Shown: one piece after another, positions 1-64,000 of the stretch
Position numbering within the stretch: position 1 is the stretch's first letter
Layout of the letters: each line of letters starts with the position of its first letter
Assembly (NCBI RefSeq): GCF_001661265.1
Contig: NW_017567004.1
Coordinates: 16,959-80,958 of the forward strand
Direction: 5' to 3'
DNA: 64,000 bases
From: Saitoella complicata NRRL Y-17804
Taxonomy: Eukaryota; Ascomycota; Saitoellomycetes; Saitoellales; Saitoellaceae
Position numbers and translations under genes: made by a program
The notes under the pieces: model-generated
Told to the model about the DNA's origin: nothing
What the model saw: the letters and a program-made list of their open reading frames with translations, nothing else
Database searches by the model: none

Positions 1-684
1 CATAACTGCCTCATTCCTCTCCATCGCCTCAATCCATTTCTTGTACCTCTCAGAATCTGGGCCATCGTATTGACGATATGGCTTCAACACCCTCGGAATG
101 CGCAAGATCCAGGGTGCGGCCATGACGTCTACCCACCCAAGCTCCTTTCCCGCAAAAAAGGGACCTTGAGGGTGGGCGTTATCCACGAGTTTGCGGACGG
201 CATCATCAAAGTCTTTCTTTGCGGCGTTGGATTTCTCAGTTTCGTGCATCTGGGTTTGCAGAAAGCGGTAGAATGAAGGGACGAGGTGCCGGTTGACATG
301 ATCCGCCCACAACCGGTTCTCGGCTCTCTTCTTCGCGTCAGTCCCCAACAACCTCTTCTCTGGGTACGCATCCTCCAGGTACTCCATCAACACGGTACTC
401 TCGTACGAACCCCAGTCTCCATCGCGGAGCGCCGGCACCAAACCCCGAGGATTGATGTCCGTCAACGCCTTCGGCTTCTTGTACGGATCGATCTCAAGGT
501 ATTGATACTGAAGCCCATTATGCTCAAGTGCGATCCAAACGCGTTGAACGAAGGGGCAGAAACAGGAGCCGTACAGCTGGAGGGGGCTCTCCTTGCCGTG
601 AGATTCGGCTGTTGCGAGGGCGTTACCCGTAGCTTTCGTGTGGTACGTCTTCTGGATCTTCTCGGTCTTACTGGAGGTAGGCAT
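1..684 (-). CDS. Glutathione S-transferase, omega-like (3' part cut by window edge)
   Basis: The reading frame starts at 684 and stays open to base 1, so 228 codons are visible without an intron and the C-terminus is missing. It has a thioredoxin-fold N-terminal GST domain with a Cys-Pro-Phe active site (Cys43 in FCPFVQRVW), followed by NPRGLVPAL and YESTVLMEYLED, which are the cis-Pro and glutathione gamma-Glu binding segments. An all-alpha C-terminal domain follows. A CPF site instead of Tyr/Ser is the mark of omega-type enzymes, which act in thiol transfer and dehydroascorbate or glutathionyl-adduct reduction, usually in the cytosol. The class call is by motif; the family call is firm. Confidence 0.88.
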   Translation of the reverse strand, partial: MPTSSKTEKIQKTYHTKATGNALATAESHGKESPLQLYGSCFCPFVQRVWIALEHNGLQYQYLEIDPYKKPKALTDINPRGLVPALRDGDWGSYESTVLMEYLEDAYPEKRLLGTDAKKRAENRLWADHVNRHLVPSFYRFLQTQMHETEKSNAAKKDFDDAVRKLVDNAHPQGPFFAGKELGWVDVMAAPWILRIPRVLKPYRQYDGPDSERYKKWIEAMERNEAVM

Positions 685-1192
685 AGTTGGTGTTTGGTGA
701 TGCTGGAATGGTAGCAAAAGTTGCGAATAGGGTCGGAGGATCGCGGTACCTATAGCTATACGGGATAGCAAAAGGCTTTCGTTGGCTTGGTGTCTCGTAA
801 TGGTAATTGATCTGGTGATATTTCGGATAGACAGCATCCGTCGCTTTCAAAGTTCAGAGGATCAAACCAAGGCAACTGCCGTCCAGCACGCGTGGTCTCG
901 AGTCGGTGGTGCGGTCGGGCCGTCCGGGGGAGCTGCGCAGCCTGACGTCAAGAGGAGCGGATATGGCAACCATATGGAATGGCTGATCAGTAGAACTAAA
1001 CAGTTGATAAGACTATCTGAAGTAAAACTAAAGCAATTGCGGAGGTAGCAGCACAATCGGACCCGCCCGTTTCTCCGCAATCGCAGCCCAAAAAGACGTC
1101 TTTCCCACACCATAGACATAAAAGTACTCATACATAATCACCCACCTACTTTCTACACACACTTCCAGAAGCTCAATTAACGAGCTTCCAAG
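685..1192. other. Intergenic, upstream of the glutathione transferase
   Basis: No coding exon is supported here. The stretch is the 5' flank of the leftward glutathione transferase and the 3' flank of the next leftward gene. The only clear element is a perfect TGACGTCA palindrome at 943-950. Confidence 0.6.
943..950. promoter_or_regulatory. CRE/ATF-type palindrome TGACGTCA
   Basis: This is a perfect 8-bp palindrome about 260 bp upstream of the glutathione transferase start at 684. TGACGTCA is the consensus site of ATF/CREB bZIP factors, which control stress genes in fungi, so a role in driving the transferase is plausible. One 8-mer can occur by chance, and function is inferred only from position. 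Confidence 0.35.
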
Positions 1193-1979
1193 CTAAGCAG
1201 CAGGGTCACTGACGTCAGGAACCCCCTCGTCATCACCCAACGCCTCATACGGGTTCCCCTCCGTCCTCAAACTAGGATTTCCTTCGATAGTTCTGTCGCG
1301 CATGAGTCCAATGTAAGCCAATGCCTGTCTGACCAGGAGGTGCGTGTTGAAAGAATTTTAGGGGTGGGGAAAGGGGTGGGTCTCCCTCTCGGCTCGGGTG
1401 CGAAATCGTACGCGTGGTGGTAGATGGTCGGGGATCATGGTGTTGGGGTGGATGGGTGTGCGAGCTTGGGGGTGCGAAACCAGAGAAGGTATGGTACTCG
1501 GGATCTGACGAACGGCGTGTATACCCGAACCCCAACTGCGTCTGCATCTGCATCTGCGATTGTGGATCCGGTGGCCATGGATTCGCACCCGGTATCGTTG
1601 ACGTCGTCCATGAGAGAGACCCACCCCCGGCGCCGGTGCCAGAGGAAACCCCACCGCTCCCAAACTCGAAATCATCATCTAAAGCAAGGGGATCGACGTA
1701 CCCTTCACCTGAGCCGCCGCCAATTACTCCAGTCATGTCAGACTCGGATTGCTGAGCGCCCGTGGGAATCTCCGTCGCCTTTTTGGCGAATTTGTCAGTA
1801 GCGAGCCTAGTGATCAGGGTTAGTTTTCTGAAGAAAGGAGGAAGGAGAGGACTAACTGGGCGGGATCGAAGAGGGTGCCCTCGTTGGAGTGTTCGAACTT
1901 GTTGGGATCTGTGAGGATGAGATCGAGGTGTGAGTATGTGACTAGGACAAAGAAGGACAGGAAACGGACCGGTAGACAT
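1193..1979 (-). CDS. Small multi-exon protein of unknown function
   Basis: I do not recognise the family. A consistent model begins with a 10-nt exon (1970-1979), an intron with GTCCGT donor (1909-1969), exon 1857-1908, an intron GTTAGT..CACTAG, and a third exon from 1806. The joined N-terminus reads MSTDPNKFEHSNEGTLFDPA then QLATDKFAKKATEIPTG. The middle is Gly/Ser-rich and acidic (DPLALDDDFEFGSGG), then Pro/Gln-rich. The last exon (1193-1328) gives QALAYIGLMRDRTIEGNPSL and a hydrophilic tail ending SDPAA. The last intron's donor is ambiguous: GTATAC (exon 3 ends 1525) or GTACCA about 40 nt later both keep frame. With the first choice the protein is 159 residues. Confidence 0.5.
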
Positions 1980-2758
1980 GATTTCGATTGCTTATCCTTC
2001 GCTTGCCGATAGACTATTAAAGTGGTACCGTAGCTTACGCTTGAGGAGGTGAGTGTGGGTGAAGTATTGAGCTTTATGTTCTCGTGAATATTACTGGTGA
2101 TTCAATCGACACGTAATCTGCGCTGTTTGGTGAATCATGCTCGTGACGTTATTGACAGGGGCGTCAGATGCCATTGCATCACGGACCGACGTTTGCAAAA
2201 AGCTTAAAGCGTTCAACAGTGGAGGACAGCCAGTGCTTGCTTCAATTGCAGTCGCCATTACGGCAGCTTCGCCTGAAGACCTTGCTCACTTGGTATGATT
2301 TGCCTCCGCGTAGAGCGACTTGACGCGTGGGAACTTTTTGGATGTGAGCCGGCGAAGCCTGTGTGACCAAGACGTATACCTGGTCTGGGGAATGAGGAGG
2401 ATACGATGCAAGCTTTGCTCAAGGTAATTACTTGTACCCGCAGGGCCAAAAACGGTTGCTTCTATGCGTGGGAATTCGGAGAAATCCATTAGAAAAATAC
2501 TTCAATCTTTTTTCTTTGTTCGTTCATCACCACCACATGGTCAGTAACCACCAAACACAGGATCCCCCGTCCTATGACCCGGCCCGCATCCGATCGATCG
2601 CACGACATGAAAAAATTAGCAAAAAGTTGAAAAGAGAAGAGCAGAGAACCCATGAGAACCCCCAGTAACCCAGAAACACGAAAAAGACACACAAAGCAAG
2701 CAAAACCACGAATCAAGCAACAAGTAAACCAATCCATCACATCCTCCATTACCCCTCC
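1980..2758. other. Intergenic, no gene recognised
   Basis: This is the 5' flank of the small leftward gene and the 3' flank of the Ser-rich gene. Reading frames here are short and overlap on both strands. I see no RNA gene, repeat or element. Confidence 0.5.
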
Positions 2759-4462
2759 TCAAACTCTCGGAGAAGAAGCCGCACCCTTCTCCTTCTTGGA
2801 TCCTCCAAGACCCATATGCATCCAAGGCCATCCCAACGCACTCCTCATCCACCCCTTCTTCTTCTTACTCTTCTCATCCACGATGCCCAAGCCGTTATTG
2901 TCCTTAACCTTCACTTTCTCCCCCGCCGTAAAACTCTGACTCCGAGCCAACGGTCTAGAACCAGCATTCTCCTCATCACTGACAACAACAGGCGACGCCG
3001 GTTCCTCCTCTGTCAAAACACCAAGGCCCATCATCAACCCAAGACCAGCAGCAGACCCGAAAGGCGTATGCCCCGTCGTCGACGTCGTCGTCCCCTCATC
3101 CTCCTCCGCAACAACCGACATCTTCCTCTTTTGTCCCCGTCCAGCGCTAGCGCTAGCATTCCCTGCAGCCGACAACAACGGCGCAGACTCACTCCGCTTA
3201 TGACCCCTCCGGAACGAGTTGGAGTTCGAGTTCGAGTTGTCACCATACGGAATAGAAGGAGGAGGCGCAGGCGCGTCAAGATGTCCCAGCGCAGCATCCA
3301 AATCGATGGAGAAATTCGTTGGGGGGACGATGGATAACGTCGGCGGTGGAACAGGGGAGTTGGAACCCCTAACCAACGACCTCGCCGCCTCCGCATTTGA
3401 ATAAAACCCTCCCTCAACCTGGTTCTGAACAACGGGCTGAGCTGAAGCCCGGACTTCAGGCAAAGGCGACACGCTCCTCCTCGAAGCCCCCGACGACCGT
3501 CTCCTCAACAACAACAACGACGTAATCGACCTCCTCTTCTTATGCTTCGATCCCTCTCCATTCACCGACGTAGAAGAAGAAGAAGTAAACGAGGACAGTG
3601 AGGCAGAGCTAGCCAATGAACGGAGAAGCGCCATACTATCCCTCTTTTTATGACCCTTCTTCCCCTTACCGTCCGCCGTAGAAGCAGCGATGGGAGGGAC
3701 AATGACGGTAGCGGGAGTAGGTGTGTTGACAGGCATCGGCAAACTCGGAAACCCAAATGGCTTAACCAAATCCATGTTCTCCAATCCATCATCACTATCC
3801 TCCATAACGCCCTCCTCATACTGATCAGCATGGTACTGATAATCAATATCGATTTCCATGGAGTCGTCGCCGTTATCGATGAGGCGACGAGGGATAATGG
3901 CGACTTCCTCGCAAAAGCTCACGCGTCTCCCAACCTTCTTACCCTCGGCAGACGCGGTGGTGGTAGCGGTAGTGAGCGAGGGCGAGGTGCCCGGACGCGA
4001 ATGATACGCCTCCTCATCATCACGCAAAGACTCCGTGCTCGCCGTATGCGACGAACTCAACGCCGGACTCGCCAACGGTGGGAACGAAGGAACAGTCGTA
4101 GCAGAAGCAGGAGCAGGAGCAACGGTAGGAAGTGGAATCCCAGCCCGTGCCCAATCCGAAGAGATAGCGTGACTCCTTCTATGCTTATGTCCCCTAAACC
4201 CCTTCCCACTACCACCCTCCGGCCCAGAAGAAGCAGACGCGGGACGAAGTGTATCGAGTGACGCCCTACCAGTCGCCCTCGTAGGCGACGCCGGCATCGT
4301 CAACGGCATAGCGAGTGGCAAAGCAGTCGTGTTGTTGTTGTCAGGCGACTTTGGTGACGCGGGAAAGGTGAAGGTTAGCGAGATACCATGCGCGTGCGTT
4401 TGAGTGTGTGCGTGAGGGTTGGGATGGGAGAGTGTGCGGGCATGAGTCGGTGTTGAAGGCAT
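2759..4462 (-). CDS. Ser/Pro-rich low-complexity protein with repeated basic phospho-site motifs
   Basis: A single exon of 567 codons. No catalytic domain is visible, and most of the protein is Ser/Thr/Pro/Ala-rich and likely disordered. Four short basic blocks recur: GHKHRRSHAIS, GHKKRDSMALL, KHKKRRSITSL and GHKRSESAPLL, each with the R-x-S shape of AGC-kinase (PKA/PKB-type) sites. Between them lies GRRVSFCEEV; RVSF fits the RVxF docking motif of protein phosphatase 1. An acidic stretch follows (DNGDDSMEIDID). The C-terminus has KSKKKKGWMRSALGWPWMHM, a basic and aromatic segment that could touch membrane. Frame integrity over 1.7 kb supports a real gene; a regulatory or scaffold role is inference only. 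Confidence 0.7.
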   Translation of the reverse strand: MPSTPTHARTLSHPNPHAHTQTHAHGISLTFTFPASPKSPDNNNTTALPLAMPLTMPASPTRATGRASLDTLRPASASSGPEGGSGKGFRGHKHRRSHAISSDWARAGIPLPTVAPAPASATTVPSFPPLASPALSSSHTASTESLRDDEEAYHSRPGTSPSLTTATTTASAEGKKVGRRVSFCEEVAIIPRRLIDNGDDSMEIDIDYQYHADQYEEGVMEDSDDGLENMDLVKPFGFPSLPMPVNTPTPATVIVPPIAASTADGKGKKGHKKRDSMALLRSLASSASLSSFTSSSSTSVNGEGSKHKKRRSITSLLLLRRRSSGASRRSVSPLPEVRASAQPVVQNQVEGGFYSNAEAARSLVRGSNSPVPPPTLSIVPPTNFSIDLDAALGHLDAPAPPPSIPYGDNSNSNSNSFRRGHKRSESAPLLSAAGNASASAGRGQKRKMSVVAEEDEGTTTSTTGHTPFGSAAGLGLMMGLGVLTEEEPASPVVVSDEENAGSRPLARSQSFTAGEKVKVKDNNGLGIVDEKSKKKKGWMRSALGWPWMHMGLGGSKKEKGAASSPRV

Positions 4463-6413
4463 TCCCTTTTGTCAGAAAGTAGTATGTGTATGCGTGGTGG
4501 AATAGAGTGTGGGGGTTGTAGTTGATGTGACTATCGATGTTCCGGCCTGCCGGTGAATCGATGTTCGTGATGTGCCCGAGTTCTGCGAAGAAGCTCGAGA
4601 TGAGAGGTGATTTGGTGGGATGTATGCTATCAAACGTAAACGTAACACACGTCGTTATTGAGCCGGAAAGTCGGTAGAGAAGGGCGGAGTGTGTAGAGAG
4701 GAGTTGGTGTAAAAGAGTGACAATGGTCGGAAGTGGTGGAAGGGCGAAAAGACGCGGTGTGTTAACTCGACAGTTAAACCCCTCACAACACAGGTGTTAT
4801 TTCCGTAGACCGATCGGTCTCGCTGTTGGGAATCGCGTTGATGGTTGGTGGTTAGAGAGGGTTGCGGTTTTGTCGCCTATAGCGTTTTTGGGCAGGGAGT
4901 GTCCAAGTGAGCCAAGCGCGGTTTAGATTAGAGCGTGGTGGTGTACGGGCGTGCGCTGTGTTTGGAAAAGGGGGTGCATTGGAATGTAATACAGCGACAG
5001 ATTTGGAGCAACCAATCTCCCGTTGCTGCGGTTGGATGGATGATTCACCGGCTGGGCATGGGCATACGCGGTACATTACGATATCGATCTTCATGAACCG
5101 GGATGGACGGCCGACAGCGTTCAGTCTCCTCCAGAACACTCCACGACCCAGCCAGCCGCAGCTGCAGTCTCATCTCGTAAAGTCTAGGGAAAAGCCAAGG
5201 AATGTCGCACTCTATCGAACCTGGCACAGCTGCATGGCCGCGATACCCGCCGGCGCGGCCGCAGCTGGTGAAGGGACGGATGGGGCAGGGATCCGTGGTG
5301 AGCTTGAGGGCAAATTGGACATGAGCGATGGCGTGATGGAGGACCGTTTTCCCCGCGTATATGCGATAAGAAAGTAGCACGGCTGTTGCTTACGTGACGG
5401 TGCTTATCTCAGCGATCATAAGCATACTCGCGGGTCGTGTGTCTCTCGGCAGCTGCCTTGTCTTGACTTCTCGTGCCGTGCTTACCACCTTTACCTCTCC
5501 TCTCACAAACCGAGTCTGCCCTCGAGCTCAGTCACCCATGTCCCATTGTCATTGTCGCCGTAATTACAATCTCCGCCCAGCCTCGGCACTCCCATATTAC
5601 CTCATATATGAGCTCAACAGCCACGCAGTCATTCAACACTCAAATCTCGATTACACGCTGCTCCCGGGAGCCTGGGAATAACCTCAACTTCGCCACCACT
5701 GCTAAGCTGTGTAAAATGATCATGAGGGAGGGGACGTATTAGATGAGCGCGCTGCGCTTTGGGCATGGGTGATATATACGAAACGAGACGGGACTCGGTA
5801 TTAGTATTCAAGCGGGTGGGAGACCTGCGGAACAAGAGCTGATGGTACCGCATGCTTCTAGACACGTAATGAGCGAGCATCTGGGAGTCGAACGAAGCCC
5901 CTGGATTATGTCGCACGTATTGCCGTATAGCTGGGACATGGTACAGGGTTTAAACCACCTGATGCTCTCATCTTGCATGTGCATCAGCATCCACCAGGAG
6001 GGCTCCCAATGAACCTTTGTTGGAGAACGTTGGCTTGGCGTGACGCTTTCATTTGAAATTTCTGGGCACGTCGATTTGATGCGTCTGAATAGGCGTCGTG
6101 TCACTTCGGCTGTCGGAGGCTGTAATTGGATTGCTGAGTCTTTCGGTGTAGCATGTCGTGTTCTGTAGCTTCGATAATCATGATGACCGGGATATAATAT
6201 CGATGTATGCCGAACGATTCGCACGTATAGGTTCGGGAATTCGAATGTCGACGTAACAAATCCACGGGAAGGGATGTATGCAGAGACGAGACGCAACGTA
6301 TGACAGATATTATATTCAAACAAGGCTCTCAAAACCAAAAGCCTATCCCCTAGTCTCGTGCTGAGCCCTATACGACACACATTAGCGCATACTCCAAACC
6401 CCTCGTCATCATA
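4463..6413. other. Long gene-poor stretch
   Basis: Almost 2 kb without a gene I can support. Frames of up to 190 codons exist (for example 5808-6380 on the minus strand) but show no conserved motif, biased codon use or sensible splice pattern, and they overlap frames on the other strand. No tRNA, repeat array or transposase remnant was recognised. Confidence 0.45.
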
Positions 6414-6829
6414 TCAAACATACTCAGCCAAATGTCCAGCCTTGGAGTTCAGGAACTCGTTGTAAGAGTTGGCCCAGGTGTAGATACCGTAGTAAGCGGC
6501 GAAAGGAACACCCCAGTAGATGATGTTCTGGCGGATACGGCGAGCGCTGTTGAAGATAGCGGCGTGGAGGGTACCAGCGAGGGGACGCTGGGCGAAAGGG
6601 GAGAGGGAGTAGGTGATGATACCACGCTGGGTAGGTCCACCCATGTTACCCCACCATCCCACTATTCACGATCAATCGTTAGCCCTCACATCCCGAATAA
6701 TCCCATCGCCGTTCAACCGGTGCGCTCAAACACACACAGCACCACCCGCACACCGGCGGAAAGCGACGAAACCAAGGGCGAAATTGACGTACTGAAACGA
6801 GTTCCTTCAGGCACAGATCCACCACCCAT
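6414..6829 (-). CDS. QCR8: Cytochrome b-c1 complex subunit 8 (ubiquinol-cytochrome c reductase)
   Basis: Small inner-mitochondrial-membrane subunit of respiratory complex III, bound near cytochrome b. Exon 2 (6414-6661) encodes GWWGNMGGPTQRGIITYSLS, SPFAQRPLAG, one membrane span (IIYWGVPFAAYYGIYTWA) and YNEFLNSKAG, all hallmarks of the family. Exon 1 (6793-6829) encodes MGGGSVPEGTRF; the intron (GTACGT..GTGAATAG, with CTAAC branch site) splits the next ATG codon, so the product is 94 residues, the usual size. A later in-frame ATG would drop the family's N-terminal extension. The gene is divergent from PHB1, another mitochondrial gene. Confidence 0.93.
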
Positions 6830-7007
6830 TTTGTCAGATGTATATGTCAAGGAGTATTCAACCTTAGGTGGAGAGCTTACCTACGCGGTCGTTGCTTCGC
6901 TGCCTTGCAAACTCCGTGGCTGGTGCGTGGCGCGGTCGATTGGGTAGACGTCAGCTGCGTACGTACGGAGGAAATCGAAACCCGTTATACGTTTAAAACA
7001 GATCAAA
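6830..7007. promoter_or_regulatory. 178-bp bidirectional promoter QCR8/PHB1
   Basis: The start codons of two mitochondrial inner-membrane genes, QCR8 (leftward, 6829) and PHB1 (rightward, 7008), lie only 178 bp apart, so both promoters and 5' leaders must share this segment. Shared control fits their joint location but is inferred from layout alone. Confidence 0.6.
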
Positions 7008-7932
7008 ATGGCACAGGTTTGGGGTGGGTTGATCGTCATCGCTTTGGGGAATTCTTGCTGATGCCGTCTCTACAGCTGAGCGTCTTGGCCGTTTGGCTAT
7101 CCCGGCTGGTATTGCCGTCTCGGCACTTCAATACTCGATGTACGATGTCAAGGGCGGACAGAGAGCAATCATCTTCGACCGTATTGCCGGAGTTAAGCAA
7201 GTTGTCGTCGAGGAGGGAACACACTTCTTGGTCCCATGGCTCCAGCGTGCAGTCATGTACGACGTCCGTACAAAGCCCCGCAACATCTCCACCTCCACCG
7301 GATCCAAGGACTTGCAGATGGTCTCCCTGACCCTCCGTGTCCTCCACCGCCCCGAGATCTCCGCTCTCCCTAGGATTTACCAGACCCTCGGTGCCGACTA
7401 CGACGAGCGTGTCCTTCCCTCCATCGGAAACGAAATTTTGAAGTCCGTCGTCGCACAATTCGACGCCGCCGAGCTTATCACTCAGCGTGAAATCGTCTCC
7501 TCCAGAATCCGCGAAGATCTCGTCCGCCGTGCCCGCGAATTCGGAATCGAGCTCGAGGATGTCTCGATCACCCACATGACCTTCGGCCGCGACTTCACCA
7601 AGGCCGTCGAGCAGAAGCAGATCGCACAGCAGGATGCCGAGCGGGCAAAGTATGTCGTCGAGAAGGCTGAGCAGGAGAGACAGGCGAGTGTTATTAGGGC
7701 TGAGGGTGAAGCTGATGCTGCGGATCTGATTTCGAAGGCGTTGGAGCAGGCTGGTGATGGTTTGATTCAGATCAGAAGGATTGAGGCGTCTAAGGATATC
7801 GCGGCGACGTTGAGCAAGGCACGGAACGTTACTTACTTGCCTACGGGAGGAAACGGAGCGACTGCTGGTGGTGGTGGTGGTCAGAGCTCCACGGGTGGAG
7901 GAAGCTTCTTGTTCAACGTTGGTGGCGCTTAA
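7008..7932 (+). CDS. PHB1: Prohibitin 1
   Basis: SPFH/band-7 protein that forms the ring-shaped prohibitin complex with Phb2 in the inner mitochondrial membrane, where it chaperones respiratory subunits and restrains the m-AAA protease. Exon 1 (7008-7023) encodes MAQVW plus one base; an intron with GTGGGT donor and CTACAG acceptor leads to exon 2 (7076-7932), giving 290 residues. Diagnostic segments are [57 protein letters not shown] and the coiled-coil [20 protein letters not shown]. The Gly-rich tail [15 protein letters not shown] is an expansion before the usual FLFNVG end. It is Phb1 rather than Phb2 by the N-terminal membrane segment and these motifs. Confidence 0.95.
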
Positions 7933-8314
7933 AGAGTGGGCTGGCTAGGCATCTCTTTTTGTAACATATTGAAAACTCTCTCATCTTTATGCATCGTTAG
8001 GATAATTGTACGTTATCGGGCCTTGCTCGCATTCATTGAAATTGTAGTAGGTTACTTTTATCTACCTAGTATCCGACTATGCTGAGGCCTCGACGAGCAT
8101 GTCCACCGGATCATCGGCTTAAACTGTACACGGAGGTGGATCATTGATTATTCGTCGTACCCTTTCTCCTGCCGTCTTATATGAATGTCGTGACTGAATT
8201 CATATTCGCACTGCAATGACTGTTGTCGGTTTGGAGAGCGTTAGCCCGTCTCATATGGCCTAAGCCTCTTCGTCAAAATACTGCCATCGTTCTCCCTTCT
8301 GCACAACTCGGCTC
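7933..8314. other. Intergenic between convergent PHB1 and PP2A activator
   Basis: Shared 3' flank of two convergent genes. It is moderately AT-rich, holds no recognisable gene, and must contain both poly(A) regions. Confidence 0.5.
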
Positions 8315-9463
8315 CTAATCAAACGGCAACCTCCTCACACCACCCCCAACGACCCCAGCACCGGGCACAACCACCCTCCTCAACTGACCCTGCTCCTCAC
8401 CCTGTCTCGCCGCAATTGCACTCGGCACCTTAATCCCACAACAATCTCCCCACCCATGCTGATTCTCCTCCCCCTTCCCATGCACATGTCCATGCTCATC
8501 CTCCGTCGCGTCTTTATCCTCACTCATCCCCTCCGCAGCCTTGATGAGCGTTCCAAACATAAAATGCTGCATAATTGGAAGCTTGGACAGGACTTCCGCA
8601 TCATACATCTTCCCCATTCCCTCCGCGACCTTTTTCCAGGATTTTACACCCGAGATGTCATCCAACATTGGCGAATGCCACCTCAGCCCTGCCACTGTCT
8701 TGGTTTCGTTGATCCACTTGATACACCCCAGATAGAAATAATCGTGCGCGAACGCTTCAACTACCTCTGCGTCGTGAATGGAACGTGGCTTGAGGTGTCG
8801 GTGTGGAGCGAGTTGGTGTGCGCCGAAGAGGAACGGGAGGAAGTGATAGTCATCCAAACCCCATACACCGTGCGAACCCGCGGGCTCTAAGAGGTACAGA
8901 CTCTGGATCTGACGCATGGTGGACAGGTATGTGTAGAAGACTCGAAGGACGAGGGCTGGGTAGTCTTCGAGGGTAAGTAAGGGTGTCGGGAGTTGTGTTA
9001 GTGCGAGGAGGTAGGCGAGGAAGGAGAGTTCGTGCCCGGAGCCGTAGTCGATGCGGACGGGGGAACCGAAGGAACCGAGGAGGTAGGGGTAAAACTCTAC
9101 GTCACTGCCTTCTGGTAATGGCAGGTCTTTGTGTAGTTCGTCCACCTTCGCCTCAAGGTCCTCGTAGAATGAGCGGAATGCAGGATTACCGAATCGTGAT
9201 AACGAATTGTCGACGGGTGGGTGTCGTGCCATGATCTCATTGATCCCCTCGAACATCTTAATCACTCCCTTGACATTCTCCGATACAGGTACATCATCCG
9301 AGATCTTCTTCCCCTCCACCGACTTCCCCAGGTCCGTCACAAACCCAAGCAGCAGCTGTTTCGTCGGGCTTTCACGGAATAACTCGAGATCATGAGACGT
9401 CAAAATACGTCTCGTCGGCTTGACGAAGCTTTCGAATGATGATTTGGTCATGTCCGTATTCAT
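8315..9463 (-). CDS. Serine/threonine phosphatase 2A activator (PTPA/Rrd family)
   Basis: Peptidyl-prolyl isomerase that activates PP2A catalytic subunits. One exon, 382 codons. PTPA-family segments are visible in order: FGNPAFRSFYEDL, YPYLLGSFGSPVRIDYGSGH, ELSFLAYLLAL, GSHGVWGLDDYHFLPFLFGA, FYLGCIKWINETKTVAGLRW and HSPMLDDISGVKSWKKVAEG, followed by MYDAEVLSKLPIMQHFMFG. The tail has a His/Glu-rich stretch and WGDCCGIKVPSAIAA, a C-terminal signature of fungal members. I cannot separate Rrd1 from Rrd2 with confidence. The start chosen is the first ATG; MTKSSF four codons on is an alternative. Confidence 0.93.
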   Translation of the reverse strand: MNTDMTKSSFESFVKPTRRILTSHDLELFRESPTKQLLLGFVTDLGKSVEGKKISDDVPVSENVKGVIKMFEGINEIMARHPPVDNSLSRFGNPAFRSFYEDLEAKVDELHKDLPLPEGSDVEFYPYLLGSFGSPVRIDYGSGHELSFLAYLLALTQLPTPLLTLEDYPALVLRVFYTYLSTMRQIQSLYLLEPAGSHGVWGLDDYHFLPFLFGAHQLAPHRHLKPRSIHDAEVVEAFAHDYFYLGCIKWINETKTVAGLRWHSPMLDDISGVKSWKKVAEGMGKMYDAEVLSKLPIMQHFMFGTLIKAAEGMSEDKDATEDEHGHVHGKGEENQHGWGDCCGIKVPSAIAARQGEEQGQLRRVVVPGAGVVGGGVRRLPFD

Positions 9464-9607
9464 AATTCACTGGTCGATGGGTACTGTTTGGTCGGCCGCG
9501 GTGTTCGGAATAGGTAACCCCGGGTGTCCTCGTTACGTGGCGCAGGCGCGCACCGCCAACTCGTATACGGCAGGCAATGAAATATACGTCGTACGTACAT
9601 CCAAACA

Positions 9608-10201
9608 GTGGATCTAAAGCCTCACCACATAAGGAAGCTTGTAGAACAGGAACATGTCGACTTCTCAGTTAATGCACCCATTCAGAGTTCGGGCAATACA
9701 CTGGCTGAAAGGAGGGGCGAAATGCTTGTTGATCTTGTGCAAAAGCGGTGGGGAAGCGACATGATTGATGAAGAACTCCCCGCACCTCTTGCAAATGTGA
9801 CAAGTTATGCGCGGACAAATGTACCAGGGGTTGCGGAAGAGGCCTCGCGCATAAACTGGAAAGAATGTCGTCCCGGGGATTTGGAGTCATATAAGAATGC
9901 CACTAAGACGCTTTGGACTACGTTCAAAGTCAATGGCGAATACAAGTGTGTTTTCTTAACCTTTCGCAACCATAATTATTTGCTCAAGGATTCCAGCTTT
10001 CCACCACGCATGAAAGAAGAGCAATCAGGCACTCTGATCGGGGGTAGACGTGAACGGAAAAGGTTTGCTGTGGTATTATGTGCTGATAAAAACCCTGCAC
10101 TACCGAAAAGTGTTAAAGTGGCAGACATGCCTGAGGATCTTCACGCAGGAATTTGGTTTGATATCAGCCGCAAAGCATATGGAAAGGTTGTATTTGTGTG
10201 A
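9608..10201 (+). CDS. Orphan open reading frame, possibly incomplete
   Basis: A 197-codon frame that resembles no family I know. It has a plausible globular composition (LWTTFKVNGEYKCVFLTFRN, RKRFAVVLCADKNPALP), is AT-richer than its neighbours and has no low complexity. The frame ends at a TGA, but a very acidic frame (EESETKEGDDEFVDDNEDED) sits 100-200 bp downstream (10315-10413) and ends at TAA. An intron with GTATTTG donor near 10190 could join the two, although no clean phase match was found. Alternatives are a decayed gene or a captured mobile-element fragment. It starts 145 bp from the divergent PP2A activator. Confidence 0.35.
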   Translation: MDLKPHHIRKLVEQEHVDFSVNAPIQSSGNTLAERRGEMLVDLVQKRWGSDMIDEELPAPLANVTSYARTNVPGVAEEASRINWKECRPGDLESYKNATKTLWTTFKVNGEYKCVFLTFRNHNYLLKDSSFPPRMKEEQSGTLIGGRRERKRFAVVLCADKNPALPKSVKVADMPEDLHAGIWFDISRKAYGKVVFV

Positions 10202-10918
10202 GAGAGGTTTAGGAAGACATTTTATGGGAGATCAAGGATCTAATGGGAAGATTTTCACGATTAAAATATGTTCCATTCAGCGCACCTGCTGGTGGTGAAC
10301 ATTGAAGCGAGCAGTAGAGGAATCGGAAACGAAGGAGGGTGATGACGAATTCGTTGACGACAATGAGGACGAGGATGAGGATGATATCCTTGGGAATCTA
10401 GCGGGCCTGTTATAAAAGGGCAAATTACGGTCCAGATCCACGATTAAGCAGGCGGACACAATGGCCACCTGCAAAAGTACACAATATACGTACTCGCATG
10501 GACATACGACAACACTGCCGCGGCGTGGGAAGATGAACGTCCTGACGACCTGCTAAGTCACCCGGTGTAACATGGATCTAAGTACGGTAGTGTTGTTCGT
10601 TGGTCACGATGAGGGGATCGTCATATCTACCCTCCTTCCGAAGATGAACGGCTATGGCTCGACAAGCTTCACATTCCCTAGCTAAGCCTAGCCTGGACTT
10701 ACCCGCGAGGAACACGGGGCCCAGCCGTGATCATCTTCCCCGCTCGCGATCGTCCAGTTCCGTCGACGTCAGATCATCATGAGGTTAAGCAAACTGTGAC
10801 AAGGCAGGGATTCGGGAGATGAGAATATGAGCGGATGACTGTATGGCTGGCTTAGGGTCACCATAAGAAGATGTTCAACTGTAACTTTTCTGGATCACCG
10901 CGAAAGCTTTTTCTCCAA
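10202..10918. other. Mostly non-coding; contains an acidic reading frame
   Basis: Only the acidic frame at about 10315-10413 stands out (about 33 codons, closed upstream by TGA and without its own ATG), perhaps the last exon of the orphan gene. The rest holds no gene I can support. Confidence 0.4.
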
Positions 10919-10919
10919 C

Positions 10920-12237
10920 ATGGGCATCTCACTATTCATGAGAGCTGTGATCTCCCTCGCGTGGATCACGTCAGCGACAGTATTTGGCCAAAGCACGACA
11001 AACAGCACCGCGGACCTCTGCGCTAGCAACATTTTCCACCTCTCCACCCCTCCCTTCGACAACTACTACACAGACAGCAATAGACCACATCTATTCAGCA
11101 CGGGCCTGAGCGTCGTCAACGTTGTTGCGCAAACACCTACAGATAAAGCCTTCGCTCTCACTCCTCAACCCTGTCTTGTCGAACGACGTGATCGGTGCGG
11201 TTCTCCAGCGTGGGAATTGGGAAGGGGCATTGTGCCATGAAAAGAAAATCGGTGAGTATCAACGCTGCAAGACTGTCTCGTGGGTAGATATGATGTGTGA
11301 CGTTGTCCTTATAGTTCCTTCGGGTAAATTTGACGCAGGAGGAGGCGATGTCGAGATTGGCGGGGATGTCAACGAGAGCTATTTCGCTGGACCGGATGAT
11401 GCGGATCTCATTGGGAGTGATGGCGTCACGTTCTACGGACTAGCACTCGACGGGAACAATAACCAAAGTATCGTGGAGATGATGAACAGTGATGATTGTG
11501 ATTGCTTTATCTGTTTTATTATTGGACCTGAAGCTGACCTGAACATTTCACAGGTTTCCGTCACTTCCTCCTCAACACCAACGACGACCAACTCATATCC
11601 TTCTTGAACCAAGCAGCCAACAACCTCAACCGCGAGTTCCCTGCTGGGACGTTGACGAATGCGGAGATGTTGGTCGCCGATCCGGCGTTTGGTGGGGATC
11701 CGGTGCATGCTGCGAATTGGACAAGGGGAGCATATGTGAGTCAATCTGCTAAGTGTATTCCTTACTGGCCATGGTGCTGATGAATCCCGCTCAGCATGGC
11801 ACGGTTATCTGGTCCTGGCATACGGCTGTGATGGCTGGGGGTCTCGAGCGTCAGCTCGCTCAATGCGATAATTCGACTTCGACACCTGCTTGCGTACTGA
11901 TGACACAATGTATCTCAATGTGGTCAGCGCTTATTCGAACCTCTGGGATGTCATCGAGGGGAACGCGGCGCAGTTGACGCAGGAGGTTTGGAGTTGGGGA
12001 GTATATGGATGGAGGATTTGAGGTGGTGCTGTCGAGTGACATTCCTGCTCCTGGTGGTATTCCTCAGGTATGTGACATGTGATTTTAGATGTTTGCTCAC
12101 GAGACTGACTGAGTTTCAGACCGAAAGCATTCCATGCAACTTTGGAGTCTCACGTTCTTGGCAGCCCAGAGGAACCCAATTTACGCCTGAAGTTGGGACA
12201 GAGCTCGATGCCCGACATTATGAATTGGGTTAAACAT
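10920..12237 (+). pseudogene. Broken secreted six-hairpin glycosidase-like gene
   Basis: The first codons give a signal peptide (MRAVISLAWITSATVFGQS) followed by DLCASNIFHLSTPPFDNYY, then blocks matching fungal secreted six-hairpin glycosidase-like proteins: LLNPVLSNDVIGAVLQRGNW, GVTFYGLALDGNNNQSIVEM, EMLVADPAFGGDPVHAANWT, HGTVIWSWHTAVMAGGLERQ and MQLWSLTFLAAQRNPIYA. The blocks lie in different frames. Some changes are introns (about 11252-11313, 11492-11552, 11735-11793), but frame breaks near 11160, 11895, 11990 and 12125 are not explained by splicing. The first conserved block meets the later ones after about 50 residues, whereas I would expect a few hundred, so an internal part is also lost. 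Family assignment rests on recall of these blocks. Confidence 0.7.
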
Positions 12238-12506
12238 TTACCTCGCAGGATATGGACGTTGCAATTGTGCCGGAACTTGAGGACGCAAGTAGCTGTATGA
12301 TCATCACTCGAGCTCAGCTATTGGAAACTTGCTGTTTAGGAATTCTTTTGCTTCCACGCGATCGCGAAGTGCTGGTGGTATCTGGAAAGCCTTCAGGGAT
12401 TCTGAAAGAACTAGCCGTAACGTTTACGTTGTTCAAGCATTCCAAATCTGATCCTTCTTCTCACGGCTCTATCGATTGTCTCTGCAGAACCCTTCGAACC
12501 CTCTCC

Positions 12507-14663
12507 TCACCCACTCCCCTCCTCAATCCCCTCCCCAACCCCCTCCACAACCTCCAACACCCCCCTCAACACCTCCCTCCCCTCCCACCCCACGCGCTCA
12601 GTCGCGATAGCGACAATGGCACTGACATCGCGTTCGAGGTTGATGAAATTGATTTCGCCGCGGATGGGGATGGTTAGGATGTGCTGTGTGAGGAGGGAGG
12701 AGAGGTGGGGGAGGGCGTGGGTTAGGAGGAGGGTGGTGAGGAGGGCTGGTAGTAAGTCTTTGGATAGCGGCGCCAGGAGGTTATTGTAGGCTTTCGAAAA
12801 CTTGGTCGCGACGGTCGAGGGCGCTGTCGACGGACTCGTGTAATCCGTCCCCGCGAACGCATCCTCAACAACCCCCCTCATCCCCCTCTTAACAACCCCC
12901 TCAAACAAGCCCCTTACCCCCTCCCCACAAACCCCCTCAATTCTCCCCTCAACACCCCCTCTCAACTCCTCCAACACCTCCTTCACATCCTCTGGCGACA
13001 ATGCGCGTCCAGTGAGTTCGTCGATGACTCGGGCGAGATAGATGCGTGCGGTGTAGAGGTTATTGACCCAGGCACATCTTTCCGTGACTACGCCACTCGA
13101 CACTCGACGACGAGCGACACCTAGGAAATCACTTTCCAGAATCCGACGGAGGCCGGAGACGACGCCTCGGATGGCGCAGACGTCACCCGTCGCCAACGTT
13201 CGGGAGAGGAGGGATTTGGTGATGTAGAATAGGTCGTCGACCACAGATGTGATCTGCTCCAGTTTCTCCTCCATCACGAACGCTTTTTCCAAATTCCTTC
13301 TCAATAGGTGCGTTGTGAGTTCGACGTAAACCCCCAAGACCCTCTCCGCGACTTTTTTCTCCAACGCACTCTCGGCCAATACAGTGTTGATGCCATCGAT
13401 CTCGACTTTCTGCTCCACATATCCCGTATAGGCATTCCATCGCGCCAAAAACGTACCCAGTTCCACACTCAATAAATCCAACTCCCTAACATCCTCCGCA
13501 CCCAAGACGTCCTCAACACTTCCCCCTTCCCTATCTCGCGCGTCCAAACTCCGTCGCCCGCCCGTTCCCGGCGCCGGACTCGCCACCCTACTAACCGCCG
13601 CGCTCAAACTCCCCTTCAGCGCATTCTGCGCAACCCCCCTCATCTTCTTTTCTCCCCCCGTAAATGCCTCGGTGAGCTTCTCCCACCCCCACCCCCGCGT
13701 CCGCCCGATCGCGCGTTCGACCCCTCTCTCCTCCCAATGCGAGTTCAGGATCAACGCACCACGCCTATCCCCCTCATTCTGTAACTTTCGTGCTATCTCC
13801 AATGCGGAGTGGATGTCGAAGGTGGATGCGATGATGGGCGTATGGGTTGTGAGGAGTTTGGCGAGGATGGAGAGGAGGGTACCGAATGTTGTGGGGTAGG
13901 TCGATGGGTCGGGGGTGGAGATGGTGATGGACTTAAGTTTTTGTACGGTTAGGTCGACGACGAATTTTTGGTAGACAGAGACGCCGATATTGGGTTTTCC
14001 GATTCTGGAGAATGTGCGGATCCATGTCTCAGCAGCACCAGAATCTCCACTCTTTACCGCAGCCCAAAACTCACTCTCAACAACCCCAACCAACTTCTCC
14101 CCCGCATTGGCAATTGTCTCATGAGGCAGTAACGGCGCAGCCTCACTCGGCACAACCGCCGCCGCGAACGGCGACTCCAACACACTCCCCGGATGTGCCA
14201 ACGCATGCTCCAACGCATCAATCACCCTCGTGTAGTCCGGCACCGGGGCCTCCAGTGCCGTCGTAATGTCCCGAATTGAGTCTTTAAGGTCTTGGGTTGC
14301 TATCACGACTTCCCGAGTCTCCCGTACCCTCTGGCCTTCGAGATCAAGGTTGCGGACGCGAGCGCCAACACTCTCCGCGCCCCTCCCCGCCTTGCCCACG
14401 ACCTCACCCAACCTCCCCACAACTTCCCCAGCATCAATCAACCGTGCGCGATGCGTGGTGAGTGCTCGAAGTTCAGTGTCGAGGGCGGCACGGTTTGCGA
14501 GGTGGAGTTTGAGGGAGGCGGTCAATGAGGCATCGAGGGTGGAGAGGGCGTCGAGGGCTGAGTGGAGTTGGGGGAGGGATGTGGCGGTGTGGATTGAGGG
14601 TGGATCGATTGGGGCCATTGATGGAGGACCCCTTCGGTGAGGTGAGGTGAGTTGTCTGGGCAA
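12507..14663 (-). CDS. COG4: Conserved oligomeric Golgi complex subunit 4
   Basis: Subunit of the COG tethering complex (lobe A) that captures vesicles recycling within the Golgi and binds the SNARE regulator Sly1 and syntaxin-5-type SNAREs. One exon, 718 codons, near the expected size. The N-terminus is helical (LHSALDALSTLDASLTASLK, LHLANRAALDTELRALTTHR); then come KLVGVVESEFWAAVKSGDSG, RIGKPNIGVSVYQKFVVDL and a C-terminal block with AYNNLLAPLSKDLLPALL and GEINFINLERDVSAIVAIAT, typical of COG4. The first ATG (14663) precedes a basic stretch; the in-frame MAPIDPPSI at 14618 may be the true start. Confidence 0.85.
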   Translation of the reverse strand: MPRQLTSPHRRGPPSMAPIDPPSIHTATSLPQLHSALDALSTLDASLTASLKLHLANRAALDTELRALTTHRARLIDAGEVVGRLGEVVGKAGRGAESVGARVRNLDLEGQRVRETREVVIATQDLKDSIRDITTALEAPVPDYTRVIDALEHALAHPGSVLESPFAAAVVPSEAAPLLPHETIANAGEKLVGVVESEFWAAVKSGDSGAAETWIRTFSRIGKPNIGVSVYQKFVVDLTVQKLKSITISTPDPSTYPTTFGTLLSILAKLLTTHTPIIASTFDIHSALEIARKLQNEGDRRGALILNSHWEERGVERAIGRTRGWGWEKLTEAFTGGEKKMRGVAQNALKGSLSAAVSRVASPAPGTGGRRSLDARDREGGSVEDVLGAEDVRELDLLSVELGTFLARWNAYTGYVEQKVEIDGINTVLAESALEKKVAERVLGVYVELTTHLLRRNLEKAFVMEEKLEQITSVVDDLFYITKSLLSRTLATGDVCAIRGVVSGLRRILESDFLGVARRRVSSGVVTERCAWVNNLYTARIYLARVIDELTGRALSPEDVKEVLEELRGGVEGRIEGVCGEGVRGLFEGVVKRGMRGVVEDAFAGTDYTSPSTAPSTVATKFSKAYNNLLAPLSKDLLPALLTTLLLTHALPHLSSLLTQHILTIPIRGEINFINLERDVSAIVAIATERVGWEGREVLRGVLEVVEGVGEGIEEGSG

Positions 14664-14766
14664 TGACCTTTCGAGACTACGTTACAGGGTACGGTGAGGT
14701 CGTGATGCAGGGCACCTGGGGTGCAGCTGAACGGCCGACACGTACAAACCCAAGAAGTTCAAAAAG

Positions 14767-16006
14767 ATGGACGATTCATGGGACGTCTCAAAAGCAGTCC
14801 GCACATTCGATGCCTTCCCCAAAGCGTCCCATCACTACGTAACCCACTCCTCCCGAGGAGGAATCATGACGATCATCTGGACCCTCCTCACACTCTACCT
14901 AGCTTTTCACGAGCTCTCATCATGGTACGTGTGCCAGCTTTCTCGCGGATCTTCAAAGTTGACTGTAGAGCAGGTTCGACGGCCAGGAAGAACATCAATT
15001 CAGCGTCGCGAGGGAAATCGGAGACATGATGCAGATTAACATCGACATGACTGTCGCGATGCCGTGTGATGTGATTCAGGTTAATGTGCAAAGTGCGACC
15101 GGTGATCGCGTTCTCGCACAAAACGCTTTAACCCTCGAAGGGGTACCTCGCCCTCCACACTCCTCCCATCACTCAGCTAACCATATGTTTGTTTAGACAA
15201 CCTTCGACACCTCCTCCGCCCACCTTCTCACTACAACAACCCCCCACTCCCCCCCCTCCCTCCCCTCAATCCTCCGTGCGTCAAAAAAACACACCTTCCC
15301 CTCCCGCAAACCCATCAAAAACGCAGACGCCTGCAGAATCTACGGCTCCCTCGACGTCGACAAAGTCCAAGGGGACCTCCACATAACCGCCGTCGGCCAT
15401 GGATACCAAACCCAAGGCCCCCACCAACCCCAGCACCTCGCACACGATAAAATGAATTTCTCGCATGTGATTGATGAGTTGAGTTTTGGTGCTTTTTACC
15501 CGAGGCTCGAGAATCCGCTCGATATGACCGCGAGTGTCACCGAAGAACGTACGTGTGTGCACGCACCCTCCCCCTATAGGTACGATGGAGGGCTAACATT
15601 GTGTGTAGATTGGCAAACCTTCAAATACTTCCTCTCAATCGTCCCAACAACATACATCTCATCCCTCCCCCCCTCCCACGCCATCACGACGAACCAATAC
15701 GCCGTAACCTCCCAATCCCGTCCCTCCCCCTCCTCCCACTCCTCGGGCAAACCACCCGGTATCTTCTTCCAATACGATATCGAACCACTCGAGCTCACGG
15801 TGCGTGATAAGAGAGCGGGGTTGGGATCGTTTTTGGTGAGGGTTGCGGGGATACTGGGGGGGTGTTTTGTTTGCGCTGAGTGGGGGTTGAAGGGGGTTGA
15901 TGTTGTGCTGAGGGGGGTGTTGGGGAGGGGGAGGGGTAGGGGAGTGGGGGAGGCGGGGGAGGGCGAGGGGTTGTTGAGTCCGGTGGAGGGGAAGGAATAT
16001 TTTTGA
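14767..16006 (+). CDS. ERV41: ER-Golgi vesicle protein Erv41 (ERGIC2-type)
   Basis: Membrane component of COPII vesicles that, with Erv46, acts as a retrieval receptor between ER and Golgi. Four exons (14767-14924, 14974-15142, 15197-15548, 15609-16006) join in frame to 358 residues. Exon 1 gives DAFPKASHHYVTHSSRGGIM, a start typical of the family, then a membrane span (TIIWTLLTLYLAFHEL). The lumenal part has INIDMTVAMPCDVIQVNV, CRIYGSLDVDKVQGDLHI and MNFSHVIDELSFGAFYPRLE, the ERGIC lumenal signature. Near the end, TVRDKRAGLGSFLVRVAGIL and the GGCF stretch form the second span. The cytosolic tail is Gly/Arg-rich. All three introns show GT..AG and keep phase. Confidence 0.92.
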
Positions 16007-16151
16007 GTTTTGTTCAGAGGGGGGAGGGAGAGGGGGGGAGCGGAGGATATACCCATCACGACCCAGTTCATTTATTCGGCGCAAGATCAATGATACGAAA
16101 CAACACAGCAATACGAGATATATGAGAATATGAAAAGCTCGCACTACAGAT

Positions 16152-17655
16152 TTAATGTCTCATCGGATCACACCCAACCCTCCTCCTTACCTCCCCAATC
16201 CTCCCCACCATAAACCCACTAACAACCCCCTCCCTCCCCTTCCCAAACTGCACGAAATCCCCAAGGGCACAATACCCCTCCTCCCACCTCCACGCTAAAC
16301 ATCGCTCCCACGCCTCACACGCCGTTCTGCAGTTTTCTTTGTCGTACCATGGCGCACGGTCGGGTGGATCGTTGGGGGTAGGGTCTGAGCGCCGGTATTT
16401 AACGGAGCGGGCGTTGTTGTCCCAGGAGGGGAGTTCGGGGGTGAGTTGGTGTGCGATGAAGTAATCGTAGATGTCGGCGTATTTTATGTAGCCCTGTACG
16501 TCCATCCCTACGTTAGCAGGTCATTATCATATCATATGCTTTTCGTACCTCTTCTGGCATCATCGCTTTCTCGAATTCGTATAGCATGCCCATCTCCCTG
16601 GCGTCAAGATGGTGGAGTGTCATGATGGGTCTACACCAGCGGTCTTCGCGGTATGTAACCATATCGGGTGGTTCACGCTGAAAGATGAGTTTCATCGTCT
16701 CTGAGCGCCAGAAACCGAAACCGAGGTCTTTAAAGGATTTAGCGAGTACGTGATCCCCAAACGAGGTCTTCTCCCCCTCCCACCGATGTTGATCGTACTC
16801 GGGTGTGGCTACGGTAGCTTTCAGGAGAGCCTTGGACATGATGATCCCTGCGCCGCCGTGTGCGAACAGTTGTTTGTCAGTCCATGTTGGGGCTCCGGTG
16901 TAGATTGCTTCGGATGAGTTGAGGGTGTTTAACCACCGCACGAGGTTTTGCCAGATGATGTAGGTGTCACAGTCGACCATCACATACCACTCCATGTCTG
17001 GATATCTTTTGTAGGCATCCACCAACGCTGGCACGAATTTGTATTTGTCGAGCCTCCATCCGGCTTTTCCGATGTCACCCTTGAATATGGTCGTCTTGCC
17101 CGGTCCGCCAGTTCGTAACGCAACTTGATGTCGATAGAGCTCGAAATCCCGGTGATGGGTTTTGTAGTGTGGTGACACATTCACGAGGGCGTCGTAGATC
17201 TGAACACCGGCCACTGTGTCCTCTTGGTCGGAGTAGATGAGGAAATTGGGGACCGAGCCATCTCGAAGGGAAGTCGCGAGGTGAATCGGGATCCGGTCCC
17301 AGAGGACTGTGGCGCCGGTTTTTATAATCAACAGGATTTTGTCGGCCCCGGGAGGTTTGGGGCGACCCTTGTATGTGGTGGGGGTGAGGGGAGCGAGGGG
17401 GACTTGCGCGTTTTCTTCGAAGGTGACTTCGTCGGTGTTGCGAACGACACCGTCTTCTTCGTGTTGGATTGAGCCAGGTACTTGTAGGTCGATTGAGGCA
17501 TCTTCACGAGAGGTCTGACGATCGTGTAACTTGCTGAGGATGAACAAGGTGATCGCGGTTCCGCATAGCCACGTGAGCATTCGTTGGAAACCTCGCGTAG
17601 TACGATAAGAACAACGCCTAGATGGCGCTGGTACCAACATGCTCAAAGGTCTCAT
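16152..17655 (-). CDS. Type II membrane glycosyltransferase, GT31-like, with Cys-rich C-terminus
   Basis: Two exons: 16549-17655 and 16152-16493, joined by a 55-nt intron (GTACGA..GTACAG), giving 482 residues. The N-terminus is a short basic cytosolic tail and one signal-anchor (LTWLCGTAITLFILSKL), as in Golgi transferases. The catalytic domain has ADKILLIIKTGATVLWDRIP, KYKFVPALVDAYKRYPDMEW, then YVMVDCDTYIIWQNLVRWL with the metal-binding DxD (DCD), and LFAHGGAGIIMSKALL. These are features of fungal GT31-type beta-glycosyltransferases. The C-terminal exon adds ENCRTACEAWERCLAWRW and GYCALGDFV, a spaced-cysteine domain recalling PAN/Apple folds. Donor and acceptor sugars are unknown. Confidence 0.82.
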
Positions 17656-18116
17656 CGTTCACTTCCAGTGACCTTTGGCTGGTGAGACTGTATACGTATA
17701 CGTCGGACAACGCGAGCAGTTCTGTATGCCCAAAGGAGGGATTGGTGATGCCATGATCATAAGATGAGGCAACTTCGCCTCATTTGTCTTGGCGAAATCC
17801 TGTTCCGGAGATGTGTCCGTCATCGAGATGTCCAATCCCGAGCCGTGTCTGTGCCCAGACCAAGGTCAACCAGCTGGTGCGCACGAGATCTCCGCACTCT
17901 AAACCTTAAATGCCCGTCATCGACAAACGCAAAATCTGCGTTTAGGAGGATTCTGACTATACATGGGCGGGTATTTGGGAAGGTAGATACTCTACATTGA
18001 CATCTGCAAATGCAACCAACAGTCACAATTTACAACGCCAAACCAAGCTAGCCAAACTAGCCCAAATGATATACAAAACTCACTGGGAAACAGAAATTCG
18101 ATACGCAACCTTCCGA
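17656..18116. other. Intergenic, nothing recognised
   Basis: 5' flank of the leftward glycosyltransferase and 3' flank of the next leftward gene. Short frames only. Confidence 0.5.
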
Positions 18117-18582
18117 TCAATTGGCCTTCAACGAAGCCCCCAACCCTGTCTTCCAAATCGTCTCGAAAAAGCAGTCATTAACCTGTGCCACCTCCCCCCT
18201 CATCGTACTAGCTGTCAACAACTCAAAACTGATAGACAACACGGGCACACCCGTCATCTCCTCTCTCACCCTCGTAACTTCCTCCTTCGTAATATTCTTA
18301 TCAACCACCACTCCTGCAGGCTTAAGTTCGGCAGCGTCGTAAGCCTCACGAAGAGCCTCCAAATCGTCGGTGGCTCCAGAGACGTAGTAGCCGAGGATGG
18401 AGAGGTAGGCAGGTAGTGTGGGCTTTTCTGCACCAAACCCGTACGCGAGCAGAGGAACTCGAGGAGGTGAGTAAGCTGAGTTCCAGTTATCGATTTCGGC
18501 GCCGGTGGGGTGTCTGTTGGATGACACTGTAGATTCAGAGTCAGAAAGGACCAAGAGGACCCGGACCATAGAGCAACCCACT
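18117..18582 (-). CDS. Small protein of unknown function; start codon apparently split by an intron
   Basis: The frame ends at 18117 and is clearly open from 18526 downward (GVVVDKNITKEEVTRVREEM, NDCFFETIWKTGLGASLKAN). At its upstream end is a good intron (18527-18581: GTGGGT donor, CTGACT branch, CTACAG acceptor, 55 nt). Splicing joins the A at 18582 to TG at 18526-18525, creating ATG and a 136-codon frame starting MSSNRHPTGAEIDNW; A plus exon 2 is exactly 411 nt. Without splicing, the frame could start inside the intron as MGCSMVRV. I do not recognise the family: a hydrophobic strand (VPLLAYGFG) is followed by alternating helix and strand segments, but no catalytic motif is evident. Confidence 0.55.
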
Positions 18583-18913
18583 TGTATTAAACTCAGGATA
18601 TGTTCAGAAGTCTGGTTGAAGACAGAGAACTACGCGGTTCTGACATGACGATTTATCAATTGCTAAGAGCAACGGGTAAGCTTTGCCGAATAGGTGGAGC
18701 TCGTCCAGCACATGACCGTTTACATCATCGACAAACGGTACGGTTACCTGCATCCGATCAAGCAGCGAAACGGATAGCTGCGGCCGAGATAAGACATTAT
18801 CCGCCAAACCCCATTTTTGACAGCACTGAAATTGGAGTAGTAACTCCCTTGGCGATGGAGAGCAGTGGGTAGCAGAAGGTTTGACAGCAAGAGGGACCGA
18901 CGCAAAAAAGGCG
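18583..18913. other. Intergenic between unknown gene and tRNA-Gln
   Basis: Holds the presumed 5' leader and promoter of the leftward 18.1-kb gene. No other feature seen. Confidence 0.5.
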
Positions 18914-18995
18914 AGGTCGTGCCCGGAATCGAACCGGGGTTGTTCGGAAGCCGAGGCATCAGAACCGAAAGTGATAACCGCTACACTACACAACC
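18914..18995 (-). tRNA. tRNA-Gln (anticodon CUG) with a 10-nt intron
   Basis: Read on the minus strand, GGTTGTG pairs with CACGACC to form the acceptor stem. The D-arm reads GTGTAGCGGTTATCAC, the anticodon stem is TTCGG/CCGAA and the T-arm is CCCGG-TTCGATT-CCGGG. The loop TT-CTG-A carries anticodon CUG. Ten extra bases (TGCCTCGGCT) follow base 37, the standard place for eukaryotic tRNA introns. D-arm and anticodon-arm sequence agree with fungal glutamine tRNA. The A and B box regions are intact, so the gene looks functional. Confidence 0.93.
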
Positions 18996-19669
18996 AGATG
19001 ATTGAAATTATTTCAATGATTGATTATACAAAGAGCCATGACCGATAAACCTCAGTTCCCACGGATTTTGATCCATCGTATAGCCTGCTGCTGTCTGTTA
19101 AGCACCATTTGCGTTACATGGCAGACATGTTTCCGTTATTTTTGCTATCCAGGCGTCCTACAAGAAAGTCTTGTCTTGTACATGTATGTTGGTAAATCAC
19201 ATCTAGATAGACTGGCTGCGAGTACTTATTCCCGTCAAGGGCGGTGTTCTTGCATCGAGAGGCAGCTATTGTTCAGGCCCATAACATCTACTGGCACAGC
19301 ACTGCTGAGATGCCCCTTCAATAGCTCCTGGGAAGCATCAACGACCCAGAAATCCTCAATGTCATATTGCGTATACCTAGTTGATTCTATACTCGGACAC
19401 CGTGGGAATCGTGCTTCCCATAGCTCGAGGCAGTCCGACGGAAGACTAAAACTGTGGTCAACTCGCAGCTGCAGTATGGGATTGGTTCCGGACTGTCATT
19501 TGGGAAGGCGTAAGGTTACGTCACGGTTCGATTCATACCAGCAGAATGACCGTGTTCCACTGAATGCCGAAACACCCGCTTTCTGGCTAACCTAAGATCG
19601 TCTATTCATCCTAATATCAATATGGTATCCTCTTCCTGCACCAACCCCTCTACCATCCCAACGCATCAC
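18996..19669. other. Intergenic between tRNA-Gln and BZZ1
   Basis: A rightward frame of 191 codons (19020-19595) is present, but it has no motif, an odd Cys/Ser/Arg-rich composition and no support. No repeat or second RNA gene was seen. Confidence 0.45.
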
Positions 19670-21847
19670 CTAACCATCAACCGCCTCCACATAATTCGCC
19701 GGAAAACTCCCCTGAACACCTCCAATCTCACCCTCGGCCCACCCATCGCCTTGATCCTCTTTCACCAGCAAAATCACATCACCCTCCCGAATCGACAACT
19801 CAACTTCAGTCTGCGCTTCATAGTCATACAGCGCCTTGACATATTTCAGTCGCTTGGCACCACGTTTCGGTGCAACAGCTGGTCCCTTTTTCTTGAGTGA
19901 GGAAGCCATACTGGAGATCGATAATGTTCTCGAATGTGCCGCTCCGGGGGTAGATGCAGGAGCAGCGGCAGCGGCAGCGGGCGAAGGTGGGGGGTTGAGC
20001 GTAACGTAACTCGCAGGCACCACACCCTCCCGTCCCCCAATCCTTCCGGTCATCCACCCACTCCCGTCGTCCGCTACGACGACCTCGACCTCATCGCCCT
20101 CATTCACGCTCAACTCCGTCTCATCATTCGCTTGCCACGCGAAATTCACTCTGGCAGTCTGCACCTGCTTCGAAGTCGCGGCAGGTGGTAACGAGCGCTC
20201 GATACTCCCTATCCCAAACGGCGACGCGATCTCACGACGTGGCGAGCCTGGCGTTCGGGCAGCGTTGACAATATTGCTATACACCGAATTCGTCACCGAA
20301 CTCTGCGTACTCGTCCTCGACAACGTCCCCGGGCCCTCCTCGCCATCACTCACAGCTCCCGCAGCTTTACTCTTCCTCTTATCCTTCTTGGAGGTTTTCT
20401 GAACGACTTGACCTGGACAACTCGCCGGAACCTTCATCTCGCATTTTGCGTGACACGCGAAGCCACACGCACGACACACGAAGCCCTGTTTGGCCAGGCC
20501 CCAGATTGTGCCTTGGCAGAAACCACAGGTCGTTGGGATGGTGAATGAGGCGCTCTTGAAATCATGAGGGGCGGAGTTGAGGTCGAGATCGCCGACTGCG
20601 GCGTGGACTGTGTCGAGCTCAATTTGGAGCGCGAGGCGGCGGGAGTCGAGGATCGTCACTGCGCGTTGACTTTCGAGGAGGTTGGCGGCAACTTCGTCAC
20701 CGTTGCCTAAACTCGGGGTTTTGGTATATGCGTCGCGTAGGTTTTTGAGCCCTTCAATTTCCCGTTTCTTAGCCTCGACAGTCGCGTTCATATCCCGTAA
20801 CTCTCCACGACTCTTCCCCACCAAGTTCCGCAAGTACACTTTCGATGCATCACTCGTGTCGATCGCATCAGAATCATGCCAAATCGGACTCGGCTGGAAC
20901 GCGAATTCCGCAGGCTCTAACCACCCCCCAGCATTATGCTTGACAAACATCGTCGAGTCCAACACTGGATCATTCCTCGCGACCGCCGCAACGGTATTCT
21001 CCAAATGAAACTTCGACCGATCATAACACGCAATCTCCAATGTCGCCGCGAGCGTAAACAGCTCATTCACCTTCCTCGTCCTCGCCTCACTCAAATTCTG
21101 CATCGAATCCAGTACCAACGGCACATCCCCGTGGAAATACTTCTGTTTAGCGGCGTTCGCGACACGGATGGCGATGATGTAGGTGTTCTTGGCGTTGTTC
21201 ATGTCGAGGGAATATTGGTGGAAGTGTTTTTGGGCTTTTGCGGAGTCGGTTGCGGTCTCTTGTTTTCGGCGGGCGGATTCGACGGATTGGCAGCATTCGT
21301 CGTATTTCGCTTTGGCTTTTTTGAGATCGGAGTAGATTTTATCGCGGTCTTCCAACAACTTCTCGGCAAATGTGACGTGTTTCTTCCGCATGTCCTCGCT
21401 CTTCAGTTGTACACCCTTCAACCCCTCCGCAATCTGCAGACTCAACTCTTCCGATAACCTCCCCCGTTCTCGTGCCAAATTCTCGACTTCACCAAGGATG
21501 TTGGTCCACGTCGTCATCGTCGCACTCTCCAGACTCCCAGGCGTAACTCTCGGCTCCTCGCCAACACTCACAACACTAGCTTTCTTCGCCTTCCGTTCAA
21601 AGTACTTCTTACTCAACACCGACAATTTCTGGGAGTACTCCTTCTCGATTGCGCATCGTTCTTTGTAGAATTCCCGGATATCGGTGAGGAAGGCGTTGTT
21701 TTGGGCGACCCATGCGTCGGTGGGCTTGAATGCGTCCTTCAGTTCTGCGCCGAAGGATGTTCGGGGTTCGTTATAGGATGGCATGGAGGGCATTGAGGAT
21801 GTTGGTTGAGCTAGGTCGGCGGCTTCGGCCTCATCCCAGTCGGCCAT
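19670..21847 (-). CDS. BZZ1: F-BAR/SH3 actin-polymerisation protein Bzz1
   Basis: Adapter that links membranes to Las17/WASP-Arp2/3 actin assembly during endocytosis. One exon, 725 codons. F-BAR domain at about 25-280 (FGAELKDAFKPTDAWVAQNN, EFYKERCAIEKEYSQKLSVL); second coiled coil at about 340-420; C1-type zinc domain at about 426-475 (HDFKSASFTIPTTCGFCQGT with the regular HCCCCHC spacing); Ser-rich linker; two SH3 domains at about 575-630 (VNFAWQANDETELSVNEGDE) and 665-720 (VKALYDYEAQTEVELSIREG, ending GSFPANYVEAVDG). Domain order and length match fungal Bzz1. It is divergent from DBP5 across 364 bp. Confidence 0.94.
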   Translation of the reverse strand: MADWDEAEAADLAQPTSSMPSMPSYNEPRTSFGAELKDAFKPTDAWVAQNNAFLTDIREFYKERCAIEKEYSQKLSVLSKKYFERKAKKASVVSVGEEPRVTPGSLESATMTTWTNILGEVENLARERGRLSEELSLQIAEGLKGVQLKSEDMRKKHVTFAEKLLEDRDKIYSDLKKAKAKYDECCQSVESARRKQETATDSAKAQKHFHQYSLDMNNAKNTYIIAIRVANAAKQKYFHGDVPLVLDSMQNLSEARTRKVNELFTLAATLEIACYDRSKFHLENTVAAVARNDPVLDSTMFVKHNAGGWLEPAEFAFQPSPIWHDSDAIDTSDASKVYLRNLVGKSRGELRDMNATVEAKKREIEGLKNLRDAYTKTPSLGNGDEVAANLLESQRAVTILDSRRLALQIELDTVHAAVGDLDLNSAPHDFKSASFTIPTTCGFCQGTIWGLAKQGFVCRACGFACHAKCEMKVPASCPGQVVQKTSKKDKRKSKAAGAVSDGEEGPGTLSRTSTQSSVTNSVYSNIVNAARTPGSPRREIASPFGIGSIERSLPPAATSKQVQTARVNFAWQANDETELSVNEGDEVEVVVADDGSGWMTGRIGGREGVVPASYVTLNPPPSPAAAAAAPASTPGAAHSRTLSISSMASSLKKKGPAVAPKRGAKRLKYVKALYDYEAQTEVELSIREGDVILLVKEDQGDGWAEGEIGGVQGSFPANYVEAVDG

Positions 21848-22211
21848 TCTGAAGCTACTGGTATGTACGATCTATGTGCGAAAAATTGAAAGTAGCGAGT
21901 GTATGCTGCGGAAAGGGTGGTGCGGTGAATGCTGTCAAGTCGTACTCGCGATGGTGTGGGGAACGCGGCGGTGTACCGTACCGCGGAGCCCGGTGACGTG
22001 CGGGTGTAGTCAAGGAGGTCCATTGTCTGAAAACACAGAAGACTGAAGAGTCTAAACAAGAAAAAATCAATGGTAATTTTCGTTCTACTGGCGAGCGTGA
22101 CGGGGTGGCCCCTGCCTCGCCCGGAAGTCCGCTGTCGCATCGCAACCTTAATTACTCCAGCAGCAAACATCCCTGTCAATTCACGTGCACCCCCATATCA
22201 AGTAATCCATC
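21848..22211. promoter_or_regulatory. Divergent promoter BZZ1/DBP5
   Basis: The 364-bp space between two outward-facing start codons. No coding exon and no striking element was seen; promoters of both genes are inferred by position. Confidence 0.5.
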
Positions 22212-23663
22212 ATGTCATCCTGGGCAGACGATGTCGAAGAGGAACTCAACACAACCTCTCCTCCTCCCACAACTACCACCCCCTCCTTCGCCGACCGCCT
22301 AGGACCAAAGACAACAGATCAACCATCCAGCACGATGGGGCCCGAACCTACCGCAGTTGAGAATGGCCAGATCCAGCAAGACGACAACGAGGAGGTAAAT
22401 GACCTCATCAAGAACCAACACACCGTCACCGTCAAGCTCGTCGACCAACAAGCAGACCCCAACTCGCCCCTCTACTCTATCAAAACCTTTGAAGAGCTGC
22501 ACCTGTCCGAGCCTCTCCTCAAGGGTCTCTACTCCATGAAATTCAACAAACCATCAAAGATCCAGGAGAAAGCGTTGCCGCTCTTGTTATCCAACCCCCC
22601 GCGAAACATGATCGGACAATCACAGTCCGGAACCGGAAAGACCGCTGCGTTCGCATTGACGATGCTTTCCCGCGTCGACCCCAAGATCCAAGCCCCACAA
22701 GCAGTGTGTCTCGCACCCTCCCGCGAACTCGCGATTCAAATCCAAGACGTCGTCTCAACCATGGCCAAATTCATGCCCGAGATCAAAATCCAGCTCGCGG
22801 CAAAAGAGTCCGTGGCAAAAGGCGCAACCGTCGACGCACAAATCGTCGTCGGAACCCCAGGAACCGTACTCGAACTCTGCAAGAGGAAGCAGATGAACGT
22901 CTCACAAGTCAAGGTCTTCGTATTGGACGAGGCAGACGAGATGATCAACCAACAAGGCCTGGGCGAGCAATCCCTTCGTTGCAAAAACACCGTCGGCCGA
23001 AACGCCCAAATTGTCCTCTTCTCCGCTACATTCCCCGAAGCAGTCCGGATGTACGCCCAGAAATTCGCCCCAGAAGCGAACCAAATTGAACTCAAACGCG
23101 AGGAACTCAGCGTAGAGGGAATCCGTCAACTCTGGATGGACTGCAAATCCCAATCCCACAAATACGATGTCCTGGCCGAACTTTACAATGTCCTGACAAT
23201 CGGGCAATCCATCATTTTCGCGCGGACAAAGGCGAGCGTTATGGAGATCGCGAAGAGGTTGGAGGCGGATGGACATGCGTGTGTTGCGTTGACGGGTGAT
23301 TTGGAGCCTACACAGCGTGACCACGTCATGTCCTCCTTCCGTGACGGTTCGCACAAAGTCCTTATCACAACCAACGTCATCGCCCGCGGAATCGACGTCC
23401 TCCAAGTCAACATGGTGGTAAACTACGACATGCCTCTCACCCCTCCCCCCGAGTCCAGACCCGACCCTGCGACGTATTTGCACCGTATTGGGCGAACGGG
23501 AAGGTTTGGAAGGATTGGGGTTAGTATTAATTTCGTGTGTGATGAGAGGAGTTTACGGGAGATGCAGGCGATTGAGAGGTATCTTGGGGTGAAGATGATC
23601 AAGGTTCCGACGGATGATGTGGAGGAGACGGAGAAGGTTATAAAGGCTGCTTTGAAGGTTTAG
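22212..23663 (+). CDS. DBP5: DEAD-box RNA helicase Dbp5, mRNA export
   Basis: ATP-dependent helicase that remodels mRNPs on the cytoplasmic face of the nuclear pore with Gle1-InsP6, and also acts in translation termination. One exon, 483 codons. The acidic N-terminus MSSWADDVEEELNTTSPPP is typical. Motifs in order: Q motif near KPSKIQEKALPLLL, motif I GQSQSGTGKTAAF, Ia APSRELAIQ, Ib VGTPGTVLEL, II VLDEADEMI, III SATFPE, IV SIIFARTKA, V TTNVIARGIDVLQVNMVVNY and VI HRIGRTGRFGRIG. Segment MPLTPPPESRPDPATYLHRI carries the insertion found in Dbp5/DDX19. Length and motif spacing are complete. Confidence 0.97.
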   Translation: MSSWADDVEEELNTTSPPPTTTTPSFADRLGPKTTDQPSSTMGPEPTAVENGQIQQDDNEEVNDLIKNQHTVTVKLVDQQADPNSPLYSIKTFEELHLSEPLLKGLYSMKFNKPSKIQEKALPLLLSNPPRNMIGQSQSGTGKTAAFALTMLSRVDPKIQAPQAVCLAPSRELAIQIQDVVSTMAKFMPEIKIQLAAKESVAKGATVDAQIVVGTPGTVLELCKRKQMNVSQVKVFVLDEADEMINQQGLGEQSLRCKNTVGRNAQIVLFSATFPEAVRMYAQKFAPEANQIELKREELSVEGIRQLWMDCKSQSHKYDVLAELYNVLTIGQSIIFARTKASVMEIAKRLEADGHACVALTGDLEPTQRDHVMSSFRDGSHKVLITTNVIARGIDVLQVNMVVNYDMPLTPPPESRPDPATYLHRIGRTGRFGRIGVSINFVCDERSLREMQAIERYLGVKMIKVPTDDVEETEKVIKAALKV

Positions 23664-23978
23664 AGACGGTCTTTTTGGACGGCAAAAATGAGGAACGAGG
23701 ATGATGATGATAAAATGACATGAATTTTAATACGGTACACCGCTAAATCTCGTTCAAATGCAAGATAGGACGCCCTCTCCTTATCCCACTATAACCGAAA
23801 AGATACCCTGTCACGACCAGCGCCCGGTTACCAGTTATTAGTCCGTTTCCCATCTTTCTCCCTCCTCAACTCAGTTATCAGGAGCTCCTTGTTGCAGTAT
23901 GCAGCACTATTCCTCATCACGTTTATGTTAATCGACGTACCCTATCCCCAAAAAAAACACTCAGATCATGCGAAAATC
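23664..23978. other. Intergenic between convergent DBP5 and MCM10
   Basis: Shared 3' flank, 315 bp. AT-rich patches suit poly(A) signals; nothing else was seen. Confidence 0.5.
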
Positions 23979-26057
23979 TCAAACAAACTCCAAATCATCA
24001 CTATCACTTTCCTCAACAGCCTTCTGTACCTCCTTCCCCTTCACCTTTGCCGGACTCAACCTAACCTCCCCACTCGCAACCCCACCCTGCAACAACCCCT
24101 CCACATTCGGCGGTCCACCAGCTCGATACATCCCCTCCCTCCTCTTCGTCGGATCAAATCCAAGCCGTCGAACATGCTGTGCCGAAAACGCACTCCCACT
24201 CGATCCCTCCCCCTGTGATGGAGACACCACGACCCCTTCCCCGGACTGGATCGACATGTATTCAGCACCGACCCCACCTCCGGAGACTTTCGCGAGCTTC
24301 TTCATCGTTTCCAACTCCTTCTTCCGATCTTCGAGGTCTTTTTTGAGTTTGGCTTTGCGGGCTGCGGTTGAGGCTGGGTCGTCGTCGAAGAAGTGGGAGG
24401 AGGCGTAGGCGGCGGGCATGACGTACGTTTTTGCGCCCGTGCCTTTGTTTACCCAATCTGCTCTTCCACCATCGCTGGGTAATAAGCCTGTTCCGCGTGC
24501 GTCGCCTCCATAACTACCACCACCACCACCACCACCTCCACCTCCCCTACCACCTCTTCCTCCTCCTCCACCTCGTCGCGGCTCATTCGACACAGCCAAC
24601 TCCATCCTCCCACTCCTAATCTTCTTCAAATTCATATCAACATGAAACCCACACCACTCCCCCTTCTGTAAATCAACCCACATCTTACACCTCCCCCCAT
24701 CCTTCTTCATCGCACTACAAACCCCCAAATCCCTCGACCTCCCAATCTCGAGCAACTGGTCTTCAGGTTCAGAGAGGTTGAGAGAGAATGTGACAGCGGT
24801 GCTGACGCGTGGTTTCATGACGGCCGGGTTGAGGAGTGCGATGAGCGTCCCCCGGGTGACTTTCCAGAATTTCTCGAAAGCGGGGCCGAAGAGGAAGATT
24901 TCGATGTCGTATTTTAGGTCGGTGAGGGTTAGGACTAGGTATTTTCTTTGTTCGCCTTTGGAGGCTGTGCGGACGTCTGATTTCGAGGCGATGATGCCGA
25001 GGAGGATCCAATCTCCCACGACGTCGGGTGCCTCGAATGCTGGCCCCGTAACTGTTTTCAAGAGATCTGGGATGGTGAAGAGGGTTCGGCCCCTAAAGTG
25101 TTCGGATAGGTCTTCTTTGTCGATGAGTTGTTTCGTTAGGTATTGCTTTGAATATGGTTCCAGGATTCCGCCTGTAGGTTTCTCGAGAACGATGTCTGCC
25201 TCTTGTAGTTGATGCTGTGACTTGGCTTGTGGAAACTCGAATGATGCAGCCAGGATAGCCTCTCTCGCTCTCCTCCCCTCCTCCACTGCGCCGATCATCT
25301 GCACCGGAACCTTCTCATGGCCTGGTTGCTGTACTGGCGTAGGCCGTGAAGTCTGAGTTGGCGGTGTGACAGGTCTTGCTATAGGCGCAAATCCCTTCGA
25401 TCTACTCTCCTTCAACAACACCTCCCTCTCCCTCCTCCTCCTCTCCTCCTCCTTCGCCTCCGCCAGACGGTCGTTAAACGTCTTCAACGGTCTCGGTGGA
25501 GTCTTTGATGTAAAATCTGGCTGCGTGGGCGGTTTCCTTAAAGAGATGTCGCGACCGGTGAGGCCACGGTCGAGGTTTAGGAGGACTCGAGCAGGGGAGC
25601 GGGAGGGTGATTGTGCGTGTATTGGTGGTTTTTGCGGGGAGGGCGTAGGTGACTTTGGTACTTGCAGAGCATCGATTTCTGCTGCTTTTCGCTTCCGGGC
25701 TTTTTCTTTTTGGACCTTTTTGAGGGCGAGCTGGGCTTTGATCTCGGCGAGTTTAAGTTCGAGGGTTTCTGTGGTGGTCTCCCCGTTAGACATGATTGAC
25801 ATCAGGCAGACGAGGGAAGCGGGCCACCTTCATCCTCGTCTTCATCTTCGTCACTACTAGCGACGTGCGGGATCTTCGCACTCTTCCGTAGTGGACTTGG
25901 CGATAATGGAGCTTCCAGCGCTGCTCTCTTCCGCTGACTTGGCGGTGAAGATATGATGTGAGCTTCATGAGGCGATGCTGGAGGCCACGGAACATCTACG
26001 CCGTAATTAGTTGAGCAGCCAGAAGCTCCAATGGGATCGCGTACCTTGTTGCGACAT
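23979..26057 (-). CDS. MCM10: DNA replication initiation protein Mcm10
   Basis: Loads or stimulates the CMG helicase and DNA polymerase alpha at origins. Three exons are proposed: 26045-26057 (MSQQ), 25828-25995 (WPPASPHEAHIISS to SSDEDEDEDE) and 23979-25768 (ETLELKLAEIKAQLALKK onward), 656 residues. Both introns keep phase, and the joined N-terminus with WPP-SPHEA and an acidic run before ETL-L matches fungal Mcm10. The obvious ATG at 25802 lies inside intron 2. The OB-fold core begins near GDWILLGIIASKSDVR and FLFGPAFEKFWKVTRGTLIA; the zinc motif is CSAMKKDGGRCKMW..GEWCGFH. A Gly-rich RGG stretch follows, then an acidic C-terminus. Confidence 0.9.
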
Positions 26058-26611
26058 CCTGGTTGAGGTCTCAATGACAGCGACGGTGAAGTACACGTAC
26101 AACTGAGTCCTAACCTTATTTCAGTCAGTCTCGTTTCGCATGTGTGGCTCTGGCCCGCCTGCAGACGTCCAAGACAACCTGGCAGCTGGGCAACCAACCA
26201 CCACCACAAACGAACCCGTCACCGAAAGGCACGCATTGAACGCCTAGACAAAGGCTCAATCGGTATCTTTGCGTATCATAGCGTACGGCTGTTACGCGTT
26301 TCCGTCATCCGCGAGCGATTCCTTGGCTCGCTCGGCCTTCGCGGTAACGTTATCTTTGTTGAGCCTTCTCGCCGCGATTCGAGTCGAAAGTTGCAGATAC
26401 ACGACAAAAGCTTTCAATTCACTGTTCGTTCCCGACGTTCGCTACATACATTTACGCAAGACGCATATTCCCCGATCATCTCGGTTAAACGTAGTCGCTG
26501 TCAATCGCTTAATCTCGCAAAGCACCAACGAGCAGCATTCAATCACAACATCAGTCAGCTGCAGCTCAATACCCAAGCGTCACCACGACTCATCCAAGAT
26601 CGCATAATCGC
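26058..26611. promoter_or_regulatory. Divergent promoter MCM10/RhoGAP
   Basis: 554 bp between outward-facing starts. It contains the 5' leaders of both genes. Frames of up to 200 codons cross it but have no support. No element was recognised. Confidence 0.45.
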
Positions 26612-28974
26612 ATGTCATACACGCCGGGCTTGGAGCCGGATTCTCCACCATCGCGAGCGAGTCTTGTGCAATGGTGGAAGCAATTCAAAACAAAACCCGC
26701 AAAGAAGCCGGAGGGTCCGAAAGGTGGGTACTTGTATCAGCATATAACCGCATTCAGAGGAGCAGGAACTAAATGGTGGCAACAGGCATCTTCAACGTAC
26801 CACTTCAGGAATCAATCAAGTATGCGCATGTCGCCATCTCACTGACAGACCCTAATGGCGAGTCGTTCGTGTACGGCTACATCCCCATCGTCATAGCAAA
26901 ATGCGGCGTCTTTCTCAAATCCCAAGGTCTCGACACAGAAGGAGTCTTCCGAATCTCAGGTAGCGCAAAACGCATCAAGGAACTCCAACTAATCTTCGAC
27001 TCGCCGCCGAAATACGGAAAGAACATGGATTGGAGGGGATACACCGTGCACGACGCCGCGAACGTTCTTCGAAGATACCTCAACCAACTACCAGAACCAA
27101 TTGTCCCCCACGACTTTTACGAACAATTCCGCTCACCGATCGTGGAGGAACCCTACAACGAAACCCACGCAATCGAAGCCTACCAATACCTCATCTGCCT
27201 CCTCCCCTCCCTAAACCGACAACTCCTCCTCTACATCCTCGACCTCCTCGCCGTCTTCGCCTCAAAAGCAAACGAAAACCTAATGACAGCAGAAAACCTC
27301 GCAGCAATCTTCCAACCCGGGATCATCTCCCACCCAAACCACGACATGAGTCCAGACGAGTATCGGATTTGTCAGAAAGTGTTGATATTCTTGATTGAGC
27401 ACCAGGATCACTTCTTATTGGGGATGGGACCTACGGGGATGCATCAACAACCACCGACACCGCCTGGCGAGACACGCGGGGCACGGAGACAGACTGCGTT
27501 GGGCATGGGTATGCCACCACAGAAAGCCGCTGACCTCCGCCGCTCACGGACGATCACGCCAACTAACTCCGTAGCGAACGCGGCAGCAGTACGCCGAAAT
27601 GCGAGTATCACCTCTTCACGAGTTGGTTCACCCTCTGGCCATGGGAGTTCAGTCGCGAACGTGAGTCGGAGTAATACGTTACCGAGTAAGAGACGGATGG
27701 TACCGGGTACTGCTGCTGGCGGGGCAGTGATGACGCCGACGAGGGAGGGGAAGACGGGGAGTCCTAGTATTCACGGGTCGCCGTCGCCGTTGGGGCCGGG
27801 GACGCCGGTGGATAAGTCGCCGAGGCCGTCTGGGCAAGTGGAGCGAGAAGATGTGGATGAGCCTGGTGTGGGTGTGGAGGCGGTACAGGTGCAGGTGCAG
27901 GTGCAGACACCACCTCAGCAACAGCAGGGATTTGCGAGACCGTTGGTTAACCCTTTGCATCACGAGGCTGCGGCTACAGCGCTTGAGCGCGGAATGCAGA
28001 CCGGTGAGGTGGTATCAGAGTGTGTACCACCATCTACACCAGCCGTTGTACCCGTCGCGATGGCGCCAGCGCTGAAGATTACCCGGCCGGGTTTGATGGC
28101 AAGATCGAGCAGTTACCAAGAAGACCTCCACCCCTCACCACCACGAGACGACATAACACACGCCGGATTGGACACCCACCAACACCCACGCGAAGAACTC
28201 GCCGACGTCAAAGTCCCCTACACAACCCTCGAAGTCGAATCATCCCCTGCACCCTCAGCACCAGTCTCCTCCCCCTCCTCGCCATCAAAACTGCACAATT
28301 TGGGCCAACGACTGAGTTTTGGGTTGAGACATAAGAAGAGTGAGGATAGCCATACACCGACGTCGTCTGTGACGAGTTTGGGGTCTTCGCAGGTGCCGTG
28401 GACGGCAAGTCCTGTACGGGGGGCGTCACCGTTGCATTACCCGCCTTCACTGACGCCTGGGCATGTACAAACACAACCATCGCTGCAGCCGCAGCCGCTA
28501 CAGCTGACGACGAGTGGGCAGCTGGCGTACCAGCACCAGCCACAGCGGCATACACGCCTCCACTCCAACTCGCTGAGTTCGACGGAGTTTAGTGCGAGTG
28601 CAGCGAGTAGTCGGCGGAGTTCGGTCGTTTCCGTAACAGGTCAGGGAATGGAATCTTCTTCGGGGCGGTTACGTGCGCAAACATCTCTTCCTGGGCTCCA
28701 ACAGCAGGGGCAGGGTCGGCCGGGCATAGGACAGCGTGTACCCTCTGCCTCAAACCTCCGGCCTGAGGACGCAATAGGCATGTCCATCCCGCATTCAGGA
28801 TCCGAGGGAAGAGAGGTGCGGAATAAGGATAGTCAAGGGAGTTTGGGGATGATGAGTACGAGTCCTGCGGGGAAACTTGGACAGTGGTTTAGGAAGAAGA
28901 GGAGTGAGAGGGGGAGTATTAGTAGTGTGAGTCAGAGTGGGGTTGGGGAGGGGGGTGAGGAGGGCGGTCGATGA
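26612..28974 (+). CDS. Rho GTPase-activating protein, Sac7-like
   Basis: Stimulates GTP hydrolysis by Rho1-type GTPases that govern cell-wall synthesis and actin. Exon 1 (26612-26723) and exon 2 (26786-28974) flank a 62-nt intron with an ACTAA branch and CAACAG acceptor; the product is 766 residues. The RhoGAP domain follows directly: IFNVPLQESIKYAHVAISL, then LDTEGVFRISGSAKRIKEL with the arginine finger (about Arg93), YTVHDAANVLRRYLNQLPEP and ENLAAIFQPGIISHP. These match the Sac7/Bag7 group. The C-terminal 500 residues are Ser/Pro/Gln-rich and probably disordered, ending in a basic patch (GQWFRKKRSERGS). The ATG at 26773 lies within the intron. Confidence 0.9.
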
Positions 28975-29392
28975 TGAGGGGGAGACATAATGACATTGCA
29001 AAGAAAGTGTGCGGCTTTGGAAGTGAGAAATTGATGGGAATATGGGTGATTGGTTGATTGATTTGAATTGATTGAGAGGCTGCGTAAAGCCTATTCGTGT
29101 TGACGTCGCGTCTCGTTGCGCGTTATTTATTTTACTTTCTTTTTTTGTTGCGGGTGTTATTGTGAGCGTTTGTCTCGTTTTGCAATTGTTTGGATTTTGC
29201 TTTCGCGATCGGGTTGATGATTCTTGTTCTTGCACGTTTGGAAGCTTTCATACGCATATTTCATAATCCTCAAGAGTCTTTGGTATATGTGAATGAATAA
29301 TAGTGACCCTTTTGGAAAAACAAGATAGAACTCCGTTGACGCCGTTGTACCCACTTCCTTTTCTCCTCTTTCCCCATACCCTTCTCCGACGA
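28975..29392. other. Intergenic between convergent RhoGAP and TRS23
   Basis: AT-rich with T runs (for example near 29130-29150); 3' flanks of both genes. No gene seen. Confidence 0.5.
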
Positions 29393-29926
29393 CTATACTG
29401 AGGAAAGATACGCTGCGAGGTGTCTATCAAACATCTCACACCTAACGGGCATCTCAACCTGATAAAACGGATTCTTCATAACATAATCCGTGTACAACTC
29501 ATACACCCTCCGAGCCACACTCTCCGAATTCGGTTGTCGTGGTTCGGTAAATAGGAGAAATTTCGTGCCTGTACGGGTTTGGAAGCATTGGATGCGGAAG
29601 TTTTCTGTTTCGAGGGATTCGATGCCGGAGGAGTGGGGGAGGGGGGAGATTTGTGCGGTGATGGCGTGGACGCTGCGAGCGGAGCGAGCATGCGTTAAGA
29701 GGAGGGGAGGAAGGAGAACGGTAGAGGGAGAGTAACTTACCCGTGGAAAGTTCCGGCGAGGACGAGGTAGTCGTTTGACGACAACTTGGCCAACCCGCCC
29801 TTCTCAGGCTCCGTGAAGTTGCGCTGGTAGATTAGACCGCCGGCCTATCCAGACACGTTCAGCATACAATCCAACAGCATGTATATTCCCTCGCACCTTG
29901 TTGATGATGTACAGCGAAAAGATCAT
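29393..29926 (-). CDS. TRS23: TRAPP complex subunit Trs23 (TRAPPC4)
   Basis: Longin-like core subunit of the TRAPP tethering complex, a GEF for Ypt1/Rab1 in ER-Golgi traffic. Three exons (29897-29926, about 29740-29844, 29393-29672). Joined, they give [77 protein letters not shown] and [19 protein letters not shown], all diagnostic. At about 137 residues it lacks the PDZ-like insertion of animal TRAPPC4. Exon 2 counts one base more by coordinates than frame continuity needs, so a border or base there deserves checking. The gene is divergent from RPB4 across 154 bp. Confidence 0.9.
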
Positions 29927-30080
29927 GGTTAATGGTCAATGGTCATCGACTTCGTCTCAGCCGGTTGAGCTCGAGTCCACGGCTCCCGCATGAAGCTGCA
30001 TGAACCCGCATAACCTCCAAACGCGACGCCGGTACGCTGATACAGCATACACCCCGTCCAACAGCATAGAAGCATACATA
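29927..30080. promoter_or_regulatory. 154-bp bidirectional promoter TRS23/RPB4
   Basis: The start codons of TRS23 (29926, leftward) and RPB4 (30081, rightward) are 154 bp apart, so both genes must be driven from this segment. No specific factor site is claimed. Confidence 0.55.
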
Positions 30081-30677
30081 ATGGACTCACACAGACCAAC
30101 ACGACAAATCAGAAGAGGGCAGGAAGAAGGTACCGTTACCTCATCGAGGGTCTGGGTATCCAGCTGACAAAGGGTACAGAGGATGCAGCGACACTGAAGT
30201 TGGGCGCGTTTAATAATGTCACGGCATTGACGGTATCGGAAGCAAAAGTTATTCTGGAGCAGCTGCAGAAGGATAAGAAGGATGCGACGCTAAACGAGTA
30301 CGTACCCCCTCCCCTACTTTCCCCATGTGTTTCCCGCTGGCCGAGTGCTCCACATGATGGCCGAGGCTCCCCTCATGGGTGTTGAGTGCCCACCTCCGTC
30401 CGCATGCTTATTCCCTACTTACAGAATCCAACAAAAAACCCAAGACTACGTCTCCCTCTTCTCCCGCTTCCGCACCTCCGAAATCGTCCAAGCCGTCGAC
30501 CGCGTCGTCCGACACCCCGGCAACCCATACGAACCCTATGAGGCCGCGCAGTTAGCGACGCTGTGTTGTGAAGAGGCGGAAGAGGCAAAGTATTTGATTC
30601 CTAGTTTGGCGGGGAAGGTGGAGGATGAGGTGTTGCAGCAGTTGTTGGATGAGCTGAGTAGTTTGAGGAGGGTGTGA
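30081..30677 (+). CDS. RPB4: RNA polymerase II subunit Rpb4
   Basis: Forms with Rpb7 the stalk of RNA polymerase II and follows mRNA into export and decay. Three exons (30081-30129, 30180-30297, 30425-30677) join to 139 residues. The central HRDC-like part reads LGAFNNVTALTVSEAKVILE; the C-terminal part has QQKTQDYVSLFSRFRTSEIV, EPYEAAQLATLCCEEAEEAK and LIPSL, all typical. Both introns have GTAC donors (GTACCG, GTACGT) and AG acceptors and keep phase. Length equals that of compact fungal orthologues. Confidence 0.93.
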
Positions 30678-30812
30678 TCTCATTTTGGAGGGTGGAAGGA
30701 AACACAAAAAGTCGCCCATGGAACGGGTCAATGGGTGCACCGCGGTATATGCTGCGGTGACAGTCGAGAGCGAGTAAGCAGGCATCTGCGTATGGAGGCT
30801 TGTTCTATTTTT

Positions 30813-30830
30813 GGGGGGGGGGGGGGGGGG
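30813..30830 (+). repeat. Homopolymer of 18 G
   Basis: An uninterrupted run of eighteen G between RPB4 and the convergent Nudix gene. Such runs are length-unstable in sequencing and assembly. It lies outside coding sequence, so no reading frame is affected. Confidence 0.9.
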
Positions 30831-30901
30831 TATACGACCTTAACACAGGTCCAAAACAAAGGCACTCTAAGATCTTCTCTAACGTCCAATATCCACCCCG
30901 C

Positions 30902-31608
30902 TCAATACAACTCCTCCTCCTCCGTCACCACCCGTATCTCAGACTCCCTAATCCCAACCTGATCATCCTCAAACAAAAATCTCCCCCTCAGCTTTTCACC
31001 TCCCAACACCCTCGGCCACCAATATCTATCACCCGTCCACATCTCCCCATACGGTATCTCATCTTCCCTGAACCATTTTGGTACCATCTCAGGGGAGGGT
31101 TTGGGGAGGCCGTGAAGGGTGGGGGAGTAGGTTGGCAGGAGGAGGACGTGGGTGTGGAGGAGTGTGGGGGAGGAGGTGAAGGCGAAGGTTAGATGCGCTA
31201 CTTTGACTAGTTCTTCTTCTCTTACTGTCAAGCCGCATTCCTCCTGTTCATGCTCTTAGTATATTGTTCGAGGAGAGAGGGAGGGAGTTTGGGGAGAGTA
31301 GGTAGATAACGGACCTGTACTTCCCGAACAGCAGCTTGCAAAACAGTTTCCCCAGGCTCGAGTTTCCCGCCGAAACCGTTCCATTTTCCTTGGCCAAGGC
31401 CGCGCTGTTTCATTCCCAACAGCATCTATACCAGTGTCAATCCTGTCCTGTCCTTAGGCGCGGGGATATGAGGGCGGACCTTTCGGTTCTCTCGATCGTG
31501 AATGATGCACAACGTTAGATCTTTTGAGTATGGGCGGTCGTAGCGTTCGTATTGTTTGTCTTCGATGACGACCAACGGGGTCGAGCTGCTCGTGTTCGCC
31601 AACGTCAT
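30902..31608 (-). CDS. Nudix hydrolase, MTH1-like (8-oxo-dGTP diphosphatase)
   Basis: Sanitises oxidised purine nucleotides by cleaving them to monophosphates. Three exons (31480-31608, 31315-31425, 30902-31243) give 193 residues. Exon 2 encodes [20 protein letters not shown] and, across the splice to exon 3, a full Nudix box: [19 protein letters not shown] then EECGL (GX5EX7REUXEEXGU). WNGFGGK and the later [20 protein letters not shown] are MTH1-type. Both 5' splice sites are unusual (GTCCGC, GTCCGT), but the Nudix box leaves little doubt for the second. The start at 31608 is one option; an in-frame ATG at 31665 adds 19 residues, partly hydrophobic. Confidence 0.88.
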
Positions 31609-31898
31609 CACAGCGAATGTGAGTGTGAGGATCAAGGAGGAGGTCTTGTTTCGGGGTTTGTACACACCGCGGCCGAGGAACCGAAGTTGCGCTCAATTGC
31701 AAGCTTTGGCACCTGCAGGTGTAACGAAGATATACCTAGCCATATTCGGCAAATCGAGTTGGCCCCGAGAAGGGGGATGAAGACAAATTGAAACCTGGGT
31801 GGAGCTGTGTTCGAGTACAGGTTTTGTAGCGTCTTGCCTCTTGGTGAGGAAGATGCTTACGGCCGAGCCTGGCCGAGCGTGGGAACTCGAATGATATC

Positions 31899-32126
31899 AT
31901 GATCGAAATGAAAGTGCTTACCGCCGTTGCGGTATCGTTGCTTGCTGAAGTTGTTTATGCGCTGCCAGAGGCTCAAGAACGTGAGACTTGCTGGCTCAGT
32001 GCACCATCCTCCATGTTAAAGCTCAAAAGAAACCTGTGCTCGGGTGTGCAGAAGAGAACGAAGTGCACACCAGCAAATCAAACACAGACAATGCACACCC
32101 TCTCACTGACTCCAGAGAGCAAGTAA
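31899..32126 (+). CDS. Possible small secreted peptide or its fragment
   Basis: The frame starts with a good signal peptide (MKVLTAVAVSLLAEVVYALP) from the second ATG at 31908, then continues for about 50 hydrophilic residues with three Cys. A GTGAGA donor right after the signal segment suggests an intron, but no matching downstream exon was found before the tRNA at 32216. It may be a truncated effector-like gene or chance. Confidence 0.25.
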   Translation: MIEMKVLTAVAVSLLAEVVYALPEAQERETCWLSAPSSMLKLKRNLCSGVQKRTKCTPANQTQTMHTLSLTPESK

Positions 32127-32215
32127 CAACAAGTGCATGAAGAGCAGATTGCGGAAATCAATCAAGACAGGGACAATTGCCCTGAATAAGGCCCCCAAAA
32201 AGACAAAAACGTGTA

Positions 32216-32306
32216 TGCCCTCGGCGAGGATCGAACTCGCGATCTCCCCGTACCCGCTTGGTAGCAGATATGAGCAGGGCGCTCTAACCAGCTGAGCCAC
32301 GAAGGC
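32216..32306 (-). tRNA. tRNA-Met (anticodon CAU) with a 17-nt intron
   Basis: On the minus strand, GCCTTCG pairs with CGAGGGC in the acceptor stem. The D-arm is GCTCAGCTGGTTAGAGC, the anticodon stem CCCTG/CGGGG and the T-arm GCGAG-TTCGATC-CTCGC. The loop CT-CAT-A is followed by 17 extra bases and then A38, so the intron sits after base 37. The discriminator is A. This is the elongator-type methionine tRNA; a lysidine-type isoleucine reading of CAU does not apply in a fungal nucleus. Confidence 0.92.
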
Positions 32307-32677
32307 GAAGGCGATGTCTTGCAAACCTTGTTGTCAAACGGATACAACCAACTAAGAGAACATCTATCGATCACGGCAACCAGGCTGCCCTGAGATGAGA
32401 GTCCCTAGGCTATCCTCGTTCAATCCCTCGCCTGGGTGTTCTGCGGCGTATCAACGAGCTCTTGGAGCCCCTTGGCGGCGTACCAAAGCTCCACGCCTCG
32501 TCTGTTCCTTCTCGCGTCGGCGTCCCCGATCGCGACCCCCGCACTTCGGCCGTGGTATATACGACGCTCCCCCCCCCCGCGGTCCTCGCCTACAACTCCC
32601 ACAACTCCCACGCTCCCCACCACCACCTTCTCCCACCCGTATTCTATCCAACACTCCCCACCATAGCAGCAGCAGCC
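32307..32677. other. Intergenic between tRNA-Met and thioesterase
   Basis: Pyrimidine-rich toward its right end, as is common in fungal 5' leaders; no gene seen. Confidence 0.45.
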
Positions 32678-33203
32678 ATGTCAGACTCTTCTCCAAAGTC
32701 AAGCGATGCCGACAAAATCGCTTACCTCACCTCTATCCTCACCTCCCCCCTCATGTCCTCCGGTCACCAAAAACACCTCCTCCGAACCCTCAAGGCGGTG
32801 TCAGTTGACGACGACTGGAATATCGTCTTGGAGATGGAGGTAGATGACGAACTGTGTAACCCGATGGGGAATTTGCATGGTGGGGCGATGGCGCTGATTG
32901 TTGATGTTTGTACGAGTTTTAGTGGGATGGGGAGGGGAATCGGTAAGCACGAGGACTGCCCCTCTAAGTGCCGATCTGGGTGTGCTGATAATAGTGATAG
33001 GTATAGCGGTATCGAGGAATTTGTCCGTGAGCTACCTCCGACCAGCACCGAGTGGGTGTAAGATTCAAATTGAGACGGAGGTGGTGAGTATCAGTAAACG
33101 GATGACGCTGTATCGATGTACAATCAGGGATGCAGAGACGAAGAAGATCATTGCGATTGGGGAGCATGACAAAGCAATTCTTGGTGGTTCACATAAGTTG
33201 TAG
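32678..33203 (+). CDS. Hotdog-fold acyl-CoA thioesterase (ACOT13/PaaI-like)
   Basis: Hydrolyses acyl-CoA esters; members are often mitochondrial. Two exons (32678-32942, 33001-33203) join in phase to 155 residues. Exon 1 ends with ELCNPMGNLHGGAMALIVDV, the 4HBT active-site segment in which Asn and the following HGG hold the catalytic water and the Asp sits on the long helix. Exon 2 gives GIAVSRNLSVSYLRPAPSG and MTLYRCTIRDAETKKIIAIG, the remaining strands of the fold. The start at 32678 (MSDSSPKSSDADKI) is the first ATG that leaves a family-size N-terminus. Confidence 0.88.
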
Positions 33204-33372
33204 CAGAGGAATAGAATGACAAGATGAATAAGAAATGCATGGTATTGGTAACACGGGGTATCAAAAATCCAAAAGAAACAGATAGCACATACTCATACAC
33301 GACAATCTTATCTCATCTTACAAGAAGCCGCCCGCAGCTCTCTTCAATCCTCAAGAAGATCCCATGGCCAGC

Positions 33373-34537
33373 TTAAGCCCAAAGGTCAATAACAGCACGA
33401 CCAGAGATCTTACCCTTGATCAAATCATCAAGCGTCTCCTCGAGCTCCGACAACTTGTGAACAGCAACAGTAGGCTTAACCAAACCCCTAGCCGCAAAGT
33501 CCAAAGCCTCCTCCATGTCACCACGGGTACCGACATTGGATCCAACGATGCGAGTACCGTTGGCGAAGAGCGTCATGGGTGTGATCTTGATCTCGACGTG
33601 GCCTCCAGGAAGACCGACAGCGACCATGGTTCCATTCTTGCCGCAGAGGAGGGGAGCAGTGGCGTACCCCGAAGCGGACGCAGCGACGACAACAACGGCA
33701 TGACACATCTTCCCACCCGTGATCTCCTTGACAGCACCCACCACATCCTTGGTCTTGGTAAAATCAACGAAAGCCTCCGCACCCAACTTCTTCGCAAGCT
33801 TCTCCTTATCCTCGCCTCCGTCGATACCAATAACGCGAAGCCCCATCGCACGAGCATACTGCACACCCAAATGTCCCAACCCACCACCAGCACCAATGAT
33901 AGCAACAGTCTGACCCGGCTTCGCCTCACTAACCTTCAACGCCTTATAAACCGTAACACCACCACAAAGCACAGGCCCAACATCAACATCATCGATCCCC
34001 TCAGGGACCTTAATCAAATAATTCGTCGGAACAATGGCGTATTGCTGGAAACTCCCGTCCGCATCACGGCCGTGGTTGGACTGGTTGGGACAACGGGTTT
34101 CGGTACCGTTACCCATGCACATAGTACAGACGGCACAGGTTTGGCGGATCCAGGCCATGCCGACTTTGTCGCCGACTGCGCAGTTTTGGACGTCGGGGCC
34201 GAGGGAGACGATGGAGCCCACGCCTTCGTGGCCGCCGACTTGGCAGAGCATGTCGGCGCCGGCGGCGGACCAGTCTCCGCGCATCAAGTGGGCGTCGGTG
34301 TGGCTATCATCACGAGCGTAAGCGAGTGTCGGAGCGAAGCGAGGGTCTGCGGGAAGCGATTGTACACGGATCCGGAGGAGGGACGACATACCAAACACCC
34401 GAGTGCGTAACCTTGACCAACACCTGTCCAGGCCCAGGCTTGGGGGTATCGATCTCCTCGATGACCATCTTGCAGTTCTCACCGGGGTTCTTGACCACAG
34501 CGGCGGTGTGCTTGGAAGGGATCTTTTGGGAGGACAT
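33373..34537 (-). CDS. Zinc-dependent alcohol dehydrogenase (class ADH1)
   Basis: Medium-chain NAD-dependent alcohol dehydrogenase. Exons 34392-34537 and 33373-34303 join across an 88-nt intron (GTATGT..GATGATAG) that splits the codon for the catalytic-zinc Cys; the product is 358 residues. Catalytic zinc ligands: GV-C-HTDAHLMRGDW, GGHEGVG and CGG. Structural zinc: the four-cysteine lobe CAVCTMCMGNGTETRC. The coenzyme site GAGGGLGHLGVQYARAMGL is complete. Length and lack of a presequence suggest the cytosolic fermentative type, but oxidation of other alcohols is possible. A longer frame reading through the intron up to 34809 is an artefact. Confidence 0.94.
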
Positions 34538-35534
34538 CTTGTTTTGTTTGGTATTGCTTTGTCGTGTGAGGAGTTGTTTGGTTGAGGACGAGTTTGGAGG
34601 AGTAGGACGGGGTGGTACTTATACCCAAAAGATCCCAACGACTCGATCTCACAAAAGCGGGGGTGAGCGAGTGAGAGAGAGGTGGGGTCCGGACAAGGCG
34701 ACAAGTCATCTGAACTGTAGCGTGCAGGGCCATTATACCTCACCCCACACGAACGTGATAACAAGGGTCTCCCACAATGGGTGATCGGAGATGACAATTG
34801 CCTGCACACCTTATTGAGTGTCGTGACTTGGCAACAACGCTGCGGTGTAACATGAGCGGGTCGTAGGAGTGTTGATCACGGTCATGCGCCGGTTCTGGAT
34901 CGGAGGCGCTTTTGAGTGTTTGAACCCTGCGGCGGAAAAACACGGTCCCGATGCAGCAAGCAAAGCCTATAGGGTCCCAACAGATCGTACGCGTTGAGCA
35001 TATGACGTATAAAACCGACTCACTTTCCAGGCATCAAGCGGGGAGTATCTCGGTTGCCTGATCCGAAGCACCAGGTAGCTTCTAGACCCCCAACCTGCGT
35101 ACAGTAGGCGCAAACGCTCATACAAGTCCAAAACACAGCCAAGGTCAGCTGGTCGACCAGAACTCTTTAAATGGGATGGAGGACGAGAGGAGGAGATCAG
35201 TTGGCAATCTCGGACGGAAGGAGTTGCAGATCTCGAAGTCAATCGATTAGATAAGATGAAACGTACGCGTCGGCGCCGTGTCCGGGCCGTGCGGAGGAGA
35301 CGGCCGTGTCGTCAGCGGGTCATGGCATTGATCAATTGGAAAGTAGACTGTCAAGTGTTGCGTCCGGCGGTCCTTTTGTCCTCTTGATACTAGCTACCAA
35401 GGTCCACCTCCTTCTTGTGAAAGTCACCTACAAGGTCCTGGTGAACTTCCCAAGCACATGTGAACACATTCTCCCACGTGCCCCCCTCATTGCTCCCCCA
35501 CACTCAGCTAACACCTGGACATTTATTCCTCTCC
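34538..35534. other. Intergenic, about 1 kb, divergent promoters
   Basis: Holds the 5' regions of the leftward alcohol dehydrogenase and the rightward tail-anchored gene. Several short frames; none supported. No repeat or tRNA found. Confidence 0.45.
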
Positions 35535-36960
35535 ATGTCTCGAAGCACTCTACCTCCCTCGAGCTATCCACACTCGCACTCACGGCTGCGGTCACGGACA
35601 TCTGACCCCCGCGACCGAGCTCCAAGATCAATTGACGATGGCATCGATCCCGAACGACCCCTCCACCTAACCCTCCTTCCATCCCCCTCCCCACACGCTC
35701 TAATCCCCCTCCTAACCACCACCCTCCCAATCTACCTCACCCTCGACCCCGAACACCCCCGTCAACACCTCATAACTCTCACGCCAATCTTTGCGTACGC
35801 CGGACTGAGTGCCGTGGAGGGGTTATTGAGCTGGGAGTTGAGTCCGCCGGAGTATGAGGTGGAACTTGGGGGGATGGGACCGAGGAGAGGGGAGGGGGGG
35901 GTTGATGTCTGGGTGGTTGTGAGTACGGTATGCCACTCCCCTTCCTCAGGTCTCTGCTGGCACTTTTTCTTCCCAATCGAGCATCGTTGGCTGACGTGGC
36001 GAAGGGGAATAGGCCAGACGAATAGCAGCAGAGTTATTCGACCCAATACCAGCACCACTATCACACCTCTTATCCCCACTCCTGGATCCAATCACGTCCA
36101 TCCACGACCCAACCACATCCCGACTCCTGCACAACTGGTATCTTGCACCAACCGTGCTTCCACCCTCCCGCACATCGACCGCAACGCTACTCCAGACACA
36201 CTTCGGAGCCGGGGATATTGTTGTGTTGAGGGCGGAGGGGGAGTGGGTGGAGGGTGGGGAGCCGGATGGGTTCGAGCTCGAAGTGGATGGCATGCTAGCG
36301 CTCGGAGATACGGATGAGGACGGGGTGAAGGAGGCAATGGTTAGGTGGTCGAGTCAAGTTGTCGAGGATTGGAAACACCCAGCCGAACGTACCGGTCCCC
36401 ACCTCCCTACCATCCTCACCTCCCTCCGCGGGATCCTCGCCTTAATGGGTACGGAGATGGGGGTTGAAGTCGAGGAGGTGTTCGAAAGTGCACGGAAAGC
36501 GAAGACAGTGGGGAGGAAGAATGAGGCAGTGATGGTCGGGGTTGTTGGTGTGTTGGAGCGGGTTCATCGGCACTTGCTAGAAGAGAAAGAGCTCGCATCC
36601 AGCACGCGCCGGCGTGAGAAGAAAGATGGGAGGACGTACACCGGTACGACGGATACCCACAAACAGTGCGATATCAGTTCGAGGACTGTTTATGATGAAC
36701 TCGACGTACTTGAGAAAAGGTCTCGCAATATCGACCGTGTGACAAAGGCGCAAAACCGCGAGATGGCTACTGTCAAAAGGAGGATTGAGGAGCTTGAACG
36801 GAGGACGGCGGCGCGTGCTCTACACGAAGAAAAGAGCAAGAAAGAGACAGGTCATACTTTGAAGGTTGATGAAGGAGCAGATTGGGTTTTTTTGGCTTTA
36901 TGTTTATTCTGCATTATCTTTAGCAACGTCTATCCAGACTTCTTGGCTTCGGGCGCATAG
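35535..36960 (+). CDS. Tail-anchored coiled-coil protein of unknown function
   Basis: Exons 35535-35918 and 36013-36960 join in phase 0 (GTGAGT..GAATAG) to 443 residues. I do not recognise the family. The N-terminal third is Ser/Arg/Pro-rich, then LHLTLLPSPSPHALIPLLTT and a mixed alpha/beta region follow. Residues about 340-400 form a charged coiled coil (NIDRVTKAQNREMATVKRRI, EELERRTAARALHEEK). The last 30 residues hold a single hydrophobic span (WVFLALCLFCIIFSNVY) with a very short tail, the layout of a tail-anchored (GET-pathway) membrane protein such as a SNARE-like or contact-site protein. The fit to SNAREs is not good enough to name one. Confidence 0.72.
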
Positions 36961-37059
36961 CCCGATAAGGCTCTATTCCAGGTATCATCCAAACAAACCT
37001 CCTCATCAATATCACTTCCTTTTGTCATGAAGCCATCAGTTCTCCGAGTTCTGCTCATC

Positions 37060-38871
37060 TCACTGCGCCTGAACCGCTCCCGTATCCATATCCACCCCCA
37101 GTACCAGCGCCCCCTCCTCCTCAGCCAACCTCTCCCTTTCCTCCTTCTGAACCTTCGCATGCTTCTCCGCAGCCTCCGTCATACACTCTCTAAAATCCGG
37201 AGCCAACCCATACTTCTCATGCCCACTCTTCTTCCCATAAGCAACCACCTGTGACGACCAATCCATCCTCATACCATAACCAGCCCTAAGAACCTGAGTC
37301 ATATCGGCAAGCTCCTTATCCATTTGCGCACTCGGGAACCACCATGTGTGACCATCAGAGAAGTAATGAATATTCCGCCATTCCCAGCTGATGAGAGAGG
37401 AACATCGTACGTGGTGCTTGTAGACCGTGAGGAACGTGGCGCATACTGCTCCTCCCCGAAGACGAAGATGGGTTATTGGTAGGGGTTGGAGAAATTCAAC
37501 TAGCGCGTTGGCCGTAAACGATGCGGATAACGGGACGCAGGGTTTATCTTTTGGCGTACCGTCCTGCCAATCCACGGTGTCGAGATTGAGTGTGAGAATG
37601 CGGAGAGACCTCAAGGAGAAGAGATGGTGAAGTGACGAACGAGTAGGGTAACGAGGACCGACACCTTCAGTATCGATTGATAGCTCACATGAAGTGTTTG
37701 ACATTTCGTAGGCTTTCAGGAAGTGCCAATCTGAAACATTCTCGGTTCCGGATGCAGTGGGAACACTCGTAAGTCTCAAACGAGTAAACTGCGGACGATT
37801 TTCAGCAAGTATAGCGAGATTCATGGTCGAGATTGGAAGCACAATGGCGAATTCCGAGGATAGCATATCCCCAGTCGACGGTGACGGAGCCAAGCACCTT
37901 AGGAGGAGTTCAAGATGCTTCTCCTTCTCACCAATAACGAGCGTGCCACCGTACCTAATACGCTTCAGTAACGCCGAGCTCCAGGGATAGGCATAACCAA
38001 GGTTAAACGGAAATATCACTTCTGGCAGCGTGACTGATACCTGTTCCATAGACAGAGGCCAGATAAGAGTCTGCTCTTGCTCCCATTCGTCGAAGAACTC
38101 ATGCAACATCTCAAGATCAAACTTCCCCAGTTTGGAAAGCTCCCAAATTAAGTGAATCGGGCTCGCATACATGACCTTGTAGAACGCCTCGATTTCTCGG
38201 TCAGTCGCCCACACAAAGTCCATACTCAATACTTGGATGGAGGAGTCACGGATAGCCTCCCACTCGGCTTCAGACACCCCACCGATCCTGCGTGTAGCAC
38301 GGTGGAGGCAGAGAACATTGAGGTTGCGAAACAAGGGGACGAAAGCAAGGATAGGGCTGATATGGTGCTTTTGGTAACCTGAAACAAAGCGTTGCTCGGT
38401 GTTTATCGCGTTGGGTGCGTTCTCCCCCCAAAACTGTTGGCAGCCAAGAACGAGGACGGAGACGGAAAGACGACCTGTACCGGTAGCGTACTTGCGTTGA
38501 AGCCAACCGACTCTGGTACTAATCAACCCCATGAGATTCAGAGAGTCAATATTTTCAGGCATCAAGCTCCATGAACGCTCGAACTCATCGCCGGTGAGGT
38601 GCATCATCGCTTCTTCGTCAGCAGCCGGCCAGGACCTCACGTGGGCGGCATTCTTAGCATTCAATCGCTTGAAGAAAGTAACTGAAGCCTCTGTGGAGAC
38701 GGTAGGGTTGGTGTACAAATGGTAAGGAACGAGCGAGTTGCATCGCTTGTCGAGGAGCGCAAAGATGGGTAGGTCAGCTTGATCGAGGAAGGAGCATATA
38801 TGCTCAACAATCTCGGTCGGAAGCGTCTGAAAAGTTCGCGTAGTTTGATTAGAAGACGTAAAGTTCGGCAT
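37060..38871 (-). CDS. F-box protein
   Basis: One exon, 603 codons. An F-box near the N-terminus (TFQTLPTEIVEHICSFLDQA then DLPIFALLDKRCNSLV, about 13-52) would bind Skp1 in an SCF ubiquitin ligase. The remainder has irregular Leu-rich segments (LFSLRSLRILTLNLDTVDW, PITHLRLRGGAVC) that may form a degenerate LRR-type substrate domain. Such genes are numerous and fast-evolving in filamentous ascomycetes; no substrate can be inferred. Confidence 0.8.
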   Translation of the reverse strand: MPNFTSSNQTTRTFQTLPTEIVEHICSFLDQADLPIFALLDKRCNSLVPYHLYTNPTVSTEASVTFFKRLNAKNAAHVRSWPAADEEAMMHLTGDEFERSWSLMPENIDSLNLMGLISTRVGWLQRKYATGTGRLSVSVLVLGCQQFWGENAPNAINTEQRFVSGYQKHHISPILAFVPLFRNLNVLCLHRATRRIGGVSEAEWEAIRDSSIQVLSMDFVWATDREIEAFYKVMYASPIHLIWELSKLGKFDLEMLHEFFDEWEQEQTLIWPLSMEQVSVTLPEVIFPFNLGYAYPWSSALLKRIRYGGTLVIGEKEKHLELLLRCLAPSPSTGDMLSSEFAIVLPISTMNLAILAENRPQFTRLRLTSVPTASGTENVSDWHFLKAYEMSNTSCELSIDTEGVGPRYPTRSSLHHLFSLRSLRILTLNLDTVDWQDGTPKDKPCVPLSASFTANALVEFLQPLPITHLRLRGGAVCATFLTVYKHHVRCSSLISWEWRNIHYFSDGHTWWFPSAQMDKELADMTQVLRAGYGMRMDWSSQVVAYGKKSGHEKYGLAPDFRECMTEAAEKHAKVQKEERERLAEEEGALVLGVDMDTGAVQAQ

Positions 38872-39421
38872 GGCAAGAAGGGATGCGAAAAGAATTGTCG
38901 ATGATATTTATGGGGATGTAGGGGATGTATGCTGTGCAAAGCTCGAATAAGCTGTAGTGAGTTGAGCGAGAGAGTAAAGCAATGGCAAAAAGCAAGATCG
39001 AGAAGAGCAAGTGGTTAGGGTTAGGAGTGCTGAGCTGCCTTCCTGCTACTTCGAGGTCCAAAGAGCGCCGATGTCGTGCGAAACCAGGGGACGCACCATC
39101 GATCTCGCGCGGGAACTTTCCCACGTTCACCCGTCGCCACTCAACCTCGAACCCTCCCCTTACCGCCTTATCGCCCAGCTGCTGGACCGCGGCCGGCCAA
39201 ATGCCCAAGTCGAATAGGGGAGAAGCACCCACTCACTCACTCAAACCCTATGCCGACCCTCCCCATTCCATCATGACGCGTATTTGCCGGGACATGCATC
39301 ACTGTGCATCCACTGCACCCGTGCTGCACAACCGCGTAACCAGACCGAGGGGTTCTTCTCGCCGACTTGGCGAAATGTACCTGGTAGACAACGACTCTGT
39401 ATAAGAGACGATAGAGAAGAT
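38872..39421. other. Divergent intergenic region F-box/glycerophosphodiesterase
   Basis: 550 bp between outward-facing starts. Overlapping short frames on both strands; nothing supported. Confidence 0.45.
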
Positions 39422-40518
39422 ATGTCGACTGCACCATCCGGTACGTTCTGCTTGAAGGTGGTGATGCAGATTGAAGGGCGTTGGCTGACGGAGGGTGACA
39501 GCTCGCTTTTCCTTCGCTCGGAGTGGGGTACCGCAGAATATTGGTCATAGAGGGTATGCCTGAACCTGCCTGGATCCATATCAATCTTCTGACCTGGTCC
39601 GACATAGTTACAAAGCCCTCTACCCCGAAAACACCCTTCTCGCAATGCGTGAAGCAATCCGCGCCGGCGCCTCCGCAATCGAGACGGATATCCACCTCTC
39701 CAAAGATGGGACTGTGGTGATTTGCCACGATCCCTCTGTTGACCGAGTTTTTGATGGAGAGGGTTTGGTGGCGGCTAAAACGGATGAGGAGTTAAGGCGG
39801 TTGAGGACGAAGAAGGCGCCGCATGAGGGGATGCCGACGTTGAGGGATGTGTTGAAGATGGTTACGTCGGAGAAGGAGTACGAAGATGTGTGGTTGCTGC
39901 TCGATACGAAGGTGCAGTGCTCTAAACCTAATTTGTTCCGAACTAAGCTGATGTAACATTGTACAGATGGACAACCCCAAATCCGTTATCGAAAAGATCG
40001 GCGATACGCTGAAAAGCGTCAACCCCTCCATGACCTATTGGTCCTCCCGCATCCTCCTCGGCATCTGGCACCCGAAATTCCTTCCTGCTTGCGCGACACA
40101 CTTACCCGAACTTCCCATCACCAATATCTCCCTCACACTTTCCATCACGAACAAATATTTCCCCCTCCACCATCCGCAAATATCCGCATACAACATCCTT
40201 CTTCCCGCACTCTCCGGACTTGCCGGCCAGAAGTTCGTGAGGGATGCGCAGGACGCAGGGAAGAGCGTTTGTGTTTGGACGGTGAATGATGAGAAGTGGA
40301 TGAGATGGGCACGTAAATTGGGGGTCGATGGTGTCATTACGGATGACGTTGCGCAGTTCAAGCAAATTGAGGGAGAGGATGAAAAGGAGAGTGACGGGGT
40401 GTTGATGGGACCGGAAGAGTGGAAGTGGAAGGCATGGGGGAAGGTTAAGTTCTGGGAGTATTTTGCATGGGGTTTCGGGTATTATAGGTTGTGGCAGTTC
40501 AGGGATCGTGGGGTGTGA
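39422..40518 (+). CDS. Glycerophosphodiester phosphodiesterase (GDPD family)
   Basis: Hydrolyses glycerophosphodiesters or related lysophospholipids to glycerol phosphate or phosphatidate plus alcohol. Four exons (39422-39440, 39502-39553, 39608-39911, 39967-40518) give 308 residues with all phases consistent. The active site is assembled across two splices: NIGHRG then YKALYPENTLLAMREAIRAG and IETDIHLSKDGTVVICHD, the general-acid His, the metal-binding Glu/Asp pair and the second His. Near the end, VCVWTVNDEKWMRWARKLGV and DGVITDDV are also typical. No signal peptide. The C-terminal WEYFAWGFGYYRLWQF is aromatic and might peripherally touch membrane. Confidence 0.92.
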
Positions 40519-40600
40519 AGGGTACACCAACCTATCACCAGATAAAGAAAGGGCACAATCGTCTTGACCCCCTCCCTGTAACTTTCATATGGCCGGGCTA

Positions 40601-40622
40601 CAGCTGCACAGCTGCACAGCTG
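40601..40622. promoter_or_regulatory. Three CAGCTG palindromes at 8-bp spacing
   Basis: CAGCTG occurs at 40601, 40609 and 40617 within a tandem AGCTGCAC repeat, 87-108 bp upstream of the ZIP transporter start (40709). CAGCTG is an E-box-type palindrome; three evenly spaced copies so close to a start codon suggest a factor-binding array. It may also be just a short tandem repeat. Confidence 0.4.
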
Positions 40623-40708
40623 CACAGTGACGCGTGACTTGATCCTCGACGACGCGCCGCGCCTGATCAACACTCAACCCGCACAAACCACCAAGGTTCG
40701 TTACAAAG

Positions 40709-42427
40709 ATGCGAACCTTCTCAAAGGCCTTCACGGGCCTTGTCCTCCTCCTCGCTTTTATCACCACTGTTTGCGCCTACGCCGAATACGCCTCCAACCC
40801 CGGATCAAAATCCGCCACCGCGAAATGTCCTTTCCTCCACAACCAGCCCGCCGCCCAAGATCCCGTCGCTCCATGCCCTCTCAAAGGAAAATGCCCCTTT
40901 TATGAGGCCGTCGTCAAGAAGGGCCCTGACGCCCACGCATCCGACATGCAAGTCGACTGGTCTAAGGCTTCGAATTGTCCCCTTGCGAAGGATTGCCCGT
41001 TCTTGAGGGATGCGGCTGAGAAGGGTGAGTTGACGCATGAGAGCCAGATTCCTAAGGATCACTTTTTGGGTATGTTGGAGAAGTGTCCAAGGTTGAAGAC
41101 GAGTCCGCAGGCACGTCATCACGTTGCTGAGATCCTTGGTGTCGAGGGTGAGGTCGAGGCACATGAGCTCGCTCACGGCGGTGAACTCACTGGATGTCCT
41201 TACCTCGATAACGTGGAAAACACGGGTGAGCGCGCGACGTGGTCCAACTTCTACAAGGCGGCTGAGAAGTGCCCGTGGATCGGAGAGCATGGGTACCCGG
41301 CTGCCGCGTCCGCGATGGCAAACAGCCCGAAGGGGTACGAGGCTGCGATTCAGAAGTGTCCCATTGTGCAGGAGCTCAATGCAAAGAAGATGTCGGAGAA
41401 GAAGCCGGAGAGTGGGTTTATTAAGACGCTCTTCGCTTACCTCTTCCCTTCCAGCCCGGCGGTTAATGCGTTACTCGCTACTGCTTACATCTCTGGTCCG
41501 CCGAACTTGCTTCTCGCGTTGGTCCCCGCGGGAATTGACCCTGCCTCGCTTTCGACTCTTGTCGCTTTCGCTGTTGGTGGCCTTCTTGGAGACGTCTTCC
41601 TTCACTTGTTGCCTCAGACCTTCATGGGTGAGCCGAGTGAGACCGCTGTCCGTTTCGTCATGGTTGATGACAAAAAGAACTTGGTCCTCGGTGTCTGGAT
41701 CTTCTTCGGATTCGCTATCTTCATCATCCTTGATAAATCCTTGCGCATCATGAACGGCGGTGAGGGTCATGGCCACTCTCATGGTCACGACCACGCTGCA
41801 CCGGTTGAGAAGAGTGAGGCTTCTACGACCTCTTCTGATGTTACCACCACCCGCGAGTTGCGCAACAGGAAAGTCGATGTCAAAGCCCCCGCCACCTCTG
41901 CGGTCAAGGTCGAAGAACCAAAGCAGCAAATCAAATTCTCCGCTTACCTTAACCTCATCGCCGACGCCGCTCACAACTTCACCGATGGTCTCGCGCTCGC
42001 TTCCTCGTTTTACATCTCTCCTACGATTGGAGCTACCACTACCGCTGCTGTCTTCTTCCATGAGATCCCGCATGAGGTTGGTGATTTCGCGATTTTGATT
42101 CAGAGTGGTTTTACGAAGTCTCAAGCGATGATGTCTCAGTTCATCACTGCCGGTGGCGCCTTTGCGGGTACGCTTACTGGTATTGCTATTCAGCAGTTTT
42201 CCTCCAAGTCCGCTCTCGGTGCGTCGGAGGGGTTGTGGGGAACTTCGTTGCGTGCGGGTGATTTGGTATTGCCGTTCACGGCGGGAGGATTCTTGTATAT
42301 TGCGACGAGTGTTGTGCCGGAGTTGTTGGAGGTTGGACCGAACAAGGGCCTTGAGATTAGGAAGATGATGTCGCAGATGGTTGCGATGTCTGTTGGCATT
42401 GCGTTCATGTATTTTATTAGTGACTAG
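40709..42427 (+). CDS. ZIP-family zinc transporter (LIV-1/Zip7-Yke4 type) with nine-CP-motif N-terminal domain
   Basis: One exon, 572 codons. Residues 1-25 are a signal peptide. Residues 40-217 carry nine cysteines (40, 56, 62, 90, 96, 126, 163, 188, 217), each followed by Pro: for example KCPFLHN, GKCPFYEAVV, DCPFLRDA, GCPYLDN, KCPWIG. The ZIP core starts near 245 and has the metal-site helices AAHNFTDGLALAS (TM4) and FHEIPHEVGDFAI (TM5, HExPHE of the LIV-1 subfamily), with a His-rich loop GHGHSHGHDH after TM3. By family it should move Zn2+ (or Mn/Fe) from ER or Golgi lumen to cytosol. The CP array resembles heme regulatory motifs or could bind metal; neither is proven. Confidence 0.9.
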   Translation: MRTFSKAFTGLVLLLAFITTVCAYAEYASNPGSKSATAKCPFLHNQPAAQDPVAPCPLKGKCPFYEAVVKKGPDAHASDMQVDWSKASNCPLAKDCPFLRDAAEKGELTHESQIPKDHFLGMLEKCPRLKTSPQARHHVAEILGVEGEVEAHELAHGGELTGCPYLDNVENTGERATWSNFYKAAEKCPWIGEHGYPAAASAMANSPKGYEAAIQKCPIVQELNAKKMSEKKPESGFIKTLFAYLFPSSPAVNALLATAYISGPPNLLLALVPAGIDPASLSTLVAFAVGGLLGDVFLHLLPQTFMGEPSETAVRFVMVDDKKNLVLGVWIFFGFAIFIILDKSLRIMNGGEGHGHSHGHDHAAPVEKSEASTTSSDVTTTRELRNRKVDVKAPATSAVKVEEPKQQIKFSAYLNLIADAAHNFTDGLALASSFYISPTIGATTTAAVFFHEIPHEVGDFAILIQSGFTKSQAMMSQFITAGGAFAGTLTGIAIQQFSSKSALGASEGLWGTSLRAGDLVLPFTAGGFLYIATSVVPELLEVGPNKGLEIRKMMSQMVAMSVGIAFMYFISD

Positions 42428-42769
42428 ACGTGTGTGGTCTTGGGAATCACGATCGTGTGAAAGTGGATCGGAGGAGCGCGGTGCACGGCATAGCAGGAGT
42501 GTTCGAACAGACATTACTTGTACGATAGCTGTAGCACAAAGCAAATGATTTTGAATACAGAATACTCGTCTACCTCATTGTGAGCACGTGGCGCAGGGTT
42601 CAATCGCGTATCTCGGGAACACGCAGCCCTCGGCCCTCCCCGCAATATGACCTTCCCGACGGGGTCACAGGACCGTCTGAGCAGGATGGCAGGCATGCTT
42701 CAAACCAACCCTCTACTCGTCTTCAACACCTCTGCCCCTTTCAAGCTCTCTCGTTGACGACCTTCAATC
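42428..42769. other. Intergenic between ZIP transporter and MetX-like hydrolase
   Basis: 342 bp. A long minus-strand frame ending here is the antisense shadow of the ZIP gene. Promoter of the next gene by position. Confidence 0.5.
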
Positions 42770-43922
42770 ATGCCAAACGTAAACGACGGCGTCCAGACCT
42801 ACGAACTCGGAAACTTCGAGCTCAAATGCGGCGTGACCCTCCCAAATGCCTTCGTCGCCTACAAGACCTTTGGCGATCCCTCGCTTCCTGCAATCATGTA
42901 CCCAACCTGGTACTCCGGATCAATCGCTGACAATGAGTGGTTGATTGGCGAGGACATGGAGTTGAGCCCGAAGAAGTACTTTGTTATCATTGTTGCGATG
43001 TTTGGGAATGGGCAGAGTTCGAGTCCGAGTAATCAGGTGAGTAAGCACCGTTGATTTCAGATGCATATGATCTTGATGCTGACATACTTGCGAACAGGCT
43101 GCTCCGATGAATGGGCCAAACTTCCCGTATATCGCCGTTGCGGATAATGTGCGTGCTCAGTATACCCTCGTCACCGAAAAGCTCGGGATCAAGCATCTCC
43201 ATGCTGTAGTCGGCTGGTCCATGGGTGCTGGGCAGACGTATCAATGGGGTGTTTCCTACCCTGATTTCATGGACTATCTGGTTCCATTCTGCGGATCGGC
43301 GAGGACGGCGATCCACAACAAAGTCTTCTTGGAGAGTATCAAAGCAGCCTTGACTGCTGACACCGAAGGCTTTAAGGGTGGGAACTACGGCGATAAGAAG
43401 CCCGAGGTCGGACTCAAGGCTTTCGGGAGGGTCTACGCTGGGTGGGGCTTTAGCCAGGCCTGGTACCGCGAGGAAATTTGGAAGACACAGTTTGGGTTCA
43501 AGACGCTTGAGGAGTTCCTGGTGGGTTTCTGGGAAGCATGGGCGTTATCGAAGGATGCGAATAACTTGCTCTGTATGCTCGAGACGTGGAAGAACGGAGA
43601 TATCTCGGCTGGTGAACCCTTCAATGGTATATAAATGCAGAGCCTCTCAAATCTATTGTGGGAATGCTGATGATGTTTGTATACAGGCGACTTCGAGGCT
43701 GCTCTTCGCTCAATCAAAGCGAAGACGTTAGTCCTTCCCGGTCATACCGACCTTTACTTCCCTCCCGAAGACAGCCAGTACGAAGCTGAGCACCTTAACG
43801 ATGGGATCTGTGAATCGATCCCCTCGATCTGGGGACATTGGGCGGGTGGACCTGGTGATTCGAAGGAAGATGTTCGTTGGTTGGACGAGAGGTTGTCTAA
43901 GTTCTTGAATGGAAAGGGGTGA
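42770..43922 (+). CDS. Alpha/beta-hydrolase of the homoserine acetyltransferase (MetX)-like group
   Basis: Exons 42770-43036, 43098-43626 and 43687-43922 join in phase to 343 residues. The fold starts with FVAYKTFGDPSLPAIMYPTW and IVAMFGNGQSSSPSN; the nucleophile elbow is AVVGWSMGAGQTYQWG (Ser in GWSMG); acid and base lie in VLPGHTDLYFPPED and the WGHWAGGPG end. True homoserine O-acetyltransferases carry longer acyl-CoA-binding features; this shorter version is common in fungi and is usually annotated only as a MetX-like hydrolase, so the substrate stays open. No targeting signal seen. Confidence 0.85.
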
Positions 43923-44119
43923 AGAAATATCTTAGGCAAGTAGGCGAAGCATTCATATTCACAATGTCAGAGATCGTTCACGAGCTCGAGTGTCTTGTAT
44001 AAGTCCTGGCCACCTAGAAATGGCCGTGAGAAAAAGCCTATTCCAGCGACCAACGAAGTTCGCCCATAAAGATATAAAACAAGATTATCAAACGTGAGAA
44101 ATCTCAAATATCAGGGCCC

Positions 44120-44528
44120 TCAATATAACCCCATTTCCTTCGCCTTCATCTCCGATCCCGCCTTCTTCCTGCCCAGCTCCCCAGCAATAACCCCCCACCT
44201 CTCCTTATCATACTTTGCATTGGCCCTGCTCAACGCCTCTTCATCCTTCTCCGTCCATTCCTCGCTCATAGCCACAACGTTGGCCCACCTCATGCAAATT
44301 GTGGAGGGCTTAAGTCCGCAGTGCTTGCCGATGGAGGTCCAGGTCATGTTTTCGGCACGCATGAGGCGGATATGGGCGATATCGGAGGGGGAGAAAGTGT
44401 CAGGGGCTTGGGAAGCACCGGCAGGCTCGAGCTTGGAGGCTTTCGTGAGTGAAGAAGTAGTATCATATTCGTCATCTAGATTACCTGCCTATGATCCACG
44501 GATGAACTGTTTATTCCGAGTCACTCAT
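44120..44528 (-). CDS. Small SANT/Myb-like protein
   Basis: The main exon (44120-44475) encodes two short helical modules of SANT character: DIAHIRLMRAENMTWTSIGK plus HCGLKPSTICMRWANV, and EWTEKDEEALSRANAKYDKE plus RWGVIAGELG, each with Trp spacing seen in Myb-type DNA or histone binders. Only a 4-nt first exon (ATGA, 44525-44528) joined by a 49-nt intron (GTGACT..TCTAG) gives an ATG in phase (MNDEYDTTSS); total 119 residues. A longer unseen first exon cannot be ruled out. Confidence 0.55.
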
Positions 44529-44966
44529 ATTCTGGCAGTGTAGACGAACTTGGTAGAATAGGGGCGCTGGTGGTTATTAACGTGCGGCTTTCATTGCGTG
44601 AGCAATCCATCTGTTAACATACGTGCGGGCCGAGTAGAGGATCACGCGGGGTGAATAGATGGCCATGATTCAAGGAAATATGTTCCATTGGAAAAGCAAA
44701 ATCCTCGAGACCTCCTGAGCAAGAGATGTGACCGTTCCTGTAGCGCATGAACGTACTGCAGCAAATCCAGGAAAAGCGTGGGAACCATTGTCCATTATCT
44801 AACGGGTATGCAAGAAAAACCAAAGTAAGCAAAAAACCGCCAAAAATCACCAAAGTAATTAACTCCAAGAACGTTCCAAAAGCAATCCCGCGTCTCATCG
44901 TCCTTCTGTTCTCCTCTCATCAGCCGACACGAGCTCGCTAACACTCACAAGCTCGTTACGCTCCCC
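44529..44966. other. Intergenic with one copy of a diverged repeat
   Basis: Includes the repeat at 44781-44872. On the minus strand a 95-codon frame (44614-44898) begins MRRGIAFGTFLELITLVIFG, a hydrophobic start, but lacks other support. Confidence 0.4.
44781..44872 (-). repeat. Diverged inverted repeat, copy A
   Basis: Read on the minus strand, this segment begins GTTCTTGGAGTTAATTACTT and ends near ATAATGGACAATGGTTCC. A related stretch at 49035-49129 reads on the plus strand GTTCTTGGAGTTAATTACTT and ends ATAATGGACCAGGTTC, with matching blocks GATTTTTGG and GGTTTTTCTTGCA between. It is a dispersed element or duplication about 4.2 kb apart in opposite orientation. Confidence 0.7.
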
Positions 44967-46361
44967 CTACTTCCTCACTTCCGCCCCCCACCACTTACTC
45001 CCCACCACCTCCCCCAACCCCCACCTCCTCCCCTCCTCCCTCTCCAACATCCCCCCCAACAACTCCAAACACTCCCTCGACACTCTCTTCCTCGGAATCC
45101 TCCATGTCCTATCCAACGCCGAATAAGGATCGGGGAATGGTACTTCGCCCACGAGACAAGTGTAGAGTAAACATCCGAGTGCCCATATTTCGGTTTTCCG
45201 CGGGTCGTAGGGGCGTTTTTGGAGGATCTCGGGCGCGGCAAAATTCATTGTGCCATAAAACTTTGTATACCTCGCCCCTCCTTCTCCTTCTTTGGTGGTG
45301 GGGGGTAAAATAATAGCGGACCCAAAATCGATGAGTTTAACGTTCAACGCATCATCGCACACAATATTCTCATCCTTGATGTCCCGGTGAACGATGTTGA
45401 GGTTGTCGAGGTATGCGACGGTATCGATGACTTGACGCATGATGTGACGGGCTTGGGATTCGGTTAGGCCGCCGGGGGATTGTTCGATTGTTTCGAAGAG
45501 GTCGTGTGAAGTCCTACGCACCATCTGTGGGCGAGCGGGAGGGGCGAGGGTTGATTTGTCCTCGGTGGCGGATGTGGTCTTTTTTGAGGAGGAGAATGGG
45601 TTCCTGAGAGGCCAGGATGGTGCGGTCCAGCTGCTATTCCCACTCTTCCCCTTCTCGGACGCAGCTTCTTGTGGATGCGGCACCCACAAACTCCCAACCA
45701 ACTCCATAACCAGATAAAACCACCTCTCATCCTCAAAAAAGTCCAAAGCCCTAACAACCCCCCCATGCTCGACCCTACTCAAAATATGTATCTCCATCGG
45801 AACCATTCCCAAATCCCTATCGTTGATCCATGCGTGTTTGGGGATTTTCGCGCGATTGATGAATTTTACGGCGACGGGGGTGGAGGTACGGTGTTGGGTG
45901 CAGGACATGACGAAGCCGAAGCCGCCGCGGCCGAGGAGATGGGTTGGGGTGTAGGAGGCGAGGAAGGCGGGGGAGAAAGTTGAGGGGTCTTCCGGATTGG
46001 TTGAGCTTGAGTTTTGTTGTTGTTGTTGTTGCTCGAGCGTGGGTGTCGCAGGCGGTGAAATCGGCAACTGCGCTCCGGATCCTTGAGTCCTAAACCCAAT
46101 CTCCTTCTTCTCCGTACTCGGCGTTGGCGGCGGCGTGAACTCCAACCGCGGGGCTTTGAGGATATTGGTGTTCGTCGGGGTGGTCCGGACATCGAGTTGG
46201 CCGAGACGGGGGAGGGGGGAGACGGGTGAGGGTGGTAACTCGCTCTTGGAGGTTGAGAGAACGGGGCGGAGGGGGGTGATCGGGGCGACGAGGGAGGCAG
46301 CGGGACCGGCCTGCTGCTGCTGGTAGACGTTGTTGTGGTACATTTTGTGGTTCTGGTTCAA
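44967..46361 (-). CDS. Ser/Thr protein kinase, PAS-kinase-type catalytic domain
   Basis: One exon, 464 codons. After a Pro/Gln-rich N-terminus the kinase domain starts near 130: LLGRGGFGFVMSCTQ (Gly loop), VAVKFINRAKIPKHAW (Lys), IHILSRVEHGGVVRALDFFE and FYLVMELVGS. A roughly 60-residue Ser/Lys-rich insertion interrupts the N-lobe/C-lobe link. Then IVHRDIKDENIVCDDALNVK, LIDFGSAIIL (DFG as DFGS) and YGTMNFAAPEILQKRPYDPR follow. DFGS, HRDIKDENI and the ILSRVEH stretch are PASK/Psk hallmarks; these kinases phosphorylate UDP-glucose pyrophosphorylase and translation factors. No PAS domain is encoded upstream, so this is a kinase-only relative. Confidence 0.88.
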   Translation of the reverse strand: MNQNHKMYHNNVYQQQQAGPAASLVAPITPLRPVLSTSKSELPPSPVSPLPRLGQLDVRTTPTNTNILKAPRLEFTPPPTPSTEKKEIGFRTQGSGAQLPISPPATPTLEQQQQQQNSSSTNPEDPSTFSPAFLASYTPTHLLGRGGFGFVMSCTQHRTSTPVAVKFINRAKIPKHAWINDRDLGMVPMEIHILSRVEHGGVVRALDFFEDERWFYLVMELVGSLWVPHPQEAASEKGKSGNSSWTAPSWPLRNPFSSSKKTTSATEDKSTLAPPARPQMVRRTSHDLFETIEQSPGGLTESQARHIMRQVIDTVAYLDNLNIVHRDIKDENIVCDDALNVKLIDFGSAIILPPTTKEGEGGARYTKFYGTMNFAAPEILQKRPYDPRKTEIWALGCLLYTCLVGEVPFPDPYSALDRTWRIPRKRVSRECLELLGGMLEREEGRRWGLGEVVGSKWWGAEVRK

Positions 46362-46971
46362 CTGGTGATGGTGTTCCTTTTGTTGTGTATCGAAATAGAA
46401 AAAAGAAAAAGAGATGGAAAGACTGTCTGGGACGGGATGTATGCCGTCGGTAAATAGAGAAAGAGTGTTGTGTTGTACGGCCGCTTCGTAAAAAGAGTGA
46501 ACGATGCTGACCTCGGTATGCCTTACAAAGGATACCCTTCAAAGAGTGACTGACTGGAGTGAATGCGTGGTTTGGTCAAGAAACCTTCGAAGGCAGCGAA
46601 GACACGAGCATATATAATGCAACAGAACAATCCCATGGCTAATCTCGGCTGCAGCATTCCTGGCCATTCCTCTCCTCGTGCATTCATTAACATGAAGCCT
46701 CTGATGAAATAGGGGGTTCCTTCGTGGGGCATTCCCTTCACATTCCTCGCTGAGTGTTTTGGTGTTTTGGTTCGAAGGTGCACTATATGCGAGGGATATG
46801 ACGCTGATGCATACTTTATGCGCGGGAAGAGAGAGATCGCTCGGGGAGACGCGTTTGTGCATCGCGATCGTACGCGTGGGGCATGAGAACGCGAGGGGGA
46901 GGGGGGGAGGTCGCCGCTCCCACGCTCTTCGAAGGAACAGGCCAATTCTCCTCTTATTCCAAGAAATCTAC
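46362..46971. other. Intergenic upstream of the kinase
   Basis: 610 bp: 5' flank of the leftward kinase and 3' flank of NAD kinase. Frames on both strands overlap and look like chance. No element recognised. Confidence 0.45.
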
Positions 46972-48784
46972 CTACACAATATCAAACTCCTCCTCCCCAT
47001 CCTTCCCCCCAACACCCCCACCGCCAAACCCCTTCTGCCCCTCCCTAACATTCCACCTCAACGTCCTCCCCACACTCTCCACAAACTCCTCCTCCCCCCC
47101 ACCCACACTCACCGTCGGAAACGGCCACCTACTCGCTTCAACCAATACCGAGTCACCCGGCTGGAGTTCCGTCCGCCCACGACCATCGAATGCGCACCAG
47201 GCGGATGAACGCGCGTGGGGGGGGAGGTGGATTCGGAGGGACATCGTGTCTGGTAATAACATCGGCCGAAAGCTCAACGTGTGAGGACAAATAGGCGTCA
47301 GGAGGATTGCGGATATGTCCGGATGGACTAAGCTTCCTCCCGCACTCAACGAGTACGCGGTCGATCCCGTGGGGGTGGAGAGGATTAGGCCGTCCGCTTG
47401 GACGATTGTGAGGAGTTTAGCGGTGTTGCCGGAGTAGATGTGGAGGTTTGAGAGGTAGGGCGAGGGACCTCTGTCGATTGTGATTTCGTTTAGGACTTCG
47501 TGTTGGTGGCTTGACTCCTCAGGTGTCGAGTCCCCGTTGGGACCGGAGCGGTAGATCGTGCCTATTTGCCCATTTCGTTGTCAGAAGGTGTTGTGTGAGA
47601 GGGGAAGGGAGGGTGGTACAGGTGAAGCGCATGCGGAGGTTGACTTGGATCCCGTTCTTGAAGATATCATCGAGGATAGACTCGTATTTCTCGAACCCAA
47701 ACGGCGTCAGGAACCCCAAACTCCCGAGGGAGAAGGAGAGAACCGGTGGTACGATTCGCTGAAATAACCACGAACTGTAAAGCACCGTTCCATCTCCACC
47801 AAGCTATATCTCTGTTCAGCACCTCCACTCTCATGTGCATACTCAACCATGGCCCGGAAGGACGAACTCACCGTCAATACGAGATCGAACATCTCGGGTT
47901 TATCCCAACACATCCCCCCCTCCCAAAACCTCACCTCACCCCGTCCCCCTCTCTGCCCAACCCTCCTTCTAACCCCCTCCACCGCAAACCGTGCACTATG
48001 CTCCAACTGTTGATCAACCCAAACCCTCACACCCCTCCCCTCCTTCATCCCCGACCCCGAGCTCGGGGGTGACCGTTGCATCATCAACCATTCACAAACC
48101 TCCCTCGTCATCCCCACCAAAGCATTATCCCTCGGCTTTGTAATTACCATCACGTTCGTCATCGGTGTTTTGATCCGAGTGTGGGAGAGGGAGGAGGAGA
48201 TGGTCCGGACAGATGTCGCTGTCTCGACTAAATGCGCCGAGGAGGAGAATGAGCGGTCCCCGGATTTGAAGGCCGTTAGGAGGGGTGAGACGATTGTCTC
48301 TAAACATGGCAACAGGGGGCTGAATAATGGATGCGTAAAACATGGGGACTTCAAGGCTGACCTATGTGCAGCGTTTAGTATGTTAACGGAGAAAGGAGGG
48401 GAGGAGGAGGGTGGGGACGGACAGGATGATGTCTTCGGGGTGTGCGGTTTTGGGTAGTCCAGCGGATAGTTGGCATTTTGCGAGGGTTTGGGCGGGGAAG
48501 GTGTTGATTGAGCGGGGGCGGTAGAGGCGGCCTGTACCGGTGCCGGTGCTGGTGCCGGGAGTGCGAGATTGCAATTGCAGTGGAGAGGAGTGTTCCGCAG
48601 GATCTTTGTCGGGGGTTTTGATTGACGGGGGTTTGATGGACATTTTGGGTATAATTGAGGGAGAGATGGGAGGTTGGCTGGTGGTGATGGACTTTTTGTT
48701 GGGGTCGGTCGAGGAGTATGAATACCGAAACATCTGTGCGTGCTCAACGCACGCAGAATGACGTTTCAGACATTTGACTGACAT
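46972..48784 (-). CDS. ATP-NAD kinase (Utr1-like)
   Basis: Makes NADP from NAD and ATP. Four exons (48423-48784, 47872-48361, 47620-47803, 46972-47561) give 541 residues, all phases matching. The disordered N-terminus is followed by NVMVITKPRDNALVGMTREV. The key ATP/NAD motif is created by a splice: MFDLVLT joined to LGGDGTVLYSSWLFQR. Next come PPVLSFSLGSLGFLTPFGFE, CTIYRSGPNGDS, HQHEVLNEITIDRGPSPYLS (NE/D motif) and DGLILSTPTGSTAYSLSAGG. The first intron uses a GTCCGT donor. The start could be 48784 or the in-frame ATG at 48733; the residues in between are Cys/His-bearing. Confidence 0.92.
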
Positions 48785-49569
48785 CTGACAACGGCAACCA
48801 CATGCTCGACGACAAATGGACAGATTTTTAGCTAAAATATCTCATTTAGTCCTCACGCTGGAAGTACTTGTAATGCACAGGCCCTCTAGGCAATGCTCGG
48901 TGAGAGATTTCGACAGGCATTTTCCCACGCCTTTGATTTTTGGCTGTCTGATACTTCCAGGTTATAGGCTTTGAGTTTTCTAATGAATGTCTTGGAACCA
49001 TGGTCATCCAATCACTTCGTGCGATCCCCTAATCGTTCTTGGAGTTAATTACTTTTGAAGATTTTTGGTAGTTTTTTTTTGCTTAGGCTGGGTTTTTCTT
49101 GCAGGCCTGTTTCATAATGGACCAGGTTCATCTCAAAGAGTGGTTACGGTAGTAACTGTAGATGAAAAACTCGCCTGACGGACGTTGGCATTCCTACTTG
49201 CAAATGCCACCATGTACGGTGGCATCTCCCAGAAGAGCGCCAGTGGGATCGTGCCTCGGCATCCCAAGTCGCGAAGTTCAGGTATGTCTGTCAAGGAAGG
49301 GTGACGGTTGCCGTGCCTATCCTTGGTTTTTACAACGCTCCCCCATGCTCTGGGAGGTGTCCAACATCGACGTTCCACGGGTTGAACTTTGAAGTGTTTG
49401 TCCAACTCCAGGCGAGAAGGGAAAGGTGTCTGGGATCAATAAAGCAAGAGCCAATGTCGACGGACGCTCTTCGAAAGGGATGACCAGCGGCGTGAGTGGC
49501 CGAAGCGAGTTGCAACGGAGTTGCGCTGGCCTTGGTAGTCAAGTGGATGGGCGGCAAAGATGACGCTTC
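48785..49569. other. Intergenic with second copy of the diverged repeat
   Basis: 785 bp containing the repeat at 49035-49129; AT-richer than average between 48820 and 49110. No gene supported. Confidence 0.45.
49035..49129 (+). repeat. Diverged inverted repeat, copy B
   Basis: Partner of the segment at 44781-44872 in opposite orientation. Twenty bases match exactly at the left end, then blocks of identity alternate with mismatches and a longer T run (9-10 T). The hydrophobic frame of copy A is broken here by stops. Confidence 0.7.
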
Positions 49570-50151
49570 TTAACCAAACCGACTCGCATCAACAACCCCC
49601 TCCCCCCTCAAGGCCCCCCGCTCAATTGCCTTCTCCAACCCTTTCGTTTCGACGCCGTATCTCGACCATTCAACATGCGGTGCTTTTGCCACTTTCTGTG
49701 GTTCGACCCTTTCCTTTCTTACATTTGCACTTTTTACGCTCGCCGACGGTAGAGAAGAAATGAAACCCTCAGGATCTGTGATCGCCTCCAGCCGCTGCTC
49801 CAGAAGGGGACGTATATCCCCTTCCGCGCGGGCTCGTTGTGCTTCTAAGAGGGAGAGGGCGTGGGTGAGGGCCATGTAATCGGGATTGGTAAGGAGGTGG
49901 GCTGGGACAACGGTAGAGGGGTCTGAGGTTGTCATGAGACTGTACTGACGTAGGAGGGCTTGGATATGGCCGGAGATTGCGATGTCGCTGGATTGATTGG
50001 GTTGAAAGTTTGTTTGCACTGTATGCTCAGGAATGAAGTCGGATGTAACGTAGACAAGAAACGTGCCGGAGCGGGTTCCGAGATCCCGAAATAGGCAAAG
50101 CACGTCACCGCGGCCATGGGTGCAATCCGGACGTTGCCCAACGACTATCAT
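49570..50151 (-). CDS. Unknown protein, helical C-terminal part
   Basis: A 193-codon frame that I cannot assign. The C-terminal 120 residues look real: SSDIAISGHIQALLRQYS, HLLTNPDYMALTHALSLLEA and EGDIRPLLEQRLEAI suggest helices, followed by a basic linker and HVEWSRYGVETKGLEKAIER. The first 50 residues are less convincing and may contain an intron or not belong; MTTSDPSTVVPAHLL at 49935 is an alternative start. The gene faces away from the carboxylesterase. Confidence 0.45.
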   Translation of the reverse strand: MIVVGQRPDCTHGRGDVLCLFRDLGTRSGTFLVYVTSDFIPEHTVQTNFQPNQSSDIAISGHIQALLRQYSLMTTSDPSTVVPAHLLTNPDYMALTHALSLLEAQRARAEGDIRPLLEQRLEAITDPEGFISSLPSASVKSANVRKERVEPQKVAKAPHVEWSRYGVETKGLEKAIERGALRGEGVVDASRFG

Positions 50152-50454
50152 CGCGTATAATGTTTAACCTTCAAGACAACAGCGTTCTCGGCTTCTACGA
50201 TCTCCCATTGTCATTCCCAATATTCTCTCTCGATGACTGATCATAATTTCCCATGCTCGACGTCGTTCGGCCCCCGCAAATGCGCATGCAACGGCTCCCC
50301 CGCGCGGCACCTGTACTCCACCAAACTGATCCACATGTCATACAACTCCGATCCCTCTCGGATGACCCCTCTCCGGCGTCTAGACCAATATATAGCACAC
50401 CTCGCACCTGCTCAACATGCTATACCTTCAGCTTCACCTCCAACAACAACGACG
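50152..50454. other. Divergent intergenic region unknown gene/carboxylesterase
   Basis: 303 bp. In-frame ATGs upstream of the carboxylesterase start (50233, 50335, 50362) exist, so part of it may be leader or coding. Confidence 0.4.
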
Positions 50455-52139
50455 ATGCCAGACGGATCAACCCAAACCATAACCCACCCAACCCTAGGCT
50501 GTACGTTAAAGGGTATCCAGGTAAACCCCAACGTCATCGAATACCGTGGTATCCCATACGCCCGGATCACCGAGCGTTTTGCCGATCCGGAGCCTGTTAA
50601 TCGATTGGAGGTCGAGGGAGGGGTGTACGATGCGACCAAGTTTGGCGCGGTGAGTCCGCAGCCACCACATACGGCTGAGAACGAGTTGGCGTTTTTGGGG
50701 GCCACGTTGCCCGTGCGTCCGCTTGACCAAGGTACATACTCTTCCTCCTTCGTCGCCCTCAGTTCCCTGTTTACTTACAATTTACCATAGATGAGTTCGG
50801 TTGTCTCAACATCAACGTTAGCGTGCCCACTGGTACCTTGTCTACCAAGGGTTTACCAGTCCTCCTCTTCATCCACGGCGGCGCTTACAGATTCTCCGCC
50901 GCAACATTACCCCAACACGACGTAACCTCCCTCTGCTCCCTCTCCCACACCCTCAACAAACCCACCATCATCGTCTCCTTCAACTACCGTCTCGGACTCT
51001 TTGGGTTTTTGAGTTCGAGGGATGTGGGGGTGAGTGGGAATGCGGCGTTGAAGGATCATATTGCGGCGTTGAGGTGGGTGAGGAGGCATATAGCGGGGTT
51101 CGGGGGTGATGTGGGGAATGTCACGGTGTTTGGGGAGTCGGCGGGTGGGGCGGCGGTGGATACGCTGCTTCATTCGAAGGTACCTGAAGTGAAGGGGGCC
51201 TTTAGGAGGGCGTGTATGATGTCGGGATCGGTGGCGTTGATGGGTGTTGCCCCGCCTGCTGTTCACGAGCGCCTGGTGTACGACAAACTTTGCGTGGCAC
51301 TCTCCATCCCTGCCTCCCTTTCCCCGGTAGAGAAGCTCGCGAAGCTCCGTGCGGCACCAGTGGAGACACTCGTCAATCTTGGCCTCGCGCTCCCCGCCAT
51401 GCCAGTGGTGGACGGTACCTACATTCCGGATCTCGTTACATGGGATAACATGGAAGATACGAAAGTGCCGGCGTGGTGCGAGAGTGTTATGGTAGGAGAT
51501 TGTAAGGACGATGGGTGGGTTTACGCACTGCTCCGTCCTTCGCTGCTCAAGGATCAAGATATGGCAAGTACTCTGGCGAAGGCGCTCGCGTCGGCGTTCG
51601 GGGCGGATGGAAAGGAACTCGCGAAACTCCTCGGTCTACTTGACGACTTCAAGGGAAAGCAGGACGCTCTAAGACGCGGTGCCAACGCAATCGGCGAACT
51701 CTCTTTCTGTCGTGCCGCCGCTGCTCTGGCACGCACCTGGTCCCAGAAGAAAGCGTATCTATACCACTTCGACCAACCTTCGACATGGGCTGGCCCCAAT
51801 GAGGGTATGGCACATCATGCATTAGATATCGTCTACCTCTTCCAATCATATCACTCGCAGTTCACCTCACCCTCACAAGTTGCGCTCTCGAAACAAATGG
51901 GGGCAATGTGGATTGCGTTCGCGAACGGCGAGGAGCCGTGGTCTCCTTACAAGGTGGATGATGGAAGGAAGGCGATGTGTATTGGTCCTGGGGAGTGTAG
52001 GGTGAAGACGGAGAAGGAGGATGACAGAGAGGGGAGGAGGGGGGAGGCGTGGAGGGTCATGGAAAGGATTGGGGTTGGGAAGGTTTGGGAGCTGTTCCAG
52101 GGGGTCATGTATTCCGTAAAGTCGGCCGGAAAGATTTGA
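50455..52139 (+). CDS. Type-B carboxylesterase
   Basis: Alpha/beta-hydrolase of the cholinesterase/lipase family. Exons 50455-50731 and 50791-52139 join in phase to 541 residues. TLGCTLKGIQVNPNVIEYRG and IPYARITERFADPEP form the N-terminal strands; PVLLFIHGGAYRFSA is the oxyanion HGG; NVTVFGESAGGAAVDTLL holds the nucleophile Ser; GMAHHALDIVYLF holds the His. In the usual catalytic-acid segment the sequence reads VGDCKDDGWVYALL, with Asp where Glu is more common. No signal peptide from this start, so a cytosolic enzyme is likely. In-frame ATGs upstream would add up to 74 residues. Confidence 0.88.
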
Positions 52140-52567
52140 GATACGTCAAATAAAATGTGGCTAAGCCTCATCGGCCGTATGTCTCAATCAAGCGCTGCCC
52201 CCCCCCCCCCCGAGCTCGCCTGTTGCTTCATCTTACCACATCCAGACAAAACAGCGTTACCTATCGCCCAGATCTCCTCCGGTGATTGGTCGGCAGCGTC
52301 GTATACGCGTCGGCTATCTCGGATCCGCGCTAGGAGATAAGCTACGTGCGAGTGCGGGGCACCCACAGCGATAAGGCAAAGCGCATACCGCAAGGCGTGT
52401 GCGCACTAATTTGATCGCCGTGGAGATTCGTGATACGCGTTCTCGTTATCGCTCGCTTCGTGATGGTGGCTCGTCGTGATCCTCGGGGCCCGCCCGCCGT
52501 AGTGTAACCTTATAAGTACGAGACGATTGCCGCAATGCTCGTACAGTGGTTGACCAAGTGAGCAAGC
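52140..52567. other. Intergenic with a run of 14 C
   Basis: 428 bp between two rightward genes; includes C14 at 52198-52211. Promoter of the permease by position. Confidence 0.5.
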
Positions 52568-54112
52568 ATGTCCGAGCCATCCAACATGCCCGGCTTCGCG
52601 CCTACCAAAACCCGCCGCAACTCCCTCACCAAACTCCCCTCCCCGACGGTCGGGGACATGGTCTCCGACTCCGGCACCGGCCAAATCGAATCCTACTACG
52701 ACGAGGCATCCATCCGTGCCCTCACCCGCAAAATCGATCGTCGCATCTTGCCATTGATGTGCGCCATCTACTTTCTGCAGTATTTGGACAAGACGTTGTT
52801 GAATTACGCTTCGGTGATGGGGTTGAATACGGATACGAAGTTGGTTGGGAATGAGTATGCGTTGCTCGGGACCGGTTTTTATATTGGATATTTGGTGTGG
52901 GAGCCGCCGACCAACTACTTGATGCAACGGCTTCCGTTGGCAAAGTATTTGAGTGGCAATATCGTTGTCTGGGGAGCTATGGTCGCTCTCCATGCGTGCG
53001 CGAAGAACTTTGCGGGGTTGATGACCTTGCGAGTCCTTCTCGGAGTGTTCGAATCGTGCGTTGCCCCCTCGTTGGTCTTGATCACCGGACAATGGTATAC
53101 CCGCGCCGAACAATCTCGTCGTCTCGGAATTTGGTATCTCCAGATCGGTATCGCACAAATGCTCGGATCCCTCATGTCCTGGGGTCTTCAGCATCTCCAC
53201 GGCGCGGCGTTGAAGAACTATCAAATCCTCTTCTTGCTGTTCGGGCTCCTCACCATCGTACTTGGAATCACTGTCTACATCTTCCTTCCCTCTTCCCCCG
53301 CTGACGCTAAATGGTTGACGACTGAGGAGAGAGAGATGCTCCTCTTCCACGTCCAAGGGGACACGAAAGGTAAATCCGTCTCGGACCGTCAATGGCGGTG
53401 GTCTCAAGTCTCCACCACCCTCCGCGAACCAACGACTTGGCTGGTGATCCTCATCACGGCCTTAACCATGATCGACAACGGCGCCGTCTCAAACTTCTCC
53501 TCCATCATCATCAAATCCTTCGGCTTCTCCGGAATCCAAACAACCCTCCTCAACTTCCCGAACGGCGTCGTCACCATCTTCGCAACCTTCTTCTCCACCT
53601 TCCTCGCCGCCTCTTTCCCGCGCTTGCGTCTCACTATCCTCACAGCCCTGTTGATCCCCTCCATCATCGGCGGGATTATGCTCGTGACCCTCCCCACAAC
53701 CGCAAAAGGCGCCCTCCTCGTCGGCGTTTACCTCCTCAACTCAGCCCCCGCCGGTCTTCCACTAATCTACGGCCTCATGGCCGCAAACTTCACCGGCTAT
53801 ACCCGTAAAGCCACCATCAACGCTCTCGTCCTCATGGGATTCTGTCTCGGAAACATCATTGGCCCGCAGAGTTTCGTGCCGGCTCAGGCGCCGGCGTATA
53901 GAGGTGCGAAGATTGGTATTGTTGTTACCTTGGCTGCTGCAGGAGGGTTGTGTATGGTGTTGAGGTGGATGTGGAAGAAGGAGAATGAGAGGAGGGAGGA
54001 GGGGAGTGGGACTGGGGTTGTGGTTGAGTTGAGTGGGAAGGCGGGGAGTGTTGAGAGGGAGGAGGATGAGATTACGGATTTGGATAACAAGGCGTTCCGC
54101 TACGTCTATTAG
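52568..54112 (+). CDS. MFS transporter, anion:cation symporter (Dal5-like) family
   Basis: One exon, 514 codons, about 12 membrane spans. YYDEASIRALTRKIDRRILP then LMCAIYFLQYLDKTLLNYAS is the typical TM1 start of the allantoate/nicotinate permease group. GYLVWEPPTNYLMQRLPLAK, RVLLGVFESCVAPSLVLITG and SGAQMLG-like IGIAQMLGSLMSWGL follow. The central loop is FLPSSPADAKWLTTEEREML, the conserved ACS signature. The second half includes NGAVSNFSSIIIKSFGFSGI and NFTGYTRKATINALVLMGF. It imports an organic anion (for example allantoate, nicotinate or pantothenate); the substrate is not readable from sequence. No neighbouring pathway genes. Confidence 0.92.
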   Translation: MSEPSNMPGFAPTKTRRNSLTKLPSPTVGDMVSDSGTGQIESYYDEASIRALTRKIDRRILPLMCAIYFLQYLDKTLLNYASVMGLNTDTKLVGNEYALLGTGFYIGYLVWEPPTNYLMQRLPLAKYLSGNIVVWGAMVALHACAKNFAGLMTLRVLLGVFESCVAPSLVLITGQWYTRAEQSRRLGIWYLQIGIAQMLGSLMSWGLQHLHGAALKNYQILFLLFGLLTIVLGITVYIFLPSSPADAKWLTTEEREMLLFHVQGDTKGKSVSDRQWRWSQVSTTLREPTTWLVILITALTMIDNGAVSNFSSIIIKSFGFSGIQTTLLNFPNGVVTIFATFFSTFLAASFPRLRLTILTALLIPSIIGGIMLVTLPTTAKGALLVGVYLLNSAPAGLPLIYGLMAANFTGYTRKATINALVLMGFCLGNIIGPQSFVPAQAPAYRGAKIGIVVTLAAAGGLCMVLRWMWKKENERREEGSGTGVVVELSGKAGSVEREEDEITDLDNKAFRYVY

Positions 54113-54595
54113 ATGTCAAAAACGAGGGTGTGGGTTTTGGAGGAGCGGCGTTGCTACTGCTTAATTTATTGCTTGTGATATGTGAGGATGTTTGTTAGCA
54201 AAGTATACCTTTTGGATGGATTTGTCAGTGCACGGCCGCTCCAGAGATTACTCCGATGATTAACAGGCGAGCCAACTCCGTCCATAACTGCTGCTGGCGA
54301 AGAGGGAGGTTAATCGACATTAGCAATTACCGATACCCACGCCTCGAGTGGAGGCCGTATACATGGCCAAACGAGGTGAGCGAACCTTGAAAATCGAGAA
54401 GACCCTTCAAATAAAAGACATAGCTTGACAATGGCTTCCGGCAAAATGGATTCCACACGCGAAAGTGACGTTTGCGAGACCCCTTAATGTCTCGGCCGGC
54501 GACCCCGCATGAAGCTCCCCGAAATCCCGATACTTACCACCAACACCAACACCGACTCGAACTGATCCCTCCCCCTACCAGCAACAACAGACAAG
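54113..54595. other. Intergenic between permease and thioesterase
   Basis: 483 bp, no gene recognised. Confidence 0.5.
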
Positions 54596-55691
54596 ATGCC
54601 GAGTCCGATCGAGGAGAATCTGGAGCTGAAGGAGATCGACACGAATCTCTATTCGAACACGAAACAGCTATGGACACCAATGGGCGCAAGTACGTGCTTG
54701 CAGACAGTTTCGGGCAGTCTCGGACTGTTGCTGATGAGTACATACAGGAGGCATCTTTGGAGGAGCAGTGATTGCGTGCGTAACGACTGGGCCAAACCTG
54801 CTTTCAGGCGAAAAGCTGACATATAGTTACACAGTCAAGCCCTCTCCGCTGCGCAAAAGACCGTGAGTCCGGAATATGTCGTTCACTCCCTCCACTCCTA
54901 CTTCCTCCTCCCGGTACCCTCTTCCCTGACTCCATCTCCTATCTACCGTATGACAGCTAACAGAGTTGGTGTATCTGCAGGGCGACAACTCCCACCCAAT
55001 CATCTACCACGTCGAACGCGTCCGTGACGGCCGCTCCTACGCGACCCGCACCGTCCAAGCCCAACAACGCGGCCGCGCAATCTTCACAATAACTTGCTCC
55101 TTCCAACGTCCCGAACCCTCCACCATGTCCCACAACACACCCATCCCACCTGATCTCCCCGATCCAGAAACATTGATGAATGATTCGGATTTATTGCAGG
55201 CGATGGTTGATGCGGATAAGTTGAGTGAGAGGGAGAGGAAGGGATTGATTAAACGGATGGAGCCCGGTCCGATTGAGAGTCGGAGGGTGCCGTTTCGGAG
55301 GTGGAATAAGGATTTGGAGCCGTATCAGAAGCGGCAGAGGTTTTGGGTGAAAGCCCGCGGATCAATAGAAGCACAAACGTCGCACGCGATGGCGTTGGCA
55401 TACTTCTCCGACTCGTGGTTTGTGGGAACCTCGGTAAAGGTAAACGAACCCATCGAGGGGAAGGTGGTGATGATGGCGAGTCTCGACCATTCCGTGTATT
55501 TCCACATCCGTGATTGGAGAGCGGACGAATGGTTGTTGTATGAGATGGAGAGTTCGTGGAGTGGTGGGGGACGGGGCTTCGCGAGTGGGAAGATCTGGAG
55601 ACGGGATGGGGTGCTGGTTGCGAGTTGTTTCCAGGAGGGGTTGGTAAGGGTGGATAATTTGAAGGGCAACAAGAGAGATGCGAAGATCTAG
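54596..55691 (+). CDS. Acyl-CoA thioesterase II (ACOT8/TesB-like)
   Basis: Hydrolyses long-chain acyl-CoA, usually in peroxisomes alongside beta-oxidation. Four exons (54596-54689, 54748-54775, 54835-54913, 54981-55691) give 303 residues; exon 2 is only 28 nt. Joined motifs: ARGIFGGAVIAQALSAAQKT, VVHSLHSYFLLPGDNSHPII and YHVERVRDGRSYATRTV, then the second hotdog domain with HAMALAYFSDSW and MASLDHSVYFH. These carry the TesB Asp/Thr/Gln-type active site. The C-terminal end (KRDAKI) is not a canonical SKL-type signal, so peroxisomal import by PTS1 is uncertain. Confidence 0.92.
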
Positions 55692-55914
55692 ACATTAAAC
55701 CACCGAGGAGACCGCTTCTAGGGGAACACGCTCTGGTATAACTTTAACTATCACGTCGAAACTATTCAATTACTTCAACCTCGGTGCCCCACCATCAGGC
55801 ACAAACACAGGCGTAATTCCAAAAAGAACAATGACTTCATTTGACAGGAAAACAGCTGCCGGGATAAGTCAAGGGAGAAATGAGACGAGAGTCTTTTTGG
55901 CAATGGCGTCTAGA

Positions 55915-57402
55915 TTAATCCCTATACTCAATCTCCGAACACATCAAAACATCTGTACTGGTGCCCTCCCACCCTCTATTGCCCCCCGTCGTCAATAAAA
56001 ATCTACACGTAGGATCCAGCATAATCCCACTAACAACCCCTCCATGATGTCCCGGCACGATCCAAAACGGTGGAGCGCCACCTCTATCCTTCTCCTTCAC
56101 CTCCTCCGCCTTCAGATCGTACAGCCTGATATTGTCGTTGGATGCGCAGACGAGATGGCGGGCGTTCGGCATGGCATAGACCGCTGATACCGCGCCTGAG
56201 TTGGCTGGGAGTCGGATGGTGCGGATGGGTTGCGAGGGGGACGAGTGCAGAGAGTATTCTTCCACGGATTGATTACGTCGACCGACGAAGATGGAGTTTC
56301 CGTCGATAGACCACGTTGCTGTCATACACCATGGCGGCACACCACGTGCTAGTCCGAGTTTTGTGATGGGGGTAGGTGAACGCCGGTCGTGGATCGTAAC
56401 GTTTCCGTCGTAGGAGGAGGCGAGGAAGGTTGATTGGGATACTAGGGTTGGTGAGTCAGGGGGTGGGTTGGTTTCGGATGAGTCGGGTTCGCCTTTGGGG
56501 GAGGCGTCGAAGTCTTCGAGTTGGGCTTCGAGTTCTTTTTCGAGGGCGTCGACGTCTTCTGCTTCGCCTTCTGCGTCGTCGTCTACGTCGTCGTCTACGT
56601 CGTCGAACAGCGAGTCTGGTGACCCAGGTCCAACCGACTTCTTGCCCGAGTCCCTACGCGTTAATGGTGTTTTCGTGGGTGGCGAGTTGCCCACAGGAAT
56701 GGGTACGCCGCCCTCAGGCCTGAATGCGATTGTCGAGACTTGTCCCGTACACCCGTCAAAAGTCCGTAGAACATTGCCGGTATTCAGGTCCCAGTCGTAG
56801 ATATTCTTGTCCCATCCACCTGACAAAACCGACGTCTCGTCTTGACCTAGCCGAAGGACGGAGACGGGCGTGGTGTGTCGTTGTAGCAAGTGGATTGTCC
56901 GACCTTCCTCGTGACGCACGGTTTGGAGGTTGATGTGGCCTGATTGGAGACCAGTCAAGGCCCAGATAGCTTGTGAATGAACCGCGAGTGAGTAAACCGG
57001 ACTCAAAGGCTGATTTGACGGCGCTGTTGGTACTATAAACACGTCAGGATCCTCACCTTATCGCGAAGAACGTTCGACTTACCACCAGACATATCATTCT
57101 CCCAATACGACACTAAAATCCCCGCCCTCGTAACCGTATCAACAAACGGATGCCTCTGCGCAACAGTCAACGGTAGCTTCCCGTTCATACTGCCGAAAAA
57201 GTCAAACTTCCTCACGTATCCGTCCGAGCCACCCGTGAATAGCCAGCGCATACAGGGTGTTGCTGCCATGACGTTTACGGATGTCGCGTGTGGGGCGGCC
57301 ATGTAGGGTGTTATTTCGTAAGTGGTACAGGTTGTTGCGCGGGGGTCTGGGCCTTGGATGCGGTGGGAGGTTTGCGGGCGGGGAGAAGGGGCTGTGGTTT
57401 CT

Positions 57403-57440
<38 letters not shown>

Positions 57441-57758
57441 CGCGTCGTTGTCCGCGTCGTTGTCCGCGTCGTTGTCCGCGTCGTTGTCGTTGTCGTTTTC
57501 GTCGTCATCAGGCTCGCCATCCGCGTCTTCGTCGTCGTCTTCTGGCTCTCCCTCCGCATCGGCTTCTTCATCCATGTCTTCCTCGCCTTCTGCGTCTTCC
57601 ATTTCTGCATCTCCATCTATATCGACAGGTGATCGTGGATCTGTATGATGGTCAGCTTAATCAACGAACTTCTCCAGGCCATGCATACCTTGCGACTCTT
57701 GGTACCGCGTCGTGGAAGGCGACTGATACTCTTCATCTCTATCGTCGTCACTGTCCAT
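55915..57758 (-). CDS. SPT8: SAGA complex subunit Spt8 (WD40)
   Basis: TBP-binding WD40 subunit of SAGA. Exons 57689-57758 (MDSDDDREEYQSPSTTRYQE), 57083-57640 and 55915-57032 join to 581 residues. The N-terminus is strongly acidic, with a Asp-Asn/Asp-Ala repeat encoded by 57404-57500. WD repeats follow: TPCMRWLFTGGSDGYVRKFD, VYSLAVHSQAIWALTGLQSG, VLSGGWDKNIYDWDLNTGNV, FLASSYDGNVTIHDRRSPTP, DGNSIFVGRRNQSVEEYSL and RHLVCASNDNIRLYDLKAEE, ending at RFLLTTGGNRGWEGTSTDVL. An acidic loop splits two blades. Order and sequence match fungal Spt8. Its start lies 114 bp from the CorA start. Confidence 0.93.
57404..57500. repeat. GTCGTT/GTCCGC tandem repeat inside SPT8
   Basis: Hexamers GTCGTT and a 12-bp unit GTTGTCCGCGTC (four copies) in tandem. 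On the coding (minus) strand they give alternating Asp-Asn and Asp-Ala. Length is a multiple of three units, so expansion or contraction keeps frame. Confidence 0.9.
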
Positions 57759-57872
57759 CTATATTGTTACGCTTTTTCGCGTCCTTCTTGGTGCACAGAC
57801 TGTCGGCTCAAGAGCCCCGTACGAGTGGCTGGTGCGTTTACTAGTAACGCAACCTTAAATGGTTGTGCACAC
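57759..57872. promoter_or_regulatory. 114-bp bidirectional promoter SPT8/CorA
   Basis: Only 114 bp separate the two outward-facing start codons, so promoters and leaders of both genes must overlap. Inferred from layout. Confidence 0.5.
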
Positions 57873-59866
57873 ATGTCCACTAGCAACCGCAAGCCTGTCA
57901 AGGGAATGGGACCAAAGGGCTACAGAACGTTCGAACAAACCCGCCAATCCAATATGTCTACCAAAAATAGCAGGTCGGACGAGGTGAGCAGCAATCGAGG
58001 AATGGATCAAGCAGAGCTGACGGGGCTTTCAGCGTCTGACGTCATGTTCAGTATCGACGACAATGTCGACTCTAAGGGAATCACCTCAATCGTCACATCC
58101 TACTACTCGTCCGAATAGTGGAAATGGGGAGCACATCATCGATATGGAGAATCAGACCGTTGTAGATGAGGTCGGCGGGCGGATGTCTCCAAACCGGCTT
58201 CGAACCGCCGCACGGAAGGCAGGTTTTCTGGAATCTTGTTTTATTCAACATGCTGACCACTTACAGATTATCAACCTTCGCCGAATGTCGTCCGGCTACC
58301 GCAACGCAGGCGCAGAACCCGGTCTCGACGTCCGCACAATGACCGTCCCCCTCGAAGCGAAATGTACGGTAACGGTCACGGATTTCTCCAAAACCACATG
58401 TCGCCAAACCGAAGAAATGGACAACTCCCGCTTTATCGATTTTCTCGACCAAGATTCCCCACGCGAAGGTAAAGTGCGTTGGATCAACGTCAATGGTCAC
58501 AGTTGGGACGTTATCAGGGATTTGGCGATGAAGTATGATTTACATCGATTGGCGGTGGAGGATTTATTGCATATTCCGCAACGAACGAAGGTTGATCAAT
58601 ACTCAACTCACACGTTCATTTGTCTTAACCTTCACACGCTAATCTACAACACCGGCCACGATACGCCCGAGAAAATCGACGAGAAACCACCCTCGGATTC
58701 GCCTCGGTCATATGCTTCTAACCTCTGGAAAGCCTGGAGAAAAGAACGTATCATGAACGAACAAGACCTGGATGAGGCAGCTGCTGCGGCGGCAGGGATG
58801 GCACCTGAGGAATTGCCGAGACGGACGTTGCAGAGGATGCATCATCATAACGTCAAGTCTGTCTTTCTGGACTCGCATCAGAGTTTGAAATCGAGGGGAA
58901 TGGCAGTCGCAGTGGAACAAGTGAGTATCTTCCTCATGGACGACAACACCGTTATCTCAGTCTTCGAACACTCCGCCCCCATCGTCGCCGAACCAATCGT
59001 CAAACGCCTCCTAACCCGCAACACACTCCTCCGCTCTTCACAAGATGCGTCATTATTGGTACAGAGTATCTTAGACGGAATTGTGGATTTGGCGTTTCCA
59101 ATTATCTCGACATATCAAGAACATCTATCAGAGTTGGAGATTGATGTGTTGACGACGCCGGAGATGGCGCATACCCGACAACTCCACATTCTCTCCGGCG
59201 AACTGAATTTGTTGAAGAGAACGTTATCGCCCATCACGTCAATCGTCAACTCCCTACGCGACCACTCCAAAACCGTCAAGATCAGTGAAGATGGAAGACC
59301 AGGAAGTCCACATGGCGGGGAAATCAGCGATCTGGCAAGGATCTACTTGGCGGATGTGGCAGATCATGTTCAGGTAGGAATAACAAGACTGTTAACTTCC
59401 TGATTTCGGAAGCTGACCCTCAACAACCCACAGACGCTCGTGGAGAATATCGAGATGATGAAATCACAGACAGACAGTTCGACGGATTTGATTTTCAATA
59501 CAATGGCGACACTGCAGAACGAGAGTATGAAACAATTGACATTGGTCACCTTGGGTAAGTGGGTATGTAAACGGTTGTCCGAACGCTTTGCTAATGAACG
59601 CTCTTACAGTCTTCCTTCCCCTTACTTTCTTGACAGGCTACTTCGGGATGAACTTCACCCAATTCGGGGCCCTCGATCACGATCTTCGCTATTTCTGGCA
59701 AATTGCGGGACCGACGACGGGGGCGGTGGTGTTGATGGTTAGTTATGGATGGTTGAAGAGGCATTTGGTCAAGACTGTGAGGAGGGTCGAGAAGAAAATT
59801 ACGAGAACGCTGGAGGAGGAGGTTATGCAAAAGGAGGGGTTTGGACCGCGTTGGGTCAGTAAGTGA
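57873..59866 (+). CDS. CorA-type Mg2+ transporter (Alr1/Mnr2-like)
   Basis: Homopentameric Mg2+ channel of plasma or vacuolar membrane. Exons 57873-57983, 58033-59373, 59434-59554 and 59610-59866 give 609 residues. The first intron (GTGAGC..TTTCAG) shifts the frame and removes an apparent stop, so the frame starting at 58063 is not the true N-terminus. The long cytosolic domain shows RWINVNGHSWDVIRDLAMKY, LAVEDLLHIPQRTKVDQYST and VEQVSIFLMDDNTVISVFEH. The pore is VFLPLTFLTGYFGMNF with the GMN signature at about 537, followed by TM2 (GAVVLMVSYGWLKRHL). Large N-terminal domain and insertion size suit the Alr/Mnr2 branch rather than mitochondrial Mrs2. Confidence 0.93.
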
Positions 59867-59992
59867 TTACCCCGGATATAGTAGACGAGTGTACGAGTAC
59901 GAGAGGGGTGATGGGTGAGGGATGTAAGAGTATCTTGGGATATCTAGCACAGTATACGTAAAAGCATCATAAGCAAAGCATTTTCTACCCTT

Positions 59993-61809
59993 TCAAAGGC
60001 GCGACTCCTGGCTATTCCTCCTTGCACGTCCCTGATGTCTCCAAACCCAATCAATCTCACTTCCAACAAGCAAGTTCTCTCTAATCTTCTTCACATCCTC
60101 GTCCGTCATCCCACAATACTCCTTCACGTACCTCTCCGCACCCCCGAACCGTTCTTGAAGCATCTTCAACGTTACCATCATAGACTCGTATTTTGAACTC
60201 ATCAGGGATGACAGGGCAGCTTTCTTCGGGTTATTGAGATCCTCGTCGGAGGAGGTGGGGAGGGATGCGATGATTTTATCGTGTTCGTCTTTGAGGCCTT
60301 CGGTTGTGAGTTCGTATTCGCGAGCGACGGTTTCGTCGTCCACGCCCGCAAGCTTCAAGATCAGCGCACAGATGACTCCGGTACGGTCTTTTCCAGCTTT
60401 GCAATGGATAACCAGCCCCTCGTCGGGACAGTCGCGGAGGTGGAGCAGGACTGTGCGGAAAGCGTGACCACCGTGCTGGAGGATTGTTTTGTAGGCTTTG
60501 AGGAAACCTTCGATACCATTATGGTAGTTCGCGAAGCGTTGTGCGAGTTTTTCAGGCGAGTAATCTTCTTCTTTGAAGACAGGATTGTGACACCTCTGAA
60601 CCCCCTCCAACTCACCCCACCCAGACTTCTTCAGTTCAGGGTCAGATCTGAGATCATACGCGACCTTGATATTTAACTTCCGCATCACATCCGCCCCACG
60701 CTCGGTGACCCCACACAAATCCGCAGACCTAAAAATCCACCCCTTCCGGACCCACTGCTCACCCTCATTCTTCCACCCACCGAGATCACGGAAATTCGCG
60801 GTTCCTTCGACGTCCATCTTAAACCGACGAGTACCGCCGATCCATTGGCTTCGTTTCCAGAAGCGTTTGCGTTCTGATTCTGAGGAGAGCCAGTTGGCGA
60901 TGTACTTTGCTACGTCGGGGTTGAAGTTATGGCGGGGTTCGAGGTCGGGAAGGTGAGGGGAGGGTTCGCCGGTCGGTGCGTAATAGTTGTGGTCGGCGCC
61001 TTCGACCATCTGGAGGGTGTGTCGTCCCGCCAACAGATTTGCGAAGTATTGCACTTCGTTGGGAGGAACAATATGATCCCGCGTGCCCATCATTGTAAGG
61101 ACATTCACGTCGGGCGGGAAGTGTTCGATTACGCTCAAGTCGATATTCGAGTTTGCTTCGATTTCTTCCCATGGTGTACGCTTAGCCTTAACTTCACCTG
61201 TGTGTTTGACCTTGATTTTGTCGGTTGCGCCGCCTTCTTCGGCCATCGTTTTGCTTCTCATGAGATACCTGTCGCGCAGGCCGGAACCAAAATAACGGCC
61301 TGATGCATTAACAAGAAGAGGAATTCGTAAATCAGGCCGGTGGTGGGCGTAGAGAAGAGCAACTTGTCCACCTCGGGAGTGGCCGACGATGGCGTAGATC
61401 TGATACTTGCGTTCGCGTCGGAGATGGTCCGTGACAGCATCCAGATCAGCATAGTCATCCTGCAAACATTGTTAATAGATATATGAATCAATGAACGACC
61501 AGATGTACCTTGAACAATCTTGGTCGATCCCAGTCTCCATCACTCTCCCCATTGCCACGAAAGTCCAATCGGAAGCTGTTCCCCTCGTACTCCTCCGCAA
61601 GGTACTTGAGGAAGAGATAATCTTTATGTCCAAGATGACCTGTAGCTCCATGTCTCAGTACCTTGCTTGATGGGCGCTTGGGGAAATCGTGACATACCAT
61701 GTAGGATCAAGATGCACTTGTCCGATTGAGGATCATTGACCCGCAACTGGCCAACAATGGCCTCACCCAGCGGGCCAGGAATCGAGATACGCTCTTCTTG
61801 AACAGACAT
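59993..61809 (-). CDS. Fusion of alpha/beta-hydrolase and CX5R tyrosine/dual-specificity-type phosphatase
   Basis: Exons 61698-61809, 61509-61639 and 59993-61459 give 569 residues in one frame. N-terminal half: CILILHGHLGHKDYLFLKYL, FRLDFRGNGESDG, IYAIVGHSRGGQVALLYAHH (nucleophile about Ser109), MMGTRDHIVPPNEV (acid) and QMVEGADHNYY (His): a full serine-hydrolase triad. C-terminal half: GTANFRDLGGWKNEG, WIFRSADLCGVTERGAD, VAYDLRSDPE and GLVIHCKAGKDRTGVICALI, the CX5R loop of the IphP/Y_phosphatase3 family. Both modules look intact. The product may couple ester or lipid hydrolysis with dephosphorylation; substrates are unknown. No signal or membrane span. Confidence 0.9.
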
Positions 61810-62168
61810 CTTGTGGTATCTTCACCGTCCTCGGATGCCTTGGTGTTTTGTAGGTCTTCGGGGTGTTACAACGCTAGAGTTTAAGGTTGAATGAACATGC
61901 GGGGTCGAACGTCGTCGGACCGAGACACCCCGCAGCCAGCTGTGCCTTCGCTCGGGATTTGCTCGAAGAGGATTAAATTCATGGACGTGATTGATGCATA
62001 ACTGAACCACAAACGGATGGTGTTCAAACACTTGGGATTCTTGCTCATCTTGTCTATACCGTCTTACGTTACTCTCAGTTGCAATATAGTTTGTGCATGC
62101 AGGTCCCACCACGGTGCTCAAGGTAACCACCAAACCGTAAAATCCAACAACCTCACCATTCAAGCAGT
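61810..62168. other. Intergenic, left flank of the transposase
   Basis: 359 bp: 5' flank of the fusion gene and left part of the mobile element. No clear terminal inverted repeat was found. Confidence 0.45.
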
Positions 62169-62174
62169 CCAGGG

Positions 62175-63179
62175 ATGGGATACAGGGGTCAAGAGCTACC
62201 TATAAGTGTCCGTCAGAGGATGCGAAGTGCTATTCGCGATGGTACCAAGCATGCCGTCATTGCGGAGGATAATGGTGTTCACCGCAATACCGTCGGTAAC
62301 ATGACGAGACTCTTACACGAACAGGGCAACGTCAAACCGCGTCGCAATCAACAGAGGGGACCTGTACCGAAGATTTCTGTCGAATGTCTGGAGGTTTGAC
62401 GCTTTTTGTGAGTCGTTATTCGCTACTTGCGCTGAAAACAGACCCTTCGAAAAATGTACGATGATGCGCCCGATACGTACCAAGACGAAGCAGCCGAAGC
62501 TCTCACGAAGCTCTATGGCTTTAAACTCGACAAATGGGATGTCTGCCGCGCCCTCAAACGACTCAGGTACACCTACCATAAGGTCAGCACGCTGACACTC
62601 CATCCATGGATGTCTGGAGAGGCTGACAGCCTAGCTCGACGAGTCCGGTGTCAACGAATCCAATGCTCGGCGGACCCATGGATTTGCTCCCAAGGGCAGA
62701 AAAGCCAGGGTATCGAGAGTCCTCAAACTTACACCCGGATGGTCCATCCTCCCAGGTCTTACAGTCGATGGATTCGTGGCCCTGCACATCTACCAAGGTG
62801 CTTACAATGCGGACCTATTTTACGACTTCGTCGAGAAAGAGGTCCTCCCAAACACAACACCCTTCCCAGGGCCTCGATCTGTGATTGTAATGGATAATGC
62901 GCGCTTTCACCATGATCCCAGAATTGCAGAATCCTCTCGTACCATGGTCGGAAATGCATCTATTTACCGCCGTATTCGCCAGATCTGAACCCCATTGAGG
63001 GATGCTTCGGTATAATGAAACAGTATATGCGCAAACATAGCAAGGATTCGACTGAGATCATTACAAATCCCTATTACTTTTACTGGGAAACCGCAAAATC
63101 CTCGATTACGCCGGAGATAGCAAGGTCCATGTTCCAGCATGCTGGGATCTCTGCAGAAGTCACACACAGCTTCTTTTAG
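62175..63179 (+). pseudogene. Tc1/mariner-type (IS630 superfamily) DDE transposase, frameshifted
   Basis: Three coding segments join through two credible introns (62394-62441, 62583-62634). Exon 1 has a helix-turn-helix (SVRQRMRSAIRDGTKHAVIA, then VHRNTVGNMTRLL); exon 2 a second one (DKWDVCRALKRLRYTYHK). The catalytic part runs LDESGVNESNARRTHG (first Asp), VIVMDNARFHHD (second Asp) and YLPPYSPDLNPIEGCFGIMK (Glu), a DDE_3 layout. Between HHDPRI and the LPPYSPD block the frame shifts by one base (about 62925-62960), so the enzyme is probably dead unless a further intron hides there. The stop is at 63177-63179. Terminal inverted repeats were not identified. Confidence 0.85.
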
Positions 63180-63613
63180 GTCTTATCTATCGATAGCTTA
63201 AGTTTCAGCTCAGAATACAATCTTACCCTTGAGTTCTTGGCCGTTGTTCTTGTACGCTGAATGACCATGAAAAGGCAACCGTGGGATGTGGGGTGCATAA
63301 CTGCGCCACAGCTGACGCCACACGCTGGAAAAAGGTTTGTGAGAGCTGACATCCTAATGGTGGAAAGAGTGCGCTTTGCGCTTTCAGACAAGCCCTTTTC
63401 GACTTCGTTGCGACCATTTTTGCGGGGGTTATAAGCTCATGAAAAGCGTGGGATTCCCGTATGCAGGAGTTTAAGGCCGCATTAGCTCGCATGGTCATGC
63501 ATACGGAGAACTTCGAGGCCGTTGATTGAAGAGAAAACGAATAACTCTATGAATTTACATCTCCCAGAGCTGAGAGTGGTACCATCTTGATCACCGAGGT
63601 CGACTCTATCATC
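63180..63613. other. Intergenic, right flank of the transposase
   Basis: 434 bp between the transposase stop and the 3' end of the last gene. No gene or clear repeat end seen. Confidence 0.45.
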
Positions 63614-64000
63614 CTACTCGCTGCTGGGCTTCCACTTCCTGCGGTAGTGCAGCAAGCGGTCGTAGTTCCCTCGAGTGATTCCCATGGATTGTGCGCCTTC
63701 CCATGACAGATGTTTGAGCATTTTGACGTCATAGTCAGCTTCAGTGAGCCTATTAAAGTGTTCCTCAACACAGAAGGCGTGCGCTTCAGACTTCTCCTTG
63801 ACGTATTCCAAGAAATCCCTGAGCAACGACCCTTCAGCATCCTCCTCGATTGGTGGACTTGAACGGGGGTCTGCTGGAGACGGCTGACGCTGAACAGTGT
63901 GCTGCATCATAGGCGCCATCGGCCACATGGGTGGGAGCAGTTGGGTAAGGGTAAGGGAGCCCGAGGAGATTGGGGGCAGTGAAGGTAAACGGCGAAGGGC
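63614..64000 (-). CDS. 3' end of an unknown gene, cut by window edge
   Basis: The frame is open from the right edge to the stop at 63614. The visible C-terminus is SLLRDFLEYVKEKSEAHAFC, HFNRLTEADYDVKMLKHLSW, then EGAQSMGITRGNYDRLLHYR and a basic tail. The last part, with its helix-Gly-Ile-x-x-Gly spacing, recalls SAM-like or short helical bundles found in proteins linked to transposable elements, but I cannot name a family. An in-frame ATG at 63928 could start a short 104-residue protein instead. Confidence 0.4.
   Translation of the reverse strand, partial: ALRRLPSLPPISSGSLTLTQLLPPMWPMAPMMQHTVQRQPSPADPRSSPPIEEDAEGSLLRDFLEYVKEKSEAHAFCVEEHFNRLTEADYDVKMLKHLSWEGAQSMGITRGNYDRLLHYRRKWKPSSE

Follow-up and report, generated by a model that had tools for sequence, protein, structure and literature searches.

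A YKE4-like ZIP transporter of Saitoella complicata bearing a degenerate copy of a fungal Cys-Pro repeat family: a candidate zinc buffer of the endoplasmic reticulum

Introduction

Among described systems closest to the protein reported here, the yeast transporter Yke4 is presented in passages of PMC7711662 (citing Kumanovics 2006) as a bidirectional zinc transporter of the endoplasmic reticulum (ER), while excerpts of PMC9861476 give the CPALLY pattern of plasma-membrane LIV-1 ZIPs as C(X26)CPALLYQ(X5)C together with a Cys preceding the HEXPHE motif. The heme regulatory motif (HRM) of heme oxygenase-2 (HO-2) spans Lys263 to Ala268 in the rat protein, according to sections of PMC11900463. The buffering of zinc inside the ER is itself poorly understood. 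No ER-resident metallothionein is known to us.

Here we describe a gene within a 64,000-nucleotide stretch of the genome of Saitoella complicata NRRL Y-17804 (NW_017567004.1, positions 16,959 to 80,958; hereafter the window), whose product, P0001, combines a ZIP transporter of predicted ER type with a transporter-borne, degenerate copy of a Cys-Pro repeat family, an architecture well supported by sequence comparison. A conserved, apparently ER-targeted Cys-Pro family fused to an ER-type zinc transporter offers a concrete candidate for an ER zinc buffer, and the fusion hints at a function for a protein family that has no name.

Results

The gene occupies window positions 40709..42427 on the forward (+) strand as a single exon, one open frame of 572 residues without introns, in a window of 53% G+C. 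We regard the frame as a real gene because it has full-length relatives and a ZIP domain at residues 251-570; its product has one match in the 14.12-Mb, 34-contig assembly. A partial Rpb2 of this assembly scored highest against PDB 3h0g (1535 bits; S. pombe), followed by 5x4z (1461; Komagataella), yeast 1i3q (1425) and mammalian entries (about 1200), in line with an ascomycete, perhaps of Taphrinomycotina; as the matched entries included no chytrid Rpb2, this serves as a pointer rather than proof. Three tandem copies of CTGCACAG lie at window positions 40604-40627, roughly 80 bases before the start codon. The neighbouring genes (window 39645-40518 and 42770-43922) resemble, by eye from ORF translations, a glycerophosphodiester phosphodiesterase and an alpha/beta hydrolase, and no zinc or heme gene adjoining P0001 was recognised by eye among the neighbours. 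As for a zinc-responsive promoter, the Loz1-type motif of S. pombe showed no enrichment, with 2 occurrences in the window against an expectation of 3.15, the nearer of them some 700 bases upstream.

The ZIP domain (41459..42418, +) matches Pfam PF02535 with an E-value of 7.7e-55 (186.8 bits against a cut-off of 35.1) and retains intact both metal motifs, HNxxD and HEXPHE, expected of such a transporter. The first, HNFTDG at residues 422-427 (41972..41989, +), is the metal-binding motif of the fourth transmembrane helix (TM4) of ZIPs, and its H422, N423 and D426 are invariant columns in A1, an alignment of 10 sequences that includes P0001 and YKE4-like ZIPs of about 410 residues; the second, HEIPHE at residues 451-456 (42059..42076, +), is of the LIV-1 type, with His, Pro and Glu invariant in A1. 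A His-rich TM3-4 loop, HGHSHGHDH (residues 354-362; 41768..41794, +), is presumably cytosolic by ZIP topology. A search for relatives returned 2922 matches, and several of the 120 listed, on which our counts rest, bear the source label zinc transporter YKE4. Judged by its sequence (PF02535, HNxxD, HEXPHE and YKE4-labelled relatives), P0001 is a YKE4-like ZIP (SLC39) transporter, in keeping with the initial annotation, which had placed it as a zinc exporter in the ER or Golgi; from this we infer an ER location for the protein. The best Foldseek match in the PDB was BbZIP (7z6m; E 7.9e-4, TM-score by target 0.73), obtained with a model of mean pLDDT 52.7 and bearing on the ZIP part alone. A sequence search of the PDB with P0001 gave no match at E-values up to 1, and one with the A1 profile gave five chance-level rows, no ZIP among them.

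P0001 contains ten cysteines, at residues 22, 40, 56, 62, 90, 96, 126, 163, 188 and 217, and Pro comes next in every case except C22, the sole Cys outside a Cys-Pro (CP) dipeptide, which falls in the signal peptide (residues about 1-24; 40709..40780, +; a hydrophobic N-terminus whose boundary was set by eye). This list bears out the initial annotation, which counted nine Cys at residues 40-217, all followed by Pro, and no other outside the signal peptide. For a segment composed like residues 25-230, whose 206 residues include 9 Cys and 18 Pro, the chance that nine of nine Cys precede Pro is 3.3e-11, and the maximum in 20,000 shuffles was 6 CP, against the 9 present. As a lumenal array of nine, however, the arrangement survives only for eight. 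The ninth, C217, opens the motif CPIVQELNA (41357..41383, +), which is common to YKE4-like ZIPs that have no CP domain; its Cys, just before the first membrane helix, is invariant in all 10 A1 sequences. The pattern C-x-[LIV]-[VI]-Q-x-[LM] was matched in 100 of the 120 listed ZIPs, including P0001 and two further CP-bearing ZIPs (CP-ZIPs), P0005 and P0006, with Pro after the Cys in 64 and another residue in 36, and among the 20 without a match all 12 inspected have a Cys at that place. C217 thus belongs to a YKE4-wide pre-membrane motif and hence to the transporter body, so that the array proper consists of eight CP. The 117 other ZIPs fetched from the matches listed contain from none to two CP each, and 113 of them are 390-430 residues long.

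Searched alone, residues 25-235 of P0001 matched three proteins, P0002, P0003 and P0004 (E 6.1e-15, 1.9e-13 and 1.3e-11), none with a Zip domain. A profile, A2, matched 43 proteins: these three, the CP-ZIP P0005 and 39 more, making 42 relatives without Zip; the search was length-filtered, P0006 being above the limit, and P0001 was not among its matches. Named sources include Rhizoclosmatium, Chytriomyces, Spizellomyces, Powellomyces and Synchytrium, which we take to be chytrid-type, and Ambispora, Acaulospora and Entrophospora, presumably Glomeromycota, as well as others; examples are P0146 (Spizellomyces SPPG_08063), P0002 (Rhizoclosmatium HDU79_007822) and P0157 (Entrophospora). Precomputed Pfam annotation assigns no domain to any of the 42, and we found no description of such a family in the open-licence literature, among the matches listed. 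Pro follows 638 of their 714 Cys and so clearly matters; the CP array to which the initial annotation drew attention is, on searching, conserved in homologues of the N-terminal domain.

The repeat itself could be defined from A3, an alignment of 17 selected short members, outside which stand the short P0138, P0151, P0153, P0155-P0157 and P0159-P0162 and all multi-unit members. Its canonical unit has 11 conserved Cys columns, arranged as five pairs and a last single CP. Across the 42 relatives, 283 of the 293 Cys pairs found at spacings of 5-8 are spaced by 6 or 7; members carry from one to about four units, and up to 44 CP occur in one relative. Histidine makes up 5.8% of the 42-member family, with H80, H155 and H166 nearly invariant in A3 (n = 17). 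In two of the 42 predicted proteins, both known as predicted gene models only, three CxC each lie beside the CP units (P0131 of Podochytrium, residues 174-196; P0159, residues 56-84), in stretches that look metallothionein-like by eye, a Pfam search of the two giving no metallothionein domain.

Several features suggest that the family is apparently held in the ER, on its lumenal side. C-terminal xxEL tails of the ER-retrieval type (HDEL, KDEL, RDEL, HEEL and others) end 31 of the 42 relatives, and hydropathy points to a signal-like N-terminus in 27; both features occur in 22 and neither in six, several of the rest being partial or doubtful gene models. None of the 117 other fetched proteins has an xxEL tail, a weak control, since these are ZIP membrane proteins. 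In a hydropathy scan most of the 42 had no membrane-like stretch past the N-terminus, the clearest exception being P0132 (2.35 over 15 residues), where a gene-model fault is perhaps responsible. P0001 ends in FISD, with no C-terminal retrieval tail, as expected of a membrane-anchored fusion.

Regular Cys pairs 6-7 residues apart, in a secretory location within an oxidising lumen, raise a reading in which the CP cysteines both form and swap disulfides on the lumenal side of the ER and, through their oxidation state, gate the zinc channel or act as a buffer of lumenal thiols. Precedents exist in part: sections of PMC11900463 describe HO-2 CP motifs as a thiol/disulfide switch, and a passage of PMC9861476 speculates that plasma-membrane LIV-1 ZIPs gate through a CPALLY cysteine. 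We nevertheless think such a redox module rather unlikely, given the odd number of Cys, 11, in the canonical A3 unit and the persistence in CP-ZIPs of single Cys whose i+6 partner is gone, both compatible with disulfides of longer range, and given conserved His that the reading leaves unexplained.

To what extent the domain of P0001 resembles this family beyond its CP dipeptides was gauged with a profile built from A3, which contains no CP-ZIP. It scored P0001, P0005 and P0006 at 43.5, 46.9 and 99.9 bits, respectively, and none of 500 shuffles of each with CP fixed reached these scores; when the two residues following each CP were also fixed, 3, 14 and 2 of 500 did so. The similarity is therefore genuine, although most of it resides in the CP motifs and the intervals between them, and by sequence the CP domain of P0001 is homologous to the Cys-Pro proteins of chytrids and Glomeromycota, rather than unique to P0001.

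Pairwise comparison allowed the array to be assigned slot by slot. In BLAST, residues 56-172 of P0001 align with residues 90-183 of P0139, with slots 3, 4 and 5a and the terminal CP in register, and the pairs P0001/P0004 (E 2e-11) and P0006/P0125 (E 2e-19) agree with this assignment; a further alignment, A4, had placed C56 and C62 at slot 2 and was set aside in favour of the pairwise alignments, which give slot 3. The first dipeptide, C40-P41 (40826..40831, +), can be placed at slot 2b, the first member of that pair being absent from P0001. There follow the pair C56-P/C62-P, slot 3a/3b, which includes the HO-2-like GKCPFYEA (40874..40897, +), and the pair C90-P/C96-P, slot 4a/4b (40976..40999, +). 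At slot 5a, C126-P is followed six residues on by S132-P133 (41084..41107, +), likely a Cys-to-Ser remnant of slot 5b; Ser-Pro occupies slot 5b also in P0006 (S230-P231) and does not in P0005. C163-P (41195..41200, +) is the terminal single CP of the unit, and C188-P (41270..41275, +) an extra one that is missing from P0005. With eight CP and a Ser-Pro at slot 5b, P0001 lacks the complete 11-Cys unit, and its array is thus a degenerate relative of the family and not a full member. Two single cysteines, C40 and C126, have outlived their i+6 partners, which argues against an obligatory short-range disulfide.

AlphaFold models of the CP region are poor, with block pLDDT means of 27-45 over residues 31-220 of P0001 and a mean of 49.7 for P0146. 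No metal site can therefore be modelled, and since low pLDDT is to be expected of a chain that needs metal, heme or disulfides to become ordered, the models do not discriminate among these. A candidate match of residues 162-208 to the ALAS presequence (Pfam E 0.0061; 17.4 bits, under the 21-bit cut-off), and one in P0146 (E 0.25), were rejected and read as shared short CP motifs.

Degeneracy (8 CP against 11 Cys), low pLDDT and the scarcity of CP in the 117 other ZIPs might together be taken to mean that the domain is a disordered remnant inherited from an ER protein and plays no part, through metal or redox chemistry, in the transporter. We consider a relic of this kind very improbable: all nine Cys of P0001 have kept their Pro, and CP positions are common to P0005 and P0006 although identity to P0001 in the ZIP domain is only 60.1% and 58.5%, respectively.

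These two are at least two other CP-ZIP fusions among the 120 matches listed of the 2922, so that further ones may exist lower down. In a tree of the ZIP part, P0001, P0005 and P0006 split from 110 other sequences with support of 0.993 (seven of the 120, in which the start motif was not found, were dropped). The named others are, judging by their names, ascomycetes, and with midpoint rooting the tree cannot date the fusion. No separate CP gene was found in the Saitoella genome by queries P0146, P0004 and P0153, which matched only the P0001 locus, or by a CP-x3-K-CP DNA pattern, whose one genome match lies inside the P0001 gene, at the C56/C62 pair (reversed controls gave 3 and 4); the sensitivity of these searches is limited, the pattern covering one spacing with Lys only and query P0125 giving no match at all, the P0001 locus included. 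The sole genome match being the fusion gene, this fungus may have kept the CP module solely in fused form. A ZIP of this layout was new to the initial annotation, and we likewise found none described in the open-licence literature, among the matches listed.

Two side observations concern cysteines elsewhere in such transporters. P0005 resembles plasma-membrane LIV-1 ZIPs in having a Cys, C425, directly before HEIPHE, in addition to a pre-TM1 CPVVQEMN, and P0001 has no such Cys before HEIPHE. Another ZIP of the same genome, L004 (G000:C4:624399-625322, minus strand), has an N-domain rich in Cys-His combinations (CH, HC, CHYHAGVEHC), so that two ZIPs of one genome, P0001 and L004, bear unlike Cys-rich N-domains.

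The HO-2-like slot 3b bears on whether the CP sites bind heme and so couple ER zinc to heme status. Of the 17 members in A3, 16 have Cys at this slot, and the next residue is Lys in nine, Ser in four, and Gly, Ala and Pro in one each; in the other ten slots Pro is kept in all but one case. A motif search of the 25 members outside A3 found 51 slot-3b-like sites, with Pro at 48, Thr at 2 and Ser at 1; part of this count falls on slot 4 or on other pairs, and P0156, P0157, P0161 and P0162 gave no site. P0001, P0005 and P0006 all keep the Pro. The initial annotation had held that homologues retaining Cys without Pro would refute heme or metal sensing: they do occur at slot 3b, in 15 of 16 cases in A3, but Pro stands at 48 of 51 sites elsewhere. 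The loss is real but is seen mainly in a single group of short members; it is thus modest sequence evidence against heme, and an argument made weaker by the Pro kept at those 48 sites. The exchange of Pro for Lys or Ser at slot 3b alone, with Cys kept, in one short chytrid set may mark a distinct role for the slot-3b Cys.

Other evidence on heme is likewise divided. CP is a known heme-ligand motif, in fungi too, the CPC motif of S. pombe Hhy1 being an example in sections of PMC13135908, and CP heme sites typically lie in low-confidence AlphaFold regions, as stated in an excerpt of PMC11101860. The retention of Pro in most of the family and at most slot-3b-like sites outside A3, the sub-threshold ALAS presequence likeness of residues 162-208, and Lys as the commonest residue before CP (250 of 638) point the same way. 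Yet one of the two CP sites tested in Hhy1 is dispensable for heme binding, by the same sections of PMC13135908, which makes CP alone a poor predictor of heme. The fusion partner, moreover, is a zinc protein and not a heme protein, and the large number of CP in one relative counts against heme as well. No heme sensor with as many as 44 CP is known to us. Regulation by heme is possible and not favoured, and to our minds quite unlikely.

Discussion

The analysis shifts the context of P0001 from a one-off ZIP oddity to a worn, transporter-borne copy belonging to a Cys-Pro family of fungi that apparently resides in the ER lumen. Its fusion, its homology to the family, the retrieval-type tails of that family and the intact ZIP metal motifs are all read from sequence. 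The best explanation, which we hold tentatively and put at a little short of even, is that the domain binds zinc in the ER lumen and acts there as a buffer attached to a zinc channel. P0001 would be a YKE4-like zinc transporter of the ER membrane, with a lumenal N-terminus made of one degenerate Cys-Pro unit, whose Cys, with nearby His, would bind zinc in the ER lumen; free members of the family would buffer or store zinc in the lumen. In Saitoella, where no separate copy was found, the buffer would instead be anchored to the very channel through which zinc enters and leaves the ER. Zinc as ligand, and buffering or relay as function, we infer. Consistent with zinc are the fusion of the CP domain to a zinc transporter in three proteins among the matches listed (P0001, P0005 and P0006), and the His content of the family, with its nearly invariant His in A3 and the CxC-rich stretches of P0131 and P0159. 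Against a zinc buffer stand the oxidising conditions of the ER lumen, under which Cys often pair as disulfides, and the retention of Pro at most slots, which goes beyond what zinc binding alone demands. If the ligand were instead heme, or the chemistry that of disulfides, the fusion would link an ER zinc channel to it.

Put more broadly, and with clearly less confidence than the zinc buffer itself, early-diverging fungi might have a dedicated ER-lumenal zinc reservoir, formed by an undescribed family of Cys-Pro proteins that end in retrieval tails and would be to the ER what metallothionein is elsewhere. In the fungus of P0001 and at least two other sources, this reservoir would be covalently joined to the ER zinc channel and act as a relay, loading or sensing zinc in the lumen.

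Compared with known systems, P0001 is closest in its transporter body to the ER ZIPs of the LIV-1 subfamily, yeast Yke4 and mammalian ZIP7 types, sharing their ZIP domain, HNxxD, HEXPHE, His-rich TM3-4 loop and secretory N-terminus, and differs in the addition of a 200-residue Cys-Pro lumenal domain. That domain shares slots 3, 4 and 5a and the terminal CP, within residues 56-172, with the Cys-Pro repeat proteins; those have no Zip, mostly end in retrieval-type tails and contain one to about four units, whereas P0001 combines a single degenerate unit with a ZIP and lacks a tail. Its Cys-Pro shortly before TM1 (CPIVQELN, at C217) is reminiscent of the CPALLY domain, but P0001 has neither the spaced pattern C(X26)CPALLYQ(X5)C nor a Cys before HEXPHE, there being no Cys after residue 217. 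With HO-2 it shares the short K-CP-F form; it differs from HO-2 in compartment, in partner, in its long arrays, and in a Pro that at this slot is lost in one set of relatives and kept in others. Like metallothionein, it is Cys-rich and likely unstructured without ligand, but it has no CxC, its Cys pairs standing 6-7 residues apart with Pro after each.
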